DNA of 64,000 bases from a virus: IMG/VR virus record IMGVR_UViG_3300032265_003779, positions 1 through 64,000 of that record; one strand, given 5' to 3'. The notes under the pieces are model-generated. The model was not told the origin of the DNA. It saw only the letters and a program-made list of their open reading frames with translations, and ran no database searches. This document shows, piece after piece, positions 1-64,000 of the stretch (the first letter of the stretch is position 1; each line of letters opens with the position of its first letter). The position numbers and the translations under genes were made by a program.

Positions 1-665
1 CACAAGGTGCTCAGGGTACTCAGGGAATTCAGGGTGTCCAAGGAACACAAGGAACACAAGGAACCCAAGGAACACAAGGAACACAAGGAACTCAAGGAAC
101 ACAAGGAACACAAGGAACACAAGGAACACAAGGAACACAAGGTGCTCAGGGAATTCAGGGTGTTGCAGGACCATCTACGACTATAAATGCAACAGATACA
201 ACTAATAACGCAACATATTATCCTGTTTTTATTGCAGATGCTGGGTCTAATCAAACTGCCAGCATAAGAAAAACTAGTAAAGCGTTTACATTTAATCCAT
301 CCACAAATACTTTGGGTGGAATAAGATTGTCTAATTATACAGAGGTAACAAATACTGTATCTATTTCAGCGAATATATTGACTCTAGATCTTAGCACTTC
401 GAATATTTTCTTAGTAGCATTAAATGCAAATATTACAACATTAACAATTAACAATCCTGCTGCGTCTGGGACTGCTCACGGATTTAGCATAATATTTACA
501 GCAGATGGAACACAAAGAAGTGTGACATGGGGGGCAAATATAAAATGGGCGAATGGATCACCGCCCACAACCACAAGCACCAATGGAAAAATTGATGTGT
601 TTAATTTTATTACAACTGACGGTGGTACTTCATACTTAGGATTTATTGCAGGACAAAATTTCTAA
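1..665 (+). CDS. Collagen-like tail fibre protein, 3' part
   Basis: The gene enters from the left edge, so the start is missing. The reading frame begins at base 3. The first 50 or so residues are Gly-X-Gln triplets (QGTQGTQGAQG), a collagen-like stalk. After that comes a Thr/Asn-rich beta region, then an end (WGANIKWANGSPP, DGGTSYLGFIAGQNF) of the kind that closes many phage fibre proteins. A TTG at 312 in the same frame is not a convincing start because the open frame continues without a break to base 3. The gene ends 4 bases into a small convergent gene. The likely role is a trimeric receptor-binding fibre. The fibre assignment is fairly sure, the receptor unknown. Confidence 0.8.
   Translation, partial: QGAQGTQGIQGVQGTQGTQGTQGTQGTQGTQGTQGTQGTQGTQGTQGAQGIQGVAGPSTTINATDTTNNATYYPVFIADAGSNQTASIRKTSKAFTFNPSTNTLGGIRLSNYTEVTNTVSISANILTLDLSTSNIFLVALNANITTLTINNPAASGTAHGFSIIFTADGTQRSVTWGANIKWANGSPPTTTSTNGKIDVFNFITTDGGTSYLGFIAGQNF
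42..140 (+). repeat. 9-bp tandem repeat encoding Gly-Thr-Gln triplets
   Basis: About eleven tandem copies of GGAACACAA, one carrying ACC and one ACT in place of ACA, lie inside the fibre gene. They are nearly identical at the DNA level, so copy number can change by slippage without losing frame, altering stalk length. Confidence 0.9.
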
Positions 666-937
666 TTTGAACCGAACATTGGTTCTCCATTTTCATCAAT
701 TTTAAACACTTTAATTTTTCCTTCCATGAAATTTTTCAAAAGTAATTCGCCAATTCTTGCATTGGTTGCCCATTTTACGATTTGATAAAGATCGTTTTCA
801 TCAGTTATACCACTTTCAACACCATTTGTTAGTATGGTATTAAGCTCTTCAACAGATATCGCTACATACCTGTTATCCTCAGAACACCAATGTAAATCAT
901 CTGCAGCTATTATTTTGTTTAAAATTTTGTCTTGCAT
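662..937 (-). CDS. Hypothetical protein, 91 aa
   Basis: I do not recognise this protein. The start at 937 (MQDKILNK) is chosen over an upstream in-frame start because AAGGAGA sits just before it. It is acidic, with no membrane segment or signal peptide. It contains a predicted helical stretch (SVEELNTILTNG) and a C-terminal end rich in charged residues. It converges on the fibre gene with a 4-base overlap and diverges from the coiled-coil gene at 1027. Confidence 0.65.
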   Translation of the reverse strand: MQDKILNKIIAADDLHWCSEDNRYVAISVEELNTILTNGVESGITDENDLYQIVKWATNARIGELLLKNFMEGKIKVFKIDENGEPMFGSN

Positions 938-1026
938 TATTATCTCCTTGCGAAGTATTATACTCAAAAAAACAACAGCATCAAACCTTTTTCGTGAAAA
1001 TATACTAAATTAGTTTAGGAGAAAAT

Positions 1027-1698
1027 ATGAATAATTTAATAGAAAAAATTGAAAACTTAACATCACACAACATCATCTCTAGGCATAGTTACTTCCAATT
1101 AAAATATTTTTTAATTGGGAAAGAACCAACAAATCAAGCGAAAATGTGGCAATGCCTTAAAGAGCTTCAAGCAAGAAAAGACAACCTTGAAGGCTTGTCA
1201 CTTCAAATAGAAGAAGAAAAAGATAAAATTGAACTTCAAGAAATTAATTTATTAAAATTAAATAAAACAAAAAACAAAGAAGATATTGATGATCTCTTAA
1301 AAAGAGAACTAGAAATAAAAGAAAGAAAAATAAATAGATTAACACTAAGTATTAAAAATACTATAAAAACACTAGAGGAGAAAAAGAAGTTTATAGAAGA
1401 AGAGTGTGAGTTTTTTATACAGACATTTAAAAACATAGAAAAAATAGAGCCATTAAAGCATTTTGATGACCTTGATTCTCAAAAAGATTATTGGGGAACC
1501 AAGCTTTTAGAAAAGATAAATCTTAAAATTTTACTAGAGAATCATATAGATACAGAGTTAGTGGAGACGGTGTTATCGTTGCCAGATGACATACCGATAA
1601 AACAGCAAGTTTTGAACAAGTTGAACAATTTACAGTCAAATATATTAAATTTACAAAATAATTTTAAAAAAATAGAGGAAAATAATGGCAAGAATTGA
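1027..1698 (+). CDS. Coiled-coil protein, 223 aa
   Basis: A lysine/glutamate-rich protein with a long heptad-like region from about residue 45 to 135, most likely a coiled coil, and a second helical stretch near the C-terminus. Its start follows TAGGAGAAAAT. The last 14 bases overlap the start of the PKD protein gene, so the two are probably co-translated. Being first in a row of structural genes suggests a virion assembly or fibre-hinge role, but the sequence does not prove this. Confidence 0.7.
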   Translation: MNNLIEKIENLTSHNIISRHSYFQLKYFLIGKEPTNQAKMWQCLKELQARKDNLEGLSLQIEEEKDKIELQEINLLKLNKTKNKEDIDDLLKRELEIKERKINRLTLSIKNTIKTLEEKKKFIEEECEFFIQTFKNIEKIEPLKHFDDLDSQKDYWGTKLLEKINLKILLENHIDTELVETVLSLPDDIPIKQQVLNKLNNLQSNILNLQNNFKKIEENNGKN

Positions 1699-3031
1699 TA
1701 GTTTGCAAACAGGCTACACTACAGGCGACTTATCCCTATATCCAGAAGCTTTAGACTCAAAAGAAAGTTTATATGAAGTTGCAAATAATGCGGAAACAAT
1801 TCTTAGACAAAGCTTGACATATTCTGCAAAAAAAATAATTGTAGAAACAACTGAAAAGTTTCCTTCTAAAGGAATATTAAGAATAACTGATGACCGAAGT
1901 TCTGGGGAACTTATTTATTATGGATCTAAAAACAGCAACACATTCAAAGATTTAGTAAGAGCTTTTGCAGGATCCAGGCAGAATCAATGGATGATTGGAG
2001 CATCTGTTTCTAATGTTGTTAGTGCAGAGCATCATAATGCTGTAAAAGATTCCATAATTAAAATGGAAGTAAATTTAGGACTAAAAAACAATCCAAATGA
2101 TGCATCTTTAAATGGAATATTAAAAAAACAAGAAACTAAATTTTTAACACCTAAACCACTATTTAGAGCTTATCCAACATCTGGTGCCGCTCCTCTTACT
2201 GTAAGTTTTCAAAACTTTAGCATGGGCATGGCTCCTAACGCTTTAAATGGTCCTTTGATTAGATGTTTTTGGGATTTTGGTGATGGAAATACTTCAACAG
2301 AAAAAAATCCAGTTCATACATACGCACAAGAAGGATCATATAGTGTTGAGTTGGTGGTAGCTAGTATTTTGGGCGGACAAGGATTGGTAACAAAAAATAA
2401 TTACATTAAAGTTGATAATACTTTAAAAGAAAATTTTTTTTATGTAAAAAATAGTCCTCAAAGATTTCCTATATTAAACGATGTATCTAATATTACAGCT
2501 GGACGTAGTTACTCTGTTAGCGGGGATAATCTTTTGGATAATAATAATCCAACAATTTTTGAACTTGTTGATCAAACAGATGGCAACATACAAGAAAGAT
2601 ATTGGAACTTTAACGGTAATGGAAAAGTAATTAAAAATTTTTACAAAATTATTAGCGTATCAGATCCGGATATTTTTATAGAACCAAGATTTATAAAAGA
2701 AATAAATGAAAACTATAAAGTTGTTTTTGTTTATATCAAAGATGGAAATGTAATAACAAAAATTAAAAATATTTTATCAGTATCAGCCGGCGGTGATGGC
2801 AAAATAACACTTGATGGTTCTATCGAAGATACGGGAAGCATTAAATATTTGGGCATAATGCTTCCTGAAACTATATCTACTTATACTGAAAAAGATCCAA
2901 ACATACATTCAATACATTTCATGTATGAATCAGCATCAGCAAATTCAAAATACAATCCATCTGTATTCATTTTATTTAAAAACCAATATATAAAAAAGAC
3001 ATTTTTAAAAGAACAAATAGTAATAGATTAG
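1685..3031 (+). CDS. PKD-domain virion protein, paralogue A
   Basis: A 448-residue protein. The N-terminal module (about residues 15-150) runs from a YP...LYEV motif to AEHHNAVKDSI and is shared with the next two genes. It is followed by a PKD domain at about residues 160-245 with the hallmark WDFGDGNTS and HTYAQEGSYSVEL motifs. The rest is beta-rich and unassigned. PKD domains are Ig-like folds common in surface and adhesion proteins. The start at 1685 has GAGGAAAAT upstream and overlaps the coiled-coil gene. Likely a virion appendage or baseplate-periphery component, probably with its two paralogues. Confidence 0.75.
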   Translation: MARIDSLQTGYTTGDLSLYPEALDSKESLYEVANNAETILRQSLTYSAKKIIVETTEKFPSKGILRITDDRSSGELIYYGSKNSNTFKDLVRAFAGSRQNQWMIGASVSNVVSAEHHNAVKDSIIKMEVNLGLKNNPNDASLNGILKKQETKFLTPKPLFRAYPTSGAAPLTVSFQNFSMGMAPNALNGPLIRCFWDFGDGNTSTEKNPVHTYAQEGSYSVELVVASILGGQGLVTKNNYIKVDNTLKENFFYVKNSPQRFPILNDVSNITAGRSYSVSGDNLLDNNNPTIFELVDQTDGNIQERYWNFNGNGKVIKNFYKIISVSDPDIFIEPRFIKEINENYKVVFVYIKDGNVITKIKNILSVSAGGDGKITLDGSIEDTGSIKYLGIMLPETISTYTEKDPNIHSIHFMYESASANSKYNPSVFILFKNQYIKKTFLKEQIVID

Positions 3032-3037
3032 GAAAAA

Positions 3038-5620
3038 ATGACATTAAGCAATTATCCAAAAAACTTTGATAATAATTCAAATTTATATGAAGTTCATGAT
3101 TATCTCAGAGTCTATCTTGCAGAAGATTATACACCCGGAGACAGTGTTATCTATGTTTATGGAGATGGCGAAATATTAAATAGATTTCCAGATTCTGGCA
3201 ATGGTGGCGGGATAATTACTCTCACAGACCAGTGTGAAGAAATAGAAAAAAGGGCAATTAGTTTTTATTATACAACAAAAACTATAATCTCTGCTAACTC
3301 TGCATATTTTTCTGGAATTGAACTATTGCCAGGCTTTATAGATGTTGTTAAATATAAAGAAATAACTAACATTACACAAAATGTAATGGCAGAACATCAC
3401 AATTGCTTGAAAGATGCAATTATAAATATAGAAAAATTCATAGGACTAAAAGGAGAGGTTTCAAGGTTGCCCCTTGAAGGAACAATAGAGCAAAGAACAA
3501 ACTATTTGAGATATCTTGTTCTGGCACCAAAAGCTTGGTTTTCTGTAAATAAAAAAATAGGATTAAATCCAAGCAATGTTACATTTAATGATTTAAGCTT
3601 TAGACTTGGAACAGACGGAACAAGTCAATCAATTCATCATACTTGGAATTTTAATACAAGTTCAGAAACGCTTTTTTCTTATTATAAATCTTATTCTTTT
3701 GAAAAACTTTCCTCTGGGGAGGTTAAAACAAAAATTAAATTCTCATTAGACGAAACAACAACAAGTAATAATTTTTTATCTCCTGTTGAGAGTTACGTTT
3801 TACAAAAATCAACAGACAGTTGGGAGACTTATACTACAATTGGAAATTCAAATGAATTTACATTAACTTTTTCTTCAGTTAAACAAAATCCAGAATATAG
3901 ATTTTTATTAAACTCAGGAAGCGATAATCAAGATGGTTTAACAATTTATATTAATCTTGGAAACGATGTTGTAAACTATACTTATTTTGAATCTGGTTTC
4001 TATGATGTTTCATTAAAAGTAGAAAATGACTTTGGAGAAGATACCGTCATCTTAAGAAACGTGGTGAATGTCAGAGAGTTTTGTCCATCAGAAGCAGAAG
4101 TTAGTTATATAAAAACAGAATCTCAATTATTGTTTGGAGATACAAAGAACAAAAGAGACAGCCTTATTGTATCTCCAACTAATATAGCGATATCAATATT
4201 TGTTAAAAAAGATGAAAGTGGGAATTTAATTAATGGAGAAAACACACTAGATCCCGTTAACTTCTATACATGGGGGATACAAGATGATTTAGTTCATTTA
4301 AATCAAGAGTATACAAAAGCTTTATTTAGTGTTGGCGGAATATATGATGTTGTATTAAGAACAGATACGGAAAGTGGTAACTATAGAATATCAAAATTTA
4401 AATCCAATATAGATGTTATAGAAAAATCTAATCTTTGGTTATGGACATCTACAAAAGTAGGATCTGCCCTCACTTTAAATGGAAATGAATTTGGTTTAAT
4501 AAGCGAAACATTTAAAACTTTAGGCTCTCAAGCAATAAGCGACAAAAATAATAACTTTTTAAAAGCTATACCTCCTTGTGAGGCTTGCGAAGAAGAATAC
4601 TACACATACAGCGAGCAGTGTAGAAAAATTAGAGAGTTCGATAGAAATAATGGATTTGCAAAAATTGGAAATTTAGGATCCGGGGACAAAACTACGAACG
4701 GATTAATTTTTTGGGCTACAGGAAGAGAAGCAGAAGACAACCCTTTAAATGAAAAAATTTCATTTAAAGAATATAATGCATTTGGAGACTATTATTCAGA
4801 ATACGGTGCAGCACTTGAAGGCAATGCTGCCCTTAGTCGCCAGTGGGGATGGATTTATTTTATAACAGATGTAGATATTTACTTTTTACTAGGAAGCAAA
4901 GGATTGGGTGTTGACACTTCTTCTTCGCTCAATAACTGCAAAGACAACCAATCGGCTAGTTCTAATAGCACTTATGAAGTTGAAAGCGTTTTGCACACTT
5001 TAGATATTAATAATCAATCCTTTACTGTTTGTAACAGTAGTTCTTTTAAAAATGGAGCAGAAGAAATTCTAAATTATTCTATACTTGGCACAGAAGAACC
5101 TTGTCCGACAGAAGGATACAGCTTCTATAGATCTGCGTGGAAGGATGGGTCTGGTTATATTCTATCTAGCGTAGCGGGCAGTGAGTATTTTAGAATAAGA
5201 AACTTCTATAAAACATCTGGAACTATTTCTAATTATATAAGCGATATAACTAAGGTAAACGATATGAGTGGTCCAGCTAAATCAGAAGGAGAGCTTGTAT
5301 CACTGTCGAGTGCTCTATACTTTTTCAACAACTCTGGATCTATATCTGTTTTCAATACAACTACAGGAGTTTGGACAACAGGTGGTCCAGGAGTAGGATC
5401 CACAGCATTTAAATCTCTTCAAGACACAAATGTAGATAAATTTGATGATATAAATCAAACATTATTTGCAAGCTCAGATGAAGATCATAACGTCTATATA
5501 AGTTATGACTACAGCCCTAAATCTTTTATTAAATTTAATGATATAGATTTAACTTTTAGATATTTAGGAAAAAGACCCGGTAGCAATGCAGAAAAACAAT
5601 GGTTATCAACTATTTATTGA
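3038..5620 (+). CDS. PKD-like virion protein, paralogue B
   Basis: An 860-residue protein six bases after paralogue A. Its N-terminal module (about residues 5-145) carries LYEVHDYLRVYLAEDY, then ITLTDQCEEIEKRAISFYY and AEHHNCLKDAIINIEKFIG, matching paralogues A and C in spacing. One PKD-like segment starts near AWFSVNKKIGLNPSNVTFND and ends at YFESGFYDVSLKVENDFG; a second short one ends near GGIYDVVLRTD. The C-terminal half has Cys pairs (CEACEEEYY, LNNCKDN) and beta-rich sequence resembling a binding head. The start has AGGAAAAA upstream. I infer a large appendage protein. Confidence 0.75.
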   Translation: MTLSNYPKNFDNNSNLYEVHDYLRVYLAEDYTPGDSVIYVYGDGEILNRFPDSGNGGGIITLTDQCEEIEKRAISFYYTTKTIISANSAYFSGIELLPGFIDVVKYKEITNITQNVMAEHHNCLKDAIINIEKFIGLKGEVSRLPLEGTIEQRTNYLRYLVLAPKAWFSVNKKIGLNPSNVTFNDLSFRLGTDGTSQSIHHTWNFNTSSETLFSYYKSYSFEKLSSGEVKTKIKFSLDETTTSNNFLSPVESYVLQKSTDSWETYTTIGNSNEFTLTFSSVKQNPEYRFLLNSGSDNQDGLTIYINLGNDVVNYTYFESGFYDVSLKVENDFGEDTVILRNVVNVREFCPSEAEVSYIKTESQLLFGDTKNKRDSLIVSPTNIAISIFVKKDESGNLINGENTLDPVNFYTWGIQDDLVHLNQEYTKALFSVGGIYDVVLRTDTESGNYRISKFKSNIDVIEKSNLWLWTSTKVGSALTLNGNEFGLISETFKTLGSQAISDKNNNFLKAIPPCEACEEEYYTYSEQCRKIREFDRNNGFAKIGNLGSGDKTTNGLIFWATGREAEDNPLNEKISFKEYNAFGDYYSEYGAALEGNAALSRQWGWIYFITDVDIYFLLGSKGLGVDTSSSLNNCKDNQSASSNSTYEVESVLHTLDINNQSFTVCNSSSFKNGAEEILNYSILGTEEPCPTEGYSFYRSAWKDGSGYILSSVAGSEYFRIRNFYKTSGTISNYISDITKVNDMSGPAKSEGELVSLSSALYFFNNSGSISVFNTTTGVWTTGGPGVGSTAFKSLQDTNVDKFDDINQTLFASSDEDHNVYISYDYSPKSFIKFNDIDLTFRYLGKRPGSNAEKQWLSTIY

Positions 5621-5629
5621 GGAAAAAAA

Positions 5630-7555
5630 TTGACTAAGCCACCACCACTCCCATTATATCCAGCAAAATACGATTCAGATGAAACGTTGTTTCTGGTTTA
5701 CAATACATCAGAAGCTGTTTTAGCAAAAGATAATGTTGCGTGGGCAGACGAAATTGAAATTATACCCAGCGGGAATAATGAAGTTTGGGCAGATAATGGT
5801 TTTGCTAACATAGGCGGAGAATTATTTTATTATAATAATGTAGATAAAAAAGAGGTTAATGGACAATCAAGAATTTTCAAATTTAAAGAATGTGTTAGAA
5901 ATATTGGAGGAGAAACATCAAAATATAATTTTGCAGGAGAAATGGTTAGAGGGTTTGTTATAGCCGAACATCACAACCAGACAGTAGATGCTGTAATCAG
6001 CATACAAGATTTTATTGGAATAAACTTTTCGCAAGATAAAACAAGTTTAGACTATAGAATTAGAAATCTTGAAGAAACTCCTGTAATATTTGATGATTTT
6101 AATTGTCCTGATATTAATTTTACATTTACTATTGTTGAAAATAACACCACAACAGGTCTTTTAACAGCTTATTCTGTGGATATTAATGGCACTTTTACAA
6201 ATTTTAAACTTGATTTTGGAGATGGAAATTATACATCTAGTGTCCTGCAAGGGACTCACATATATGCCCCAAACTCCATTCCTGACCCGGTATTAACTAT
6301 TTATAATGATAATTGCTCTACAACAATCACGCCAACAAACAGAACATCAAGCATAGAACCTGTTGTTGCTGAGTTTAATCCTCCTTTAGAGATACCGATA
6401 CCTCCACCCCCAGAAATACCTCCAATATTAATAACTCCTTTTATTGAACTTGAAAATAAATACAATATACCTCCTATTGTGTTTCCTTGTTTAGATGCTA
6501 CTAATATAAATATTCCTTCTGGGATATATGTTAATATACCTAGTAATATCAATATAAGCCCAATTAATATACCTAGTAAAATAGATATAAGTCCAATCAA
6601 TATACCTAGCACTATAACAATAAATCCTTCACAAATAAACATTAGTCCAATAGAAATAGATCTTAAAGGAGCTATAAACTCTTATATATCATTGGGTCCA
6701 TTATATATTGATACTGGGGGTATGCCTATTAATATACCTTCTATGATAAGTTTTGGTCCTGCTCCTACAATTAAGTTTGATATAGATCAACTAAACAATG
6801 GTATGCCAGAAATTCAATTTGCACCACCTCCGATAGTTGATGTGAACTGGTATACTGTAAAGGATACACCTAATGGATTGCCTAACTTGGTCTGTACAGT
6901 TGTTGTTCAGTGTCCTGGAAGTAGTGGTGGTGGTTCACCATTTAGATCACCAAGTGCTTTAGGATTTAATGAAGACCCATCTATCGGAGCTTCTATAGAA
7001 GTTGAGGGTCTTGGAATACCATCTGTTATTAATATAGTGTCTCCTAATATACCGCCTATAAGGGTTGACTCTTCAGATATTCCATCTTCAATAAAGATAG
7101 AAATTCCAGAAGAAATAAAAATATCTGGCTCTGGGTTGTCTATACCTTCAGAAATTAAAATAATCTCTGAAGCACTAATACCAAGCTCCATCTCATTAGA
7201 TGCATCTGGATTGCCTAGTAGTATATTTTTAGATTCCTCTGGTGTTCCTAGTGTGATAAAACTTGAAAGTAATATACCTCAATTTATTGGTTTAAAAATT
7301 CCAGACAACTTCCCAACAGAAATTAAACTAAATGCATCAGAAATACCAGATCAAATTCAAGTTGTGGGAATTCCTCCGGTAATAGAACTGAAGGGCAATA
7401 TACCATCTACAATACAGTTGGTAATGCCTGAAAAGCCAGAAATTGAGATGGTTTATAAAGGTGCCCCAATAGATGTTAAAATTCAATTAGATATAAGTAA
7501 AGTTACTGGTGATGGGCAAAACTTAAACTGTGTTGCGATAGTTCCCTGTAAATAG
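5630..7555 (+). CDS. IPS-repeat virion protein, paralogue C, TTG start
   Basis: A 641-residue protein starting with TTG at 5630, supported by GAGG at 5619-5622 and the lack of a nearby ATG. It keeps the shared N-terminal module (YP.KYDSDETLFLVYN to AEHHNQTVDAVISIQDFIG) and a short PKD-like DFGDGNYTS segment near residue 195. From about residue 285 onward it is low-complexity, with many copies of an IPSxI motif separated by 7-12 residues, likely an extended beta structure. Two related segments end in GLPNLVCTVVVQCPG and QNLNCVAIVPCK, so this half looks like an internal duplication. Confidence 0.75.
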   Translation: MTKPPPLPLYPAKYDSDETLFLVYNTSEAVLAKDNVAWADEIEIIPSGNNEVWADNGFANIGGELFYYNNVDKKEVNGQSRIFKFKECVRNIGGETSKYNFAGEMVRGFVIAEHHNQTVDAVISIQDFIGINFSQDKTSLDYRIRNLEETPVIFDDFNCPDINFTFTIVENNTTTGLLTAYSVDINGTFTNFKLDFGDGNYTSSVLQGTHIYAPNSIPDPVLTIYNDNCSTTITPTNRTSSIEPVVAEFNPPLEIPIPPPPEIPPILITPFIELENKYNIPPIVFPCLDATNINIPSGIYVNIPSNINISPINIPSKIDISPINIPSTITINPSQINISPIEIDLKGAINSYISLGPLYIDTGGMPINIPSMISFGPAPTIKFDIDQLNNGMPEIQFAPPPIVDVNWYTVKDTPNGLPNLVCTVVVQCPGSSGGGSPFRSPSALGFNEDPSIGASIEVEGLGIPSVINIVSPNIPPIRVDSSDIPSSIKIEIPEEIKISGSGLSIPSEIKIISEALIPSSISLDASGLPSSIFLDSSGVPSVIKLESNIPQFIGLKIPDNFPTEIKLNASEIPDQIQVVGIPPVIELKGNIPSTIQLVMPEKPEIEMVYKGAPIDVKIQLDISKVTGDGQNLNCVAIVPCK

Positions 7556-7560
7556 TTTTT

Positions 7561-7574
7561 ACTATTTTAATATT
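7561..7574 (+). promoter_or_regulatory. Late-promoter-like element abutting the ATG
   Basis: ACTATTTTAATATT lies immediately before the ATG at 7575, with no Shine-Dalgarno sequence. It resembles the T4 late element TATAAATA and would give a leaderless or nearly leaderless message. Confidence 0.4.
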
Positions 7575-8417
7575 ATGATAACTAGAAACAAAAAGATTAG
7601 AAATAATGAGTATATTAAAACACCAAATTACAATATTTGGATTAGAAACTTTTGCAACACTACTTCATCGAGTATTGATATAAATTCAACTATAAAAGAA
7701 ACTGAATATTTTTTATTTTTAAAAAATGAATTTCAAAATAATATTAGAAAATATCAATGGGCAGATCCAGAAAATCATAATTATACAACAGCAGTAATAA
7801 TTTCAGATGGGTACGATTTTAATAAACTACATAATTTATTAGAAAAAAATAAGAATATTTGCTTTTTTGGAGTCAATAATAGCTTGAAAAAATGGAATAA
7901 TGAAAAAAATTCTTTAAACTTTTACGTTGTTAACAACCCTTATGAAGAATGCTTAAGATTTTTACCACCTAAAAATAAAAAGAGTCTTCCTCGTTGTATA
8001 GCTTCTAATAGAACTTATCCAGAATTTCTTGATCAATATAATGGTTTAAAAGAAAGATATAGTCCTGTAAACGAAGAAAGTGTTCGTTTCAATAAACCTT
8101 CTGATGTTTATTTTCAAATAGATGACTATAGAAATCCAGTGTGTGCCAGTATAAATTTAGCATATAGATTTGGTTGCCAAAAAATACTTCTTTTATGTTG
8201 TGATGATTCTTTTGTAGAAAATAAGCCAGGTAGTATTCTGCTTGAGAATAATCTTTACACGTATCCTCAGCAAAATATTGCAAGCGAAGTTATAGATTGC
8301 TGTTTACATTGGTTTAAAAAATCAGGTGGCATTACTGGTTATCATTCTATGAGTAAAAAATTAGACAATGCTGAATATATAAAACAAGAAGATATTAACA
8401 ATTATATTAAAACATGA
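7575..8417 (+). CDS. Possible MptE/DUF115-like Rossmann protein
   Basis: A 280-residue protein with a segment NPVCASINLAYRFGCQKILL followed by CCDDSF. This matches the pattern of DUF115/MptE-like proteins (hydrophobic strand, loop, then an acidic pair) found in surface-glycan and flagellin-modification loci. An earlier strand (TTAVIISDGYDF) and FFGVNNSLKKW fit a Rossmann-like fold. There is no ribosome binding site; the ATG directly follows an AT-rich element at 7561-7574. It overlaps the next gene by ATGA. A nucleotide-sugar or glycan-related role is an inference. Confidence 0.5.
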   Translation: MITRNKKIRNNEYIKTPNYNIWIRNFCNTTSSSIDINSTIKETEYFLFLKNEFQNNIRKYQWADPENHNYTTAVIISDGYDFNKLHNLLEKNKNICFFGVNNSLKKWNNEKNSLNFYVVNNPYEECLRFLPPKNKKSLPRCIASNRTYPEFLDQYNGLKERYSPVNEESVRFNKPSDVYFQIDDYRNPVCASINLAYRFGCQKILLLCCDDSFVENKPGSILLENNLYTYPQQNIASEVIDCCLHWFKKSGGITGYHSMSKKLDNAEYIKQEDINNYIKT

Positions 8418-8698
8418 ACGACAACATTGACAACTTTTCTTTTATAACAAACTTTAGCAAATGGATAAAAGAAGAAAAAATAAACAAAGATTTTAATTTA
8501 AAGAAAAACCAAAAGGTTTATCCAAGAAGTTATAAAAAACTATCTTCTAAGATGGTTGTAGAGGATGGATGCTATAAAGAATTAGCAAAAGATTTTGCTA
8601 AAAAAGGTGGAACAATAATTAAATCAGAAGGAAATATGCTTTTGATTGAAGTTCATTCTGGCACATTTCTTATAAACGAAAAAGAAGTTTATTATTAA
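8414..8698 (+). CDS. Hypothetical protein, 94 aa
   Basis: A basic, lysine-rich small protein overlapping the upstream gene by ATGA, so probably translationally coupled. The N-terminus contains FSKWIKEEK near residues 15-23, loosely like the tag described in the findings but displaced from the start, so I do not count it. The C-terminal half alternates beta-prone segments (GGTIIKSEGNMLLIEVHSG). No function recognised. Confidence 0.65.
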   Translation: MNDNIDNFSFITNFSKWIKEEKINKDFNLKKNQKVYPRSYKKLSSKMVVEDGCYKELAKDFAKKGGTIIKSEGNMLLIEVHSGTFLINEKEVYY

Positions 8699-9063
8699 TT
8701 TTTACCTTTTTGTATCATAGAAGGATTTTTAGTAAAAGAATTGCTATTTACAAATAGAGTTGGAGTAACTAAAATCATAGGCTTTCCATTTGCTGGCAGT
8801 TCTGAATATCCTTGCTTTTTTAAACTAGATTTAAGTTCATCATAATTAAAACCTGTTTGTATCCATGGCTCCCAAGATAAAACATTATCATCTATATATG
8901 TTTTTATCCGAGCATACCAACTTGAAGGAAGATTAAAAACTTTTAAATCATCCACAGGAGTTGGATCTATGTCCCTGGAATAAAACTTTGATAAAATTTT
9001 AATGCCTTTTTTATCTCTTCTAGCTAAGTATAGCCACAATGTTTTTAAATCACTTTTTTTCAT
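8695..9063 (-). CDS. Conserved-looking phage protein, 122 aa
   Basis: The start at 9063 (MKKSDLKTLW) is chosen because GAGGAG lies about 10 bases upstream, inside the preceding small gene; the longer frame would need a TTG. The sequence has YLARRDKKGIKIL, then PTPVDDLKVFNLP and a WEPWI segment, a pattern I have seen in unnamed phage proteins. It is basic, with no signal peptide. It converges on the gene at 8414 with a 4-base overlap. Function unknown. Confidence 0.65.
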   Translation of the reverse strand: MKKSDLKTLWLYLARRDKKGIKILSKFYSRDIDPTPVDDLKVFNLPSSWYARIKTYIDDNVLSWEPWIQTGFNYDELKSSLKKQGYSELPANGKPMILVTPTLFVNSNSFTKNPSMIQKGKN

Positions 9064-9181
9064 TTTTTTTAAGCTCCTCAAATATCATCTCTAATAAAAC
9101 TTGAGTATATAAATCTTTTTTATCAAATTGACTTAAAAACAAATCAAAAGACTCTTTTAGTTCTTTTTCTTTTTCTTCCAT
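9050..9181 (-). CDS. Small helical protein, 43 aa
   Basis: A short gene reading MEEKEKELKES to the end KNEKK, overlapping the next gene by 14 bases and carrying that gene's GAGGAG binding site within its end. It is highly charged and predicted helical. It has no clear ribosome binding site and starts 19 bases from the divergent start at 9201, so both may use the AT-rich element between them. The overlap and the borrowed binding site support it as real. Confidence 0.5.
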   Translation of the reverse strand: MEEKEKELKESFDLFLSQFDKKDLYTQVLLEMIFEELKKNEKK

Positions 9182-9186
9182 TACAA

Positions 9187-9200
9187 CTATATATAATATT
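9187..9200 (+). promoter_or_regulatory. Late-promoter-like TATATAATATT abutting the ATG
   Basis: CTATATATAATATT ends at the base before the ATG at 9201. No Shine-Dalgarno sequence is present. One of the clearest examples of the leaderless arrangement seen throughout the window; it may also serve the reverse gene starting at 9181. Confidence 0.5.
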
Positions 9201-9770
9201 ATGAGTGTATTTCAAGTTAAATTAAATAATGGAACCCAAGGACTTTTAGACAATGATCCTAATGGAACCAGCATTCAAAGAAGCATTTATGTTCCTGGTC
9301 CCAACCGATCTAGTCATGAGCTAAAAGACGGGGAAGTATTCTCGGGGTCTAACTATTGGAAACGATTTGTTTATCCAAATACTTCAGCAGAACTATCATT
9401 TTTAATATTGTTGGAGGATGATGGGTCTACTTGGTATGATAAAGCAGATTTTAATAATATCCCAAAAGTTTATAAACTAACAATTGAAGAAGGAACCTCT
9501 TTTGCAGACAATGTGATGGATATACAAAAAGACACAGAAAGCTTTGCAGATTTTGTTCAAATCTCCAACCAATCAGATGATCCTTTAAAAATAAGATTAA
9601 ATGGATTGGATTCAGCAATATTTGATTTAGGAGGAAAAGAAGTTCAGAGTTTTGATTCAGGAGAATTAAATATTCAAAAAATAGAAGCCCTTATACCAGA
9701 AGGATACTCCGGTCCTGTTGCTCTACAAGTAATATTAGCCGTAGTAGTTATAGAATCTACTAAAAAGTAG
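9201..9770 (+). CDS. Probable virion protein, 189 aa
   Basis: A beta-rich, acidic protein. Its N-terminal 60 residues (FQVKLNNG, GTSIQRSIYV, LKDGEVFSG) align by eye with the start of the 105-residue protein at 42286 (YIVKLNPD, GKSIQRTLHG, LADGESFND), so the two share a small domain. The C-terminal half (SNQSDDPLKIRLNGLD) is also beta-prone. No ribosome binding site; the late-promoter-like element touches the ATG, consistent with a late structural role. Exact function unknown. Confidence 0.65.
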   Translation: MSVFQVKLNNGTQGLLDNDPNGTSIQRSIYVPGPNRSSHELKDGEVFSGSNYWKRFVYPNTSAELSFLILLEDDGSTWYDKADFNNIPKVYKLTIEEGTSFADNVMDIQKDTESFADFVQISNQSDDPLKIRLNGLDSAIFDLGGKEVQSFDSGELNIQKIEALIPEGYSGPVALQVILAVVVIESTKK

Positions 9771-9778
9771 GTAAAATT

Positions 9779-10021
9779 ATGCCACAATTAATAAAACCTG
9801 GAAGTGTTAGATTAGTATCAAAAGATGGAGAGGTAAGTGTGGCAATAACTATTGATTTAAATATAAATTTAACTAATTTATTAGAAGGAGTTTCTTTACC
9901 CTCTTCGTCAATACCTGACAAAACAAATAAAAAAGAAAATTCAATAACAGAAGTTACAAGCGATAAAGTTGAATGGGCTATACCTGATTTTGGATCAGAA
10001 AAAATAAATTTTGGAAAATAA
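9779..10021 (+). CDS. Small protein upstream of the actin-like gene, 80 aa
   Basis: An 80-residue protein with a beta-prone N-terminus (GSVRLVSKDGEVSVAITID), a Ser/Asn/Lys-rich linker and a distinct C-terminal segment VEWAIPDFGSEKINFGK that looks like a binding peptide. It starts 8 bases after the upstream gene and ends 15 bases before the actin-like ATPase gene. By analogy with ParM operons it could be a filament partner, but there it would normally be a DNA-binding protein, and I see no DNA-binding motif. Confidence 0.6.
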   Translation: MPQLIKPGSVRLVSKDGEVSVAITIDLNINLTNLLEGVSLPSSSIPDKTNKKENSITEVTSDKVEWAIPDFGSEKINFGK

Positions 10022-10036
10022 AAGGAGAAATAAAAA

Positions 10037-11038
10037 ATGATTGGAATGGATTGCGGAACTTATACATTAGTTTGTTGCAAAAGAGACGAAAATAAAAATT
10101 TTTCTTATAAAAAAGAAATTAATGCATTTCTTGAAATGCCTCTTGAAAACAAGTTTGTTTTTAACATGATGAAAAATGCTGGAGTTCCTCTTATTGAACG
10201 TGAAAAACAAGCATACGCTTTGGGTGAAGCCGCTGTTAATATGGCATATACAATGAGTGGACTAGAACTAAAAAGACCCATGACTTCTGGTTGTGTTAAC
10301 CCTAAAGAAAAAGATGCATTTCAAATATTAAGTATAATGCTTCACAGTTTAATTGGAGAGGTAGAAAAAGATAAAGAAATTTTATATTACTGCGTTCCAT
10401 CTAATGCTATTAACGAAGAAACAGATGCTGAGTATCATGGTAAAATACTTGATGCTATATTCAGAGCCTATAAAAGCGAAAAAGGGCACACAGTTGATCC
10501 AAGACCTATTAACGAAGCTTTAGCACTAGTTTATGCAGAACTTGGAAACAAGGCTTATACGGGCATTGGGTTAAGTTTCGGGGGGGGCATGGTAAATGTT
10601 TGCTTTGCAATGTTTGGCAATCCTCTATTCTCTTTTTCAATAGTTAATAGCGGAGATTGGATTGATAAAATGGCTGCAAAGGCTACTGGTGAAAGTACAA
10701 CATATATAAATAAAGAAAAGCATAAAATAGATCTGGCAAAAGCACCAACATCGCTTGTAGAAAGAGCGATACAAACACAATATAGAATAATGATAGAGCA
10801 TGCTGTAACTGGTATTAAGAAAGGACTTTTAAACACATCTAAAAGTGTTAAAACAGATCAAGAAATTGATTTTGTTGTAGCAGGAGGAACGTCTAGTCCT
10901 AATGGTTTTAAAGAACTGTTTGCAGAGTGTTTAAAACAAGCTGATCTTTCTGTTAAAATTGGGGATATTATTCAACCTAAAGATCCACTCTACAGTGTGG
11001 CTAAGGGCTGTTTATTGGCTGCAGAAAATGCTAATTAG
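10037..11038 (+). CDS. Actin-like ATPase (ParM/StbA/MreB superfamily)
   Basis: A 333-residue protein with the actin-fold nucleotide-binding motifs in order: phosphate-1 loop GMDCGTYTLV at the N-terminus, a connecting region PINEALALVYAELG, phosphate-2 loop GIGLSFGGGMVNV near residue 175, and an adenosine-binding segment VVAGGTSSPNGF near residue 280. Length fits ParM-type proteins. AAAGGAGAAAT precedes the ATG. Such proteins form ATP-dependent filaments that move plasmid or phage DNA, or are Hsp70-like. In a phage it may segregate or position replicating DNA. Family assignment is strong, role inferred. Confidence 0.8.
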   Translation: MIGMDCGTYTLVCCKRDENKNFSYKKEINAFLEMPLENKFVFNMMKNAGVPLIEREKQAYALGEAAVNMAYTMSGLELKRPMTSGCVNPKEKDAFQILSIMLHSLIGEVEKDKEILYYCVPSNAINEETDAEYHGKILDAIFRAYKSEKGHTVDPRPINEALALVYAELGNKAYTGIGLSFGGGMVNVCFAMFGNPLFSFSIVNSGDWIDKMAAKATGESTTYINKEKHKIDLAKAPTSLVERAIQTQYRIMIEHAVTGIKKGLLNTSKSVKTDQEIDFVVAGGTSSPNGFKELFAECLKQADLSVKIGDIIQPKDPLYSVAKGCLLAAENAN

Positions 11039-11063
11039 TGAACGAAAATATTTAAATTTTAAC

Positions 11064-11075
11064 TAATATAAATTT
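11064..11075 (+). promoter_or_regulatory. Late-promoter-like TAATATAAATTT abutting the ATG
   Basis: TAATATAAATTT directly precedes the ATG at 11076, with no ribosome binding site. It contains a TATAAAT core close to the T4 late element. Confidence 0.45.
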
Positions 11076-11528
11076 ATGCTAAAAACAATAGAAGACCTTG
11101 GAACAGCCGCATATATTCTTATGCATAACTACAAGTTGGCAGGAAGAAAAGGCAAAGAAATTATATTTGAAGTAGAAGATGATAAAGAAGAAAAGTTTGA
11201 TATTTTAGGCTTAGATTATCTAAGCAGTGAGTATCATAGATTTGATTCTTGTATAATGAGTCTTAAAAAAATAAGAGAATATAATTTCGAAGTCACTGGA
11301 AAGGCTAGGTTTGCAACAGACTTAGGAGTTGCTGCTTACATTTTGATGCACAAATATAAGGTTCTGGGTAAAAGGGGAAAGTATATCTACTTCGAGGTAG
11401 AGAGCCCAGAAGTTAATGAAAAATTTGATGAACTTGCATTTGAGTATTTGACCAGCGATTTTCATAAATTTGACTCTTGCTTAATGAGTCTTAAAAAATT
11501 AAGCGAATATATTTCTGACAGAAAATAA
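11076..11528 (+). CDS. Duplicated DUF5659-like protein
   Basis: A 150-residue protein made of two direct repeats of about 68 residues. Each repeat starts with DLG[TV]AAYILMH[NK]YK, continues through GR/KRGK.I.FEVE and ends with a FDSC[IL]MSLKK segment. The layout (a DLxxAAYLxxxGYK start, a central F-E/F strand, a terminal Leu/Lys helix) fits the small phage and mobile-element domain DUF5659, whose function is unknown. Internal duplication is plain in the sequence. A leaderless-type start element precedes it. Confidence 0.65.
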   Translation: MLKTIEDLGTAAYILMHNYKLAGRKGKEIIFEVEDDKEEKFDILGLDYLSSEYHRFDSCIMSLKKIREYNFEVTGKARFATDLGVAAYILMHKYKVLGKRGKYIYFEVESPEVNEKFDELAFEYLTSDFHKFDSCLMSLKKLSEYISDRK

Positions 11529-11539
11529 TATATATTTTT
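11526..11539 (+). promoter_or_regulatory. Late-promoter-like TAATATATATTTTT abutting the ATG
   Basis: TAATATATATTTTT ends just before the ATG at 11540 and overlaps the stop codon of the preceding gene. No ribosome binding site is present. Confidence 0.4.
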
Positions 11540-12727
11540 ATGGAAAAATCAGAATTATCTAGCATTGTTAGTCTTGTAGACGAATTTGTAAAATTGCTTA
11601 AAAAAGAACTGCTTTCTGTAGAAGCTCCCATATCAAGAGGCATTTGGGACAAAATGAAAAATTGGTGGCACAATTTAACCAAAAAAAATGATCCAAAAAA
11701 TCCATACTTTTATAAAAATAAATTTGGAGCTTTGGGCTATCCAGAAGAAAAAGAGGAACCTGATTTAGCAATTGAGTCGAAAAGGTTATCATTAGAAGAA
11801 TATAAATTTATTAGAGACTGTTATGAAGACTTAGAATCTAGCTTAGAGGTTTTATCTGAAGAAACAGTTAGTGATTCTGAAAATATAAAAAAATTAAAAC
11901 TATTTAAGATAATTGATTCTTGGGCTAGTAGATTTAAAAAAGCAATAATAGGAAAATTTATAGTCTCAACAAAGTCAGAACAGCCAAAAGAAATTCCACA
12001 ACCAGAAATAAAAGCAAAAGAAGAACCAAAGCTTAAAACAACAAATATTAGTGCTAGCTCAAGTCCTGGGGAAAGAATGGATGTTGGTGCTAAATCTGAT
12101 TTAAATATAAGACCGGATGTTAGTGCAATAAGATCAAAGCAAGAATTAAAATCAATGGAAGAAATTCCAGCTACAAAGCCTGAATTAAAAAAAATAGCTT
12201 CAACTAATAAAGAAGAAGAAGAAGAAGAGCATTTAGGCTCTGGTAGGGCAGGAAGTGGGCTTACTATACAGTGGTATGAAAATCGCTTCGTTGTAATAAA
12301 ATCAGTTGACGGAAAAAAGAGAAAAGTTGATTTAGATGCAGAAAATATAAAACCTATAAGTGAATTAGAAAAGAAAGCAAAAGATCAAATTGAAAAAGAG
12401 AGTTATGCTGCTGAGAATTATTTAAAGCGTAAAGTTTATGATAAAATAACATCCTACAAAAAAGGCTATCGACTTTACACAATAGATGCTTCAAAATTTG
12501 ATGAAGAGTTTAAAAAAGTATTTACAAGTGTTTTAGAAGAAATATCCAAGAAATATCAAAGTAAAGATGCTAAAATTATAACAAAAGGAAAAGAACTTCA
12601 CGAAGAAATATCAGAATTAGTTTTTGAAAAAATTAATGAAATCTTTAATCAAGAAAAAGAAAAAGAAATCAACACCGAGAATGACATCGATCCTACCCAT
12701 ACACATGATAATCCAGACTATGTTTAA
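11540..12727 (+). CDS. Hypothetical charged protein, 395 aa
   Basis: A long, highly charged protein with no family I recognise. The N-terminal 65 residues are helical and end in a Trp-rich stretch (DKMKNWWHNLTKK). A Lys/Glu/Pro-rich, probably disordered linker (about residues 145-235) contains SSSPGERMD and an EEEEEE run. The C-terminal 150 residues look folded (GLTIQWYENRFVVIKSVDGKK) and helical, ending HTHDNPDYV. Its start lacks a binding site but follows a late-promoter-like element. A virion or internal protein is possible. Confidence 0.65.
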   Translation: MEKSELSSIVSLVDEFVKLLKKELLSVEAPISRGIWDKMKNWWHNLTKKNDPKNPYFYKNKFGALGYPEEKEEPDLAIESKRLSLEEYKFIRDCYEDLESSLEVLSEETVSDSENIKKLKLFKIIDSWASRFKKAIIGKFIVSTKSEQPKEIPQPEIKAKEEPKLKTTNISASSSPGERMDVGAKSDLNIRPDVSAIRSKQELKSMEEIPATKPELKKIASTNKEEEEEEHLGSGRAGSGLTIQWYENRFVVIKSVDGKKRKVDLDAENIKPISELEKKAKDQIEKESYAAENYLKRKVYDKITSYKKGYRLYTIDASKFDEEFKKVFTSVLEEISKKYQSKDAKIITKGKELHEEISELVFEKINEIFNQEKEKEINTENDIDPTHTHDNPDYV

Positions 12728-13086
12728 TTTTTATCAATTAGTTTATTTAACATGTCTACATCTATGTTGATGGAATCAGATAGTGGAAGTTCTTTATCTT
12801 TTTCTATAGTTTCAGTTGAGCCATTCATTTGATTTATAATTTTTTGGTGTTCTGGGTTGTCCGGATCTAAATGTTGCTCTTCACATATTCCTATTATATT
12901 TTTTATAAAAAACAAATTTTTGCATTTAGTTATTGGGTGAACTGTTTCTAAGATATCATTATCGCAACTTGTTAAAATGCCAGTAAAATAATCGTTATAT
13001 TGAGAATCATTAAAGTTTCTTCCTATATTTTCTGTAAATATAGTAACAGGCTTTCCAATAAGATCTTTTAATTTATAATTTCCCAT
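12724..13086 (-). CDS. Hypothetical protein next to primase, 120 aa
   Basis: A 120-residue protein with an N-terminal beta-rich part (KLKDLIGKPVTIFTENIG) followed by DYFTGILTSCDNDILET and FFIKNIIGICEE, suggesting a small beta-barrel (SH3 or Sm-like) fold, and an acidic C-terminal tail. It begins 5 bases downstream of the primase stop, so it is probably in the same transcript. It converges on the 395-residue gene with 4 bases of overlap. Function unknown. Confidence 0.65.
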   Translation of the reverse strand: MGNYKLKDLIGKPVTIFTENIGRNFNDSQYNDYFTGILTSCDNDILETVHPITKCKNLFFIKNIIGICEEQHLDPDNPEHQKIINQMNGSTETIEKDKELPLSDSINIDVDMLNKLIDKN

Positions 13087-13090
13087 AAAT

Positions 13091-14146
13091 TCATATTCCT
13101 TTTAATTTAAAATAATCACCACCGGTGCCCAAGGGAGCCTGAAAATCAAGCTTCTTTTTACTTGCTATCATATAGCTTTTCATCACATTAGGACCTTCTT
13201 TTACAAACATTTCATTCCAATCTTTATATGCTTTGTAAGGACTGACGAACATAAGCCTATCTTTTAAGTTTTTTGACTCTAAGTTTCTATTAATTATATC
13301 TGTCATTATCATCATGCCTCCGGAGCCCGCCTTATCGTTATCCAGGCATATTACTATTTTATAATCTTTAATTAGATTCATTTGTTTATCATCTAAGTTT
13401 TTACCTCCACAAGCGATGCCATTTAATCCAGAATAAAAAATACTTAAAGCATCAAATTCTCCTTCACAAAGGTATATTTCTTCTCCAGAGTCTGCCCAAT
13501 TGCCACCAGCAAAATACAAAACATCAGACTTGCCAACACCAACTTCTTTTGGTGGACCACGATATCTTAATTTAGAATTTCCAACATGACGACCATTCCA
13601 ATAAAACAAATTTCCATCTCTATCATAGTATGGAATTATTATTCTGGCTTTGTATGGATCTGTTTTGCAAATATAAAGTCCGTCTACTGGTATCTTTCTT
13701 TTTTTAAGATATTCTGTAGCTAAATTTCTCCAAAAATTATTATTAGGAAGAGAGCTTATTAGGCTGCTGCCTTCGGGTAGGAGAAGTTGTTTCTTCTCAG
13801 GAACAATATTTGGCTGATCTTCTTTATCTTGATTTTCAAAAAACTCAAATAATTGTTGTTCTAAATCTTCTATTGAGGATCTTCCATAAAAAATTGATAC
13901 AGCTTTATCCCTGCTGCATTTATCAACAATTTGTATTAATTTTATTAAAGATCCTTTTTTATCTGTTTTAAAGCAGTGGAAAACACCATTATTTCTACCT
14001 TTTTTTCCACCAGAAGGACTACACCACAAATGGTGCTTAGTATCATCTGCGAATATTGAATTTATAACAATTTCATTTCCTTTAACAATTATATCTCCAT
14101 CAAACCTATCCTCTGCCCATTTTTGAAAATTTTCAAATATTCCCAT
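13091..14146 (-). CDS. gp61: DNA primase, T4 gp61-like, Toprim domain
   Basis: A 351-residue protein making RNA primers for lagging-strand synthesis. The N-terminal region has a zinc-finger-like core (LWCSPSGGKKG, then FHCFKTDKKGSLIKLI), like the CHC2-type start of DnaG-family primases. The Toprim domain follows near residue 215, with the acidic motif YLCEGEFDALS and later VICLDNDKAGSGG, which bind catalytic metals. I start at 14146 (MGIFENFQKWAEDRF); a longer frame up to 14212 has no supporting site. It diverges from the Cas4-like nuclease gene. Its gp41-type helicase partner is not in the window. Confidence 0.85.
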   Translation of the reverse strand: MGIFENFQKWAEDRFDGDIIVKGNEIVINSIFADDTKHHLWCSPSGGKKGRNNGVFHCFKTDKKGSLIKLIQIVDKCSRDKAVSIFYGRSSIEDLEQQLFEFFENQDKEDQPNIVPEKKQLLLPEGSSLISSLPNNNFWRNLATEYLKKRKIPVDGLYICKTDPYKARIIIPYYDRDGNLFYWNGRHVGNSKLRYRGPPKEVGVGKSDVLYFAGGNWADSGEEIYLCEGEFDALSIFYSGLNGIACGGKNLDDKQMNLIKDYKIVICLDNDKAGSGGMMIMTDIINRNLESKNLKDRLMFVSPYKAYKDWNEMFVKEGPNVMKSYMIASKKKLDFQAPLGTGGDYFKLKGI

Positions 14147-14197
14147 GATTTCAATTATATCAAGATCTTTTCTTTTTGCAATTACTACTTTAACTGC

Positions 14198-14953
14198 ATG
14201 AAAATAGAACACCTATCCGTGAGCAGAAAACAACTTTGGGATCAATGTCAACAGGCTTACAAGTATAAATATCATCTTGGAGTAGAGGTTAAAGAACCAG
14301 AACCAGAATACTTTTTGTATGGAAAACTTGTTCACAAAGTAGCAGAAGACTATGTCAAAGACAAAGGTAAAACAAAAATAGACGAAATTTTAAAACCATA
14401 TTTACAAGGAAGTTTATTGCTAGAAAATAAAAAAGTAGAATTATCTTCTGAGTATAAGAACAAGCTCGCAGAACATTTAACAAATATTAAAAAATTAACT
14501 GATCGTGTTGGATTTGAAGGCGAAACAGAATACTTCTTTAAATATGATCTTGATCCTCCAAAAGGAAAACATGTAACAGGAGTAATTGATAGATTTTTTA
14601 TAAAAGAAGATACTTGCTTTATAATAGACTATAAAACAACAAAGAAAGGTAGATGGAGAAAAACTCCAGAAACCATAAGACAAGATATTCAAATGCTTTG
14701 TTACGCAAGAGTAATTCAGAGAAACTTTAATATAAAGGCGGAAAATATTAGAGCGGCTTTATACTATTTGTCGGGAGGTGATATTATCGCAACAAAATTT
14801 AATCAAAACATGTTGGATAAAACAGAGCAAATTCTTCTTGAAGCATATAATTCAATAGAATCAAAAGATCCAGATGAAGTTTTTGGCAAAGTAGGAGAAC
14901 ACTGTGTGCGATGCCAATATAAAAAATTGTGTCCTTTTTATAATATAATTTAA
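14198..14953 (+). CDS. Cas4/RecB-like PD-(D/E)XK nuclease
   Basis: A 251-residue nuclease of the PD-(D/E)XK superfamily. Motifs in order: LSVSRKQLWDQCQQAYKYKY at the N-terminus with the first Cys, YGKLVHKVAED with the conserved His, VTGVIDRFF, the catalytic IIDYKTTKKGRW, QMLCYARVI and the C-terminal cluster HCVRCQYKKLCPF. The four cysteines match the iron-sulfur cluster arrangement of Cas4/AddB-type nucleases. I start at 14198 because the upstream frame has no support and overlaps the primase start. Likely an exonuclease for phage recombination or replication rather than CRISPR, as no cas genes or array are present. Confidence 0.8.
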   Translation: MKIEHLSVSRKQLWDQCQQAYKYKYHLGVEVKEPEPEYFLYGKLVHKVAEDYVKDKGKTKIDEILKPYLQGSLLLENKKVELSSEYKNKLAEHLTNIKKLTDRVGFEGETEYFFKYDLDPPKGKHVTGVIDRFFIKEDTCFIIDYKTTKKGRWRKTPETIRQDIQMLCYARVIQRNFNIKAENIRAALYYLSGGDIIATKFNQNMLDKTEQILLEAYNSIESKDPDEVFGKVGEHCVRCQYKKLCPFYNII

Positions 14954-15846
14954 AAAGAGAGTGGTGTTAAAATATAATCTTCATCAAAAATTTCTTCTTT
15001 ATTTGTGTTTCTGTTCATTACCTTTATTTTTCTTTTGTTGACTTTTAACAACCAATCAAATTCATTCTTTGACCAATACTCATGAATCACGCTTAAAGGA
15101 GTAAAATATCCTTGTCCAGTGCCATCAAAAGCACTAGTTCCCCAGCAAGTTCCTATGTAAAAGTTTTCATCCATTAAGCCGCCGCCGGATCTTCCAGGTC
15201 TTGGGCTGTTTTGAATAGTAACCAAGTTTTTATCTCTTATTCCAAGAATTTCTACATTATAATGAGCAACTTCTTTTGCACCGTCGCATCCAAGTGAATG
15301 AACCTTTCTGCCTTTGACATAATCGTAGTCTTTTGGAGCTATTGGGTAGTATCCCGGAATCCAGTTGGGCTTAAAAGTCACTAATGCTGTATCACATCCT
15401 TTTACATAACTATAGAAGATTACTTCAGCTTCATATTCAGCAGGAATTTTTAATTTAACTTCATTATGATACCAGGTTATTACTTTACACTTCATTTTCT
15501 TAATCTTGCCTTGGCTATATGTCATCTGTCCTTCGTTCCAAAGATGTCCGCAAGTGGCAACATAAGCAATATTTTCTTTTTTATTATAATATATTATTGT
15601 TCCAGAACCGGCTGATGCTGAACCATCCCCCGATGGAGCTTTAATTTGAACGGAAACAGCTAAGAATTTATTATATTCCTCTCCTCTTTCTTCTAACGGC
15701 ATGCCATAAAGATCATCTTCATCAAAAATTGGAACAGGAGGCATTAATGGCATTTTATCAATTGGACTTCTTATTTGCTGAGCAGACAAAGAAGAAGGAC
15801 TGATAAAGAAGAACATTAAAAAAGTCAAAAAATATTTGTTTGTCAT
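14950..15846 (-). CDS. Secreted trypsin-like serine protease
   Basis: A 298-residue protein with an N-terminal signal peptide (MTNKYFLTFLMFFFIS, likely cleaved after SLSA). The catalytic triad is readable: His101 in VATCGHLW, Asp152 in GCDTALVTF and Ser220 in GRSGGGL, the trypsin/HtrA fold order. There is no PDZ domain. The protein should be exported by the host Sec system. Possible jobs are host envelope damage, cleavage of surface proteins or superinfection control; none is shown by the sequence. It converges on the nuclease gene with a 4-base overlap. Confidence 0.8.
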   Translation of the reverse strand: MTNKYFLTFLMFFFISPSSLSAQQIRSPIDKMPLMPPVPIFDEDDLYGMPLEERGEEYNKFLAVSVQIKAPSGDGSASAGSGTIIYYNKKENIAYVATCGHLWNEGQMTYSQGKIKKMKCKVITWYHNEVKLKIPAEYEAEVIFYSYVKGCDTALVTFKPNWIPGYYPIAPKDYDYVKGRKVHSLGCDGAKEVAHYNVEILGIRDKNLVTIQNSPRPGRSGGGLMDENFYIGTCWGTSAFDGTGQGYFTPLSVIHEYWSKNEFDWLLKVNKRKIKVMNRNTNKEEIFDEDYILTPLSF

Positions 15847-15894
15847 AAAACACCCATTTCTATAATATTTAAATTAGTATACTCAATTATTTTC

Positions 15895-16341
15895 ATGTCA
15901 TCTGTATTATGTGTATCTCACAATATATTTCTAACAAGAGAAGAACGATATCGTTTATATGAAATTGGAAATATAGAAGTTGTAGGAGTAAGCATCCCTG
16001 TTTGGTTTAATAAAAATGAAACAACGGAACCAGCAATAGAAGTATTTTGTAAATATTATTTTCAATGTAAAAATAAAAATTTTAAAAAAAATATAGAGAT
16101 AGCTGATGATGGATATGAGATAAATTTATTTAAAAATAATATTTTTAATGGAATGTCAAATAAAATTAAAAAATACTTTAAAATGAAAGAAAATTCCTAT
16201 ATTCCAAATGCTAAATCACTACTAGATATAAGGGATGGAGGATCAGAGTGGTGCAACTTTAAATCATATGATTCATATTATAATATAATTCACAGTATTG
16301 AGATACAAAAAATAGAAAATTTAACAAACTCTTTGTTTTAG
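15895..16341 (+). CDS. Hypothetical protein, 148 aa
   Basis: A 148-residue protein without a recognised domain. The N-terminus is hydrophobic and beta-prone (SSVLCVSHNIF, IEVVGVSIPVWF); the middle is Lys/Asn-rich; the C-terminus has GGSEWCNFKSYDSYY. It diverges from the protease gene and starts without an evident ribosome binding site after an AT-rich stretch. It overlaps the convergent gene by 4 bases. Confidence 0.6.
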   Translation: MSSVLCVSHNIFLTREERYRLYEIGNIEVVGVSIPVWFNKNETTEPAIEVFCKYYFQCKNKNFKKNIEIADDGYEINLFKNNIFNGMSNKIKKYFKMKENSYIPNAKSLLDIRDGGSEWCNFKSYDSYYNIIHSIEIQKIENLTNSLF

Positions 16342-16817
16342 TTGGTTAAAGATAAACTCATGTCCATTATGACAGAGTTACCAGCAGTTAGGATTACAGT
16401 TTGTGATAATCTTGCAGAACTTATTAAAATTCCACTAGATTTTGCTGTTGTAAGAAATATATTATTTACAGGACCCCAGCCTACCAAGGATGCATCAAAA
16501 ACTATAGCGTTGCTTTTAACTGCGTAAGATCCATTTGATAAAAATGGAGTGCTCCAACTAGCTATCTCTTGTCTTTTATAAGATGTTTGAGATAAAGGCT
16601 CTCCGGTAATAGAAGTTATTGTGTCAGACGAGCTTAAAGTTACTCTATTGTCTAATCCTACCCAGTAACTGGTTGCTATGCCGCCTTGTTTAAAAAGAGC
16701 GTTTAACATATATTGCTCTCCTAATTGGTGAACAATATTTTTAATATTTTTTTGTTCAAAAATAATATTTTTATAATTATCAAAAACAGTAAAATTATTA
16801 ATTGTCATTAATTGCAT
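16338..16817 (-). CDS. Probable virion protein, 159 aa
   Basis: A Ser/Thr-rich, beta-prone protein reminiscent of small fibre or head-decoration proteins: SYWVGLDNRVTL, then WSTPFLSNGSYAV and a C-terminal stretch LTAGNSVIMDMSLSLTN. The start at 16817 has AAGGAAC upstream and overlaps the preceding Cys-rich gene by 20 bases. It lies downstream of the terminase gene in the same direction. A structural role is likely but the position in the virion is not evident. Confidence 0.6.
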   Translation of the reverse strand: MQLMTINNFTVFDNYKNIIFEQKNIKNIVHQLGEQYMLNALFKQGGIATSYWVGLDNRVTLSSSDTITSITGEPLSQTSYKRQEIASWSTPFLSNGSYAVKSNAIVFDASLVGWGPVNNIFLTTAKSSGILISSARLSQTVILTAGNSVIMDMSLSLTN

Positions 16818-17109
16818 TTTTTTGTTCCTTTATCAAATTATCTAAAACGTCTAAAGAAAGCTGTGGGTTTGGAAAATATAATTTCTTTTCCTCTTTATAA
16901 GAGAGTGTCTTTTTGCACAACTTTCCTTCGCGGCACTCCTTGCAAACTCCACACGGACGGTATGCCCTATTTTTATGCTTTTTTATTAATTTTTCAAAAT
17001 TAATAATTATTTGTTTTATTAAAACCCTTAAGCTTTCTGTTTCGTTGTTATTTTTACAACTATTTAAAGCTAAATTTAAATACTTCAAAACATCTTCATA
17101 GTTTTTCAT
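16798..17109 (-). CDS. Small Cys-cluster protein, 103 aa
   Basis: A mostly helical, basic 103-residue protein with a central cysteine cluster RPCGVCKECREGKLCKK (spacing C-x2-C-x2-C-x5-C), likely binding zinc. It begins 3 bases after the terminase stop codon, so it is probably co-expressed with the terminase, and it overlaps the next gene by 20 bases. Function unknown; a packaging-related accessory role is only a positional guess. Confidence 0.65.
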   Translation of the reverse strand: MKNYEDVLKYLNLALNSCKNNNETESLRVLIKQIIINFEKLIKKHKNRAYRPCGVCKECREGKLCKKTLSYKEEKKLYFPNPQLSLDVLDNLIKEQKNAINDN

Positions 17110-17112
17110 GTT

Positions 17113-18882
17113 TTACCACCCAAACTCTTTAAGAATTTTATTACTTTTTCTATATCTATTAATTAAAATTTCCTGATCTTCAAGACTAATAGAGGAACTT
17201 GAGCTTATTTCTTCTTCAATAAAATCTTCATATCTAGAGTCTAGTAGTTCTTTTCTAATTTCTTCACAAACATCATCTTTTAAGCTTTGTGTTAATCCTT
17301 GTGATGATTGTGCTCCCACAGGAAGATCTTGTGCTATTTGATTTCTAACATAAAGAGCTATACATAATGCTGATATTGCATCATCATGCTTTCTTTTTTG
17401 TGCTTCTACTTTTTTTGTAGTTGCATTATACTCAAAAGTCTGAAGTTCAGCTGCTAGTCTAGCACTGTTTAATCTTATATTTCTATTTAGAATCCTGTTC
17501 TGCATAGCCTCCAGTATTACTGGTCTGTTTATTCTGTTTACCTTAAATCCAATTGTTTGAGATCCATTTTTCTTTGTTTCAAAATATATGTTTTCATAAT
17601 ATAAATTATTTTGTAAAGAACTAAGAACGGCAGCTCCAGCAGCCAAATTTTCAACAACTACCAACGCTGTGTTGTAGTAGGTTCCTAATTGATGGATTAA
17701 TTTTGAATAAATATGTGGTGGAACAAGATTGCTGTAAAATTCTGCTACCTGCTCTAGGGTCTCCATATCTAAAATTTGAAAGCAACTATTATCTGAATTT
17801 TCTCCCATACCATCAGCACAATCAACGCCAATAATATACTCTCTACCATCTTGTGGTTCTTTCCAAATCCATAAAGCCCCCTTGTTGTCTTCTGACTCTA
17901 ATTGAAAAGCAATTCCTGATTTATTAACCCATTGTGTAAAAAGCTTTTTTACTGGGGGCATTTTGTTTGTATAATCTGTTATTTCTCTTATTATATTAGA
18001 TGGAATGTACGTATCTCCTGATCCTAAAAATTCTCTTAAAACTTCTTGTAGAAACCCTTTTTCTCCAAGTTGTTTTTTTTGTTCTTCCACCCATTTTTCA
18101 TCATTATATTCAGGATGCTCCCAATAATCCAAATCTATTACATTAAACATGTTTCGTTTATCTTTTGCATCACTGTATTGTTGTTCGTACCAATTGCCCA
18201 TACCATTTACCGTTGATATTAAAACACAACTACCACCAGTGCTTAAAACTGGCCACATTGCTTTCCAATGTTTGTCCATATCAGGAATAAATGCAGCCTC
18301 ATCTATTATTAGAAATGTTACTGATTTACCACGAGCGGCTTCTGGTGAGTAAAACTTTAGTGCTCCTCCAGTATCTGGAAACATTTTTAAATGGTCATTC
18401 CATTTTCCTTCACCCTTTTTAGGAGCAAGCCAAGTTGGTAAATTTTCTACTGCTCGATCTATTATCATTCCTATGTCTGTTGCTTCTCGGTCTGTTTTAG
18501 ATAACAACATTATTTGCTGATCTAGCTTAAAGCTACATCTCCATAATCCCCAAAGTAGTGTGACTGTTGTCAATCCTCCTTGTCTAAATTTAGAAATTAT
18601 ATTAAACCTATTGTTTTCGTAATCCTTAATTACTTTTCTTTGGTAGTTAAAAAGAACGAAAGGAATTAAACCTTTAATAGGATGCAATATTTTAATATAC
18701 TTGTGGCAAAAATATTCAAAACTATTTACACATTTTATTGTCTCTATCTTCTGTCTCTCTAGGTCATATAGATTTACTTCTTCTAAAGTTTCGTTTGGAT
18801 CTATAGCTAATTCATAGTTATTTAAAGTAAAATACTTTGGATTGTAGTGTTTTTCATAATATTCTTTGAAATCCATATTCAT
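17113..18882 (-). CDS. gp17: Terminase large subunit (gp17)
   Basis: A 589-residue packaging motor. The N-terminal ATPase has an adenine-binding FNYQRKVI, a Walker A-type SKFRQGGLTT and a Walker B-type FLIIDEAAFI, followed by a coupling motif LISTVNG. The C-terminal RNase H-like nuclease shows YIIGVDCADGMG, VVENLAAG and KRKHDDAISAL with the conserved acidic residues. It cuts and pumps DNA into the prohead at the portal. I start at ATG 18882 (MNMDFKEYY); the frame extends to a TTG at 18903 but that lies inside the terminator hairpin. The ATG at 18876 is an alternative. Confidence 0.93.
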   Translation of the reverse strand: MNMDFKEYYEKHYNPKYFTLNNYELAIDPNETLEEVNLYDLERQKIETIKCVNSFEYFCHKYIKILHPIKGLIPFVLFNYQRKVIKDYENNRFNIISKFRQGGLTTVTLLWGLWRCSFKLDQQIMLLSKTDREATDIGMIIDRAVENLPTWLAPKKGEGKWNDHLKMFPDTGGALKFYSPEAARGKSVTFLIIDEAAFIPDMDKHWKAMWPVLSTGGSCVLISTVNGMGNWYEQQYSDAKDKRNMFNVIDLDYWEHPEYNDEKWVEEQKKQLGEKGFLQEVLREFLGSGDTYIPSNIIREITDYTNKMPPVKKLFTQWVNKSGIAFQLESEDNKGALWIWKEPQDGREYIIGVDCADGMGENSDNSCFQILDMETLEQVAEFYSNLVPPHIYSKLIHQLGTYYNTALVVVENLAAGAAVLSSLQNNLYYENIYFETKKNGSQTIGFKVNRINRPVILEAMQNRILNRNIRLNSARLAAELQTFEYNATTKKVEAQKRKHDDAISALCIALYVRNQIAQDLPVGAQSSQGLTQSLKDDVCEEIRKELLDSRYEDFIEEEISSSSSISLEDQEILINRYRKSNKILKEFGW

Positions 18883-18891
18883 ATCTATGAA

Positions 18892-18928
18892 AAAAGCCCC
18901 CAAAATATTTATATTTTGGGGGCTTTAA
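18892..18928 (-). terminator. Strong hairpin terminator before terminase
   Basis: A near-perfect inverted repeat, AAAGCCCCCAAAATAT paired with its complement, ends in a T run when read on the minus strand. It should terminate transcription from the acidic-protein gene, so terminase must have its own promoter or depend on read-through. It is nearly symmetric and could also work on the plus strand. Confidence 0.85.
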
Positions 18929-18951
18929 AAAATGCCACTTTTATTTAAATA

Positions 18952-19245
18952 TCAAAAATCATCATCTTCGTCTTCTTCGTCATCATCCCAATCATCATCG
19001 TCATCCCAATCATCGTCTTCTTCTTCATCTTCATCTTCATCCTCGTCTTCATCTTCATCCTCGACTTCCTCCCAATCATTCCAACCATCTTCATCTTCAT
19101 CTTCGTTATCGTCCTCATCATAATCATTATAGTCTTCTTCATCATCTTCGTTATCATCTGCAAAATAATCATCATCTCTTGCAAAGCAAAAGATATTTAA
19201 AAGGTTTTCTGGAAGCATTGTTTCAAAATCTATAATCTGTGGCAT
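18952..19245 (-). CDS. Very acidic Asp/Glu-tail protein, 97 aa
   Basis: The first 25 residues (MPQIIDFETMLPENLLNIF) look foldable; the remaining 70 are almost entirely Asp and Glu with a few Trp and Tyr. AAAGAAAGGAAAAA precedes the ATG, which supports the gene. The complementary strand encodes a poly-Ser open frame that is a shadow. Such a tail could mimic DNA or bind basic proteins; position next to terminase, separated by a terminator, is noted. Function unknown. Confidence 0.7.
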   Translation of the reverse strand: MPQIIDFETMLPENLLNIFCFARDDDYFADDNEDDEEDYNDYDEDDNEDEDEDGWNDWEEVEDEDEDEDEDEDEEEDDDWDDDDDWDDDEEDEDDDF

Positions 19246-19327
19246 TTTTTCCTTTCTTTAAAGAAGAGTCTTAACATACCAATAAAATAAAACAGAGTCA
19301 ATTGCTTTTGACTAACTAAATTAGTCG

Positions 19328-20749
19328 TTAATTTATAATTTTATCTCTAACTAGTTTATTATTTTTTACAATAAACAGGTCTTTTAATTTATTGGTTAGG
19401 ATGAGACTATTTATGCATGAGACCGCTAAATTTATATTTTCTTCTAAATTATTTATTGATTGTATTGTCATTCCATTTGAAGAAATCTCGTATCTATCTT
19501 CGAAAGGAATTTCAATTTCAATATTATAAAAATTTTTATCAACTAATAATTTTTTATCAATAAAATCAGAAATTTTAACAATTTTGGTTTTTTCTAAATC
19601 TTTATAAACGATGCCTTCTTCTGAAGATTGAATTCTAATAAATTTTTTATTTTCATTTATTTCATTTAAATCAAAAGTGTTTAATATACTTAAGCCTTTA
19701 ATAATCTTTCTTTTTAAGAAAACTTTATTTAAGACAGAACTATATTTTCCACCTTTATTGGAATCAATTATAAATATTTTTTTAGCTAGAGCTTCAAAAA
19801 TTTTACCTGTTAGTGGAACTGTAGCAATCGCACCAAAAAAATACATAGCCATTGTTTCTTTGGCTAAAACAATTGCTTCTAATGGATTCATTTTGTTGTT
19901 TTTAACTTCAAAATTAAAAATTTCTACAATACATTCGTACCAAGTTCCAGTCAAAACTCTACTAAAGCTGTGACACTCTTTGCTCAAAACATTATCTGGA
20001 GAGTCATTTGGAAGCGTTTCTGGATTTACGTAGCTATAGTTGTTGACGGCATCTCTTAGATAAAAAGGAGTATATCCTTTTGATCCTTTTGTTATATTAT
20101 AGATAGCCCTTCCAAACTCTTCTGCTAGTCTTGAAATAACATTGCTTTTGGAAAGATCTCCAGAAGTTTGCTTTAATGCTAATTCTAGAACATTTCTATT
20201 TTCCATTATGCTAAGAATTGCAACTATATCTCCAAAAGATTCATGTAAAGCCCATACCTCAAATGATTGAACGTTCCAGAAATCAGGTCTCAAGCAATCT
20301 AATATGGCGTGACCCAATTCGTGTGCAACAATATCGCTGCTGTCTGATGCGTATATATTTTTTCTTACTTTTGGATCATATCCATAAAAGAATTTTAAGC
20401 TATTTCTATCATAAAAAGCATTAAAATCCTGTCCTGCTATGGGGTATACATTTAATTTTGATGTGGCAGCCCACTTTGATGGAAATTTTTCTATCTTCAA
20501 AGACAGAGAATTTAATGTATTATTTATAACAGAATGGCAATTAGCTGCTTTGCCTTCTGGCGTTGATATTCTGAATCCTCCGCCGGCAAAACCTTTAATA
20601 TCTAATGGTAATCTTGTTTCTGAGTATACTGTTGATCCTACAAGCTCTGGAGTTGTTGGGTCATTTAATAAATAGTCTATTGACTTTGATCCATCGATCA
20701 GTGATGTTTTTTTAGATTGTAAAATCCATTCATATATTTTTTTGAACAT
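19328..20749 (-). CDS. Thermolysin-like (M4-type) metalloprotease
   Basis: A 473-residue zincin. His143, Glu144 and His147 form HELGH, and Glu170 in ALHESFGDIVA sits where the third zinc ligand lies in M4 proteases (an NExxSD-like helix), making it a gluzincin. Upstream residues KFFYGYDPKVRKNIYASDSSD fit the region before the active-site helix. The C-terminal 200 residues are unassigned. The N-terminus FKKIYEWILQSKK resembles the tag on many other proteins here. There is no Sec signal peptide. AAGGAG precedes the start. I infer a virion-packaged or intracellular protease. Confidence 0.75.
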   Translation of the reverse strand: MFKKIYEWILQSKKTSLIDGSKSIDYLLNDPTTPELVGSTVYSETRLPLDIKGFAGGGFRISTPEGKAANCHSVINNTLNSLSLKIEKFPSKWAATSKLNVYPIAGQDFNAFYDRNSLKFFYGYDPKVRKNIYASDSSDIVAHELGHAILDCLRPDFWNVQSFEVWALHESFGDIVAILSIMENRNVLELALKQTSGDLSKSNVISRLAEEFGRAIYNITKGSKGYTPFYLRDAVNNYSYVNPETLPNDSPDNVLSKECHSFSRVLTGTWYECIVEIFNFEVKNNKMNPLEAIVLAKETMAMYFFGAIATVPLTGKIFEALAKKIFIIDSNKGGKYSSVLNKVFLKRKIIKGLSILNTFDLNEINENKKFIRIQSSEEGIVYKDLEKTKIVKISDFIDKKLLVDKNFYNIEIEIPFEDRYEISSNGMTIQSINNLEENINLAVSCINSLILTNKLKDLFIVKNNKLVRDKIIN

Positions 20750-20797
20750 AAGAAACTCCTTTTTCTTTGAACTATAGTATATATACTATTTGTGAAC

Positions 20798-21316
20798 ATG
20801 AAATTTAACGAACAACAAATTAAAGAACGAAGAACTGTAGAAGCTATTCAAAAAGAATACATGGGTTTTCAAGGAAAGTTTGTCAATATAGCCAAAAATC
20901 TTGGAAGTGAAATTATAGACCAAGGATGTATGAGTGAAAGCTTTATATCTTATGATGATTTTTGGAAAAAAGATAAAGATGACATTCAAAAAATGGATAT
21001 AGATCAAAACATAGAACTAATTGGGTGGCATTATGAATCTTTGAGAATAGGAATAAATTTAGAAATTTTTATATTTGATAATGATAAAAAAATTAAAGTA
21101 ATTTATAATGGAAATAATGTCTACGAGGAAACATCCGGAGATCTTGATATGTATGTTCCTTATAATGAGTGGGAAGAAGCAATAGAAAAAATATTTAAAA
21201 TATCTAAGACTATAGAAAAAGATAAAAAACAAGTTTCAAAAGAAAATCTAAAAATAGAATTTGAGAGAAAAAAGAAAAATTTACTTGCAGAATTAAATTA
21301 TAAATGGGGAGTCTAA
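20798..21316 (+). CDS. Hypothetical protein, 172 aa
   Basis: Start is ATG at 20798, or a GTG two codons earlier. The middle holds a beta-rich part (IELIGWHYESLRIGINLEIF, then KKIKVIYNGNNVYEE); the C-terminus is a Lys/Glu-rich helix. The upstream palindrome TATAGTATATATACTA is a likely promoter element. No family recognised. Confidence 0.6.
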   Translation: MKFNEQQIKERRTVEAIQKEYMGFQGKFVNIAKNLGSEIIDQGCMSESFISYDDFWKKDKDDIQKMDIDQNIELIGWHYESLRIGINLEIFIFDNDKKIKVIYNGNNVYEETSGDLDMYVPYNEWEEAIEKIFKISKTIEKDKKQVSKENLKIEFERKKKNLLAELNYKWGV

Positions 21317-21339
21317 TATATAAATAAAAGGACGCTATC

Positions 21340-21588
21340 ATGAGAAATCCAAAACAAAATAAAAACGAACAACCAAAAATTGAAAATAAAAAACCAGTAA
21401 AAACCCAAACTAAAAAGCCAGTGGAAAAATCAGTAGTAGAAAATAAAGATAAAATGATAGCAAAACTTGAGAATAAGGTTTCTTCTGCTAAAGAAGAGCC
21501 AAAAGTATTCTCTAAAGTTTTTGACAATGTTTTATTAACCATAGTTATTTTACAAACTATTTATCTTATTTATTTGTTAGCAAAATGA
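21340..21588 (+). CDS. C-terminal membrane-anchored small protein
   Basis: An 82-residue protein: about 55 residues rich in Lys, Pro, Gln and Val, then a C-terminal transmembrane helix (VLLTIVILQTIYLIYLLAK). The start follows AAAAGGACGC. The layout, a basic cytoplasmic part with a tail anchor, would place it in the host inner membrane. Function unknown. Confidence 0.65.
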   Translation: MRNPKQNKNEQPKIENKKPVKTQTKKPVEKSVVENKDKMIAKLENKVSSAKEEPKVFSKVFDNVLLTIVILQTIYLIYLLAK

Positions 21589-21598
21589 AGGGAATATA

Positions 21599-22414
21599 AT
21601 GTCTTTTTTTCAAAATGTATTCGATCAAGAATTTCAAGGATATCTTGTACTAGGCGATAGACAAGCTTCTATAACATACAAGGTTGCCGCAAGCAAAAAT
21701 CATCAAAGTAAACAAATAGCCTGGGTTGCAGGTCCTTATGATTTGTCTGTAACCAACACCTTGGTGCTTAATTATTCTTGGGATAAAGAATTTAAAATTT
21801 GGAGCAGTGTTGAAATAAATATTGCTGGAGTTAACGCTTCTTCAACAACAGCAATAGAAATTGCAGATAAATTAAATCAAAATTCAACATTTTCTGATTT
21901 ACTTGTAGCTACTGCCGAAGATTTCAATGGTTCAAAAACAGTAACTGTTTCTAAAAATCCTGTTAAAAAACAAGATATAAAAATTTACTTTAGCAATAGT
22001 GGAGCAGAAACAAAGTTAAAGTTTAACAAGTATGCTGGCGTTGCCGAAATGCCTAATTACTTTCAAAAGCATACTATAGAAAATAGAAATAATTATCCAG
22101 ACAGCATTGGAACATTAATTAAGTTAGATGAAGGTGATGAGGTAGATCAAACTATTATACAAGATGCTGGTTTTTCATTAACTCCAAAAGAAGACTATGA
22201 GCTTTTAAAAGGAAGATCTGGACTGTTTATGTTCCAAAACATAACAGTTGATGGTAGTGATAGAATAACACAGGTAATAGAATATCCCGCAGGAGCGGTC
22301 GCAGGAGATTTCGCTAGAAAAATAAGGTATAGTTATACTAGTGCTAATATAAATCCAGATAAAGTAACAGAAACTCCTTACGTATTAGAAGATGTTGATC
22401 TTGTAGTTCCATGA
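21599..22414 (+). CDS. Probable virion structural protein, 271 aa
   Basis: A beta-rich 271-residue protein starting MSFFQNVFDQEFQGYLVLGDRQ-like and continuing with IAWVAGPYDLSVTNTLVLNY, a pattern I associate with phage structural proteins but cannot name. Ser/Thr/Asn-rich with few Cys. GAAGGGAATATA precedes the ATG. The following gene is a LamG fibre, so a tail or fibre-linked location is likely. Confidence 0.6.
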   Translation: MSFFQNVFDQEFQGYLVLGDRQASITYKVAASKNHQSKQIAWVAGPYDLSVTNTLVLNYSWDKEFKIWSSVEINIAGVNASSTTAIEIADKLNQNSTFSDLLVATAEDFNGSKTVTVSKNPVKKQDIKIYFSNSGAETKLKFNKYAGVAEMPNYFQKHTIENRNNYPDSIGTLIKLDEGDEVDQTIIQDAGFSLTPKEDYELLKGRSGLFMFQNITVDGSDRITQVIEYPAGAVAGDFARKIRYSYTSANINPDKVTETPYVLEDVDLVVP

Positions 22415-22426
22415 ATTTATTAAAAT

Positions 22427-23833
22427 ATGAAAAAATATATTAGGTGCGGTGGTCATTATAATTTAAACAAAGGAATAGTTCATAGGTTTTTAAAAAAACC
22501 TTTTTACAATATTCCAAATCAAATATTAAATTTTATAAGTATCAAACAACCAACGCATACACCTACGCCAACTCTAACATTAACACCTACGCCAACTCTA
22601 ACAAACTTTGCCTGTAGTGTTGGTAGTTTGGTCTTTGGAGCCAATAATAAGTATATTTCTTTTGCGGGTGATAATGATTGGGCACTAGGAACCGGAGATT
22701 TCTGTATTGAGTGGTGGCAGTATCAAACCGCAGCTGAGCCCCCATTGTATAGTAGACTTTTTCAAGTTGGAGATTACCCAAATCACTCAATCGCTGTAAG
22801 TATTGAAAATGGAACTTTCATATTTTGGCTAAATAATGGGACTCAATTATATGGCGGAGTAAGTTTAGCAAACTATTTAAATCAATGGGTCCACTTTGCG
22901 GTAGTAAGACAAAGCGGAATATCCTCTGTATATCAAAATGGAACTAGAATACATCTGAATAATCTTACTTTCAATAATAATGTGACCAATAATACTGACC
23001 CTTTAAAAATAGGATTTGGTAGCGACAATTGGTGGAATGGAAAAATAACCAACTTTAGATGGGTCAAAGGAAACTCAGTTTACAATGGAACACAGAGCAC
23101 CATAACAGTGCCTACGGCACCACTTGCTGCCATCAGTGGAACTAAGTTGCTCTTGTTGACAAACTCCGCTGGGACATACCTTGCAGATTCTAGTGGATTC
23201 AATAAATCAGCTACAAACAATGGAAGCGTAACATGGTCTTCAGACTCACCTAATTTCCCCTGTTGCGACACGCTTACTTTTGTTGGTGTCAATGCCAATG
23301 TAACTGGAAACTCTGCACTCAAAACATCTGCTGGCGGATGGGATTCTTCAGCATATTCTTCTGAAACTTATACCGGTCCAGTTTCAGTTACTTTTCGAAT
23401 TTCATCTAATGCAATCTATGCTATGGGTGGATTTTCATTCAATCCGACCCTCGACTCCAGTACTTATGTTAATGCGACTTTCGGAATTTACGCCGAAGGC
23501 AATAATCTAAAGATATATGAAAACTCCAGTAATGTTCAAACAATATTTGTAGATGGCAATATAACTACTAGCGATATATTCAAAGTTGAATATGATGGAA
23601 TAGATGTTAAATACTATTACAATGATGGTTTGGTTTATACTTCATTACAAGAAGTAACTAGTCCATTATACATATTTTTCCCAATTTTATCAATAAGCGA
23701 GGGCATCATAGATATCTGTGTTAAATCTACATCTCCTACACCTACGCCTACACTCACACCTACTCCTACACTCACACCTACTCCTACACTCACACCTACT
23801 CCTACACTCACACCTACTCCTACACTCATGTAA
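22427..23833 (+). CDS. LamG-domain fibre with Thr-Pro tail
   Basis: A 468-residue protein. A short N-terminal part is followed by a Thr-Pro linker (TPTPTLTLTPTPTL), then a concanavalin/LamG_3-like domain at about residues 60-235 with GTGDFCIEWWQYQ, WVHFAVVRQSG, IGFGSDNWWNGKITNFRWVKG and TKLLLL, which typically binds glycans. A second beta domain follows (about 260-440), and the protein ends in a (TPTPTL)n tail. The ATG has no ribosome binding site and follows TTTATTAAAAT. Probable receptor-binding protein. Confidence 0.75.
   Translation: MKKYIRCGGHYNLNKGIVHRFLKKPFYNIPNQILNFISIKQPTHTPTPTLTLTPTPTLTNFACSVGSLVFGANNKYISFAGDNDWALGTGDFCIEWWQYQTAAEPPLYSRLFQVGDYPNHSIAVSIENGTFIFWLNNGTQLYGGVSLANYLNQWVHFAVVRQSGISSVYQNGTRIHLNNLTFNNNVTNNTDPLKIGFGSDNWWNGKITNFRWVKGNSVYNGTQSTITVPTAPLAAISGTKLLLLTNSAGTYLADSSGFNKSATNNGSVTWSSDSPNFPCCDTLTFVGVNANVTGNSALKTSAGGWDSSAYSSETYTGPVSVTFRISSNAIYAMGGFSFNPTLDSSTYVNATFGIYAEGNNLKIYENSSNVQTIFVDGNITTSDIFKVEYDGIDVKYYYNDGLVYTSLQEVTSPLYIFFPILSISEGIIDICVKSTSPTPTPTLTPTPTLTPTPTLTPTPTLTPTPTLM
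23730..23829 (+). repeat. 18-bp tandem repeat encoding Thr-Pro tail
   Basis: About five near-identical copies of CCTACTCCTACACTCACA encode a C-terminal TPTPTL tail. A shorter copy of the same motif lies at 22560-22600 in the same gene. Confidence 0.85.
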
Positions 23834-23869
23834 GCCCCGGAACTATATGGTACTGGGTGCGAGGTTAAC

Positions 23870-23888
23870 AGCTTGAAAAGCTTTTGAA
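23870..23888 (+). terminator. Weak hairpin after the LamG fibre gene
   Basis: AGCTT-GAA-AAGCT followed by TTTT lies in the 100-base gap between the fibre and the ferritin-like gene. The stem is only 5 base pairs, so terminator activity is uncertain. The rest of the gap holds nothing I recognise. Confidence 0.3.
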
Positions 23889-23934
23889 AAAATGGTATAG
23901 ATTATTATCAATTGTCTCTTAAAAAGGTAAAAAA

Positions 23935-24396
23935 ATGAATCTTGCAACAGAACTTGTAGAAATTTTAAATAATCATTTAAAGAATGAATGGAAACATCAT
24001 AATTTTTATCTTCACAATGCAAGCAATGTAGTTGGATTGCATTGTCTTGAATATAAAGAATTTTTCTTAAAACAAGCAGCAAGTGAAATGAATCATGTTT
24101 CTGAATTTTCAGATCTTATTGTTGGATTAAGAGGAACTCCAACAAAAGAAAGCAATTTCTTTCCATCATTAAAAGATCCTATAAATATTATTAAATATGC
24201 GATAGAAATGGAAGAAGAAGTAATAAACAACTATGTTTCTTTATGTAAATTAATAGAAAACTCTGCCCCATGGCTTAATAAAGTCGAATCAAAATATAGT
24301 GAAAGTGATTTTTATTGGGTTGTTTTATTTTTAGAAGAACAAATACAAGATAGCAGAAAAGATAGAGATTTAATGGTTCAAATGATAGGTGTTTGA
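23935..24396 (+). CDS. Ferritin-like (bacterioferritin-type) diiron protein
   Basis: A 153-residue four-helix protein. Putative diiron ligands fall at bacterioferritin spacing: Glu18 in LKNEWKHH, Glu51 and His54 in ASEMNHVSEF, Glu94 in IEMEEEVINNY and Glu134 or Glu135 in FLEEQIQDS. The final His of the second ExxH pair is not obvious (Gln or Asp instead), so iron chemistry may differ. GLRGTPT matches the loop after helix B in bacterioferritins. AAAAAGGTAAAA precedes the ATG. It may store iron, detoxify peroxide or be a virion component; the next gene starts 3 bases after its stop codon. Confidence 0.65.
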   Translation: MNLATELVEILNNHLKNEWKHHNFYLHNASNVVGLHCLEYKEFFLKQAASEMNHVSEFSDLIVGLRGTPTKESNFFPSLKDPINIIKYAIEMEEEVINNYVSLCKLIENSAPWLNKVESKYSESDFYWVVLFLEEQIQDSRKDRDLMVQMIGV

Positions 24397-24399
24397 AAA

Positions 24400-24966
24400 A
24401 TGAATAAAATTCTTTTGTTGTGTAGTCATTTAGAATCTGATGTGGATACTCTTTCTGAGAATCTAAATTCAGGAAGCAAACTTCAAAAACTCAATGGAAA
24501 CTACAACACTATTGATTGTCTTTTTTTAAAAAAAAATAATTTTCAGTATAACAAAAGACCAAAATTTTATTTTGATCAAATTTTATTTAATCATGAGTTT
24601 TCATGTAAAGAACTTTATAATCATCTAAATTTTATTTATTTAATAGGAGAGCCTAGAAAAACAATAACAAATATTGTTTATAATAATATTTATGATGAAA
24701 AAACAGCATGTAATTATTATTGCTTTAGAATAAGAAGAATGTATGAAATGATAAGAAGATCTAAAAAATATTTAGTATTTTTTAATGATGTTAACAATAC
24801 TGAAACATACGAAAATATTCATAACATGTTGGGTATAAAAGATAAATTAAAAATTAAAAAAGAAATAAAAGAAACAAAAGAAATAAGGTTGGATAGAAAT
24901 CTTATAGAAGAAGTAGAAAATTTTTACGAAAAATATAGATATAAAATCAAAAACCAACTAACTTGA
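24400..24966 (+). CDS. Possible sulfotransferase-like protein
   Basis: A 188-residue protein starting 3 bases after the ferritin-like gene stop. HLNFIYLIGEPRKTITNIVY resembles the 3'-phosphate-binding motif of sulfotransferases (strand, R-x-P-R-x, then helix), and YLVFFNDVNNTETYENIHNM fits the later YExL-type segment. The expected N-terminal P-loop is not clear in MNKILLLCSHLESDVDT, which weakens the call. If real it would transfer sulfate from PAPS to a glycan or protein. Confidence 0.4.
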   Translation: MNKILLLCSHLESDVDTLSENLNSGSKLQKLNGNYNTIDCLFLKKNNFQYNKRPKFYFDQILFNHEFSCKELYNHLNFIYLIGEPRKTITNIVYNNIYDEKTACNYYCFRIRRMYEMIRRSKKYLVFFNDVNNTETYENIHNMLGIKDKLKIKKEIKETKEIRLDRNLIEEVENFYEKYRYKIKNQLT

Positions 24967-24995
24967 TCCCAACCTTGAGGTGGCTCAACTATCAC

Positions 24996-27575
24996 TCATT
25001 GTGTTTGTTTATCTTTAACTCCCGGTTGACCTTTAAGTTCTAAAACATGAAGTTCATCTTCGGCTCTTGTGCGACCAATATATTTATTATTCATTTCTTG
25101 CTCTAGATCTTCTTGTCTTGTTGATCTGGGGTGTGGCCACATATCATCTCTCAATATATAAACACGTTGGAACTGCAGACCTTTTGATTTATGAACCGTG
25201 GAAAGTATTACTGGGTTTAATTCTTTTACCTTCTTTTTATAATCAGCACGATCACGGTCACCCTGAGGACCAGATTTTTCAAGGTCTAAACCTCCAAATT
25301 TATCACTTAACCATCTTTTCAGACTATCGATATTTCCATCCGGAGACTCTTGCATAAATTGCTCGGAAGCAGAATACAAAGCATCTGTGATTTCTTTCAA
25401 TTCTTTTAATTTTCCTGACATAGCCGCCTTGCCAGAGTGCTTTTCAACTTGTTCTTCATTGTAATTATACATAGCCATTAACAACTCATCAACACTAGAT
25501 GAATTATTTAATTTAAATAATTCAATGATCTTTTTGATGTGTTTGTCTAGGTCGTTAGCAATATCTTTACCAAGAATAATAAAAGGTATACCATCTTTCA
25601 TTAAGCGTAAACTAGCATGGACCAAAGGTTCATTTGTTCTTGACAAGAAAGCTGTTTGTTTAACCTCTCCCATATCACGCATTTCACTGTTTAAAGTTTC
25701 GAAAGCTTCTTCGTAGTTTATTTCACCATTTGTTGCCTGTCCTTTGCCAATTTTTCCCGGACCTTCTTTAAATTCTCTGCCTTTGGATAAATTGGAGACG
25801 TGTCCCATTTTTCGCCCCTCTTCATTTGTCATATCTATGACAGCCTGTCTAGATCGGAAATTCTGTGTGATCTCTTTTTCCACATCTTTTTCATGAGATT
25901 GGTCCTTCAACATACTAGATAATTGATCAAATGCTCCAGAGTCTGCACCCCTGAATCTGTATATTGCTTGATTAGGATCTCCTACAGCAACAATTTTAGC
26001 TCCATTTTCTGCCAATTTTTTAAGAATTATTTGTTGGGCTACATTAAAATCTTGGACCTCATCAGCAAATACAACTTCATATTTAGGCCACTTAAATTCA
26101 TCTGCATGAATTGCAGAGAACCATAAGTCATCATCAAAGTCTCGTTTTGTTCCCAAAACTTGCTCTACACCTGCGTGGGGTTCTTTATCAGCAGTGAATT
26201 TTTCTTGAGATGCATGAGGCATTACTTCATTTAAGAGCCAGGATGTTGCTTTTATTAATTCTTCTGTGAAGTCTCTTTTTGTAAAATCTTCTCCCATCAG
26301 CTTATTGATATACTCTGCTGCCCAAGGTGAATTTTTTTGAATCCTTTCTTTTATGTTATCGAGATTTGTATTTAAATCATACTTTTTCATTATTTCTCTT
26401 AAATCACCATCTAATTCTTGTTTATTTCTTGGATCGGCAGCAAAAGACTTGGCCAAACCTAAAAATTTCAATGCTTCTGATTTAAATTCAATGTTAATAC
26501 TTCTTAATATATACCACAAACTTTTTTCTGTTGAACCGAGTCTTTTGGGATCATCTCCATAAACTTCTTCTTGATTTGGGATGTTTAATGATTTAATGAG
26601 TTTTTTAAATCCTTGTGAGTCTGCGACCATCCTGGACTTCTCTTTAAAACTAAAACTTTGAATTCTATCTGTAGGTTTTAAATGATTTTTCCCCAGAATT
26701 TCTCTGCCTGCGAAACCATTAGTGGTTTCAACCTGTGTTGTTGGTGGAAATTCGTCTTTAGCCTCAGCTCTATTTTTAGAATTAAAAACTAAATATAACC
26801 ATTTTTTACCTTTTCCAAATTTCCAAGCTAAGTGTTTCAATACTGTGGTTTTACCACTACCTGCCAAAGCATTAATCACCATATGAGACTGTTGGGGGCT
26901 GGCAAGCATTTTGACAAACTTATCTTCTATTGCTTTTTGCTCTGGTGTAATTCTTTCTTCTGGAATGGTTTGACTTCCGGATTTTTTTGGGGGTGTGATA
27001 GCTTCCAGAACTTCACTGGGCTTTTTTCCTTTTACGAATTGCCCCAACTCATTTTTTTGACTTTTTACTATGTTTTTAATTTCCATAGCAGGAATTAAAC
27101 CTCTGGAGACTAACCTTCCTTCTTCTGGGTCAAGAATCACAAACATCCAATTTTGTTCATCTTTTTTCTTCATTGCTAGATCTAGGTCTACTGCCGGGAT
27201 TCCATACTCATTATTAATCATAATAGATTTTGCCCAAATCCATTCATGTAGCACATCCAGCGTGGCTCTAACTGGTGCCGATTTGGTTTGTAAAGAGGAA
27301 GATTGAGTAGATCTTGATGGAATAGAAGATTGGGTGGGTTTTGGTTGAGAAGAAGATTGAGTAGGTTTTGGAGGGGAATTCATTGCAATAATTTTTTTAT
27401 CTACGGGATGATACCAAACCGTATCGCCCTTAGAGAATTTTCCGTATTTATCATCAAAAGGAACCTTCCATTTAAACCAACCTGGTCCTGGGGATTCATT
27501 GCCTTCGTCAAACTTTTCTTCATTAATAAACCATTCTTTAAAACAGATTGACAACCATTTATTAAATTTGTTCAT
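24996..27575 (-). CDS. UvrD/Rep-family helicase with N-terminal extension
   Basis: An 859-residue superfamily 1A helicase. Walker A is ALAGSGKTT at about residues 236-244; later motifs are VVFADEVQDFN, GDPNQAIYRFRGAD, TQNFRSRQAV, STVHKSKGLQF and YIGRTRAEDELHVL, the full UvrD set. The first 210 residues are extra: a tag-like start (MNKFNKWL, FKEWFINEE), a WFKWKVP domain, a Ser/Gln/Pro-rich linker and a small globular part. The start at 27575 overlaps nothing and has AAAAAGGATTATGAA upstream. It should unwind DNA 3'-5'. The tag suggests packaging in the capsid. Confidence 0.88.
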   Translation of the reverse strand: MNKFNKWLSICFKEWFINEEKFDEGNESPGPGWFKWKVPFDDKYGKFSKGDTVWYHPVDKKIIAMNSPPKPTQSSSQPKPTQSSIPSRSTQSSSLQTKSAPVRATLDVLHEWIWAKSIMINNEYGIPAVDLDLAMKKKDEQNWMFVILDPEEGRLVSRGLIPAMEIKNIVKSQKNELGQFVKGKKPSEVLEAITPPKKSGSQTIPEERITPEQKAIEDKFVKMLASPQQSHMVINALAGSGKTTVLKHLAWKFGKGKKWLYLVFNSKNRAEAKDEFPPTTQVETTNGFAGREILGKNHLKPTDRIQSFSFKEKSRMVADSQGFKKLIKSLNIPNQEEVYGDDPKRLGSTEKSLWYILRSINIEFKSEALKFLGLAKSFAADPRNKQELDGDLREIMKKYDLNTNLDNIKERIQKNSPWAAEYINKLMGEDFTKRDFTEELIKATSWLLNEVMPHASQEKFTADKEPHAGVEQVLGTKRDFDDDLWFSAIHADEFKWPKYEVVFADEVQDFNVAQQIILKKLAENGAKIVAVGDPNQAIYRFRGADSGAFDQLSSMLKDQSHEKDVEKEITQNFRSRQAVIDMTNEEGRKMGHVSNLSKGREFKEGPGKIGKGQATNGEINYEEAFETLNSEMRDMGEVKQTAFLSRTNEPLVHASLRLMKDGIPFIILGKDIANDLDKHIKKIIELFKLNNSSSVDELLMAMYNYNEEQVEKHSGKAAMSGKLKELKEITDALYSASEQFMQESPDGNIDSLKRWLSDKFGGLDLEKSGPQGDRDRADYKKKVKELNPVILSTVHKSKGLQFQRVYILRDDMWPHPRSTRQEDLEQEMNNKYIGRTRAEDELHVLELKGQPGVKDKQTQ

Positions 27576-27663
27576 TTCATAATCCTTTTTAAAACCACGA
27601 CTTATTTATGACAAATATTTTAAAAAAATAATATATATCTTTACAAATCATAAAGGAAATTAA

Positions 27664-30600
27664 ATGAAAACATATACCAGCGACCTAACTTCAAAACCAG
27701 ATTGGCTCGGAACCTATGGTGACCAAACTGGGAAAACCTTGGATACTGATTTTGGTTTTGGTGTTGATGGCATGTATTTCAATGGGAATGCCGGAGGGGG
27801 CAGTGGTGACAATCCAGCAACTGGGTATAGTGTCAGAACTAATTTCAACATCAGTGGATATCAGGTTTGCGAAGTTATTTTTACGGCAGACCATAGTGAT
27901 AGTTGCACAGATCAAGGAATATGTTTTTATAATGATGGGCAATCACCAAATTGGAATTGGGATCCAGATTCCTCCAGAATAGCTTTTTCCCTGAACTGTC
28001 CTATTCCATACATCTATGGAACAAACAAATTTGTAAATAATAGTGGCGAATATTATGGTAATTCCACGGAGCAATCAGGTTCCGAGGTTCTGGGGAGTGG
28101 CATCTACACATTCAAAGTGACTTATAATCCAATTGCCAGAACCGTAACTGCAATTACCTATGAAGGTGAAGACACTTCGGGAACCGTTCTAGACACTATT
28201 GTTTTACATGAAAAATTGATGAATGGTGGTTCTTACAGAATTGGATTTGATGCTGATAACGATGAAGGCACAGCTTACTTCAAAAGCCTCAAGATAAATG
28301 TGTATGAAACAAACGGCATATCAGATAACACAGAACTAAATAACCAACTTAGCAGCCTCAAAACTGGGTACTATCAAGTTACGGATCTTGTTGAGGGTCC
28401 GTTTCTTTTTTCAGATGATGCAGATATAGATGGTGGAGATGGAGATGGAATAGACCCTAATTTCAATGAATTAGGAATTGGCACAACAGTATGCATACAA
28501 GAAGACGGCAAAATTGTGGTTGGTGGGCTGTCGGGAACACTTGATGGATCAAAATATTTAAGAAGAATAGATGTTAGTGGAAATGAAGATGAATCGTTCA
28601 CTCCTCCATCTTTTGGACTTAACGGAATGGTAAACAGCGTTGTTCAGATGAGTGATGGAAGGTTGGTTGTGGGCGGCAATTTTCTTAATGTTGAAAGGTT
28701 TGATGGACTATCCAACAGCGGATCAATAACCTTTGACACTGATTATCAAGGCGGAACCGGCATCAATGGAAATGGACTCTTCCTACCTCCGTCTGCAAAC
28801 ATAGTCGAAGTTGGTTGGACCGTAACATTCCGAGATTCTAGCACAAGAACAGTAATTAGTTCTTATTTTAACGAATTAAACTTCTGGACGGTTGGACTCG
28901 ACAGCAACATAACATTGAATCCTGCTTTCCCACTAACAATATCACAGCCAAATTGGAAACCAACAATAGACGGCAACATAGTAAATATTAGTGGAATGGT
29001 TTGCTTGAAAACTGATGGTTCTCTGAGCAAGAGAGATGGTGGAGATGTTGGCTTTGAGGACAGGGCAATAAGTGGTGTTCCCTTACAAGTTTATGCAATA
29101 AAATTATTGAACGATGATAGTGTTTTAGTTGGAGGACATTTTACCCACTATGATGGTGTGGAATCTCCTTTTTTGGCAAAAATAGGCAGTGACGGAGTTA
29201 TAGATGAGGGTTTTGCAACTAATATTATAAGCCTAAGTTTGGATAATGGTGTGTCAAGTATTGCTATTGATAGCAATGGCAAAATACTAATTGGAGGAAC
29301 TTTCTCGGAAGCAATCAAGAGGCTTAACAGCGATGGATCGGTAGATAGTTCTTTTGAACCGGGAACTGGTTTCACTGGCAATACCTTTCAACAGAATGGA
29401 GTTTTTTCAATACTTCCATTTGATAATGGACAAATGTTGGTTGGACATTCTAGCAAATACTACAACGGAACATTATGTGGCAATGGTTTGGTGAGATTGA
29501 ACGGTGATGGTTCTCTGGATGTATCTTATACAGCAGATCTATATAACAGCCACAGTAATATTGGAACTGTAACATCGATAGTCCAACAAGAAAATGGAAA
29601 AGTAATTGTTGGAGGGTACTTTAACCTTGCAGATGGATTCAGTGCAAATGAAATATTTAGGTTGAATTCTGATGGTTCTAAAGATGAAAGTTTCAATAGT
29701 GTATTTGGATTTACTCCCGCAGGTTATAATTGGGGACCAGCAACAAATGATATTAAATTAGATTCAGTTGGTAATGTTTATGTTGCAGGAAGCTTCACCG
29801 ACTACAACCATGCAGCAAGATTTCAGTATGCCAAATTGGACACAAATGGGACATTGCAAGAATGGAGTGTTCTGCCTGCGTTCAAACAAGTGGGAATAGA
29901 CGACGGCATGGACGACATGTATGACGGAGCAAATTTTTTAAATACTAATCTGACGCTTCCTTATCTTTACATTAAGTGCTATGGAGGCAATAATGTTGTC
30001 AGCGGTGGCGAAGGAGCTTGCGGGTGTCCTGAGCCACCAGTTATTTGTGGGCTTAACGCTAACAGTAGCATTCCTTCCACTCACACTCAAGCATGGGATC
30101 AAGGACCAGAGGACGATTTTTATGATGAATCAAGAGGTTCAGACGAAACAGGTAGCGACGATATTGAGTGGCCTGAGCACAGATATCTTCCCGTGTGTGA
30201 TAGCCATGTTATGGTCGCAGATGGATATTTCGGAGATGGAAGCAGCTATTTTACAGCTATGTTCCCCGGCATGTTCGTACTTGCTGCAAATAATATTGAT
30301 ATTACACAGTTTTCAATAACTGGTAATATCGGCTCAGACGGTGATGGTGCAGATGTTGCAGAAATATTCCCAATCAATGTCGGGGGCAACACATACACCG
30401 CATATCTCAAAACTAATTACGGTGCTGGTGATCCCTCGATAAACCACATCATAATCGTAGATGGCGATGGAAATGGAATTGAACAATTTTACGATCCAAC
30501 ATCAGAGGGAGATGAACATTGCATCACTGGTATTGAGGGGAAGACAAAACTCTTCTTTCTTTGTTTAGGAAAAGCTAATGGTGTGGCAATGACAAGGTCA

Positions 30601-31062
30601 GAGGCACAAAATATTGCAACTAAGTTCTTGGAAGTAATAGGATTAGGGAGTTGCTCAGTAAAAACATATGAATTAGACCTTAGCCCAGACAATCCAGAAA
30701 CAATTCACAATTATAACTATTATGGTGAAGGCAATATGGATACAGCTATAATAGTTGATCCCATTACTGGTAAACGTAGATCTCTACAAAGAACTGGGTA
30801 TTTTGAAATAACTGACAATTGTGGAAACAGAAAAGTTGTTTCAGCTAGAGATGGGGAGACATTTACCAATTCAACAAATTGGGAAGATGCAATATCTCAG
30901 TCTATAGTTGGTCCAACGCCAACAGCTACACCAACAGCTACACCAACAGCTACACCAACAGCTACACCAACAGCTACACCAACAGCTACACCAACAGCTA
31001 CACCAACAGCTACACCAACAGCTACACCAACAGCTACACCAACACCAACCTCTACACCATAA
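27664..31062 (+). CDS. Delta-60-repeat tail fibre with Thr-Pro tail
   Basis: A 1132-residue protein. Residues 1-230 form a beta-rich N-terminal domain. About residues 270-750 hold at least six delta-60 (DUF5122) repeats: DGKIVVGG, DGRLVVGGNF, SNGKILIGGTF, NGQMLVG, ENGKVIVGGYF and a VGNVYVAGSF variant, each followed by a DGSxDxSF segment, probably a beta-propeller. A C-terminal domain has CGCPEPPVICG and a DUF-like globular region. It ends in about eleven TPTA units. AAAGGAAATTAA precedes the ATG. Likely an adhesin or receptor-binding fibre. Confidence 0.8.
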   Translation: MKTYTSDLTSKPDWLGTYGDQTGKTLDTDFGFGVDGMYFNGNAGGGSGDNPATGYSVRTNFNISGYQVCEVIFTADHSDSCTDQGICFYNDGQSPNWNWDPDSSRIAFSLNCPIPYIYGTNKFVNNSGEYYGNSTEQSGSEVLGSGIYTFKVTYNPIARTVTAITYEGEDTSGTVLDTIVLHEKLMNGGSYRIGFDADNDEGTAYFKSLKINVYETNGISDNTELNNQLSSLKTGYYQVTDLVEGPFLFSDDADIDGGDGDGIDPNFNELGIGTTVCIQEDGKIVVGGLSGTLDGSKYLRRIDVSGNEDESFTPPSFGLNGMVNSVVQMSDGRLVVGGNFLNVERFDGLSNSGSITFDTDYQGGTGINGNGLFLPPSANIVEVGWTVTFRDSSTRTVISSYFNELNFWTVGLDSNITLNPAFPLTISQPNWKPTIDGNIVNISGMVCLKTDGSLSKRDGGDVGFEDRAISGVPLQVYAIKLLNDDSVLVGGHFTHYDGVESPFLAKIGSDGVIDEGFATNIISLSLDNGVSSIAIDSNGKILIGGTFSEAIKRLNSDGSVDSSFEPGTGFTGNTFQQNGVFSILPFDNGQMLVGHSSKYYNGTLCGNGLVRLNGDGSLDVSYTADLYNSHSNIGTVTSIVQQENGKVIVGGYFNLADGFSANEIFRLNSDGSKDESFNSVFGFTPAGYNWGPATNDIKLDSVGNVYVAGSFTDYNHAARFQYAKLDTNGTLQEWSVLPAFKQVGIDDGMDDMYDGANFLNTNLTLPYLYIKCYGGNNVVSGGEGACGCPEPPVICGLNANSSIPSTHTQAWDQGPEDDFYDESRGSDETGSDDIEWPEHRYLPVCDSHVMVADGYFGDGSSYFTAMFPGMFVLAANNIDITQFSITGNIGSDGDGADVAEIFPINVGGNTYTAYLKTNYGAGDPSINHIIIVDGDGNGIEQFYDPTSEGDEHCITGIEGKTKLFFLCLGKANGVAMTRSEAQNIATKFLEVIGLGSCSVKTYELDLSPDNPETIHNYNYYGEGNMDTAIIVDPITGKRRSLQRTGYFEITDNCGNRKVVSARDGETFTNSTNWEDAISQSIVGPTPTATPTATPTATPTATPTATPTATPTATPTATPTATPTATPTPTSTP
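30913..31050 (+). repeat. 12-bp tandem repeat encoding TPTA tail
   Basis: About eleven copies of ACACCAACAGCT, perfect at the DNA level, encode the C-terminal TPTA tail of the delta-60 fibre. Perfect copies imply recent expansion and likely length variation between isolates. Confidence 0.9.
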
Positions 31063-31328
31063 TGAAAAAGTTAAATTTTAAACAATGGTTTGAAAGTGGA
31101 GGAGGATTTATAGGTCAGTCAATGACTGATCCTGTTGATGACCATCCTCCAGCCGGAAGTGAAATAACTACTGATCCTTTCTATAGACCAGGTGATTCTC
31201 CTCCAACAAACAATAACAAAAAAAGAAAATTAAGAAAATTTAAAGTTGCCAAATTTGGATTTGATGCTGATGATGGCGGAGATAAAGTAGCAATAAGAAA
31301 AGAAGTATTACCAAACTACTTTATGTAA
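31062..31328 (+). CDS. Small tagged protein, 88 aa
   Basis: Begins at the last base of the fibre gene's TAA (TAATG overlap), without a binding site, so it is probably made by reinitiation. The N-terminus MKKLNFKQWFESGGGF fits the tag seen on many proteins here. The middle is Pro/Asp-rich, then comes a basic patch KKRKLRKFKVAKFGF and an acidic stretch. No known domain. I infer a packaged internal protein or a small head protein. Confidence 0.65.
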   Translation: MKKLNFKQWFESGGGFIGQSMTDPVDDHPPAGSEITTDPFYRPGDSPPTNNNKKRKLRKFKVAKFGFDADDGGDKVAIRKEVLPNYFM

Positions 31329-31333
31329 AAAAC

Positions 31334-31360
31334 AACCCACCAGATTTCTCTAGTGGGTTT
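31334..31360 (+). terminator. Hairpin terminator after the 88-aa gene
   Basis: AACCCAC pairs with GTGGGTT around a loop in which AGA and TCT can also pair. It is followed by TTT on the plus strand and sits between convergent genes, so it may act in both directions. Confidence 0.65.
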
Positions 31361-31370
31361 AAAGATGAGG

Positions 31371-32063
31371 TCATTTCGGAAAAAAGATATAGTTTTTATT
31401 ATAGCTTCCTTGCTCACTATTTCTATCTTTGACTGGAATGTCTTTTAGTGCTGATATCCTATCATTTTTTGCACGAATAATAAACACCCAACCACCCCAT
31501 CTTCTGTTAAATTCATCCATACTCCAGACTCTAATCTTAAGATGTATATCACTGTTATCAATATATTTCACTATTCCTTTTTCTTCATCATAGTGAACCA
31601 TTGTCATAACATGACCTGGAATATCGAAGCCGCAGCCTCTGCCTTCCAAAGTACATCCTTTGATTAAAAGACTTTTATCTTTTTTGTCTGTGGTCATTTC
31701 GTATTCTATTCCGTATTTTTCAAACATCTTTCTTGCAGAGCTTGGACTTGCATAACTCTTATAATTATCATTGCGAGTTAAATTGTAAAGTCTGTCTTCT
31801 CCACAATATCTTGCTAATGTTTCAATACTTGACCAAACACACTGTATTCCAGTCCTATTAGGAACTCTATCCTCCATTGGGATAGGAACCTGTAGATCGT
31901 CTAAATTTTCGTCTACTAACCCTTCAAAACTAGCGGCTGGACTCGTACTAGTATCATAAGGATTAGGATATATATTTTCTGTAAGTTCTGTTGTTTTAGC
32001 AAATAAAACAAAGAATATATAAACAAAAAATATTACCAACAAAAACCATGAAATCCTTTTCAT
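31371..32063 (-). CDS. Membrane-anchored C39-like cysteine protease
   Basis: A 230-residue protein with an N-terminal membrane anchor (ISWFLLVIFFVYIFFVLF) and a papain-fold domain. Cys75 lies in RTGIQCVWSSIETLARYCG, with Gln74 as a possible oxyanion residue; His151 in IPGHVMTMVHYD and Asp169/Asn170 in VKYIDNSD complete a C39-type triad. AAGGAGGGACT precedes the ATG. The catalytic domain would face the periplasm or cell surface. It might cut host envelope proteins or a phage-encoded peptide; substrate unknown. Confidence 0.65.
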   Translation of the reverse strand: MKRISWFLLVIFFVYIFFVLFAKTTELTENIYPNPYDTSTSPAASFEGLVDENLDDLQVPIPMEDRVPNRTGIQCVWSSIETLARYCGEDRLYNLTRNDNYKSYASPSSARKMFEKYGIEYEMTTDKKDKSLLIKGCTLEGRGCGFDIPGHVMTMVHYDEEKGIVKYIDNSDIHLKIRVWSMDEFNRRWGGWVFIIRAKNDRISALKDIPVKDRNSEQGSYNKNYIFFPK

Positions 32064-32120
32064 AGTCCCTCCTTGTTATCCTTAACTATAAGTATTTATT
32101 ATTCCTATTAATAAATTTTT

Positions 32121-32133
32121 ACTATATAAAATT
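32121..32133 (+). promoter_or_regulatory. Late-promoter-like ACTATATAAAATT abutting the ATG
   Basis: ACTATATAAAATT directly precedes the ATG of the 41-residue membrane protein at 32134, with no ribosome binding site. Confidence 0.45.
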
Positions 32134-32259
32134 ATGACTATAATCTTATATCATGTAGCAATATTTTTATCTTTATTTGTTTTTATATGGCTTGGTATTT
32201 TTTGGATTACAGCCTGTTATGTGTTATTCGAAAATAAAAAAATCAACGATCATCAGTAG
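32134..32259 (+). CDS. Small transmembrane protein, 41 aa
   Basis: Reads MTIILYHVAIFLSLFVFIW, then a short hydrophobic stretch and a polar end (ENKKINDHQ). One membrane helix fills most of it. It has a leaderless-type start element and overlaps the end of the convergent gene at 32243 by 17 bases. Short, but the composition and the promoter element support it. Function unknown; a small membrane regulator or lysis accessory is possible. Confidence 0.5.
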   Translation: MTIILYHVAIFLSLFVFIWLGIFWITACYVLFENKKINDHQ

Positions 32260-32518
32260 CAATATTTTTAAATCTACTTAAAGAAACGTTGGGATTTTTT
32301 AACATATTTTCAAATAAAGCATTTGCTTTTGCGGTATGTATTTTTTTCCAAGCACTTTTTCTTGTTTGAAGAGTGTATTTTTTAAATACTTTTTGTATAG
32401 CCGCAGCCAGATCCATAACAGCATCAACTCTGTTGGAGTCTGACTGTGATAATTTTTTATCATCTTTTTTTGATGACTTTTTGTCTTCGTTTATAATCCA
32501 CTCATTAAAACTTTTCAT
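32243..32518 (-). CDS. Tagged small protein, 91 aa
   Basis: Starts MKSFNEWIINEDKK, matching the recurrent N-terminal tag, followed by a Lys/Ser/Asp-rich linker and a helical C-terminal half (AVMDLAAAIQKVFKKY). It overlaps the upstream tagged gene by ATGA, so the two are co-translated. No known family. I infer an internal head protein. Confidence 0.65.
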   Translation of the reverse strand: MKSFNEWIINEDKKSSKKDDKKLSQSDSNRVDAVMDLAAAIQKVFKKYTLQTRKSAWKKIHTAKANALFENMLKNPNVSLSRFKNIATDDR

Positions 32519-32874
32519 GGAGCTGAAAACTCCGAATCCATACTTGGCTTCTTAATAACATTGTCCATCGAATCGCCAGATTCTGAACCCGAGACACCGG
32601 TATCATCTCCAGAATGCTTTCTGGCAGCAGCTCTTAACTTGTTTACATCTATCTGGTCGTAAAGTGCTTTCATGCTTGGATCTCTGCTACTGAGAGTTCT
32701 TAGCATTGTCATTAATCGACTCATATCAGAAGAAGCAGCTTGCATAACTAAATTCACCACAGTTGATACTGCTGCCTCTTGGTCGGCATCATATGAAGCA
32801 TTTCCAAAACTTGTTTCTAATTCACCTCTTAATCCTGTGTCCATCGCTTCTAAAAACTTGTGAAAACTCTTCAT
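32515..32874 (-). CDS. Tagged small protein, 119 aa
   Basis: Starts MKSFHKFLEAMDTGLRGE, the tag with an FLEA sequence resembling a gp21-type cleavage site after Glu. The rest is Ala/Ser/Asp-rich and helical (VVNLVMQAASSDMSRLMTML) with a Ser/Gly/Asp-rich end. AGGAAAAAT precedes the ATG. It lies just upstream of, and divergent from, the head operon, which fits a prohead-internal role. Function inferred only. Confidence 0.65.
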   Translation of the reverse strand: MKSFHKFLEAMDTGLRGELETSFGNASYDADQEAAVSTVVNLVMQAASSDMSRLMTMLRTLSSRDPSMKALYDQIDVNKLRAAARKHSGDDTGVSGSESGDSMDNVIKKPSMDSEFSAP

Positions 32875-32968
32875 ATTTTTCCTATCTTAAAGTGGTAAAA
32901 GTATATATTAAAAAAACTTAAAAATTTTTTAAGCCTTTCTTCATATATATGGTTTAGAGGATTTATTT

Positions 32969-33022
32969 AAAGAGTTGGAATGAACTCTTTGAACAATTTG
33001 TTCAAAAAGCCCATTAAAGTGG
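32969..33022 (+). promoter_or_regulatory. Structured 5' leader of the head operon
   Basis: Three adjacent inverted repeats lie about 50-100 bases before the head operon's first ATG: AAAGAGTT/AACTCTTT (32969-32990), GAACAA.TTGTTC (32991-33003) and CCCA/TGGG (33009-33022). TATATATTAAAA at 32900 and TTCATATATATGG upstream are possible late promoters. The hairpins could stabilise or regulate this highly expressed message. A Shine-Dalgarno AGGGAGATAT follows before the ATG at 33070. Confidence 0.45.
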
Positions 33023-33069
33023 GAGCATTCACAAACGATTAAAAATCAACCTAGGGAGATATAAAAAAT

Positions 33070-34851
33070 ATGAAGCGTAAATTAATCAGCTATGATGCCT
33101 TAAAGAAAATGGAAGAGGCATCCATTTCTAAAATTCAGGAAGAATTGATAAATGCCGAAGAAGTTTTGGCAAATGTTCTGGGTGCCGACCAGCTTGAACT
33201 CGTTTTCTTTAACGAATCAGAGGCTGTTTATAAAACCCTTGATCAAGACTATGTTCGTGCCAATTACAGTGTTGTAAAAGGTGAACTAAAGCTAGAGAAC
33301 ATCGAAGAGCTTGTAGTAGACGAAGATAGCGAGAAAGGTGAGTCAAAAAAGCTTATCTCCTCGATGATTGATGACCTTGTTGAAAACAAAGATGAAGAAG
33401 CAAGTGCCAAGCTAGATGAGTATCTAGGTCTTGCTGTTGTCCGAAGAAATTTAATTGAAGGATATAAAGCTAAGCTTAGCAATCCTCATGGAAAACGCAG
33501 CAAGCTGTTCCATAAGCACCAAAGAGGAGCACATGTCAGAAAGCGTATTGTTGCCATGATGAAGACTAGGCGTAAGAGAAAAGGAATAAAGAATTATCTA
33601 AAGACCAAAACTGCTCCTATGCGTAAACGACTCAAGGGAATCAGCAATCCAAGAGCAAGAGTTTATGTTGTTAAGACTATGAAAGAATGGAATAACTTAA
33701 CAGAGAATGTTCTTGGATATGTTAATTACAAAGAAATGGGTCCACTTTACAAAGAATGCACAATTTCACATGACGATAAAGGTGAAGTAAATGCAGTCAC
33801 AATTCCAACAAAACTAAAGAAGAATGAAGGCAAGATTCTTAGTTTTGACTGGAAGACTATGGACACAGAAGTAAAGGTTTTAAGAAACAAAGCCAAGAAG
33901 CTTAATGAGAACGAAAGATTTATTAGAAGTGTTGTAGAGATCAAGAAGCACAACAATGTTTCAAATAACAGCGGTCTTGAAACTGCTCTTGAAAATACTG
34001 TTGGAGCTTTCCCTGAAGCTCTTTATCTAACTCAAGAAGAAATGGCTGCCACAGTCAAGTCTTGCCTTGAAATGGCTGGATCAAGAAACTTTGATGATAA
34101 CACTTGTGATTTTATTGCAGAGGCAATTCTTAGAACAGCTTTTGATGCTTACTCTGAAAGAGTCAACAAGATGGTAGGAATAGCTGGTGTAAGGCTTGAA
34201 AGCACCGACAAATATGTTGAATTCAAAGATGTTGCTAACAAGCTATACAACTATGTTGATGCTTCACAGGAAAAAGATCTAAGCGTGTTCTCTGATCTTG
34301 CCGAAGCTCTTAACAATCTTGCTAAACTTGCTGAAAGTCTTGGTGATGCCGAAGTAGTAACCGAAGCAAAGACTTTACTACAGGAATGCATTTACGTTAT
34401 TAACCAGGAAGTAGAACCAGATGTTCAGTTAGCCGAGTTTGTTGCTAATTATTTAAGAGATATCTACGAGAGTAATTTAAACAGTAAGGAATGGGAGCCA
34501 ATGGATCCAGTGGTATCACCAACAGGTGATCACCCAATGCTTCATGCTCATGCCAAACAAGGTTACTCACCAGCCTCTGATGGTCAGGATGACTCAGTAG
34601 TAGATTCTGGTAGGGGCTCTGTAAGTGACGGAAAAAATATCAAGAATAATCTTGGTGATGAAATGATGAATAATGGATGGGGTAACATTGGTGGAGATAG
34701 CGTTTATCCTTCACTAAGCAATCCATACTTACTCAAAGACATGGACTTTACCATGAAGGGTGATAAGGGAGTTGACATGGATAGTGATGATCTTGGCACA
34801 GAACAAGGTAAGGACACTTGGCCAAATCTTCGTAATCCTTTTGCCAAATGA
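33070..34851 (+). CDS. Head-operon protein of unknown role, 593 aa
   Basis: First gene of the head operon, 16 bases before the gp21 gene. In T4 this position belongs to gp67/gp68 and the portal gp20, but this protein matches none of them by eye. Residues 1-140 are acidic and helical; about 145-205 form a strikingly basic block (KLFHKHQRG, KTRRKRKGIK, PMRKRLKG); 300-480 are helical (LAEALNNLAKLAESLG); the C-terminal 100 are Gly/Asp/Asn-rich with GDHPMLHAHAKQG. The start has AGGGAGATAT upstream. A prohead core or DNA-binding head protein is a reasonable guess. Confidence 0.7.
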   Translation: MKRKLISYDALKKMEEASISKIQEELINAEEVLANVLGADQLELVFFNESEAVYKTLDQDYVRANYSVVKGELKLENIEELVVDEDSEKGESKKLISSMIDDLVENKDEEASAKLDEYLGLAVVRRNLIEGYKAKLSNPHGKRSKLFHKHQRGAHVRKRIVAMMKTRRKRKGIKNYLKTKTAPMRKRLKGISNPRARVYVVKTMKEWNNLTENVLGYVNYKEMGPLYKECTISHDDKGEVNAVTIPTKLKKNEGKILSFDWKTMDTEVKVLRNKAKKLNENERFIRSVVEIKKHNNVSNNSGLETALENTVGAFPEALYLTQEEMAATVKSCLEMAGSRNFDDNTCDFIAEAILRTAFDAYSERVNKMVGIAGVRLESTDKYVEFKDVANKLYNYVDASQEKDLSVFSDLAEALNNLAKLAESLGDAEVVTEAKTLLQECIYVINQEVEPDVQLAEFVANYLRDIYESNLNSKEWEPMDPVVSPTGDHPMLHAHAKQGYSPASDGQDDSVVDSGRGSVSDGKNIKNNLGDEMMNNGWGNIGGDSVYPSLSNPYLLKDMDFTMKGDKGVDMDSDDLGTEQGKDTWPNLRNPFAK

Positions 34852-34867
34852 AATAAGGAGATAAAAA

Positions 34868-35566
34868 ATGAGTAAAGAAATACTATTCGTAGACAGCTGC
34901 AGTAACTCTGGTTTTACTCTGAGTCTTAATGAGTCCGTTAGTGATAAAGGACTCACTAAGTTCAAAGGTAAGTTCCAGGAAGCCGAAGCAATTAATAAGA
35001 ATAAAAGAATGTATCCTTTTGGTGTTCTCAGCGAGAATATTAAAAAACTACAGGAGTGTGTTAAAAATAGAGGCTTGATTGGTGAATTAGACCATCCAAC
35101 AGATAGTATTATTCACTTTGAAAAAGCAAGCCATGTTATTACAAAACTTTGGTGGGAAGGAAATGTATTGATGGGTGAAGGAGAAATCCTTAATACTCCT
35201 CATGGAAAAATATTGAAAAGTCTTTTGAACGATGGTGTAAGAATTGGTATTAGCAGTAGAGGTGTTGGTAATGGTAAGGTTGACGAAAATGGCATTCTTG
35301 TAATTGGAGAAAGTTACAAGCTTATCACTTTTGATGCTGTAGCCGATCCAAGTACTCATGCTGCTTATCAAGAAAAAGTATCGAGCCCATCAGCTAAAAA
35401 AGAAGGCTCAATGGTTAATATAGAAAATTCTTCTGCGGATGAAGAATTTTCAAGAAAAAATGAAAGCAGAAGCATATATAAGGGTAATAAGCAAGCCTTA
35501 ATTGCATGCTTGGGAACACTAATAGAAAATTCAACTAATTCATTAAAGCGAGGTATAGGCTCATGA
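34868..35566 (+). CDS. gp21: Prohead protease, T4 gp21 family
   Basis: A 232-residue protein of the gp21 (U9/S78-type) herpesvirus-like protease fold. Recognisable motifs: KRMYPFGVLSENI, GLIGELDHPTDS with the catalytic His, VRIGISSRGVG with the nucleophilic Ser and LITFDAVADPSTH. It matures the prohead by cutting scaffold, capsid and internal proteins after Glu. AAATAAGGAGATAAAAA precedes the ATG. It overlaps the scaffold gene by ATGA. The C-terminal 60 residues are polar, as in a region removed by self-cleavage. Confidence 0.9.
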   Translation: MSKEILFVDSCSNSGFTLSLNESVSDKGLTKFKGKFQEAEAINKNKRMYPFGVLSENIKKLQECVKNRGLIGELDHPTDSIIHFEKASHVITKLWWEGNVLMGEGEILNTPHGKILKSLLNDGVRIGISSRGVGNGKVDENGILVIGESYKLITFDAVADPSTHAAYQEKVSSPSAKKEGSMVNIENSSADEEFSRKNESRSIYKGNKQALIACLGTLIENSTNSLKRGIGS

Positions 35567-36459
35567 ATCAAAAAATCAAAGAGGCACTTGAAAAACTATT
35601 GCCTGAAGATCAGTTAAGTGAAGTAGTTTCAGCCATTGAGGAAATGCTTGCTGAAGCTAAGACTAGTTTGGAAGAGGAGTTTAACTCCAAGCTTGAGGAA
35701 GCTTATTCTGAGCTTTCAAAAGAACTAAAAGATGCTGAGTCAACTGCTGAAACTGGATATGCCGAAGCATATTCAATCATCAGTGAACTAAGAAACCGTC
35801 TTGAAGTTCAAGGTGAAGAGTATGAGGCTGCTCTTGAAGAGGGTTATGAAGAAGCCTATGGAATGCTCAAAGAAGAGAGAAGCAAGAACAAAGATCTCGA
35901 AGTTTCTCTTTACGAAGAGTATGACAGCAAACTCGCTGAAATGAAGGAATACATTGTCGATAAAGTAGATCAGTTCCTACAGTTCAAGGGTAGCGAAATT
36001 TATGAACAGGCTAAACACGATCTAGTCAATGATCCAAGAACCAGTGAATATAAGAGTGCTTTTGATAAGATCGTTGATATTACAAGTGATTACTTAAGTG
36101 ACGAAGATCATGCAGTCGCTTCAACAGGCAAGCTTGAAGAAGCTAAGAAGGCTGTTGATGATCTTAAGGGTCAGATTAAGCTTCTAGAGGCTAGAAGTAT
36201 CCGTTTAAGCACAGAGAACACCAAGCTTAATGAAGCTGTTAGAAGTGCTCACAATGTTATTAACGAACAAAAAGAAACTGTTGTTAAGAACAAAAAAGAA
36301 GACGTATTAAATGAACAGAATGAAAGAGCCGAAAAGAGTAAGAAAGTATCGGGGAGAGGACAACTAGTTGCTGGTGAAGCTATCATTGCGGAAAATGCTA
36401 GCGAAGACAGCAGCTTTAACGATTTACAAGTCTTAGCTGGTGTTAGAAAAACCAATTAA
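35563..36459 (+). CDS. gp22: Prohead scaffold (core) protein, gp22-like
   Basis: A 298-residue, highly acidic, almost entirely helical and coiled-coil protein with Glu-rich stretches (EEYEAALEEGYEEAYG). Its place between the protease and the capsid gene, its composition and its overlap with gp21 all fit the gp22 scaffold, which forms the prohead core and is degraded by gp21. No motif alone proves it; context is decisive. Confidence 0.85.
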   Translation: MNQKIKEALEKLLPEDQLSEVVSAIEEMLAEAKTSLEEEFNSKLEEAYSELSKELKDAESTAETGYAEAYSIISELRNRLEVQGEEYEAALEEGYEEAYGMLKEERSKNKDLEVSLYEEYDSKLAEMKEYIVDKVDQFLQFKGSEIYEQAKHDLVNDPRTSEYKSAFDKIVDITSDYLSDEDHAVASTGKLEEAKKAVDDLKGQIKLLEARSIRLSTENTKLNEAVRSAHNVINEQKETVVKNKKEDVLNEQNERAEKSKKVSGRGQLVAGEAIIAENASEDSSFNDLQVLAGVRKTN

Positions 36460-36508
36460 GTAATAATAATAAAGGATTTATAAGTAGTTTATAAATAGAA
36501 AGTGAAAT

Positions 36509-37939
36509 ATGAATATTAATGCTAAATTTCTTAACGAGGCAAGGGAGTTAGAATCTCGTTGGAAGAAGACTGGCTTATTAGACGGCATCGAAGATCGTAC
36601 TGTCCGTAATAACACAGCCGTTCTCCTCGAAAATCAGAGACTGATCAATGAATCAGCAACCGACACAGGTGACGTTGCTCAATTCAAGAGAATCAGTATT
36701 CCTCTTGTTCGTCGTATTTATCCACAGTTGATTGCTAACAAGATCGTTAGCGTCCAGCCATTGCTCGGACCAACCGGTCTTGTTTATTACCTCCGTTTTA
36801 GATACGGCAGTGATAAAGGTGCCATTCGTGGTGCTAGTAACAAGGTAGGTTTCCCAGGTGACGATGCTAACAGTTTACAACAGCTTGCTGATGGAACTGC
36901 TAACCTCGACGTCTTCTATTCTCACCAGTTCGTTCAGAATGAAGTTCACCAGAATCTTTCTGCCAATGTTACAAGTGCTACTCTTGAGCACATTCCAGTC
37001 ATTGCTGGAACAGTAACTGGTACAGTTTATGTTGGTACCCAAGTTGTTAACACATTCGTTGTTCCTGCTGCCGGGAGCACCCTTTCATTAACAACTGTTG
37101 GTGCACCAAGTGCTTATGTTACCGCTGGCACACTCGCTGTTGCTGATGGAACATTATCACTAACCTGGAGTGGTTCAAGCGGTGGTTCTAAGGTTGTAAT
37201 CAGCTATGAATACAACATGGAAAACAACCCTGACATGCCAGAAATTAACTTGACAATTGAGAGTCAGGAAATTGCTGCTAAGACTCGTAAACTAAAGGCT
37301 GTCTGGAGCTATGAAGCTCAGCAGGATTTACGCTCACAGCACAATCTTGACGCCGAAGCTGAGCTAACTGCCGTTCTTGCTCAGGAAATCAACCTTGAAA
37401 TCGATCGTGAAGTTCTTGGTGATCTCCGCAATAACGCCGGTACTGTTTCAGCATGGGACTTCAATACTGCTCTTGGTGATACCATCAAGGAAAAGTATGA
37501 ATCACTCTACGTCAAAGTTGTTGAAGTAAGTAACGTAATTCACCGTAAGACACTCCGTGGTGGTGCTAACTTTATTGTTACCTCACCAGAAGTTGCTTCA
37601 GTGTTTGAAACAGCTACTGCGGGTTTCGCCCCAGCTCCTTCAGAAACATTTACAAGCTCACTCGGCATCCAGTATGTCGGTACTGTAAACAATCGTTGGA
37701 GACTGTATAAGGATCCACTGTTCCCAACTGGACAGCTCCTTATGGGTTATAAGGGTGATTCATACATGGATAGTGGATATTTCTACTGCCCATATGTGCC
37801 ACTCACTCAGACACCAGTCGTGTTAGATCCAGAATCCTTCTCCCCAAGAAAAGGACTGTTAACAAGGTATGGGAAGAAGTTGCTTCGCGAAGGGGCAAAA
37901 TTTTATGCAAGATTGAATATCGCTAACTTCATCGTCTAG
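36509..37939 (+). CDS. gp23: Major capsid protein (gp23)
   Basis: A 476-residue major capsid protein of the HK97 fold. The gp23 signature is clear near residues 55-95: QFKRISIPLVRRIYPQL, then IVSVQPLLGPTGLVYYLRFRYG. A likely gp21 cleavage site is RLINE|SATD after Glu48, removing a short N-terminal delta peptide. Later parts TRKLKAVWSYEAQQDLRSQHN and ANFIVTSPEVASVFE are also typical. The insertion domain around residues 165-240 is Thr/Val/Gly-rich. Codons favour C-ending forms more than neighbours, as expected for a very highly expressed gene. Confidence 0.95.
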   Translation: MNINAKFLNEARELESRWKKTGLLDGIEDRTVRNNTAVLLENQRLINESATDTGDVAQFKRISIPLVRRIYPQLIANKIVSVQPLLGPTGLVYYLRFRYGSDKGAIRGASNKVGFPGDDANSLQQLADGTANLDVFYSHQFVQNEVHQNLSANVTSATLEHIPVIAGTVTGTVYVGTQVVNTFVVPAAGSTLSLTTVGAPSAYVTAGTLAVADGTLSLTWSGSSGGSKVVISYEYNMENNPDMPEINLTIESQEIAAKTRKLKAVWSYEAQQDLRSQHNLDAEAELTAVLAQEINLEIDREVLGDLRNNAGTVSAWDFNTALGDTIKEKYESLYVKVVEVSNVIHRKTLRGGANFIVTSPEVASVFETATAGFAPAPSETFTSSLGIQYVGTVNNRWRLYKDPLFPTGQLLMGYKGDSYMDSGYFYCPYVPLTQTPVVLDPESFSPRKGLLTRYGKKLLREGAKFYARLNIANFIV

Positions 37940-37966
37940 GCTACTACGTGAAGTTTTCACAAACTA

Positions 37967-37997
37967 AACCTTGGCTGGCAACAGTCAAGGTTTTTTT
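37967..37997 (+). terminator. Rho-independent terminator of the head operon
   Basis: ACCTTGGCTG-GCAA-CAGTCAAGGT, with one mismatch, followed by seven T residues. The GCAA tetraloop and T run make this the clearest terminator in the window, placed just after gp23. Confidence 0.92.
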
Positions 37998-38038
37998 GTA
38001 TAATTTGATATGTAAACTCAATAATAAAGGAGATCAAA

Positions 38039-38824
38039 ATGCCAAGTGGTGGAGCAAACAAACTATCTTACGAGAATGTCAAATCAATTGTTGAATCTCA
38101 CGGATTTGTTTTTCTTGAAAAAGAGTATATTAATAATAATGAAAAAATGAAAGTAATTTGTGTTTGTGGAAATCAAACAGAGATGAGACTTAGCAATCTT
38201 CAAAAAGGAACAAAATGCAGAAATTGTATGGCTAAATTTAATTCCGAGAATAATAGAACCAAAGATAATGAAATAAAAGAAATATGTGAAAAAAATAATT
38301 GTAAATTTATTGAATCCTGGATACGGCTTAGAAAAACAAGAATTAAATATATTTGTAAATGTGGTAGAGAATCAGAAGCATATTTAACTAATTTTAAAAG
38401 ATATCCTAATTGTAAAAAATGTGGTAATTTAAAAGTATCTGGTGCTAATTGTCATATGTATGATCCAGATAGAGAGGCTGTTAATCTACGTAAGAGGTTT
38501 CGTAAAATGTGTGGTCAACACATCAAAAGATTTATGGAAGCCACAGGACAACGCAAGACACGCCATACACACGAATTGCTCGGCTATACACCAAAACAAT
38601 TACAAGATCATATACTAAGCCACCCAGATTATGAAAATTGTAAAGATAAGGATTGGCATGTAGATCATATAATACCTATACAAGCATTTTTAGATCATGG
38701 AATCTTGGACTTAAAAATCATTAATGCCTTAGAAAATTTAAGACCCATGTTAGGTCCAGAGAATATATCGAAGGCAGATAGTTATGATGAAGAAGAATTT
38801 AAAAGTAAATATTGTAACACATAA
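38039..38824 (+). CDS. HNH homing endonuclease with zinc ribbons
   Basis: A 261-residue protein. The N-terminal 120 residues hold zinc-binding Cys pairs (VICVCGNQ, KCRNCMAKF; YICKCGRE, NCKKCGN) in two repeated units, likely DNA-recognition modules. The C-terminal HNH domain has DWHVDHIIPIQAF, NALENLRPM and NISKAD. Free-standing HNH genes in T4-like phages are selfish elements that copy themselves into nearby loci. AAAGGAGATCAA precedes the ATG. It lies between the capsid terminator and the tRNA gene, an insertion-tolerant site. Confidence 0.85.
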   Translation: MPSGGANKLSYENVKSIVESHGFVFLEKEYINNNEKMKVICVCGNQTEMRLSNLQKGTKCRNCMAKFNSENNRTKDNEIKEICEKNNCKFIESWIRLRKTRIKYICKCGRESEAYLTNFKRYPNCKKCGNLKVSGANCHMYDPDREAVNLRKRFRKMCGQHIKRFMEATGQRKTRHTHELLGYTPKQLQDHILSHPDYENCKDKDWHVDHIIPIQAFLDHGILDLKIINALENLRPMLGPENISKADSYDEEEFKSKYCNT

Positions 38825-38949
38825 AATTATTTTTTAATATTTAAACAATAATTTTTATTTGTCTTTTCGCACCAGCTCCATGTGAGTCAAAATATTTTTG
38901 GTCATGTTTATAATAAGAAATATAATATCTTTCACTATATATTTCTAGA

Positions 38950-39023
38950 CTGGGTATAGCGAAGTTGGCTATCGCACTTGCTTTGGGAGCAAGGGATCGG
39001 GAGTTCGAGTCTCTCTACCCAGA
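38950..39023 (+). tRNA. tRNA-Pro (anticodon UGG)
   Basis: A complete cloverleaf: acceptor CTGGGTA/TACCCAG, D-arm GCGA/TCGC, anticodon arm CTTGC-TTTGGGA-GCAAG with anticodon TGG, and T-arm GGGAG-TTCGAGT-CTCTC. The CCA end is not encoded. It is the only tRNA gene in the window; it would read CCA and related Pro codons, which abound in the Thr-Pro tails. Confidence 0.95.
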
Positions 39024-39043
39024 TACTTCAAAGAAAGGTTTAT

Positions 39044-39163
39044 ATGAACATATACTCTATATACAATCAAGAATACCGTTATCCTGTCTCGATAGTTGCT
39101 AAAATTTTGGCTGGTGTCGGGGTAGGACTTTTTATTTGGTTTTCTTATCAAGCATGCCTGTGA
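39044..39163 (+). CDS. Small transmembrane protein, 39 aa
   Basis: Starts with ATG after AAAGAAAGG at good spacing. Reads MNIYSIYNQEYRYPVSIV, then a single membrane helix (KILAGVGVGLFIWFSYQ) and ends ACL. Lying between the tRNA and a structural gene, it is probably a real phage mini-protein; function unknown. Confidence 0.55.
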   Translation: MNIYSIYNQEYRYPVSIVAKILAGVGVGLFIWFSYQACL

Positions 39164-39206
39164 CTTGAAATTTTCAGAAACTTCTACTATAGTAGAGTAG
39201 TCCTCG

Positions 39207-39237
39207 GTAGATGACCCGCTACCAAGATTTTTTAGCG
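39207..39237 (+). terminator. Possible hairpin followed by T run
   Basis: GGTAG...CTACC with an 8-base loop, followed by AAGATTTTTT, in the 136-base gap before the gene at 39300. The stem is short; it could terminate the tRNA and mini-gene transcript. The rest of the gap shows only a small palindrome TACTATAGTA. Confidence 0.4.
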
Positions 39238-39299
39238 AACAAAAAATCAATGCTCTTTGAGGACAAGGGTTTAAACTTTTGGGTTTTTAGGAGGTTCGT

Positions 39300-40118
39300 A
39301 TGGTTTATTCAAATAAGTTTGTAATGTGTATTTTAGTCAATGGTCAAATTGCCAAAGAATTTCCAAATGGCACAACATTGATTCCTTTTGGCAGTGAATA
39401 TACAATAAGATTTAGAAATAAAAACTCTAGAAAAGCAGTAGTTAAGTTCTCTATAGATGGAGAAGATGCAGGTGGACAAGGTTATATTATTCCTGCTAAC
39501 GATCATATCGATATAAAACGTTATGCTCACAAAGATGTTGCTTTTAAATTTGTGGATCTAAATAGCCAAGAAGCTATTGATTTCGGAAAAAATGGAGATA
39601 ACAAAGATAGAATTAAAGGTGTTATAGAAGCTATATTTTATTTAGAAAAAGAAATTATTAAATGCTACACATATAATAATTCTCCTACTGTTTATTGGCA
39701 AAATGCCTCTCCTAGAAGGACAAAGGGGTTTGGATTTAGTAATCCTACGCACGGAGAAATTACGGCAACTTGTGATAGTTATGAACTCCCTAGTGGGTGC
39801 GTATTGTGTTCAGCAGGTCCGGGAGTTTCCAGCCCAAAGGTTTCTGATGGAGCGACTGTAGAAGGTTCTCAAACAGGACAATATTTTAATTATCAACACA
39901 TAAATCTTGAAAATGATTATGTTGCTGTAAAGACATGTTTACAAGGATATGTCTCAGAAACTAATGATAAGGATTATTGGATTCCTAAACGGGCAGAAAA
40001 GCTAGAAGAAGAAAATAAAAAGCTTAAGTTAGAAATTACGGAAAAACTTAAGCTAGAAGCTCTTGAAAAAGAAAATAAAAGATTAAAAGAAGAATTAGAA
40101 AAGCTAAAGAACGGTTGA
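39300..40118 (+). CDS. Beta-domain plus coiled-coil protein, 272 aa
   Basis: A 272-residue protein. The N-terminal 85 residues form a beta-rich domain (EYTIRFRNKNSRKAVVKFSI, DGEDAGGQGYIIPAND) of a kind found in several viral and bacterial surface proteins. The middle is polar, with ASPRRTKGFGFSNPTHGEI. The last 40 residues are a Glu/Lys/Leu heptad repeat, a parallel coiled coil. TAGGAGGTTCGT precedes the ATG. Probably a structural or oligomeric binding protein. Confidence 0.65.
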   Translation: MVYSNKFVMCILVNGQIAKEFPNGTTLIPFGSEYTIRFRNKNSRKAVVKFSIDGEDAGGQGYIIPANDHIDIKRYAHKDVAFKFVDLNSQEAIDFGKNGDNKDRIKGVIEAIFYLEKEIIKCYTYNNSPTVYWQNASPRRTKGFGFSNPTHGEITATCDSYELPSGCVLCSAGPGVSSPKVSDGATVEGSQTGQYFNYQHINLENDYVAVKTCLQGYVSETNDKDYWIPKRAEKLEEENKKLKLEITEKLKLEALEKENKRLKEELEKLKNG

Positions 40119-40125
40119 AATAAAA

Positions 40126-40167
40126 ATCCCCCTGCTAATCTTTATTGGTTAGCAGGGGGATTATTTT
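40126..40167 (+). terminator. Long bidirectional terminator
   Basis: AATCCCCCTGCTAA pairs perfectly with TTAGCAGGGGGATT around a 10-base loop, followed by TATTTTT on the plus strand and with AAAAA before it, giving a T run on the minus strand. It sits between convergent genes. Confidence 0.92.
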
Positions 40168-40202
40168 TATAATTTAATTATTCAACTTATCTAATAATTC
40201 TT

Positions 40203-40523
40203 CTATGCTAATTTACTTTTACTCTGTGAAGCATCTCTTGTAGGAGGAGCATAGTCGTTTTCCGTCGTCGCTGGTTTGGTCGTAGGTGGACCAGCCATTT
40301 TAACTGTTTCAACTAAAACATAAAGACTGGCGGAAAGATTCCTTAACCATTCCTGATCTTCTTCTGAAAAAAAATGCCAGTATTGGTCAAGTCCTTCTCT
40401 AATCTTTTCTCCTTCATCAGACTCATCCTCACCTTTTTTAATGAGTTGATGAAGACTCACAAGGAGATCAACTGATCGTTTCAAAAAATACAAATAATCA
40501 TCTTTTTCGTTTATTTCACTCAT
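40203..40523 (-). CDS. Small helical protein, 106 aa
   Basis: A mainly helical protein with DDYLYFLKRSVDLLVSLHQL, then DESDEGEKIREGLDQYW and LSASLYVLVETV. This pattern reminds me of a family seen in planctomycete genomes, where it is uncharacterised. The last 30 residues are a Pro/Thr/Ser-rich tail. AGAGGTCATT precedes the ATG; the start overlaps the upstream gene by 8 bases. Function unknown. Confidence 0.65.
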   Translation of the reverse strand: MSEINEKDDYLYFLKRSVDLLVSLHQLIKKGEDESDEGEKIREGLDQYWHFFSEEDQEWLRNLSASLYVLVETVKMAGPPTTKPATTENDYAPPTRDASQSKSKLA

Positions 40524-40698
40524 AATGACCTCTAGTTACTAGATTTAGACCGAATTGCGAGTCATCTTTATCTTTCCAAGAAAAAATTTCTTTAGGAATA
40601 GAAACAAGAACAGACTCGCCTTCATGATTCGTAATTTCAATTGTGAAATTACGAAATTCATCTGATGATTCTATTACTTTGACAGTGTGTGTTCTCAT
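40516..40698 (-). CDS. Hypothetical protein, 60 aa
   Basis: A small beta-prone protein (MRTHTVKVIESSDEFRNFTI, then GESVLVSIPKEIFSWKD). AAGGTATTTAT precedes the ATG, and it overlaps the downstream gene by 8 bases, which supports it. No family recognised. Confidence 0.6.
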   Translation of the reverse strand: MRTHTVKVIESSDEFRNFTIEITNHEGESVLVSIPKEIFSWKDKDDSQFGLNLVTRGHYE

Positions 40699-40713
40699 AT
40701 AAATACCTTTTTT

Positions 40714-41175
40714 TCATTCATCGAAAAAAGCTTTTACTATCGTTAATGCAGAAAATAAATTGTTTACTCTGTATCCGCACATAGCAAACAGCATGGAATG
40801 AGAATGAATATTACTGACATCATCCTCAATAATTAATACAATAGGAATATGTTTGTGGTATGCCCAAGCAATTTCAAACATACAACCAATGCTGACTTTG
40901 GTTGCACCTAAAAGATTAACAACAATAATATCTGAATTCACCACATCAGAATGATCTCTGGTTAAGATTGCTGGTCCACCAGATAAAATTCCAAGCTTTT
41001 CATTTCCTGTTGCTGAAATATCTTTGCAATCTTTTAAATAATGTTTGCCTCGCATTGGTGATAAACATTTTATTTTGTCAGATTTAGTAATTTCATTTTT
41101 AAACCACACTCTCCAATCGTTTGATTCATCATAAGAAAGAGAAGTTATTGGTCCAGCCAAGTAAACTTTATTCAT
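40714..41175 (-). CDS. Nucleoside 2-deoxyribosyltransferase-like protein
   Basis: A 153-residue protein of the nucleoside deoxyribosyltransferase superfamily: N-terminal strand KVYLAGPIT, then the substrate-binding region DHSDVVNSDIIVVNLLGATK and SIGCMFEIAWAYHKHIPIV. The conserved Asp and Glu of the active-site helix are visible (MFEIAWAY). It may exchange or remove bases on deoxynucleosides or hydrolyse nucleotides. AAAGGAAGG precedes the ATG. A second family-like protein lies at 41805. Confidence 0.7.
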   Translation of the reverse strand: MNKVYLAGPITSLSYDESNDWRVWFKNEITKSDKIKCLSPMRGKHYLKDCKDISATGNEKLGILSGGPAILTRDHSDVVNSDIIVVNLLGATKVSIGCMFEIAWAYHKHIPIVLIIEDDVSNIHSHSMLFAMCGYRVNNLFSALTIVKAFFDE

Positions 41176-41177
41176 AT

Positions 41178-41531
41178 TTAAAACCTTCCTTTACCGCCGG
41201 CAGGCATTGGTGCAAATCCTCGGAAAGACGGATCAAATGATACTTTTTTTGCAGAACGATTTACAGGCATTTTCTTTTCAATTCTTTCGACCGCTTCTCG
41301 TAGCAGCTTAATTTCATTGGTTAAATTTTTAATTGCATCAATAGGTTCTCGCCTATTTTTTTCTATTACTGCTTGTTGTTTTCTAGCTCTTTCGGCTTCA
41401 GCTTCATACTTGCGAGTGTCTTGATCTTCGACGCTGCCGACCTCACTGTCCCACGGCGGCACTTCTAATGTATGTGCCACAGAAGACAGTAGAAACACAA
41501 ACGCTAAAAATCCTATAAAAACTTTTTTCAT
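41178..41531 (-). CDS. Exported coiled-coil protein, 117 aa
   Basis: An N-terminal signal peptide (MKKVFIGFLAFVFLLSSVA) is followed by a charged helical region with heptads (KNLTNEIKLLREAVERIEKK) and a Gly/Pro-rich end. AAGGAC precedes the ATG. Export plus coiled coil is compatible with a spanin-like lysis role, but no lipobox is visible and no partner is obvious, so this is weak. Confidence 0.65.
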   Translation of the reverse strand: MKKVFIGFLAFVFLLSSVAHTLEVPPWDSEVGSVEDQDTRKYEAEAERARKQQAVIEKNRREPIDAIKNLTNEIKLLREAVERIEKKMPVNRSAKKVSFDPSFRGFAPMPAGGKGRF

Positions 41532-41532
41532 T

Positions 41533-41808
41533 TTATTTGTCCTTCTTTTTTGCTTTGCGATCTTTTATAACATCTTTCAAAAAATCTCTAATTGCACATT
41601 GGCGTTTAATATTAATTTCAACATCTTTAAGCCAATCTTTTATATTAGCATCTTCTCTTACGTAAATCTGCTCTGAGCCTTGCTCAACTATGATTAAACC
41701 ACCATCATCTTCATCATAAATACACGCTTTTAATTTAATTTTATCCTTTTTATCTGTGTATTCGTTGTATGGAAAATCACGAGGCTTTTTAATATTTTTA
41801 ATATTCAT
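41533..41808 (-). CDS. Hypothetical protein, 91 aa
   Basis: The start at 41808 (MNIKNIKKPRDF) overlaps the upstream gene by ATGA with GGAG six bases before it; a longer frame to 41832 lies inside that gene. Lys/Asp-rich, with GGLIIVEQGSEQIYVRED as a beta-prone core and a basic tail KDRKAKKKDK. No family recognised. Confidence 0.6.
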   Translation of the reverse strand: MNIKNIKKPRDFPYNEYTDKKDKIKLKACIYDEDDGGLIIVEQGSEQIYVREDANIKDWLKDVEINIKRQCAIRDFLKDVIKDRKAKKKDK

Positions 41809-42176
41809 TTGAACTCCGTATTTTCTGCCCATTGATATAGATCTTTTTTGTTGAAAAAGACTGGCTTGTTCAACTTTTTAAACTCTTCAACTTCTCCATC
41901 TGCTCCTGAGCTATCGTATTGGGAGTAGTTTAGTTTTTCATTAACAACGCCCAATCTCAAACATGCATCATATCTGTTTAAAAGAGCCAAATCATATGCT
42001 ATCCAGTCTTTGTAAGGTCTTGGAAAAATTGTATGTTGAAAATGCGACCAAAGAGGAACTACGGGAATTACTATTTTCTCATCCATCAATTCATCAAAAA
42101 CCTTACATTGAAAGTGGACATTAACACTAACGTCACCTTTTGTATATGGAGAAGCAATATAAACTACTGGTTTCAT
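41805..42176 (-). CDS. Deoxyribosyltransferase/DUF4406-like protein
   Basis: A 123-residue protein starting at ATG 42176 (MKPVVYIASPYTKGD), the strand and P-loop-like start of DUF4406 and deoxyribosyltransferase-like proteins. RYDACLRLGV fits the position of the nucleotide-binding helix, and SSGADGEVEEFKKLNKPVFF resembles the conserved SxGxxxExxxAxxxxxPV pattern. A GTG 15 bases upstream is an alternative start. Likely nucleotide metabolism together with the gene at 40714. Confidence 0.6.
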   Translation of the reverse strand: MKPVVYIASPYTKGDVSVNVHFQCKVFDELMDEKIVIPVVPLWSHFQHTIFPRPYKDWIAYDLALLNRYDACLRLGVVNEKLNYSQYDSSGADGEVEEFKKLNKPVFFNKKDLYQWAENTEFK

Positions 42177-42285
42177 GCTATTATGATACACAAATTCTAC
42201 AGTATAATCAAGAGTTAAAAATAAAAAAATTTAATTTTTTTTATTATTAAAGTAATATATATGTTATAAAGAAGGAGACTTTCAT

Positions 42286-42603
42286 ATGGCAGACTACATT
42301 GTTAAATTAAATCCGGATGTTGTTAATATGGGCACTGAAGGAGGAATGGATAGCTCTTTAGTAGACGGCAAGTCTATTCAAAGAACACTTCATGGTTTAA
42401 TGGTAGTAAATGGCGAAGATCGCAAAATGGTTGGAAAATTAGCAGACGGCGAATCATTTAATGATGTTGTAGAAAAAGAAGATCTTACAGATATGGTTAC
42501 GCCAACTCCTACACCTACACCAACAAAGACTCCTACACCTACACCAACAAAGACTCCTACACCTACACCAACAAAGACTCCTACACCTACACCAACAGCG
42601 TGA
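42286..42603 (+). CDS. Small structural protein with TPTPTK tail
   Basis: A 105-residue protein. The N-terminal 65 residues share motifs with the protein at 9201 (YIVKLN, GKSIQRTL, KLADGESFND). The last 34 residues are a Thr-Pro-Lys tail (TPTPTKTPTPTPTK). AGAAGGAGACTTTC precedes the ATG. Probably a small virion protein whose tail projects from the surface or is glycosylated. Confidence 0.7.
   Translation: MADYIVKLNPDVVNMGTEGGMDSSLVDGKSIQRTLHGLMVVNGEDRKMVGKLADGESFNDVVEKEDLTDMVTPTPTPTPTKTPTPTPTKTPTPTPTKTPTPTPTA
42498..42600 (+). repeat. 24-bp tandem repeat encoding TPTPTPTK
   Basis: About four copies of a 24-base unit (ACTCCTACACCTACACCAAC plus AAAG) encode the Thr-Pro-Lys tail of the small structural protein. 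Confidence 0.85.
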
Positions 42604-42615
42604 TGAAGATTAGCT

Positions 42616-42858
42616 CTAACGGGGCGAAATTTCGTTACTTGTTCTGTGGATTGTTGGATAAGTGTTAGGCGGAATTTCGTCACAAACTAAAATTTCATCA
42701 CCATTTTCAGATTTAGTTCCAAACATAAAAGAATCTTTACCTAAAACTCTAAACTCTACATTGTCTAGTTTCAGGATAACTTTGTCGGTATCTTTGTCGG
42801 TAAAAACTATGCTATCCCTGTATGAATAAACTATCTGTGAAGATTTCTTAGGCGTCAA
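42616..42858 (-). CDS. Hypothetical protein, 80 aa, TTG start
   Basis: Starts with TTG at 42858, overlapping the upstream stop as TTGA, the same way other genes here overlap as ATGA. No other early start exists. Beta-prone: SSQIVYSYRDSIVFTDKDTD, then DSFMFGTKSENGDEILV. No family recognised. Confidence 0.5.
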   Translation of the reverse strand: MTPKKSSQIVYSYRDSIVFTDKDTDKVILKLDNVEFRVLGKDSFMFGTKSENGDEILVCDEIPPNTYPTIHRTSNEISPR

Positions 42859-43019
42859 AAAAAATGGTATAAACTAAAGGTCAACAAGGCGGTGATCACG
42901 CAGCATGTAAGTATCCAGGGTCTTTCTTTATCGCTGAATCTCGTAACTTCTGGTCTTTTGTCGCTGAATCTCGTAACTTCTGGTCTGTAGATTTTATGGA
43001 AAAAATAAAATAGATTCAT
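42855..43019 (-). CDS. Mini-protein with 10-aa repeat and membrane helix, 54 aa
   Basis: Overlaps the upstream gene by ATGA and the downstream TTG-started gene by TTGA. It reads MNLFYFFHKIY, then two exact copies of RPEVTRFSDK, then a hydrophobic C-terminus (WILTCCVITALLTFSLYHFF). The tight overlaps on both sides support it as real. The exact repeat corresponds to a 26-base direct DNA repeat. Function unknown. Confidence 0.55.
   Translation of the reverse strand: MNLFYFFHKIYRPEVTRFSDKRPEVTRFSDKERPWILTCCVITALLTFSLYHFF
42931..42986. repeat. 26-bp direct repeat, period 30
   Basis: TCGCTGAATCTCGTAACTTC plus TGGTCT occurs at 42931-42956 and again at 42961-42986. It lies in frame in the 54-residue mini-gene and encodes its repeated decapeptide. 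Confidence 0.95.
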
Positions 43020-43342
43020 ACTGGCTCCACACAATTTCTGTCAATGCAAACAATATTTGGGGCATCAACGACTTGAAAAATTCCATCACTATTTCTTTTA
43101 GCAAGTTTTTCTGACTGGAAAAAGAAATTGGCTAGTAGACCAGCCGTAAACACTTTTTCGTCCCAATCATCAAACTGAATTATCCCCTCGGGAATAATTT
43201 CTTCGACAATATCAGGGAGAACTTGAATTTGCATTTCATGAGGCATTTCGGTAAAACCACTACACTCCAGAACATTCGGCTTAGCATGAGGAACATACCA
43301 AACTAAGTCCTTGATACGATCTTTAAGCAGTTTAAATTTCAT
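43016..43342 (-). CDS. Hypothetical protein, 108 aa
   Basis: An acidic 108-residue protein: KDLVWYVPHAKPNVLECSGF, then IIPEGIIQFDDWDEKVFTAG and a C-terminus with VCIDRNCVEPV. It overlaps the mini-gene downstream by ATGA. Upstream binding site is weak (GAAAGTAGAAA). No family recognised. Confidence 0.6.
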   Translation of the reverse strand: MKFKLLKDRIKDLVWYVPHAKPNVLECSGFTEMPHEMQIQVLPDIVEEIIPEGIIQFDDWDEKVFTAGLLANFFFQSEKLAKRNSDGIFQVVDAPNIVCIDRNCVEPV

Positions 43343-43352
43343 TTTCTACTTT

Positions 43353-43754
43353 CTAAAGTAGTGTAACATCTTTTGTAAATTTATTAAATTTTAAAGTAAT
43401 TTTTCTTACAAGAGGTTTACTTTCATCATAATTAAACGAGCATTCATCTGCTATTACCTCTAATGTGGCAAAGTTAACCTCACGTAAAACATTACCAACT
43501 GCGTCGTAGGACTTAAATTTTAATAAGTCCATAGAATGATCCATAAAAATCCAATTCTCTAATTGTTTGTCTGTTAGTGTGTCTTTATGTTCATTAAAAA
43601 TTTCATAAAAACCTATTATTATATTTTTTTTAATTAAATCAAATTTAAATTCACAAATTGTATTTTTAAAATTATTATATTTTGACAAACTAGACTCTAA
43701 AGTGAATCTGTAGTTCATTGAAATAGTTGCTTGTTTTTCAGGTGTAGAATCCAT
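43353..43754 (-). CDS. Hypothetical protein, 133 aa
   Basis: A 133-residue protein with beta-prone stretches (ISMNYRFTLESSL, FKFDLIKKNIIIGFYEIF, PLVRKITLKFNKF). AAGAGATAAAAA precedes the ATG. It could be a structural component but shows no known motif. It is the first gene after a long inverted repeat downstream of the sedolisin gene. Confidence 0.6.
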   Translation of the reverse strand: MDSTPEKQATISMNYRFTLESSLSKYNNFKNTICEFKFDLIKKNIIIGFYEIFNEHKDTLTDKQLENWIFMDHSMDLLKFKSYDAVGNVLREVNFATLEVIADECSFNYDESKPLVRKITLKFNKFTKDVTLL

Positions 43755-43770
43755 ATTTTTATCTCTTTTT

Positions 43771-43831
43771 TAATAAGGTTTTTCCAAGTATACAGAAATA
43801 CTAGGAAAAGTCAACTGTTTTCACCTTATTA
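43771..43831. repeat. Nested inverted repeat after the sedolisin gene
   Basis: An inner stem (TTTTCC-A-AGTAT, 43780-43791, with ATACT-A-GGAAAA, 43798-43809; one A/A mismatch) lies inside an outer 9-bp stem (TAATAAGGT at 43771, ACCTTATTA at 43823). It sits between two reverse-strand genes; the outer arm includes the sedolisin stop. There is no T run, so a processing or stability element is as likely as a terminator. Confidence 0.6.
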
Positions 43832-44885
43832 AATTGTTGAATAATATATTTTTTATTGTGCCAAGACCAGTGCAGGCGTCCCAACCGGATTTTGCTGTGA
43901 ATCCGCCATTATTACCAGAAACAATATCATTAAAATTAGACAAACTTAAAGAATAAAGCTTTGGATTAATGAATCCTAAACTTCTACGAGCAGCTTGATT
44001 GCATCTAGCTATATAAGCAGCCCAAATAGGAGATACAGCACTTGTTCCTCCAAAAATATATAATCCACCATCAACTATAACCTTGATTCCGGTAGCAGGA
44101 TCAGCAACACCAGAAACGTCTGGAACGCCTCTTTTGTTTCCAGTTGGAATAGCTGAATTTTGCCATACAGGTTTTGAAAACAAAGCACTATCTCCCCCAC
44201 CAGTAGCTCCGTAGCCGTTATTCCAAACCGTTTCTGATAACCAAGTAGCTCCAGAAGAAGAAAGTGTAGTTCCTCCACAAGCTAAAACATATGGACTACT
44301 TGCTGGAAAATCTACATGATTACCAATTTCTCCATCGGTACTTCCAGAATCCCCAGATGCTACAGTCACTGTAATGTTTGCAGAAACAGCTCTTTGAAAA
44401 GCACTATTCATTCCTGATATTCCTGATAATGTCCATTGATCTTCTGGTGCTCCCCAAGATATACTAATTATATTAACTCTGTCTGTAACAGCTCTGTTAA
44501 TAGCATTTATAAAACCCTGCTCGCTATTAGGAGCTATATAAACAATTGGTGTTATACCATTTGCCAAGCCTATTGTGGTGCACAAATCAAGCATTACCTC
44601 ACCATCGTCTGAATAAGCATTGGTTGGGCGATTTCTTGCTCCATCCACGGAAACAAATTGAACAGTAGGAGATCTTAAACCCAATCTTGAAAAATAAAGA
44701 TTTAAATCTGGTTGTTTGAAACCACCACCTAATTCTATAAAAGCAACTTTTTGCCCAGTGCCATTATAGGAAGTTGGAAATCCATAAATTGGAGCCAATT
44801 GATTTGGATAATACCATTGTGTAACAATGTTGCTGTTAGCTAATATGGAGCTATTTTCCAGGCGACGATAATAAGGTTTGAACAC
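43821..44885 (-). CDS. Sedolisin (S53) serine-carboxyl protease
   Basis: A 354-residue protease. Sedolisin catalytic residues are present: Glu96 and Asp100 in DDGEVMLDLCTTIG, the oxyanion Asp179 in VASGDSGSTDG and Ser282 in GGTSAVSPIWAA. The C-terminal calcium loop is NDIVSGNNGGFTAKSGWDAC. The usual N-terminal prodomain is missing, and there is no signal peptide, so it is probably active without processing. It starts with GTG, with AAGGAGGTTAAG upstream. Most sedolisins work in acid; a virion-borne enzyme acting on host surface proteins is one possibility. Confidence 0.85.
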   Translation of the reverse strand: MFKPYYRRLENSSILANSNIVTQWYYPNQLAPIYGFPTSYNGTGQKVAFIELGGGFKQPDLNLYFSRLGLRSPTVQFVSVDGARNRPTNAYSDDGEVMLDLCTTIGLANGITPIVYIAPNSEQGFINAINRAVTDRVNIISISWGAPEDQWTLSGISGMNSAFQRAVSANITVTVASGDSGSTDGEIGNHVDFPASSPYVLACGGTTLSSSGATWLSETVWNNGYGATGGGDSALFSKPVWQNSAIPTGNKRGVPDVSGVADPATGIKVIVDGGLYIFGGTSAVSPIWAAYIARCNQAARRSLGFINPKLYSLSLSNFNDIVSGNNGGFTAKSGWDACTGLGTIKNILFNNLIR

Positions 44886-44930
44886 CTTAACCTCCTTGTT
44901 AAAGTTACTTCTCTATAGTATATATTATTC

Positions 44931-46901
44931 TTAATAATTAATTCTTAAGCTCGACCTGTGATATTTGCTTAGCAAAGCAAGTTTTCTTTTGCCAAGAATC
45001 TTAGTTATTTTTTCCTCAGCCTTATGAATATTTAATTGTTTATATTTTCTAATAAGATTATAAACATCATCTCCATCCATATTTTCATGCTTGGCTGCAA
45101 CTCCTTCTAAAAATCCTTTGATTTGTTCTGTGGTAAGATCTACTCCTTGCCATCTTATAAAATTTCCTGTCTGCTCTGATTCCATCTTGCTGTATAAAAA
45201 TCCTTGTTTTAAATTAAGTTGGCTTACTATTTCTGATCCTAGCATAGACGCCATCTCTTTCCCAGGAGTGTATGGAACTTTAACAGGCTTAGACTCAGGC
45301 TTCTGGAAATCCCATACCGTCCTGTCCCAGATAGTTGAAGTTGACTTTTGATTGAGTTGGCACATTAGCAAGTCTGTTATATCTGAATTTCTTAATTTAT
45401 TTTCAAGAATACCGGATGTTCTAAAGGTGTTGATAGTTTTTTGTTTATCTTTACTTAGCAATAATACTTTAACAAAGTAGTCTGAGGGCAAATTAATCTC
45501 GGATCCTGCTTTTGCTAATATTTTAAGTATATCAAAACTATAGTCAAATTTTTCAATAATCTTTATTAGCTCTTGTGGCGATAGTATTTTGGCTACCTTT
45601 GATGACGATTTGCTATAGATAGTATCTAAATTTTCAAGGTTAGCCGCTTTAATTATATTTGACCATGTATTGCTGTCAAGCATGTGTTGATCGTAACTTC
45701 CTTTGTAGACTACATCAAGAATCTTTTTAATTACTTTTTGAACAAAGCTTTCTTCGTTCTTTTCAATTATTTCTTCTATAATCGAAGATAGCCTAAGGCG
45801 TCCTGCACCCATGTCCCAAATCTTTACCGCAGCGTTTAAAAACAATTCAATATTATCTATACTTTTTTCATCTGCTGCTCGCATTAAACTCTTTTCAATA
45901 GTTGATAGAGTTACTCTTTTAAGATTTCCAGACTTTATTTTTTCTATAAGATCTTCATAGCTAGAGACAGATACTACCGGAAGGTTATAGCAGCTTATTG
46001 GAGAATTGTGAGCCATTAAGAAGTCATACTCATCACCCAATACTTCTTCTGGTGGCAAGTTTCTTACGTCATGAAATTGATGGTTTAATGCATCATCACA
46101 GCTTACAAATTGATATTTAACTTTATCTTTTACGTGAAAAATATATATGTCGTTTTTGGCGTAATTTCTGTGATATGTTCCTGTAGGGTCTGCTGTGCAG
46201 AAGTTTCCACCTTTGCCATACTTACAGAGAACCATATGTCTTTCACCAATTAATTTTTCTTTTTGTTTTTCATCCTCTTTATAGAAAGAAAGCTTAGGAC
46301 ACCGGTATAAAGTATAATCGCCTTCTTTTGCTACCGTTTGAATTAATCTTGAATCTTCACTTAATGTTTGACCAGACTTTTTAAGGCGTTCTTGTTCACG
46401 TTTGCTAATTTCCTGACTTCTTTCGATAGCAGCGTCTGTGTAAAATTTAGATTCACTGCCTATGACCAGCCAGCCTTTAGCTCCAATTTCAGATTTAGGC
46501 AACTCTCCGCTACTTATTCTTCTTTTGGTTTCATCTATAGCAGCTCTTAAATCTTCGTCGTGCCAAGCATCATTATAAGAAACAATAAAACCCATACTAA
46601 AAGCAAACCAATTATAGTTTTCAACATTTTTTTCTTTTAAAACATTTATTATTGATCTCGCCTTGGCTATTCCAGCGAGTCTTTCAAGCCTGGGTCCTTC
46701 GTCAGAACGCAGGTGAGGTATTCCTATAAGGAATTTTAAATCAATATTGCTATAAACACCCCCTAAAAAATCTTTTAATGAGTTTAACACTCCATTTTCT
46801 CTTGGGTTGTTTTTTGCGTATTTCTCTAGATTATCACACCAAAGACCCCAATTTTGTTCTGCGTTTTCGTTTAATATTAATAACCAATGCTTAAAATTCA
46901 T
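44931..46901 (-). CDS. Large tagged protein, paralogue 1 (656 aa)
   Basis: Starts MNFKHWLLILNENAEQN, a form of the recurrent tag. Residues about 85-150 share with paralogue 2 a nearly identical block (NVLKEKNVENYNWFAFS, then GELPKSEIGAKGW). A central domain has HMVLCKYGKGGNFCTADPTG and YAKNDIYIFHVKDK, a KYGKG-x-WCT-type domain I have seen in phage proteins without known function. The C-terminal 300 residues are helical repeats, possibly HEAT-like. The ATG follows TATATATAAATTATA without a binding site. Confidence 0.7.
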   Translation of the reverse strand: MNFKHWLLILNENAEQNWGLWCDNLEKYAKNNPRENGVLNSLKDFLGGVYSNIDLKFLIGIPHLRSDEGPRLERLAGIAKARSIINVLKEKNVENYNWFAFSMGFIVSYNDAWHDEDLRAAIDETKRRISSGELPKSEIGAKGWLVIGSESKFYTDAAIERSQEISKREQERLKKSGQTLSEDSRLIQTVAKEGDYTLYRCPKLSFYKEDEKQKEKLIGERHMVLCKYGKGGNFCTADPTGTYHRNYAKNDIYIFHVKDKVKYQFVSCDDALNHQFHDVRNLPPEEVLGDEYDFLMAHNSPISCYNLPVVSVSSYEDLIEKIKSGNLKRVTLSTIEKSLMRAADEKSIDNIELFLNAAVKIWDMGAGRLRLSSIIEEIIEKNEESFVQKVIKKILDVVYKGSYDQHMLDSNTWSNIIKAANLENLDTIYSKSSSKVAKILSPQELIKIIEKFDYSFDILKILAKAGSEINLPSDYFVKVLLLSKDKQKTINTFRTSGILENKLRNSDITDLLMCQLNQKSTSTIWDRTVWDFQKPESKPVKVPYTPGKEMASMLGSEIVSQLNLKQGFLYSKMESEQTGNFIRWQGVDLTTEQIKGFLEGVAAKHENMDGDDVYNLIRKYKQLNIHKAEEKITKILGKRKLALLSKYHRSSLRINY

Positions 46902-46916
46902 TATAATTTATATATA
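46902..46916 (-). promoter_or_regulatory. Late-promoter-like TATATATAAATTATA abutting the ATG
   Basis: Read on the minus strand, TATATATAAATTATA ends one base before the ATG at 46901 and contains TATAAAT, almost the T4 late consensus. No ribosome binding site. Confidence 0.55.
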
Positions 46917-46968
46917 ACTTTAATATATAAATTATAATGGTGGCGGGGACTTGTTTTAAAGGAAAATT

Positions 46969-47175
46969 ATGAAGAGTTTCAATCAATGGTTAGAATCTAA
47001 ACTTCCAGAAATTAATTGTGAATGTGATTGCAAACCTTGTAGAGAAAGTGATTGCAAAAATTGCAATTGCAAAAATTGTAAGTGCAAAGGATGCAAATGC
47101 AAAGAAACAGATGAAGACAAAGAAGGAATGTTTAGAAGAGTGAAAACAGTACCTTTAAAATCAACAGAAAAATGA
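46969..47175 (+). CDS. Metallothionein-like Cys-rich tagged protein
   Basis: A 68-residue protein starting MKSFNQWLESKLPE, the recurrent tag. Residues 17-47 carry about fourteen cysteines in CxC and CxxC spacing (NCECDCKPC, CKNCNCKNC, CKGCKCKE), the layout of metal-binding metallothionein-like proteins. The end is charged and ordinary (GMFRRVKTVPLK). AAAGGAAAATT precedes the ATG. Probably binds zinc, copper or cadmium; whether it is packaged is inferred from the tag. Confidence 0.7.
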   Translation: MKSFNQWLESKLPEINCECDCKPCRESDCKNCNCKNCKCKGCKCKETDEDKEGMFRRVKTVPLKSTEK

Positions 47176-47316
47176 TTATTTGATTTCAATAACTATTTTG
47201 TTTTTATCTTTGGTTACTTTAAAACCTTTTGGTGTTAAGTTTTTGTAATAATCTAAATACATTTCTATTTTAGACTTTTTACCTTCTTTTTCTTCTACAT
47301 ATTTTTTAAATTTCAT
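47176..47316 (-). CDS. Tagged mini-protein, 46 aa
   Basis: Overlaps the upstream paralogue gene by ATGA, with GAAGGA before the ATG. Starts MKFKKYVEEKEGKK, a form of the tag, then reads YLDYYKNLTPKGFKVTKDKN and ends KIVIEIK, a helix-strand pattern. It ends one base from the convergent metallothionein-like gene. Function unknown. Confidence 0.6.
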   Translation of the reverse strand: MKFKKYVEEKEGKKSKIEMYLDYYKNLTPKGFKVTKDKNKIVIEIK

Positions 47317-49244
47317 TTTAATCCTTCAGAAGAAAGATTTATTTTTTTGTGATATTGTTCAATAAGATCAAAGAATTTTTCTTTTTGCGTACCACCAATG
47401 TATGAATATAAATATTTTGCAATAGATAAAATCTCTGGTTTCTTGATTTTAGTAATCCTATCACTACCTATTAATTCAAAAATTGATTCTAAATAGTTTT
47501 CTGGGATGTCCTTAGTAGCTTTAGTGAATGCACCGCCGAACATACCAGAATACCACTTTAATATAACTACTACAGCACTAGTGCTTATGTCTTTACTTAA
47601 AAGCCATTTTAAAAATTTAATTTGATAATTAAAATTATTTAACATCATTTGCTTTAATATAAATTCAACTAATTTTCCGGTTATTTTAGCTGTTCTGTTA
47701 TTTAGTATCATTTCTAAAACATCAAATCCATTTTGAGTTACTACTGATGATATGCCATATTCATCTAAATTATTAAGAACTTCTGGTCCTAAAAGGACTA
47801 TTGTTTTTTCTCGTTCTTTACTATGATCTTTTGGTCCGAATTCGTTAATAATCTTCTCGATAGCACCAGAATTTAAATTTGATTTTTTGATAACATCTAT
47901 GTTATCTTTTAATATTTGATATATATTGCCAGGATCGCTTGAAAGAATATTCTTAATAACAAAGCTTGAAATATTGCTAACCCCAACCTCCTTAAAAGAG
48001 TTTGACATTTTTTCAGCAAACTCATCTATTACTTTTTGTGCACCAAGTTTTTTAATAAAAGATTGTAATAATTTATCTTGGTCGTAAGATAAGAATGCAC
48101 TGTCAAACCAACTTGGATCTTTATATTTTATCAGATTTCTTAAAACTTCTATTGACTGATTTTTATCCATTCTTTCTAAGAATGAGTTAATATTTTTAGC
48201 ACCTATATTTTTATAAATATCAGAAGTATCTTCTGAATTCATCAATTCATCAAAACTATAGCTTCTGCTTAAATTGTAACATTTTATCTTAGATTTTAAA
48301 TTTTTATTTAAAATATCATAAACATCACCTTCTAATTCTTTAACTGGTGTGTTGTCTACATCCATGAATTGGTGGTTACGATCATCATTGCAATCTACGA
48401 ACTGATAAGCCGGTTTATCATCTATATGAATTGTGTATATGTTGTTTTTAGAATAATATGGATGATAAGTTCCTTGAGGATTTGCTGTACACCAAACTGT
48501 TCCTTTTCCATATTTACATAATATCATTTGCCGATCTTTTAATGTTTTATCGTCTGGGTTTACTTTGTCTAACGGAGCTCCTACTAGAGCATTTTGTCTT
48601 ATACTATCAAGAGATGGTCCTTTTTCTATCGCTGGAATAAAATATACTTTAATATTTTTTTCACTTTCAATTAACTTTACATATCTTTCATCATCTCCTA
48701 GGGTTTCTCCTTTTTTCTTCATCTTTAACTTAGTTCTATTGCTTATTTCTTGTTGAGCAACTATATAAGCGTCCACATACTGTTGTGCCTCTGCTCCTAT
48801 TGTCATCCAGCCTTTAGTTCCAATTTCAGTTTTAGGCAATTCACCATTGTCTACTCTTTGCTTGGTTACGTCTATGGCTAACTCAAGATCTTCTTGATGA
48901 ATTTCAAGTCTTTTAAATATTGAAAATCCTAAACTAAAAGCAAACCAATTGTAATTTTCAACATTTTTTTCTTTTAAAACATTTATTATAATATCTTTGG
49001 TTTGTTGGTTTATTATGCTATGTAAACTTTCTTTATCAGCATCACTTAAGGTTTTAGGATCAACTCCTATCACAGACTCACGTTCAAATTCCGTTTGGTG
49101 GTACGCTGGGAGGATAATCCAAGAATAAGGTTTAAGCAATCTTTTTTCATTTCCTTTAGCATATTGAAAAGCCAATTCAAGCCATTTATTAAAGTTTTCT
49201 TCTATGTTTTCATTTAAAAATAACCAATGTTTAAAAAATGTCAT
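47313..49244 (-). CDS. Large tagged protein, paralogue 2 (643 aa)
   Basis: Starts MTFFKHWLFLNENIEEN, the tag in the same form as paralogue 1. Shared blocks: NVLKEKNVENYNWFAFSLGF, GELPKTEIGTKGWMTIGAEA, and the central CKYGKGTVWCTANPQGTY followed by YYSKNNIYTIHIDDKPAYQF. The C-terminal half is long helical repeats. The ATG follows GATAAATAATTATT without a ribosome binding site. The WCT-type domain and the tag together suggest a virion-delivered protein of unknown activity. Confidence 0.7.
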   Translation of the reverse strand: MTFFKHWLFLNENIEENFNKWLELAFQYAKGNEKRLLKPYSWIILPAYHQTEFERESVIGVDPKTLSDADKESLHSIINQQTKDIIINVLKEKNVENYNWFAFSLGFSIFKRLEIHQEDLELAIDVTKQRVDNGELPKTEIGTKGWMTIGAEAQQYVDAYIVAQQEISNRTKLKMKKKGETLGDDERYVKLIESEKNIKVYFIPAIEKGPSLDSIRQNALVGAPLDKVNPDDKTLKDRQMILCKYGKGTVWCTANPQGTYHPYYSKNNIYTIHIDDKPAYQFVDCNDDRNHQFMDVDNTPVKELEGDVYDILNKNLKSKIKCYNLSRSYSFDELMNSEDTSDIYKNIGAKNINSFLERMDKNQSIEVLRNLIKYKDPSWFDSAFLSYDQDKLLQSFIKKLGAQKVIDEFAEKMSNSFKEVGVSNISSFVIKNILSSDPGNIYQILKDNIDVIKKSNLNSGAIEKIINEFGPKDHSKEREKTIVLLGPEVLNNLDEYGISSVVTQNGFDVLEMILNNRTAKITGKLVEFILKQMMLNNFNYQIKFLKWLLSKDISTSAVVVILKWYSGMFGGAFTKATKDIPENYLESIFELIGSDRITKIKKPEILSIAKYLYSYIGGTQKEKFFDLIEQYHKKINLSSEGLK

Positions 49245-49258
49245 AATAATTATTTATC
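49245..49258 (-). promoter_or_regulatory. Late-promoter-like GATAAATAATTATT abutting the ATG
   Basis: On the minus strand GATAAATAATTATT directly precedes the ATG at 49244; it contains ATAAATA of the T4 late consensus. No ribosome binding site. Confidence 0.5.
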
Positions 49259-49263
49259 CGTGT

Positions 49264-49932
49264 TTAATTAAACCTACTGTGTTTTTCTTTAAAAGCTATT
49301 GCTGAATTTTTGAAACCTGCTAGGGCGTCCATTCCTCCGTTAACTCCACCTTTTTCTCCGCTTATCCTTCCTGTCCAGTCCATTATTATTAGGTGTATTA
49401 AAATTTTAACTTTTCTTTCATTTTTATAATTTCCATCTTTGTCTAAAATTAAATTACCCAATCTTCTGGATAGTTGTCCGTCTCTTAAATTCATATGATT
49501 ATCTATACAGAAATAAAGATCGCTTAGCTCATCTGGGGCTAAATTATTTAGCATGTTTTTTGCAACTGGGTGTAGCTTATCGATCATAGGAAGATAGTGA
49601 GTAGATCTTTGATGATCTATTGCTTGTATTTTTCCTTCTCCTCCAGCCGACCAATGTTTTCCGCCAATAGTGGTAGCACTAGCTTTGCCAATATCGTGAA
49701 GCCAAGCTGCCATTTTTAATATTTTTTCTTCTTTTTCATCTAAATGAAAGTTTATATTTTTAAATGGAAATTTATTAGATTCTTTAGATAATAAATTTTT
49801 AGCAGTATCTAAAGATTTTCTTACCATTCTTGTGTGGTTGAGAACATTACCTTCTGCATGGTGATCTGGATTTTGAGGAACTGGTTCTAGAAGATCTTTA
49901 AAACTTGTTTCTAACCATAATTTAAATTCCAT
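49264..49932 (-). CDS. HD-domain phosphohydrolase with tag
   Basis: A 222-residue protein starting MEFKLWLETSFKDLLE, the recurrent tag. The HD motif is clear: His33 in NVLNHTRMV, His79-Asp80 in AAWLHDIGKAS and a later His-rich HWSAGGEGKIQAIDHQRS, with FCIDNHMNLRD. HD enzymes hydrolyse nucleotides or cyclic nucleotides, or act on tRNA ends. AGAGGTGTTT precedes the ATG, and a TATAAATTAA lies upstream. Packaging in the head is inferred from the tag. Confidence 0.8.
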   Translation of the reverse strand: MEFKLWLETSFKDLLEPVPQNPDHHAEGNVLNHTRMVRKSLDTAKNLLSKESNKFPFKNINFHLDEKEEKILKMAAWLHDIGKASATTIGGKHWSAGGEGKIQAIDHQRSTHYLPMIDKLHPVAKNMLNNLAPDELSDLYFCIDNHMNLRDGQLSRRLGNLILDKDGNYKNERKVKILIHLIIMDWTGRISGEKGGVNGGMDALAGFKNSAIAFKEKHSRFN

Positions 49933-49998
49933 AAACACCTCTTTAATTTATATTGTATTTAGTCCTATATTTGAAAAATTAACACTAATTTAATTATT

Positions 49999-50571
49999 AT
50001 GAAGCTGCCATATCGTGTGACTGTTACGCCTCCAAAAACATCTGATCAGAGGGGAAATTTAATAACTCCTCCTTCTTTCAATTTAGAGTTTATTCAAATA
50101 AACTATGTAGATAGCCCAAGCAATAAAACTGTTAATGCTAATATTTTCCCTTTTCCTTTGCCTTTAAAGTTATGGCATGGAGAAGAATATGATTCCATAG
50201 GAGATTGGACTCAAAAACAAGCTGAAAATAGAGTTTTTGAAGTTTTAGGTAATGATATACAAAAAAGTTTAAATGATCTTTATCCGGCTACATTGGAGGA
50301 CGATCCTAATGGTCCAGGAAGCATATTGAGCAAAATGTTAAGTAAGGTTGGAATAAAAGCTACACCTAATTGTAGTTGCAAACAACGTGCAATAACAATG
50401 AATAAAAACGGAGTGGAATGGTGTGAAAACAATATGGATACTATTCTTGGATGGCTCAAAGAAGAATCTGATAAAAGAAACCTTCCTTTCGTTGAAATTG
50501 TCGCAAAAATGCTTGTTTATAGGGCTATAAATAAATCAAAAAAATTAAACAAGAGTATAGATAAAGCATAG
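49999..50571 (+). CDS. Probable structural protein with Cys motif, 190 aa
   Basis: A 190-residue protein. The first half is beta-prone and Pro-rich. The second half has PNCSCKQRAITMNKNGVEWC then NMDTILGWLKEES, a CxCxxRA-x-MN-x-G-x-WC pattern I associate with planctomycete and phage proteins of unknown role, probably a small zinc-binding helical domain. The ATG follows TAATTTAATTATT without a clear binding site. It precedes a fibre gene by 10 bases. Confidence 0.6.
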   Translation: MKLPYRVTVTPPKTSDQRGNLITPPSFNLEFIQINYVDSPSNKTVNANIFPFPLPLKLWHGEEYDSIGDWTQKQAENRVFEVLGNDIQKSLNDLYPATLEDDPNGPGSILSKMLSKVGIKATPNCSCKQRAITMNKNGVEWCENNMDTILGWLKEESDKRNLPFVEIVAKMLVYRAINKSKKLNKSIDKA

Positions 50572-50581
50572 GAGAAAACGG

Positions 50582-52258
50582 ATGTCAGATGGTCCAGCAA
50601 CATATTTTAAATACGATCTTTGTTTAGGATCTATTACAGGTTTAATATCTATTTCGTATGATACAAATCCAGGGAATGTTAATCCTTTGGCTGTGCCGAT
50701 TAATTTTAAGATAACTTGGAATGGATTGCAGTTTGAAAGTGGGTTTAGAGGATCTTCTAGTTTTGATACAAATCTTCTTGATGCTGGCTATACAGCCACG
50801 ACAGGAGGATCTACTGGAACTTTAGAGTTTAATAAAAACTCTGAAACTCCCTCGTGTGGATTATTAGAAGTTTTCTCTCCATTAAGTAATTCTAAAGCTG
50901 ATTTTAATGTAGTTTGTGGTGTAACCCCTGTACCACCACAAACGCCTGGACCTACACCAACTCCTCCTGCTGTAACACCAACAGCAGCGTGTGTTATGGG
51001 TTGTGCGGATGCTCCGCCACCGACAATAGCTCCTGATGGTCCATTTAACATGAGTTTGTGTTGTCCTGGGGCTGGGGCAGGTGGTGACGTTCACTTTTAT
51101 TGGAATGGAAACAGTGCTGTTAGTGGTGGCAGTGGTATGTGGAATAATTTTGCTGTAGCTGATGACAATCATACTTGGATCGGGGACCATTGGGTTATAG
51201 AGTGGTGTGAAATTAAACAAAACGGAAATGTTAATGCAATATTTAGCCGTAGAACTCAGCCATGTTTGTTTCCAGGAACAACAGTATGCTCTTCTGTAAA
51301 AACTATAGGGAGTCTAAGCTCTTCTGGACTTTCTTTTAGGTGGAAGAGAAAGAAAGTTCCAGTATCAAATTGTGGTTGTACTAAAGATGAGTATTGGTAT
51401 ACAAGAAGCTGTTCTATAAGACCAACAAGAATTTTTGAAAATCAAAAATTTGGTGGGATACAGTGGGATTTTATGAAATGGATATCAGGATATAAAAACT
51501 CTAATCTACAAAACGGAATAACTGGACCTTTTGGCTATTTCTCAAGCTTCTCAAGAAACGGCAAATTTAGAATTTTTAAAGATGATACTCCAACTGCTCA
51601 GGATGTAATGAACTTTTATAATCAGTTGGATGCAGACATATTTTCGGCAAACAATATTATTAATGATCTAATTGATATGGCAGCACAAATAGATGAGTAT
51701 AAACAAAATGAAACATTGGATCTAACACAAGCTGTTTCATACAGAAATTCCAACATGCCAAAACCATTAGATCTAGGGAGCTCTGATCCCTGCTGTAAAG
51801 CAGGAGACATAAATTGGCTAGATTCACCATGTGGAATAGATGAAGCAGGTTGGTGGTCAAAATCTGATTGTACTTGTGAATATTCTGAATCTGATCCTGG
51901 CTATGGTTTGGGTGGTCCTTTTGAAACACAGGCAGAGTGTTTTAATGTTGGATCTTGTGGATCTAGTTTTGATTGTATAGATGGAACTTGTGTCGAAGTA
52001 GCATATGGAGATGGTCCGTTCTCGACATATCAAGATTGTTTAGATTATGGGTGTGAAATTCTTCCAACAGCAACAGCTCCAACACCAACGGCAACAATGC
52101 CAACACCAACAGCAACGGCTCCAACACCAACGGCAACAATGCCAACACCAACAGCAACGATGCCAACACCAACAGCAACGGCTCCAACACCAACAGCAAC
52201 GGCTCCAACACCAACAGGAACGCGTGTAACGCCTGGACCAACCGCTCCCGCTCCTTGA
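50582..52258 (+). CDS. Cys-rich fibre protein with Thr-Pro tail
   Basis: A 558-residue protein. It starts with a beta domain (FKYDLCLGSITGLISISYD), a PTPTPP linker near residue 125, and a central part with WKRKKVPVSNCGCTKDEYWY and FLGSSDPCC-type Cys pairs. About residues 420-485 form two small Cys-rich repeats ending YGLGGPFETQAECFNVGSCG and YGDGPFSTYQDCLDYGC. It ends in a long (APTPTAT)n tail. AGGAGAAAACGG precedes the ATG. A surface fibre or adhesin is likely. Confidence 0.7.
   Translation: MSDGPATYFKYDLCLGSITGLISISYDTNPGNVNPLAVPINFKITWNGLQFESGFRGSSSFDTNLLDAGYTATTGGSTGTLEFNKNSETPSCGLLEVFSPLSNSKADFNVVCGVTPVPPQTPGPTPTPPAVTPTAACVMGCADAPPPTIAPDGPFNMSLCCPGAGAGGDVHFYWNGNSAVSGGSGMWNNFAVADDNHTWIGDHWVIEWCEIKQNGNVNAIFSRRTQPCLFPGTTVCSSVKTIGSLSSSGLSFRWKRKKVPVSNCGCTKDEYWYTRSCSIRPTRIFENQKFGGIQWDFMKWISGYKNSNLQNGITGPFGYFSSFSRNGKFRIFKDDTPTAQDVMNFYNQLDADIFSANNIINDLIDMAAQIDEYKQNETLDLTQAVSYRNSNMPKPLDLGSSDPCCKAGDINWLDSPCGIDEAGWWSKSDCTCEYSESDPGYGLGGPFETQAECFNVGSCGSSFDCIDGTCVEVAYGDGPFSTYQDCLDYGCEILPTATAPTPTATMPTPTATAPTPTATMPTPTATMPTPTATAPTPTATAPTPTGTRVTPGPTAPAP
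52070..52225 (+). repeat. 21-bp tandem repeat encoding PTPTATA
   Basis: About seven copies of CCAACACCAACAGCAACG plus GCT or ATG encode the Thr-Pro tail of the preceding fibre protein. Confidence 0.85.
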
Positions 52259-52264
52259 TTCTTT

Positions 52265-53008
52265 TCAGCTTTCTAAGTAGTCTATTAGGTCTTCACAATT
52301 TTCAAGAGATTTATATTTTTTCTGTTCTATGGTCATATTCTTTATTGCATTTGATAAAGCTTCTTTGTTTAAATCTTTTTCTTCTATTAAGTATTGCCTT
52401 AATATAAAGAGGCAAAAGCCATGATCAGGGAAACCGACAGTTACTTGCCTTTCTATTTTAACATTAACTTCTAGGCATTTTTTATCAAATTTTTTATAAG
52501 GTAGTCTTGGATGAAAATTATATCTTTTTTCATGTATTACGCTCCAAACAAATCTTTCAAATATTCCTCCATAAACCATGGCTTCAACCATCTTTTTACT
52601 ATTTTTTAAATTCATAGGAACAGGCTGATGTATTTCATCAAAACTTTTACCTATTTTTTCTTCTGGGAACCAGTGACTTGAAAAGCAAACATGAGCACTA
52701 CTTAAATAATCTTTATCTCCATCTATTCTATGGATCAAAAAGTCTTCATTTAATTCTTTTACTATATCTTTATAATTACTGGATTGGATTTTTCCGGGAT
52801 AATTTTCAATTATAAAATTTTTGGAAATTTCATAAAACTCTGCTGGATTATTATATTCAAAAAAACATTTTTGATTTTCGAGGGCTTCTTTTTTTTCTTT
52901 TTGAATTAAAATACTATCATGGTTGTCTTCTTCAAAAACTTCATTTAATTGAAGTTTTCTCAGATTAGGAAGAGTGTTGTAGCCATTTCTATAAGCGTGG
53001 TATGCCAT
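52265..53008 (-). CDS. DUF3445, HODM-like heme oxidative demethylase
   Basis: A 247-residue protein matching DUF3445, the heme-dependent oxidative N-demethylase (HODM) alpha-subunit family: HWFPEEKIGKSFDEIHQPVP is the family's core block, then FERFVWSVIHEKRYNFHPRL and LEVNVKIERQVTVGFPDHGF. In bacteria HODM oxidatively removes methyl groups from amines using heme. Start is ATG 53008, or a TTG at 53026 overlapping the previous stop as TTGA. Its presence in a phage is unexpected. No partner subunit is visible nearby. Confidence 0.75.
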   Translation of the reverse strand: MAYHAYRNGYNTLPNLRKLQLNEVFEEDNHDSILIQKEKKEALENQKCFFEYNNPAEFYEISKNFIIENYPGKIQSSNYKDIVKELNEDFLIHRIDGDKDYLSSAHVCFSSHWFPEEKIGKSFDEIHQPVPMNLKNSKKMVEAMVYGGIFERFVWSVIHEKRYNFHPRLPYKKFDKKCLEVNVKIERQVTVGFPDHGFCLFILRQYLIEEKDLNKEALSNAIKNMTIEQKKYKSLENCEDLIDYLES

Positions 53009-53022
53009 ACTTACAGTATAAT

Positions 53023-53505
53023 TCAACTATTCTTATTTTTCAACCATTCTGAGAATTTTTTAATTTCACTATCCTTTTTCCAACTTATTCTTTTACTACT
53101 TTTTTTTCTTTTTTTGCCTTTTGGATTACAGGCAGATAAATTTGGTCTACAGGCAGGATATTTTCTTTCTGCACCTTTGCCTGTTTTTTTTCTTCCGCAA
53201 GGCACTAAATTTCCTTTTTTGCTGGCTTTGCAGTCTATCCATCCTTTTCCATGATTTCTATCAAACCAACCTTTCAAACCTCTTTCTTTTTCTAGTTTAA
53301 ATATATTTTCTTGAACTTTAAACTCTCCCTCTATCTCCAATTGTTCTTTTTTTGTTTTATTTCCCCAATTTTTTGCTCCTACTTTGCGACACCTAACCAA
53401 TGATCCTGAACCGTAGGCCGAAGGCCAAATACGATACCTCGACTTTACTTTATAATAACACGCATCTTTCTCTTCTCTTAATTCAAGCCATTTATTAAAT
53501 TTCAT
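53023..53505 (-). CDS. Tagged basic DUF5872-like protein
   Basis: A 160-residue basic protein. Start is 53505 (MKFNKWLELREEKD, the recurrent tag); the frame extends to 53544 but that would lie in the divergent gene. The body has CYYKVKSRYRIWPSAYGSGS, WIDCKASKKGNLVPCG and YPACRPNLSAC, a pattern close to the DUF5872 proteins of phages and giant viruses, which may bind DNA. The C-terminus is Lys-rich. The start has no binding site and follows the shared 21-base promoter. Confidence 0.7.
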   Translation of the reverse strand: MKFNKWLELREEKDACYYKVKSRYRIWPSAYGSGSLVRCRKVGAKNWGNKTKKEQLEIEGEFKVQENIFKLEKERGLKGWFDRNHGKGWIDCKASKKGNLVPCGRKKTGKGAERKYPACRPNLSACNPKGKKRKKSSKRISWKKDSEIKKFSEWLKNKNS

Positions 53506-53526
53506 AATACTTATATATATTGTATT
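53506..53526. promoter_or_regulatory. 21-bp shared divergent promoter, near palindrome
   Basis: Only 21 bases separate the two divergent ATGs. The sequence is nearly self-complementary: AATAC at one end, TATATATA in the middle and GTATT at the other. Each strand reads a TATATA-rich element up to its own ATG, with no ribosome binding site. Confidence 0.55.
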
Positions 53527-54243
53527 ATGAAAAATTTCATACAATTCCTGCTAGAAGAGAAAACAAAAAACACTGAATTTAAAACAATTTTTGATTCTTT
53601 AGAAAAGAAGAAACAAATATTGTTTTTAACAACAAGCAATAGGTGGAAGCCAGAAGAAAAACCAAAGACTACTCAAATAGCATACTTTATCAAAGATAAT
53701 CTTAAAAATAAAAATTTAAAAATAATAGAAACCCCATCTTTAAACATACATCCTTGCGAAGGAAATATAAGTAGTAAAAAAGGGAATGGTTGTGGCTTAA
53801 AAGAATCTTTATTGAAAGATAAAAATAAAAATCCCAGTGGACTCCATAGGTGTTGGTGCAGCTTAAACAATAAAGATGATGAGCTTTGGAAAATATCAAA
53901 AGAACTATTTACTAGTGATTGTGTAATATTTTTTGGTTCTGTTCGTTGGGGAAGCATGAATAGTTATTATCAAAAACTTATAGAGCGATTAAGTTGGATT
54001 GAAAACAGACATACAACTTTCGGTGAAAATAATGTGGTTAAAAATATTAGTGCTGGTCTTGTTATTATGGGGCACAATTGGAATGTTGATCAAGTAATGG
54101 AAACACAAAAACAAGTTTTAAAATTTTATGGATTTAAAATTGAAGAAAACTTATGCTGGAATCGCCAGTGGACAAAAGATTCAAAAGAAGAAACGTCAAA
54201 AGGGTATAAAAAAGATAATGAGGAGTTCAAAGAGATTATTTGA
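53527..54243 (+). CDS. Tagged flavodoxin/FMN-reductase-like protein
   Basis: A 238-residue protein starting MKNFIQFLLEEKTK, a form of the tag. From residue 30 on, KKKQILFLTTSNRW, KTTQIAYFIKDNL and TSDCVIFFGSVRWGSMNSYY fit a flavodoxin_2/NADPH-dependent FMN reductase fold; the GSVRWGSMNSYYQKLIERL segment is the flavin-loop region. A Cys-rich part (CGLKESLL, HRCWCSLNN) may bind metal. Likely a redox enzyme. It shares its start region with the DUF5872-like gene. Confidence 0.65.
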   Translation: MKNFIQFLLEEKTKNTEFKTIFDSLEKKKQILFLTTSNRWKPEEKPKTTQIAYFIKDNLKNKNLKIIETPSLNIHPCEGNISSKKGNGCGLKESLLKDKNKNPSGLHRCWCSLNNKDDELWKISKELFTSDCVIFFGSVRWGSMNSYYQKLIERLSWIENRHTTFGENNVVKNISAGLVIMGHNWNVDQVMETQKQVLKFYGFKIEENLCWNRQWTKDSKEETSKGYKKDNEEFKEII

Positions 54244-54245
54244 AA

Positions 54246-54259
54246 GCATATATAATATT
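54246..54259 (+). promoter_or_regulatory. Late-promoter-like GCATATATAATATT abutting the ATG
   Basis: GCATATATAATATT directly precedes the ATG at 54260, with no ribosome binding site; it closely matches the element at 9187. Confidence 0.5.
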
Positions 54260-54850
54260 ATGAGATTTAAACTTTGGCTGGAGACTGTGGCAGGGACACT
54301 AGGAACAGAATTGGTAGACGAATCACAAATAGATTCTGTCTATGATAAGGCTAAAATTTCAGTCAAACTTGTTCAACTATATGCCAGAGAAAATAGACTA
54401 AAATTATTAAATAACATATCAACTGTAGCTAATTTAAGCTCGGGAGCATATGGGCTTTATAACTCTGCTATGAATAAAAAGGTCATAAATCAAAATGCTA
54501 TTCAGAAAATAAGATTTAAGTTTGGAGATGATATTTTTAAAAATAATAAAATTAATAGCATTCCAGAAGTTGTTATTAGGAAATATATACCAGAAATACA
54601 AGATGTAGAAGTACAGCCTAGTGATGTTATTTACGTTAATGTAAATAGAATAATTAAAGAGCTTGGAGATACACCACAAGCGATATTAGAAATTGCATCT
54701 ACAATAGTGCACGAAGCAACTCATGAAAAAGAACGTGAGGAAAAAGGTTCTACAAGTGAAACATTACCTGTCATGGAGGAAAAGAAGTTTTTAAATTGGT
54801 TTAAAATAAATAAAATTAGACTTGTTCAAAAATTTCCACAATTATCATGA
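54260..54850 (+). CDS. Tagged zincin-like metalloprotease
   Basis: A 196-residue protein starting MRFKLWLETVAGT, the recurrent tag. The zinc motif is STIVHEATHEKEREEKG (HExxH), with a further Glu in VMEEKKF downstream as a possible third ligand. The rest is helical with a PEVVIRKYIPE segment. The start at 54260 is used because a longer frame to 54128 lies in the previous gene. It overlaps the next gene by ATGA. A small packaged peptidase is likely; substrate unknown. Confidence 0.65.
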   Translation: MRFKLWLETVAGTLGTELVDESQIDSVYDKAKISVKLVQLYARENRLKLLNNISTVANLSSGAYGLYNSAMNKKVINQNAIQKIRFKFGDDIFKNNKINSIPEVVIRKYIPEIQDVEVQPSDVIYVNVNRIIKELGDTPQAILEIASTIVHEATHEKEREEKGSTSETLPVMEEKKFLNWFKINKIRLVQKFPQLS

Positions 54851-55464
54851 ATACTACAGAAGCATTCAAACAATATCAAAAAAATAAATTTTATAACTCT
54901 ATAAAGAAACAAACTACAGAGCTTGGCTTTGACCCAAAATATTTACCACAAGAAAAAGATAGAACCAACTTTGGCTATAAGTTAGACTGGGAGAATAAAA
55001 CTAAAGAAGTAGAATATTTATTAAGCAAAAATGGATTAGAAGTATATTTGGTAAATTCGAAAAACGACCCAATTTTAACTCCTAATCCGCACACACCAGA
55101 AAGACCAGTAGGCTCACAGAGTAAACCTGGAATCTCTTACGAAAAAACATATAGAACAAAAAGAATAAAAAAGTCTAGAACTGATTTTGCATTATACAAT
55201 AATATTAAAAACTATTATGAGTCTAATAATAGATTTTTTGATTTTACAAAAAAAAGAGTTGTTAAAAATTCTCCTGTTTATGATGTAATAGAATCTGTTC
55301 TTGATCTTAGGATTGATATTTTATCCTCTAAAGAGTGTATTATAAATGGAGGATCTCCATCTATAAATAATTTTTCATATATGTTATTTGGAGGAAACTC
55401 ATCTTCTGATGATCCCATAACGGTAGAAGAATGGTGTGCAACAAATCAACCTAATTATTACTAA
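54847..55464 (+). CDS. Hypothetical protein, 205 aa
   Basis: A Lys/Asn/Tyr-rich protein overlapping the previous gene by ATGA. The middle has LTPNPHTPERPVGSQSKPG and KTYRTKRIKKSR, then VYDVIESVLDLRIDILSS. Ends TVEEWCATNQPNYY. No domain recognised. Confidence 0.6.
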   Translation: MNTTEAFKQYQKNKFYNSIKKQTTELGFDPKYLPQEKDRTNFGYKLDWENKTKEVEYLLSKNGLEVYLVNSKNDPILTPNPHTPERPVGSQSKPGISYEKTYRTKRIKKSRTDFALYNNIKNYYESNNRFFDFTKKRVVKNSPVYDVIESVLDLRIDILSSKECIINGGSPSINNFSYMLFGGNSSSDDPITVEEWCATNQPNYY

Positions 55465-55473
55465 CTTATATTT
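55463..55473 (+). promoter_or_regulatory. Late-promoter-like AACTTATATTT abutting the ATG
   Basis: AACTTATATTT overlaps the previous stop codon and ends at the ATG at 55474; no ribosome binding site is present. Confidence 0.4.
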
Positions 55474-56526
55474 ATGAGCACTATAATCCCAAATATATCG
55501 AAACCTTATTTATTAGATGAATTTTTAGCATCATTTGATTTTACTGTTTGCTTATTTACAAATAATATTGTTGGAAATGAAAACCCGATAAATTTTGATC
55601 AACCTGTTTTTCATGGATATGTTGATAAAAAGCTATCTCCAGAAAAATGGAGCGTATCAGAATTAAATGAAAATTATGCAACATGCACCTATATTGAACC
55701 AATAATGTTTTTCAATAATGGTAATGAAAATTCAGAACAAATATATGGATATTATGTAAAAAATAATCTTGAAGATATTTTGTGGTATGATAAATTTGAA
55801 AACTCTAAAGTTATAGACTCTAAAAAAGCAATAATAGTAAAACTTGCGGTTAATTTAAATAAACCTCTTGGAGGATTATCACTTGTTTCTTTGGTTTTGA
55901 AAAGTTCTGATAGCTCTATACCTATAACTCTTTCATCTGTATCTATAGGAACAGAAACTTGGGGTGATGTATCATCTGGGGGCTACCTAGTGGATGTTAC
56001 TGGTCGGAGTTTTAATTCTGCTAACAGTATGTTTAATTTATTATTAAGATCCGATATAGTTCCCAGTTCTGATAACCCCTATAATTTTACATATGAAATA
56101 CAAAGTTATGGGTTTAATAATTTGAGCACAAGCTCTTCGATAGTTAATTCTGGCGTTACTGTTATTGAAAAAACTTTATATCCCACCAATCCTCCTACAA
56201 CAACTCCTCCAGCAACACTTCCCCCAAATGGACAAACAATAACTTTACATGGTCCATCAGAAACAAAAGTAGGATTAACTCTCAACACAGCAATAGAAGA
56301 TTCAAATTTTGTTTTTACATATTTAGAAAATTCTCTTGTTTCTTTTCCTGATGTGATGCTTATTTACATTAATAATGTTTTAGTAGCTCAAGTAGATTGT
56401 TTTACTTTATATATGGGACAAAATTTTACATTAAATTATCAAGGATATACCTTAAGTGGAGTTTTTCATTCAGACGTTCATTTTCAAGTAGCCCCGCCTG
56501 GTCCGAATTTTCCCGTGCCTGGCTGA
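55474..56526 (+). CDS. Probable virion protein, 350 aa
   Basis: A 350-residue Ser/Asn/Thr-rich, beta-prone protein. A Pro/Thr linker (TNPPTTTPPATLPP) at about residue 235-250 separates two beta domains; the second holds GQTITLHGPSETKVGLTLN and ends PGPNFPVPG. No tag. It converges on the glycosyltransferase gene. The layout is that of a small fibre or decoration protein. Confidence 0.6.
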   Translation: MSTIIPNISKPYLLDEFLASFDFTVCLFTNNIVGNENPINFDQPVFHGYVDKKLSPEKWSVSELNENYATCTYIEPIMFFNNGNENSEQIYGYYVKNNLEDILWYDKFENSKVIDSKKAIIVKLAVNLNKPLGGLSLVSLVLKSSDSSIPITLSSVSIGTETWGDVSSGGYLVDVTGRSFNSANSMFNLLLRSDIVPSSDNPYNFTYEIQSYGFNNLSTSSSIVNSGVTVIEKTLYPTNPPTTTPPATLPPNGQTITLHGPSETKVGLTLNTAIEDSNFVFTYLENSLVSFPDVMLIYINNVLVAQVDCFTLYMGQNFTLNYQGYTLSGVFHSDVHFQVAPPGPNFPVPG

Positions 56527-56529
56527 GTG

Positions 56530-57756
56530 CTACTTTATATCTTTTTTATATTTTTTAAGCCAACCAGAAGACCTGCTATATGGCCATATCACTAAGTGGT
56601 GTGGATGATGATCAGAACTAAATGAAACATGTTTTGTATTAACCTTCTTATTCATATAATCTGAACTACTTGATAAATTAAAATCATCTCTAAAAAGAAG
56701 ATTGTTATTCATATCTTCGATTCCAAAAAACCAAAAATCACAATCATCTTTCGATTCTATTTCATTAATATCCCAAGATACAACTAAATTATAATTATTA
56801 TTATAATTTAATTTCCATTCATTCTCTGTCATAATTCTGGGATCTACACCAGTTTTTGCATTTATTCCTACTTTTTTGTTCTTAAAATCAATTCCCGTAT
56901 AAAGTTCATAATCATGAAAACTTCTTATTTTTCCTATATCAAAACCACTCAAATCCTCATCATTATCTTCTTGTTGCAAAAGTTTTCTTAGTCTCTTTTT
57001 TGCTCTACTATCTAACGAGCACCAAGAATTATCTTTTGTGTGGTCATCCCAATGTTTTTTATTGCCAGATCTAGTGTATTCGTGCCAAATAATTGAAAAA
57101 TGAGGATGAAACAAATCATATCCATTTGTATAAGATCTTATGCTTAAGCTGACTTCTTCTCCGTGAAAATAAAGATTTGGATCATATCGGCACTCTTCGA
57201 CCCACTTGCCATCAACAAAAACAAAATGACCAGAAACAAATCTTGCTGGAATCGGACTTTCTAAAGATTTAAAATTTTCTATAAAATGAGGCTTTAGCAT
57301 TAAGTTTCCATCATTTGAAAAATCTTCATATCCTACAATTTTTAAAGGATTGTTATCTAGTTTTTGATCGTTGCTAACGTCTAACACAGAGCAGTAGCCT
57401 GTTAGCATAGGTTTTTTTGAATCCAGTTCTTTTATCATCTTTGTAAGATGATCATCCCAATTTGGTAAAAATCTATGGTGAGAATCTAATTGAAGATAAT
57501 ATTTTTCTCCATTATATAAATCTTGTACTTTATTTCTTGCCCAACACGCTCCTCTACTTTCAGTAAAGTTTACGTCTAGTATCTTAAATCTTTTATCGTT
57601 TTTAATTTCATCTATAGACTCTTCATCGTCATGTTGCCAGCAAATTCCAAAAACTAAATTTTTTGGAAAATGAGCTTTATTTAAACAGTCCTTAATAGTA
57701 GGAATTAATTGTTTGTCTCTATATGATGCTATACTAACGAATATTTCTTCTGACAT
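56530..57756 (-). CDS. GT60-type N-acetylglucosaminyltransferase
   Basis: A 408-residue glycosyltransferase of the GT60 (Skp1-GnT/mucin GlcNAcT-like, PF11397) type: EIFVSIASYRDKQLIPTIKD, then VFGICWQHDD, SRGACWARNKVQDLYNGEKY and the metal-binding DSHHRF (Asp91-His93). FYFHGEE-type LYFHGEEVSLSIRSYTNGYD follows. In eukaryotes the family adds GlcNAc to hydroxyproline on Skp1 and to Thr on trypanosome mucins. Its target here is unknown; the Thr-Pro tails of the phage fibres are candidates. The ATG follows AATATATTAATC without a binding site. Confidence 0.7.
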   Translation of the reverse strand: MSEEIFVSIASYRDKQLIPTIKDCLNKAHFPKNLVFGICWQHDDEESIDEIKNDKRFKILDVNFTESRGACWARNKVQDLYNGEKYYLQLDSHHRFLPNWDDHLTKMIKELDSKKPMLTGYCSVLDVSNDQKLDNNPLKIVGYEDFSNDGNLMLKPHFIENFKSLESPIPARFVSGHFVFVDGKWVEECRYDPNLYFHGEEVSLSIRSYTNGYDLFHPHFSIIWHEYTRSGNKKHWDDHTKDNSWCSLDSRAKKRLRKLLQQEDNDEDLSGFDIGKIRSFHDYELYTGIDFKNKKVGINAKTGVDPRIMTENEWKLNYNNNYNLVVSWDINEIESKDDCDFWFFGIEDMNNNLLFRDDFNLSSSSDYMNKKVNTKHVSFSSDHHPHHLVIWPYSRSSGWLKKYKKDIK

Positions 57757-57762
57757 GTTTGA

Positions 57763-58506
57763 TTAATATATTTGTATTTGATTTTTATCTGATACGAAGG
57801 TATTTTCTGCATATGTTAATTCAAACCATATGTCATATAATCCTACATCTAGATCTGTGGTGTCCAAAAAGTAGTATCCGAATCTCTTTTCTCTCAAAGA
57901 AACGTCTTCACCATCTACAATGACGTTCAAATCACTTTCTTCTGCTAAACAATTGCTACAGTTTTTTGATAAATAAACCTTAAGACCAGACGTTATTGCT
58001 ATATTATCATAGTACCTTTGTAGTTCTTCGCTCTTAGGAACATTGGGAACAACCTCTACAATTATATATCTTTTACTTCCTTTGGTTACTTTATTTGGTT
58101 TAAAATAAAAACTAAAGTCATAAATGTTGGGAGATGTTGATGTAAACCATAAATTTGGTATAACTTCAAAATAATTTTCAACTGTTGACTCTGTGCATGG
58201 TTCAGATTCTTCAAACTTTACATACCAAGCATCTACATATTTACCTATAGTATACAGAGGGCTTTCAAGATTTACTGTTGCTAGATATTCTCCTTCTGCG
58301 TTGTTAACAACATCTTCGCCAGCTACAGTCTCTACTAATCTTTTTCCGGTAGGATTATCTTCGGTCTTTTCATAAGGATCTAAAAAATATATTTCAACTT
58401 TCTCAACTTTATAGAAATTAGATTTAAAATTTGAATTAAATGCAAATAATCTTAAGTTTAAATCATCTCCACAATTTGGATTTTGAAATCTTTCTTTTGT
58501 TGGCAT
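57763..58506 (-). CDS. Probable structural protein, 247 aa
   Basis: A beta-rich protein (EKVEIYFLDPYEKTED, YATVNLESPLYTIGKYVDAW, LGLYDIWFELTYAEN) with one Cys cluster (SKNCSNCLAEE). AAAAAGGAAATAATTA precedes the ATG. Downstream of the gp26-like gene in the same direction, so a baseplate or tail role is likely. Confidence 0.65.
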   Translation of the reverse strand: MPTKERFQNPNCGDDLNLRLFAFNSNFKSNFYKVEKVEIYFLDPYEKTEDNPTGKRLVETVAGEDVVNNAEGEYLATVNLESPLYTIGKYVDAWYVKFEESEPCTESTVENYFEVIPNLWFTSTSPNIYDFSFYFKPNKVTKGSKRYIIVEVVPNVPKSEELQRYYDNIAITSGLKVYLSKNCSNCLAEESDLNVIVDGEDVSLREKRFGYYFLDTTDLDVGLYDIWFELTYAENTFVSDKNQIQIY

Positions 58507-58509
58507 TAA

Positions 58510-58689
58510 TTATTTCCTTTTTATTTTTCTTCTTTCTGACTCCATGTGCTGATTTTCTTTTTCTTTTTGTTCAATAAATTTATTAATTAACCATTTTCTT
58601 AAGATTATAGGTAGTTTTAATGTCTCGGTCTGTGGCTGTCTCATGTGGTATAAAAAGAAGAATATTTCTTCTGCCAGGTTTTCCCACAA
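58510..58689 (-). CDS. Small baseplate-linked protein in the gp26 -1 frame
   Basis: An open frame of 59 residues from TTG at 58689, two bases after the gp26 stop, reading LWENLAEEIFFFLYHMRQ, then LPIILRKWLINKFIEQKEKE. Composition and pattern look like small helical phage baseplate proteins. The start is uncertain: the frame extends back into the gp26 gene, AGGAGG lies there about 20 bases upstream, and an ATG at 58644 gives a 44-residue form. It could also be reached by a -1 frameshift from gp26. Confidence 0.5.
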   Translation of the reverse strand: MWENLAEEIFFFLYHMRQPQTETLKLPIILRKWLINKFIEQKEKENQHMESERRKIKRK

Positions 58690-58691
58690 TT

Positions 58692-59735
58692 TTATGCTTG
58701 AGTTTTCTCCCTCCTCTGACGCGGGAAGAAAAAATTTGCTTCAAGTGGCAAATCTAGTTCGAATTCCTGTAAGCAACTTGGACAAATAGAATCAACCTTA
58801 GTATCTACACCAAAAGGAGGATCATTAATAAGATTTCTAATATAAGAAACATCAGAGATTGGCAAATTTTTTACAAGTGTTTGTAGATCTCTTTTATCAG
58901 TAATGCCTTGAACTTCTTCTAGCAACAAAGATGTTCTGTATGTTAGGGTATCATCTGTAGCGTTGTCTCCGAAATTTTTAATTCTTTTATCTCTGTGGTC
59001 CTGAATATCCGTTTCATCTCTTCCTTTGGAAAGCCTATATCTAAATTTATATCCAGATGTTGGCAGAACACCTTCAAGCTGAGGTCCATAATTATCAGGG
59101 CATTTTTCAACTATCAGTGAATTTAAATCTATTTCAGTAGAAAATTTTCTTTCACATTCAGGGCACTTAATTTCAACATCGTAAGAGTTAGAATAGGATA
59201 TTATTCTTAAGTAAATTAAAAGATAGGTTCTATCCACTGTTAACAGATCTTCTGGTCTGAATTTTTCTTTAATACACCTAGAGAATATCATGTTTAAGGC
59301 TTGTCCTTTTCTGACAAACCTTGGTGTTGCTAAGATCTGTTCTTCTTCACCAGTCATTGGCTTTATATTCAATATTCCATCTGAAGGTCCATTGTTTCCA
59401 TCATAAAAAACTCCTCTTGATGGCAAGATAATCTCTTCATAAACAGATGTAGAACTCTTTAAGTCTTCAAGAAGACTTTTTAAATCTCCGCTTACAACCT
59501 CTTTTTTTTGCTCTGGGACAAAGCTAGTTTTTCCTGTTATTTGTTGCAGTATTTCAGGAGGAACATTTCCTTTTATTTGAAATGGTAAATTTTCTGAACT
59601 GCCTGGGACCGGCTGGGCTCTATCTGGCTGTTCGTTTGATTCAGAATTAATACCTTCTGCCATTCTTCTTCTAGCCTCTAGCTGTTCGTTTTTATTTTCA
59701 TCACCTCTTCTGGGGCGGAAAACTTCTTCAGACAT
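58692..59735 (-). CDS. gp26: Baseplate protein, T4 gp26 family
   Basis: A 347-residue protein of the T4 baseplate hub family (PF12322-like): YEEIILPSRGVFYDGNNG, then NIKPMTGEEEQILATPRFVR and two zinc-ribbon-like Cys pairs (IKCPECERKFS, ICPSCLQEFELDLPLEANFF). The first 80 residues are disordered (Gln/Asn/Pro-rich). In T4 gp26 is part of the central baseplate hub. The likely start is ATG 59735 with AAAGAAAGG upstream. The exact gene number is by family, not by proven orthology. Confidence 0.8.
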   Translation of the reverse strand: MSEEVFRPRRGDENKNEQLEARRRMAEGINSESNEQPDRAQPVPGSSENLPFQIKGNVPPEILQQITGKTSFVPEQKKEVVSGDLKSLLEDLKSSTSVYEEIILPSRGVFYDGNNGPSDGILNIKPMTGEEEQILATPRFVRKGQALNMIFSRCIKEKFRPEDLLTVDRTYLLIYLRIISYSNSYDVEIKCPECERKFSTEIDLNSLIVEKCPDNYGPQLEGVLPTSGYKFRYRLSKGRDETDIQDHRDKRIKNFGDNATDDTLTYRTSLLLEEVQGITDKRDLQTLVKNLPISDVSYIRNLINDPPFGVDTKVDSICPSCLQEFELDLPLEANFFFPRQRREKTQA

Positions 59736-59808
59736 ATTTACCTTTCTTTAAAGAAATCGCTAAGTTTAGTAGAGTTAAAATTTAAAAAAATTTTCTATAT
59801 TGGTTTAT

Positions 59809-60165
59809 ATGGAGATAAATTTTTACAATATTAGAGAGAAGATATTTTCTAATTCTGAGGTTCAAAAAAAATTACCTTTTTTTAGAGGAGTTTTTGATCA
59901 ATGGAATCTTGCAAACTCTGTCGGCGGTATGGGATCAAGATTACAATTACTTGAAATGGAATTGTTGAAAAACTTAAACTCTGAACATCTCTCTTCTCTT
60001 AGTGATTTTTTCTCAACCGAAGTTACAGTTAGAAAAATTGATAATAATTTATGTAAAAACTATAAATTAGAGCATTATGACGAGTTGCCAGAAGAAATTA
60101 AAGAGTATAGAGAATTTTGTGTTTCTGCGAATAAGGACGGCATTCACTTAACATTGTGGAGATAA
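59809..60165 (+). CDS. Hypothetical protein, 118 aa
   Basis: Starts at ATG 59809 (MEINFYNIREK) rather than an upstream TTG. Mostly helical, with RGVFDQWNLANSVGGMGSRL and a C-terminal DGIHLTLWR. It diverges from the gp26 gene. Not recognised. Confidence 0.6.
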   Translation: MEINFYNIREKIFSNSEVQKKLPFFRGVFDQWNLANSVGGMGSRLQLLEMELLKNLNSEHLSSLSDFFSTEVTVRKIDNNLCKNYKLEHYDELPEEIKEYREFCVSANKDGIHLTLWR

Positions 60166-60171
60166 TTTTAT

Positions 60172-60477
60172 ATGAATCAAACAGTATTGTTTATACTAGC
60201 TTCTATTGGCATGACTCACATACTAATAGATGGATCTATATTTAGCTCGTTGAGATATTGGATAAAAAATAACCTACCGGAAAAGATTGCAAAATTATTT
60301 GAATGTTATATGTGTTTGGGTTTTTGGTGCGGAATGATTGTTGGATCAGGAATTGTTTCACAAAATCCAATCCAAATTTTTGCATGTGGTTGTGCAGGTA
60401 GTTTGCTTTCACAACTAACAGCAGTAATTCTAAATTTATTAGAAGCGGCGATTATCAAATTAACTTCTACGGAGTGA
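60172..60477 (+). CDS. Small membrane protein, DUF1360-like
   Basis: A 101-residue protein with three hydrophobic segments (TVLFILASIGMTHILI, ECYMCLGFWCGMIVGSGIV, IFACGCAGSLLSQLTAVI). FECYMCLGFWCG resembles the CxxCxxFW motif of DUF1360 membrane proteins common in phages. GGAGATAATTTT precedes the ATG. Inserted in the host inner membrane; function unknown. Confidence 0.65.
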   Translation: MNQTVLFILASIGMTHILIDGSIFSSLRYWIKNNLPEKIAKLFECYMCLGFWCGMIVGSGIVSQNPIQIFACGCAGSLLSQLTAVILNLLEAAIIKLTSTE

Positions 60478-60480
60478 AAA

Positions 60481-60858
60481 ATGAAACAACCAATAAGTTT
60501 GACTGATGTAAAACAAGCGTTAAAAGATGATAGGTTTAAAGATAATCTTCCAGAAATTTTTTCAGAAGATATTAAAAAATTTAATGGTAATCCAGGATGT
60601 GGATGTAATGTAAATTTTTATAAAAGACTTCTAAAAGAAGCAAAACCTCAATTACAAGCATACTTTCCAGATAAAGATGTAATAGATGTTGATGAACAAA
60701 TTAAAAAATTATCTCAGAATAATTTTTATGTAATAAATTGCTCTGCAGATGAGCTTGAAGGAAAATTACAGGCTTTACCACCTGGAAGAAAACAATTAGC
60801 TATTGCTAGATATGAAAATCTCGTGACAGTCGTTGTTAATGAACTAGATTTTGTCTAG
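60481..60858 (+). CDS. Hypothetical protein, 125 aa
   Basis: A 125-residue protein 3 bases after the membrane-protein gene. KFNGNPGCGCNVNFYKRLL contains a CGC motif likely at a metal or disulfide site; the C-terminal half (QALPPGRKQLAIARYENLVT) is helix-strand. It overlaps the convergent glycosyltransferase gene by 15 bases. Function unknown. Confidence 0.65.
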   Translation: MKQPISLTDVKQALKDDRFKDNLPEIFSEDIKKFNGNPGCGCNVNFYKRLLKEAKPQLQAYFPDKDVIDVDEQIKKLSQNNFYVINCSADELEGKLQALPPGRKQLAIARYENLVTVVVNELDFV

Positions 60859-61785
60859 TGATTCCTTGCAATTAATTTTCATTTTTTCCGGATAGTCTTT
60901 ATATTTTATGATGTCTATTGGCAATTCGTCATCGTTAACTCTTAATTTTCCAAGCATTATGGCATTTTCATAAAAATAAAAAGCTTTTTTATATTTTTTT
61001 AGTTCAAAATTAATATCTCCCAATAAACACCAAAACTCAGCCATTGTTGGATTTTTCTCTAAACAAAATATAATGTTACTAACCGAATTACTAAAATCTT
61101 TTTTAATATAAAAGTATATTAAAGCAGAATAATATTTAATCATCAAATAGCTTGGTAAGTCTGTATTCTTCTCAAAGAATAAATATCTTTTTGATGCTTT
61201 TAAAAACTCCTCATATTTTTTATTTTTAATAAAAAAACATGACTCATAATAAAGAGGATAGGATTTTAATTTTTCATTTTCTTTCCATTTCATTAAAATT
61301 TCAAATTCATCTTCTATTTCAACATCTAATATTTGTTTTAAAACTATGCTTGTTTTTATAGATTCGTGATATATGTTTTCATAAATTGGATTTTCAAAAC
61401 TTATATTTAAATTTTTATCAAATAGTCTTATATTTTTAGATAATATACTGTTTTGTAAAAGTAAAACACTATACACGGATTGTTTTTCGCTAATTAATTT
61501 ATCTATTTCATTTTTACCATTAATTATTTTTTCGTTAGGCTCTATGAAAAAAATCCAATCATTTTTTGAATATTTAATTAAATTGTTTTTATTGTCCTTT
61601 TTGTTTTTAGAAACTTGTGGTAGTATTTTATATTTATATCTACGGATTATCTCTAATGTATTGTCATTTGATCCCATATCTGTAAAGATAATGTCTGAAC
61701 ATATATCTTTAATAGAATTTATGCACTCATCAAGAGTATCTTGATTATTTTTTGTAACAACACAAATTGATAAATTTTTAATCAT
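60844..61785 (-). CDS. Family 2 glycosyltransferase with TPR-like C-terminus
   Basis: A 313-residue protein. The N-terminal domain has the GT2 pattern: LSICVVTKNNQDTLDECINS, DIIFTDMGSNDNTLEI (a DxGSxDxT motif) and WIFFIEPNEKII in place of the usual DxD, which is a weak metal site. The C-terminal half has TPR-like repeats (AEFWCLLGDINFELKKYKKA, FYFYENAIML). Start at 61785 overlaps the 51-residue gene by 8 bases. Probably glycosylates phage or host surface molecules. Confidence 0.7.
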   Translation of the reverse strand: MIKNLSICVVTKNNQDTLDECINSIKDICSDIIFTDMGSNDNTLEIIRRYKYKILPQVSKNKKDNKNNLIKYSKNDWIFFIEPNEKIINGKNEIDKLISEKQSVYSVLLLQNSILSKNIRLFDKNLNISFENPIYENIYHESIKTSIVLKQILDVEIEDEFEILMKWKENEKLKSYPLYYESCFFIKNKKYEEFLKASKRYLFFEKNTDLPSYLMIKYYSALIYFYIKKDFSNSVSNIIFCLEKNPTMAEFWCLLGDINFELKKYKKAFYFYENAIMLGKLRVNDDELPIDIIKYKDYPEKMKINCKESLDKI

Positions 61786-61933
61786 TTTCTAAAGTTTTTA
61801 TCAAAAGTTCTATGACTTTGGCGAAATTTTCTTTATTTTTACTTTTATAATACTGTATTAGATCTTTGTAGTACTTAATACATCTAGGATCTTCGATTAT
61901 TTTATAGAATATATTATAATAATTTTGGTCCAT
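61778..61933 (-). CDS. Small helical protein, 51 aa
   Basis: Reads MDQNYYNIFYKIIEDPRCIK, then YYKDLIQYYKSKNKENF and ends KVIELLIKTLEND. It overlaps the glycosyltransferase start by 8 bases, which suggests coupling and supports it as real. The ATG follows AATATATTCTATTAAATT without a binding site. The pattern resembles a TPR half-repeat. Function unknown. Confidence 0.5.
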   Translation of the reverse strand: MDQNYYNIFYKIIEDPRCIKYYKDLIQYYKSKNKENFAKVIELLIKTLEND

Positions 61934-61970
61934 AATTTAATAGAATATATTCTTTCTAAAAAGGAGAAGA

Positions 61971-62474
61971 ATGGCATCTGAATATTTGAACAATAAGAAT
62001 TTAGAACGAGTTATTATATCTTTTCAAAAGATTAAAAGACATAAAAAAATGCATGAATATTTAATAAAGAATATAAATGAGCAAAGTCCAAAAGAAAAAG
62101 AGCCAGAATCTTGGACATACATCAAAGAACAGAGTAAAAAAAACATACTTGATTACGAAGATACTCAAAAAGACTTGGCAAAAGCATTTTATACATTATC
62201 AGAAAATATTGTTAGATATGCAAAATTTAATTTAATAGATCCAGATGATAGTGTTCAAGAAGGAGTTTTAATTTGTTTTGAAAAATTAGATAGATTTGAT
62301 CCAAGATTTGGAAAAGCTTTTAACTACATGACTACTTGTATATTAAATCATTTTAAACAATTGTATAGATCTGCAAGAAATTATACAGAACTTAAGAAAA
62401 AGTATCAGGAACATGTATCTAAAGAGATTCAGAGTGAAATAAATTATTCAAAAAATAATAAATTTAAAGATTAG
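61971..62474 (+). CDS. gp55: Late sigma factor, T4 gp55-like
   Basis: A 167-residue protein with a sigma-70 region-2-like core: FNLIDPDDSVQEGVLICFEK, then LDRFDPRFGKAFNYMTTCIL and NHFKQLYRSARNYTEL, which in gp55 binds RNA polymerase and recognises the -10-like late promoter TATAAATA. The N-terminal 75 residues are Lys/Glu-rich and helical. AAAAGGAGAAGA precedes the ATG. It should direct transcription of the leaderless late genes in this window. gp33- and gp45-type partners are not seen. Confidence 0.85.
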   Translation: MASEYLNNKNLERVIISFQKIKRHKKMHEYLIKNINEQSPKEKEPESWTYIKEQSKKNILDYEDTQKDLAKAFYTLSENIVRYAKFNLIDPDDSVQEGVLICFEKLDRFDPRFGKAFNYMTTCILNHFKQLYRSARNYTELKKKYQEHVSKEIQSEINYSKNNKFKD

Positions 62475-62935
62475 GTTTTTGGACCTCGTTTTAAACTGAC
62501 TGGCTTTAATTTATCTTGATATCTATCTGGTTGGTCCTTTAAGTCCTGTAGCAGCTTATAAGCCTCTTTGCTTATTTCGCTTGCTGTTTTGCCGCTACAG
62601 CTTTCTGTTTTTATTACAGAAACAGCTTTATTGCTTTTATTATAAAAACCTCTGGATATTACGAAACATTTATTTTTAAAATCCCAACTTACAATAGCAA
62701 CCCATTCTCCATCATCCCAATTTCTAGTGGCTATTATCAGCCTATAAGGCTGTTCTGAGTATACATGTTTTGTGTGAAAACCATAATTTTTCATTGCAGC
62801 ACTAACAAAGCCCAACGCTATCTTAGAGTATGCATCTAAGACTTCGTTGGGTTCTGTTCTGTAGTTTATAGATATGCTATATCTGGATAAATCTACACTT
62901 TCTTCTAGTTTCCAATCATTAAATGATTTCATCAT
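62471..62935 (-). CDS. Tagged protein, 154 aa
   Basis: Starts MMKSFNDWKLEESVDLS (second ATG at 62932 equally possible), the recurrent tag. The body is a beta-rich domain (YSISINYRTEPNE, QPYRLIIATRNWDDGEWVAIV) and a helical tail. It overlaps the gp13 gene by one base (TAATG), with AGGATA upstream. Converges on the gp55 gene. No known family; a packaged internal protein is inferred. Confidence 0.65.
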   Translation of the reverse strand: MMKSFNDWKLEESVDLSRYSISINYRTEPNEVLDAYSKIALGFVSAAMKNYGFHTKHVYSEQPYRLIIATRNWDDGEWVAIVSWDFKNKCFVISRGFYNKSNKAVSVIKTESCSGKTASEISKEAYKLLQDLKDQPDRYQDKLKPVSLKRGPKT

Positions 62936-63801
62936 TATCCTAATATAATTTGTGGCAAATCACCAAACCTAGTTATTAATCTTTCTTCCCAATCTTTTTT
63001 ATCTTGTATTCCTTCTTGCAATATTTGCTGTCCGTCTAATTGAACTCCACCGTTTGGTCCGGGTGGATTGGTTATTTTTGACCTTATTCTTCCTAACATT
63101 ATTTTTGCAAAAGACAAAGCACCTTCTTGCATGGCTTGTGTAACTTCCTTGAAATCTGGTCTTTTTTGTAGGTAATGAACAGCAACAAGATGGGTTTTAT
63201 AAGGAACTGGGTATAATTTTATACTTCCGTATCCTCCTATCCATTCCCATCCTCCTTGTTGGCTTGACATTCTATTATATGTATCTTCGTATTGCTTATA
63301 CAACATCCATTCATTCATTTTGCCCCAAACTGGCGTTTGTGGGTTTATGCCTCCAGCAATACTGCCATAGGCTCCTGCTCCCATATATTCAAGAGGTATT
63401 ACTCCTCCTAAATCGGATGCACTAAACGCGTATTGGGCTGTTTGTTTGTATGCTACCTCTCTTATCATCCCTATGTCGCAAGGCATCTCATATATTGTTT
63501 GACCAGGAACAGTATTAAAAACATACCATTGGTAGTATTCTCTTGGTGCATAATCTTCAAATATTTGTAAAGCAAAATCAATAGCCCCATCTAATTGCTG
63601 CTCGTCTAGCTCTATTGATACTACTGGGGCTCCCAACATTAGGAGAACATAGTCTTTTATCTGATCTCTAACTTTTTCTCGGTTTTTTCTTGGTGCTATT
63701 TTGCACAAAGGTTCAGTAGGTCCAAGCAACTGTCCGCATGGTGTGCCACTTTGACAATTTGCATTTTGTGATGGTCTCGGTATTTCTAAAATATTAGCCA
63801 T
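62935..63801 (-). CDS. gp13: Neck protein, T4 gp13-like
   Basis: A 288-residue head-completion protein. The gp13 signature is YVLLMLGAPVVSIELDEQQL, then DGAIDFALQIFEDYAPREYY and VPGQTIYEMPCDIGMIREVA. It joins the filled head to the tail together with gp14, which is not in the window. The start region (MANILEIPRPSQN) has a Cys-rich segment. It has no ribosome binding site; the ATG follows TTTATATATATAATAT. Confidence 0.85.
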   Translation of the reverse strand: MANILEIPRPSQNANCQSGTPCGQLLGPTEPLCKIAPRKNREKVRDQIKDYVLLMLGAPVVSIELDEQQLDGAIDFALQIFEDYAPREYYQWYVFNTVPGQTIYEMPCDIGMIREVAYKQTAQYAFSASDLGGVIPLEYMGAGAYGSIAGGINPQTPVWGKMNEWMLYKQYEDTYNRMSSQQGGWEWIGGYGSIKLYPVPYKTHLVAVHYLQKRPDFKEVTQAMQEGALSFAKIMLGRIRSKITNPPGPNGGVQLDGQQILQEGIQDKKDWEERLITRFGDLPQIILG

Positions 63802-63817
63802 ATATTATATATATAAA
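63802..63817 (-). promoter_or_regulatory. Late-promoter-like element abutting the gp13 ATG
   Basis: On the minus strand TTTATATATATAATAT ends at the ATG at 63801 with no ribosome binding site. A late structural gene with this start supports the element as a gp55-type promoter. Confidence 0.55.
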
Positions 63818-63836
63818 ATACAAGGATAAATTCAAA

Positions 63837-64000
63837 ATGTATAACTTCAAAGAATTTTTTAATAAAAACTGCACTTTTAAAATGTTGTTAGAGGCATATC
63901 GTGGATGGCATTCAGAAAAACCAATTCTTTATGATTACGAAGATTTAGATTTCTTATATCAAATAGATCAAAAATATTGGGAAGATGCATTAAAAGCAAG
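63837..64000 (+). CDS. Tagged protein, 5' end only
   Basis: Starts at ATG 63837 after AAGGATAAATTC and runs off the right edge. The first residues MYNFKEFFNKN and FKMLLEAYRGW resemble the recurrent tag; the LLEA segment could be a gp21-type cut site. The following part (YDYEDLDFLYQIDQKYWEDA) is acidic. Function unknown. Confidence 0.6.
   Translation, partial: MYNFKEFFNKNCTFKMLLEAYRGWHSEKPILYDYEDLDFLYQIDQKYWEDALKA

Follow-up and report, generated by a model that had tools for sequence, protein, structure and literature searches.

Introduction

Phage cytoskeletons are known mainly from the PhuZ tubulin and from a few actins of the ParM and Alp types. The PhuZ spindle of phiKZ-like phages belongs to a different superfamily from the actin described here, and the two possibly do the same job, that of creating intracellular order in huge phages. 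An actin that is carried by a phage and shares its operon with an adaptor gene has been reported for the AlpAC system of the Corynebacterium prophage CGP3 (PMC4446434). Volactin, a further actin type, is represented by VolA (HVO_2015) of Haloferax volcanii, which acts in cell shape and whose filaments were likened by the authors to dynamically unstable ParM (PMC10869688). In its main text, a survey of huge phages mentions tubulin and makes no mention of actin (PMC7162821).

Here we describe a volactin-type actin gene in the genome of a tailed phage. The window that was analysed is a stretch of 64,000 nucleotides from a virus record of 87,590 bases (IMGVR_UViG_3300032265_003779), and genes for a terminase, a major head protein and a baseplate hub are found in the same contig. 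Phage actins with adaptors are already known from AlpAC; what is new, within the literature searched, is the occurrence of the volactin type in phages. No phage volactin was found by title or abstract in the open-licence literature, and an earlier description elsewhere is possible. If a volactin system does operate in these phages, it would add another kind of cytoskeleton to those of huge phages, and the phage proteins would open a new branch in the evolution of volactin, a protein that the literature found had described only from archaea. Two questions become testable: whether these phages build actin filaments, and whether a tail of the aromatic-Ile-Pro kind on a neighbouring protein is an actin-binding element.

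Results

The phage gene encodes an actin of the volactin type

The actin gene and the nucleotide-site motifs of its product are as follows.

10037 to 11038, plus strand: gene for a volactin-family actin-like ATPase of 333 aa, assigned by Pfam PF25216 and the AlphaFold fold
10049 to 10066, plus strand: phosphate-1 loop DCGTYT, residues 5-10; D5, G7 and T8 are kept in 35 of 36 aligned members, the remaining row being a gap
10514 to 10516, plus strand: Glu160, putative catalytic residue, aligned with the glutamate of the MreB EEP motif and invariant (36/36)
10568 to 10597, plus strand: phosphate-2 loop GLSFGGGMVN, residues 178-187, in which Ser180 replaces the usual Asp; the Ser is invariant (36/36)
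10877 to 10894, plus strand: adenosine motif VAGGTS, residues 281-286, with invariant GG

A ribosome-binding-like AGGAG sits 5' of the reading frame. Compared with its nearest relatives, the closest of which shares 90% protein identity, the gene has a dN of about 0.065 and a dS above 1.2 (dN/dS near 0.05); this disparity shows strong purifying selection and, together with the family match and the model described below, confirms that the predicted frame is a real gene.

The product matches the Pfam family Volactin (PF25216) over residues 2-329 with an E-value of 2.2e-65 and 221.7 bits, against a curated cut-off of 35. The Pfam family MreB_Mbl gave a weak match under its own cut-off, a family for the protein was not found in PHROGs, and a single-sequence search of solved structures returned no relevant match. 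When the solved structures were searched with a profile of 36 relatives, the best chains had E-values of 2e-10 to 2e-6 (MamK at 2e-10, BeeR at 2e-6, MreB ranging from 6e-8 to 1e-5), and no ParM chain was matched. The AlphaFold model (mean pLDDT 91.8, pTM 0.88) has 681 fold matches in the PDB at E <= 0.001, led by Mbl, MamK, MreB and BeeR with TM-scores of about 0.6-0.7, while ParM first appears at rank 33 with TM-scores of 0.55-0.58. Because MamK, MreB and BeeR come best in both rankings and ParM stands far down, we assign the protein, from its sequence and predicted fold, to the actins of the volactin/MreB type. Its identity to the MreB, MamK and BeeR structures is about 16-18%, and it differs from them in lacking the phosphate-2 Asp.

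The original prediction of a phage-encoded actin-like ATPase is therefore upheld by the Volactin match, the confident model with its MreB/MamK-like fold and the tailed-phage genes in the contig. It had also read the order and spacing of the motifs as ParM-like and had proposed a structure comparison with that family, among others; the comparison returned an actin fold, and a ParM identity is ruled out by its place in the structure ranking and its absence from the profile matches. Closer similarity to Hsp70 or sugar kinases, which had been raised as a possible objection, did not appear either by Pfam or among the 50 best structure matches listed, so these identities are rejected as well and the actin reading stands.

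The three motifs do occur in the predicted order, with DCGTYT at residue 5, SFGGGM at 180 and AGGTSS at 282, and the residues conserved across the aligned volactins are D5, G7, T8, E160, G182, G184 and GG283-284. Ser180 aligns with the Asp of MreB and MamK, so that the canonical phosphate-2 aspartate is absent throughout the aligned family. Archaeal volactins, which share 30-36% identity with the phage actin, carry the same Ser, as does VolA, which belongs to the same Pfam family over its full length. The Ser is a trait of the whole volactin family and does not exclude membership of the actin fold; judging from the alignment, the exchange of Asp for Ser may alter ATP hydrolysis.

Two phage volactins are interrupted by inteins at different points of the phosphate-2 loop (L087, 4995-7133, and L232, 5968-8181). 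The Pfam matches are to Intein_splicing, with LAGLIDADG and HNH endonuclease domains, and the insertion of the inteins at different points of the same loop suggests that it is a conserved functional site.

Volactins are widespread in viral contigs

One scan of viral contigs gave 120 relatives of the actin gene, of which 80 were kept at 65-90% identity, and another scan, for which a more distant alignment was used, gave 189 relatives, of which 80 were again kept; the 120 and the 189 may overlap, as overlap was counted among kept rows only. By sequence similarity, volactins are thus present in hundreds of viral contigs. They include a 595-kb phage (LR756511, 64.5% identity to the window actin) and a 485-kb phage (LR745208, 33%). 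A viral contig of 297 kb (IMGVR_UViG_3300025141_000016) carries two full-length volactin genes, L191 and L199. Cellular relatives at about 30-36% identity occur in haloarchaea, Methanosarcinales/ANME, Thermoplasmatota and a few bacterial genomes.

In a tree of 70 volactins, phage clade A (which holds the window gene), phage clade B, the archaeal proteins and a small bacterial clade each fall on one side of a well-supported branch. A long, fully supported branch sets clade A off from the archaeal volactins in this tree, which was midpoint-rooted without an MreB outgroup, so that the group nearest to clade A cannot be read from it. One contig filed under a Neisseriaceae MAG (RXKI01000042.1, the L087 locus) carries the gene block of phage clade A and is probably a misbinned phage contig. 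In a bacterial MAG (L093), the volactin gene lies within a gas-vesicle cluster with GvpL/GvpF, GvpK, GvpA-type and ArsA-like genes. At a second locus (L099), Hsp70 and ArsA-like genes lie near the volactin gene, and gas-vesicle genes had no Pfam confirmation there or at L106.

A small gene with a conserved tail accompanies the actin gene

The neighbouring genes considered here are the following.

9201 to 9770, plus strand: conserved upstream gene of 189 aa, in 74 of 80 viral loci
9779 to 10021, plus strand: gene for a small putative adaptor of 80 aa, with a homologue adjoining the actin gene at 78 of 80 viral loci as well as in the 595-kb phage
9974 to 10018, plus strand: WAIPDFGSEKINFGK, a short linear motif at the C-terminus of the small protein, in which P, F, K and FGK are invariant in a 27-row alignment
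11076 to 11528, plus strand: conserved downstream gene of 150 aa with tandem DUF5659-like domain copies, in 78 of 80 viral loci

At most 16 nt separate the small gene from the actin gene in 65 of 81 loci, a count that includes overlaps produced by choosing the earliest start codon; in the 595-kb phage the homologue likewise lies immediately 5' of the actin gene. The small protein starts with a conserved stretch, continues through a variable linker and ends in the conserved motif W-x-IPDF...K-x-FGK. A broader pattern, aromatic-(x)-[IV]-P, is found in 57 of 59 distinct clade A small proteins and in 110 of the 2094 remaining ORFs at these loci; because the pattern was drawn up with the sequences in view and the loci are not independent, the numbers serve as description only. 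No recognised DNA-binding domain was found in the small protein by Pfam or PHROGs, and beside archaeal and bacterial volactins the tail motif gave only scattered, chance-like matches.

In the window, as at some other loci, the small gene and the actin gene share a reading frame, and their products were modelled as one fused chain with the intervening TAA read as Gly, from an alignment of 17 rows. The actin part of this AlphaFold model is confident, and the linker and tail of the small protein have a pLDDT of about 33-45, the tail itself being at about 40-45. Docking of the tail on the actin is not predicted and so has no structural support, although a six-residue junction and a partly paired alignment make this weak evidence. 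The suggestion that the small upstream protein might be a partner of the actin is therefore favoured by synteny, by conservation of the tail and by the parallel in clade B described below, and is not favoured by the fused model.

In clade B, the product of the gene directly 5' of the actin gene is usually longer and differs in its N-terminal region; a variable linker comes next, then a DEP-x-[FY]IP motif, and the protein ends in a basic stretch that looks helical (ALKxxRKKK). It looks unrelated to the clade A small protein and occupies the same gene position. Within the last 90 residues, aromatic-(x)-[IV]-P occurs in 42 of 57 of these proteins and in 158 of the 1703 remaining ORFs at those loci, counts that are again descriptive. 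At three clade B loci (L215, L216 and L218, representing two distinct sequences) the actin carries an N-terminal helix-turn-helix fusion, the HTH_23 match being at E 9e-6 in L218 and weaker in L215; these fusions are a hint, read from domain matches, of a link to DNA.

A convincing family match was not found for the product of the 189-aa upstream gene, and the DUF5659 similarity of the downstream family is weak, with 2 of 25 members matching (best E 4e-5). Between 8600 and 11600 no iteron centromere was found, and the only clustered direct repeats there belong to the tandem domain encoded by the downstream gene. A primase-like (Toprim) gene, at 13091-14953 in the window, and its neighbours are conserved close to the actin gene at about half of the clade A loci; in some contigs the primase-like and volactin genes lie far apart. 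Contigs with the primase are mostly volactin contigs too, and the four without volactin (9 to 64 kb) may be fragments.

Discussion

Of the explanations considered, the best, and one to which we give somewhat better than even chances, is an actin filament with an adaptor. Within the infected cell, the phage volactin would probably form dynamic filaments by polymerising with ATP, and the small upstream protein would act as the adaptor, its W-x-IPDF...FGK tail docking on the actin or the filament. A flexible linker would precede the tail, and the N-terminal part would hold the cargo, most likely the DNA of the phage or else intermediates of late assembly, for instance capsids and tails. Such a system could order replication or maturation in space, in phages that seemingly lack a PhuZ spindle.

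The pairing of an actin with an adaptor-like gene resembles AlpAC in gene arrangement; the small partner differs in having no recognised DNA-binding domain, and nearby iterons were not found. ParMRC likewise combines an actin fold with a small neighbouring gene whose product has a conserved tail at its C-terminus, and it differs in that the window partner lies upstream instead of downstream, that an iteron centromere is lacking and that ParM ranks far below MreB. Unlike the phage clades, archaeal volactin genes had no tail-motif partner found beside them.

A broader proposal is that in two large groups of huge phages a volactin-type actin and an upstream disordered adaptor ending in aromatic-Ile-Pro form a cytoskeleton that replaces the PhuZ spindle. 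We put this forward tentatively and regard it as having well under an even chance. The Pfam tubulin family was absent from 14 volactin phage records, and PhuZ and the nuclear shell protein chimallin were absent from 11, the records in both sets being mostly fragments; phiKZ, the positive control for the latter search, was detected. An actin system as the equivalent of the tubulin spindle would fit this absence but is not shown by it.

A filament used for virion maturation only, which would move or gather capsids and tails and would be tied by the small protein to a structural protein and not to DNA, is the nearest competitor, and we think it rather unlikely. The terminase gene (17113-18903) lies about 6 kb from the actin gene, the baseplate hub and major head protein are encoded in the same contig, and a large upstream gene has weak matches to PKD domains, under the cut-off; PhuZ filaments, moreover, also affect capsid trafficking (PMC9067925). 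However, the conserved downstream genes include the primase-like gene on the other strand, so the gene order is not specific to virion genes, the clade B neighbours tested had no virion match in PHROGs, and the helix-turn-helix fusions of that clade point to DNA.

A phage actin might instead act on the host, joining or disturbing MreB or another shape system and thereby remodelling the cell or blocking its division. MreB and MamK are its nearest solved structures by both fold and profile, and archaeal volactin affects cell shape (PMC10869688). Yet in both clades a conserved phage gene accompanies that of the actin, which suggests that the phage system is self-contained, and at only about 17% identity to MreB structures co-polymerisation would be unlikely; we consider a host-directed role improbable. 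Equally doubtful is an actin-fold ATPase that forms no filament and serves as a switch or assembly chaperone, for although the phosphate-2 Asp is Ser across the whole aligned family and the bacterial relative in the gas-vesicle cluster suggests help in building a structure, the volactin of Haloferax volcanii, with the same Ser, forms dynamic filaments in vivo (PMC10869688).
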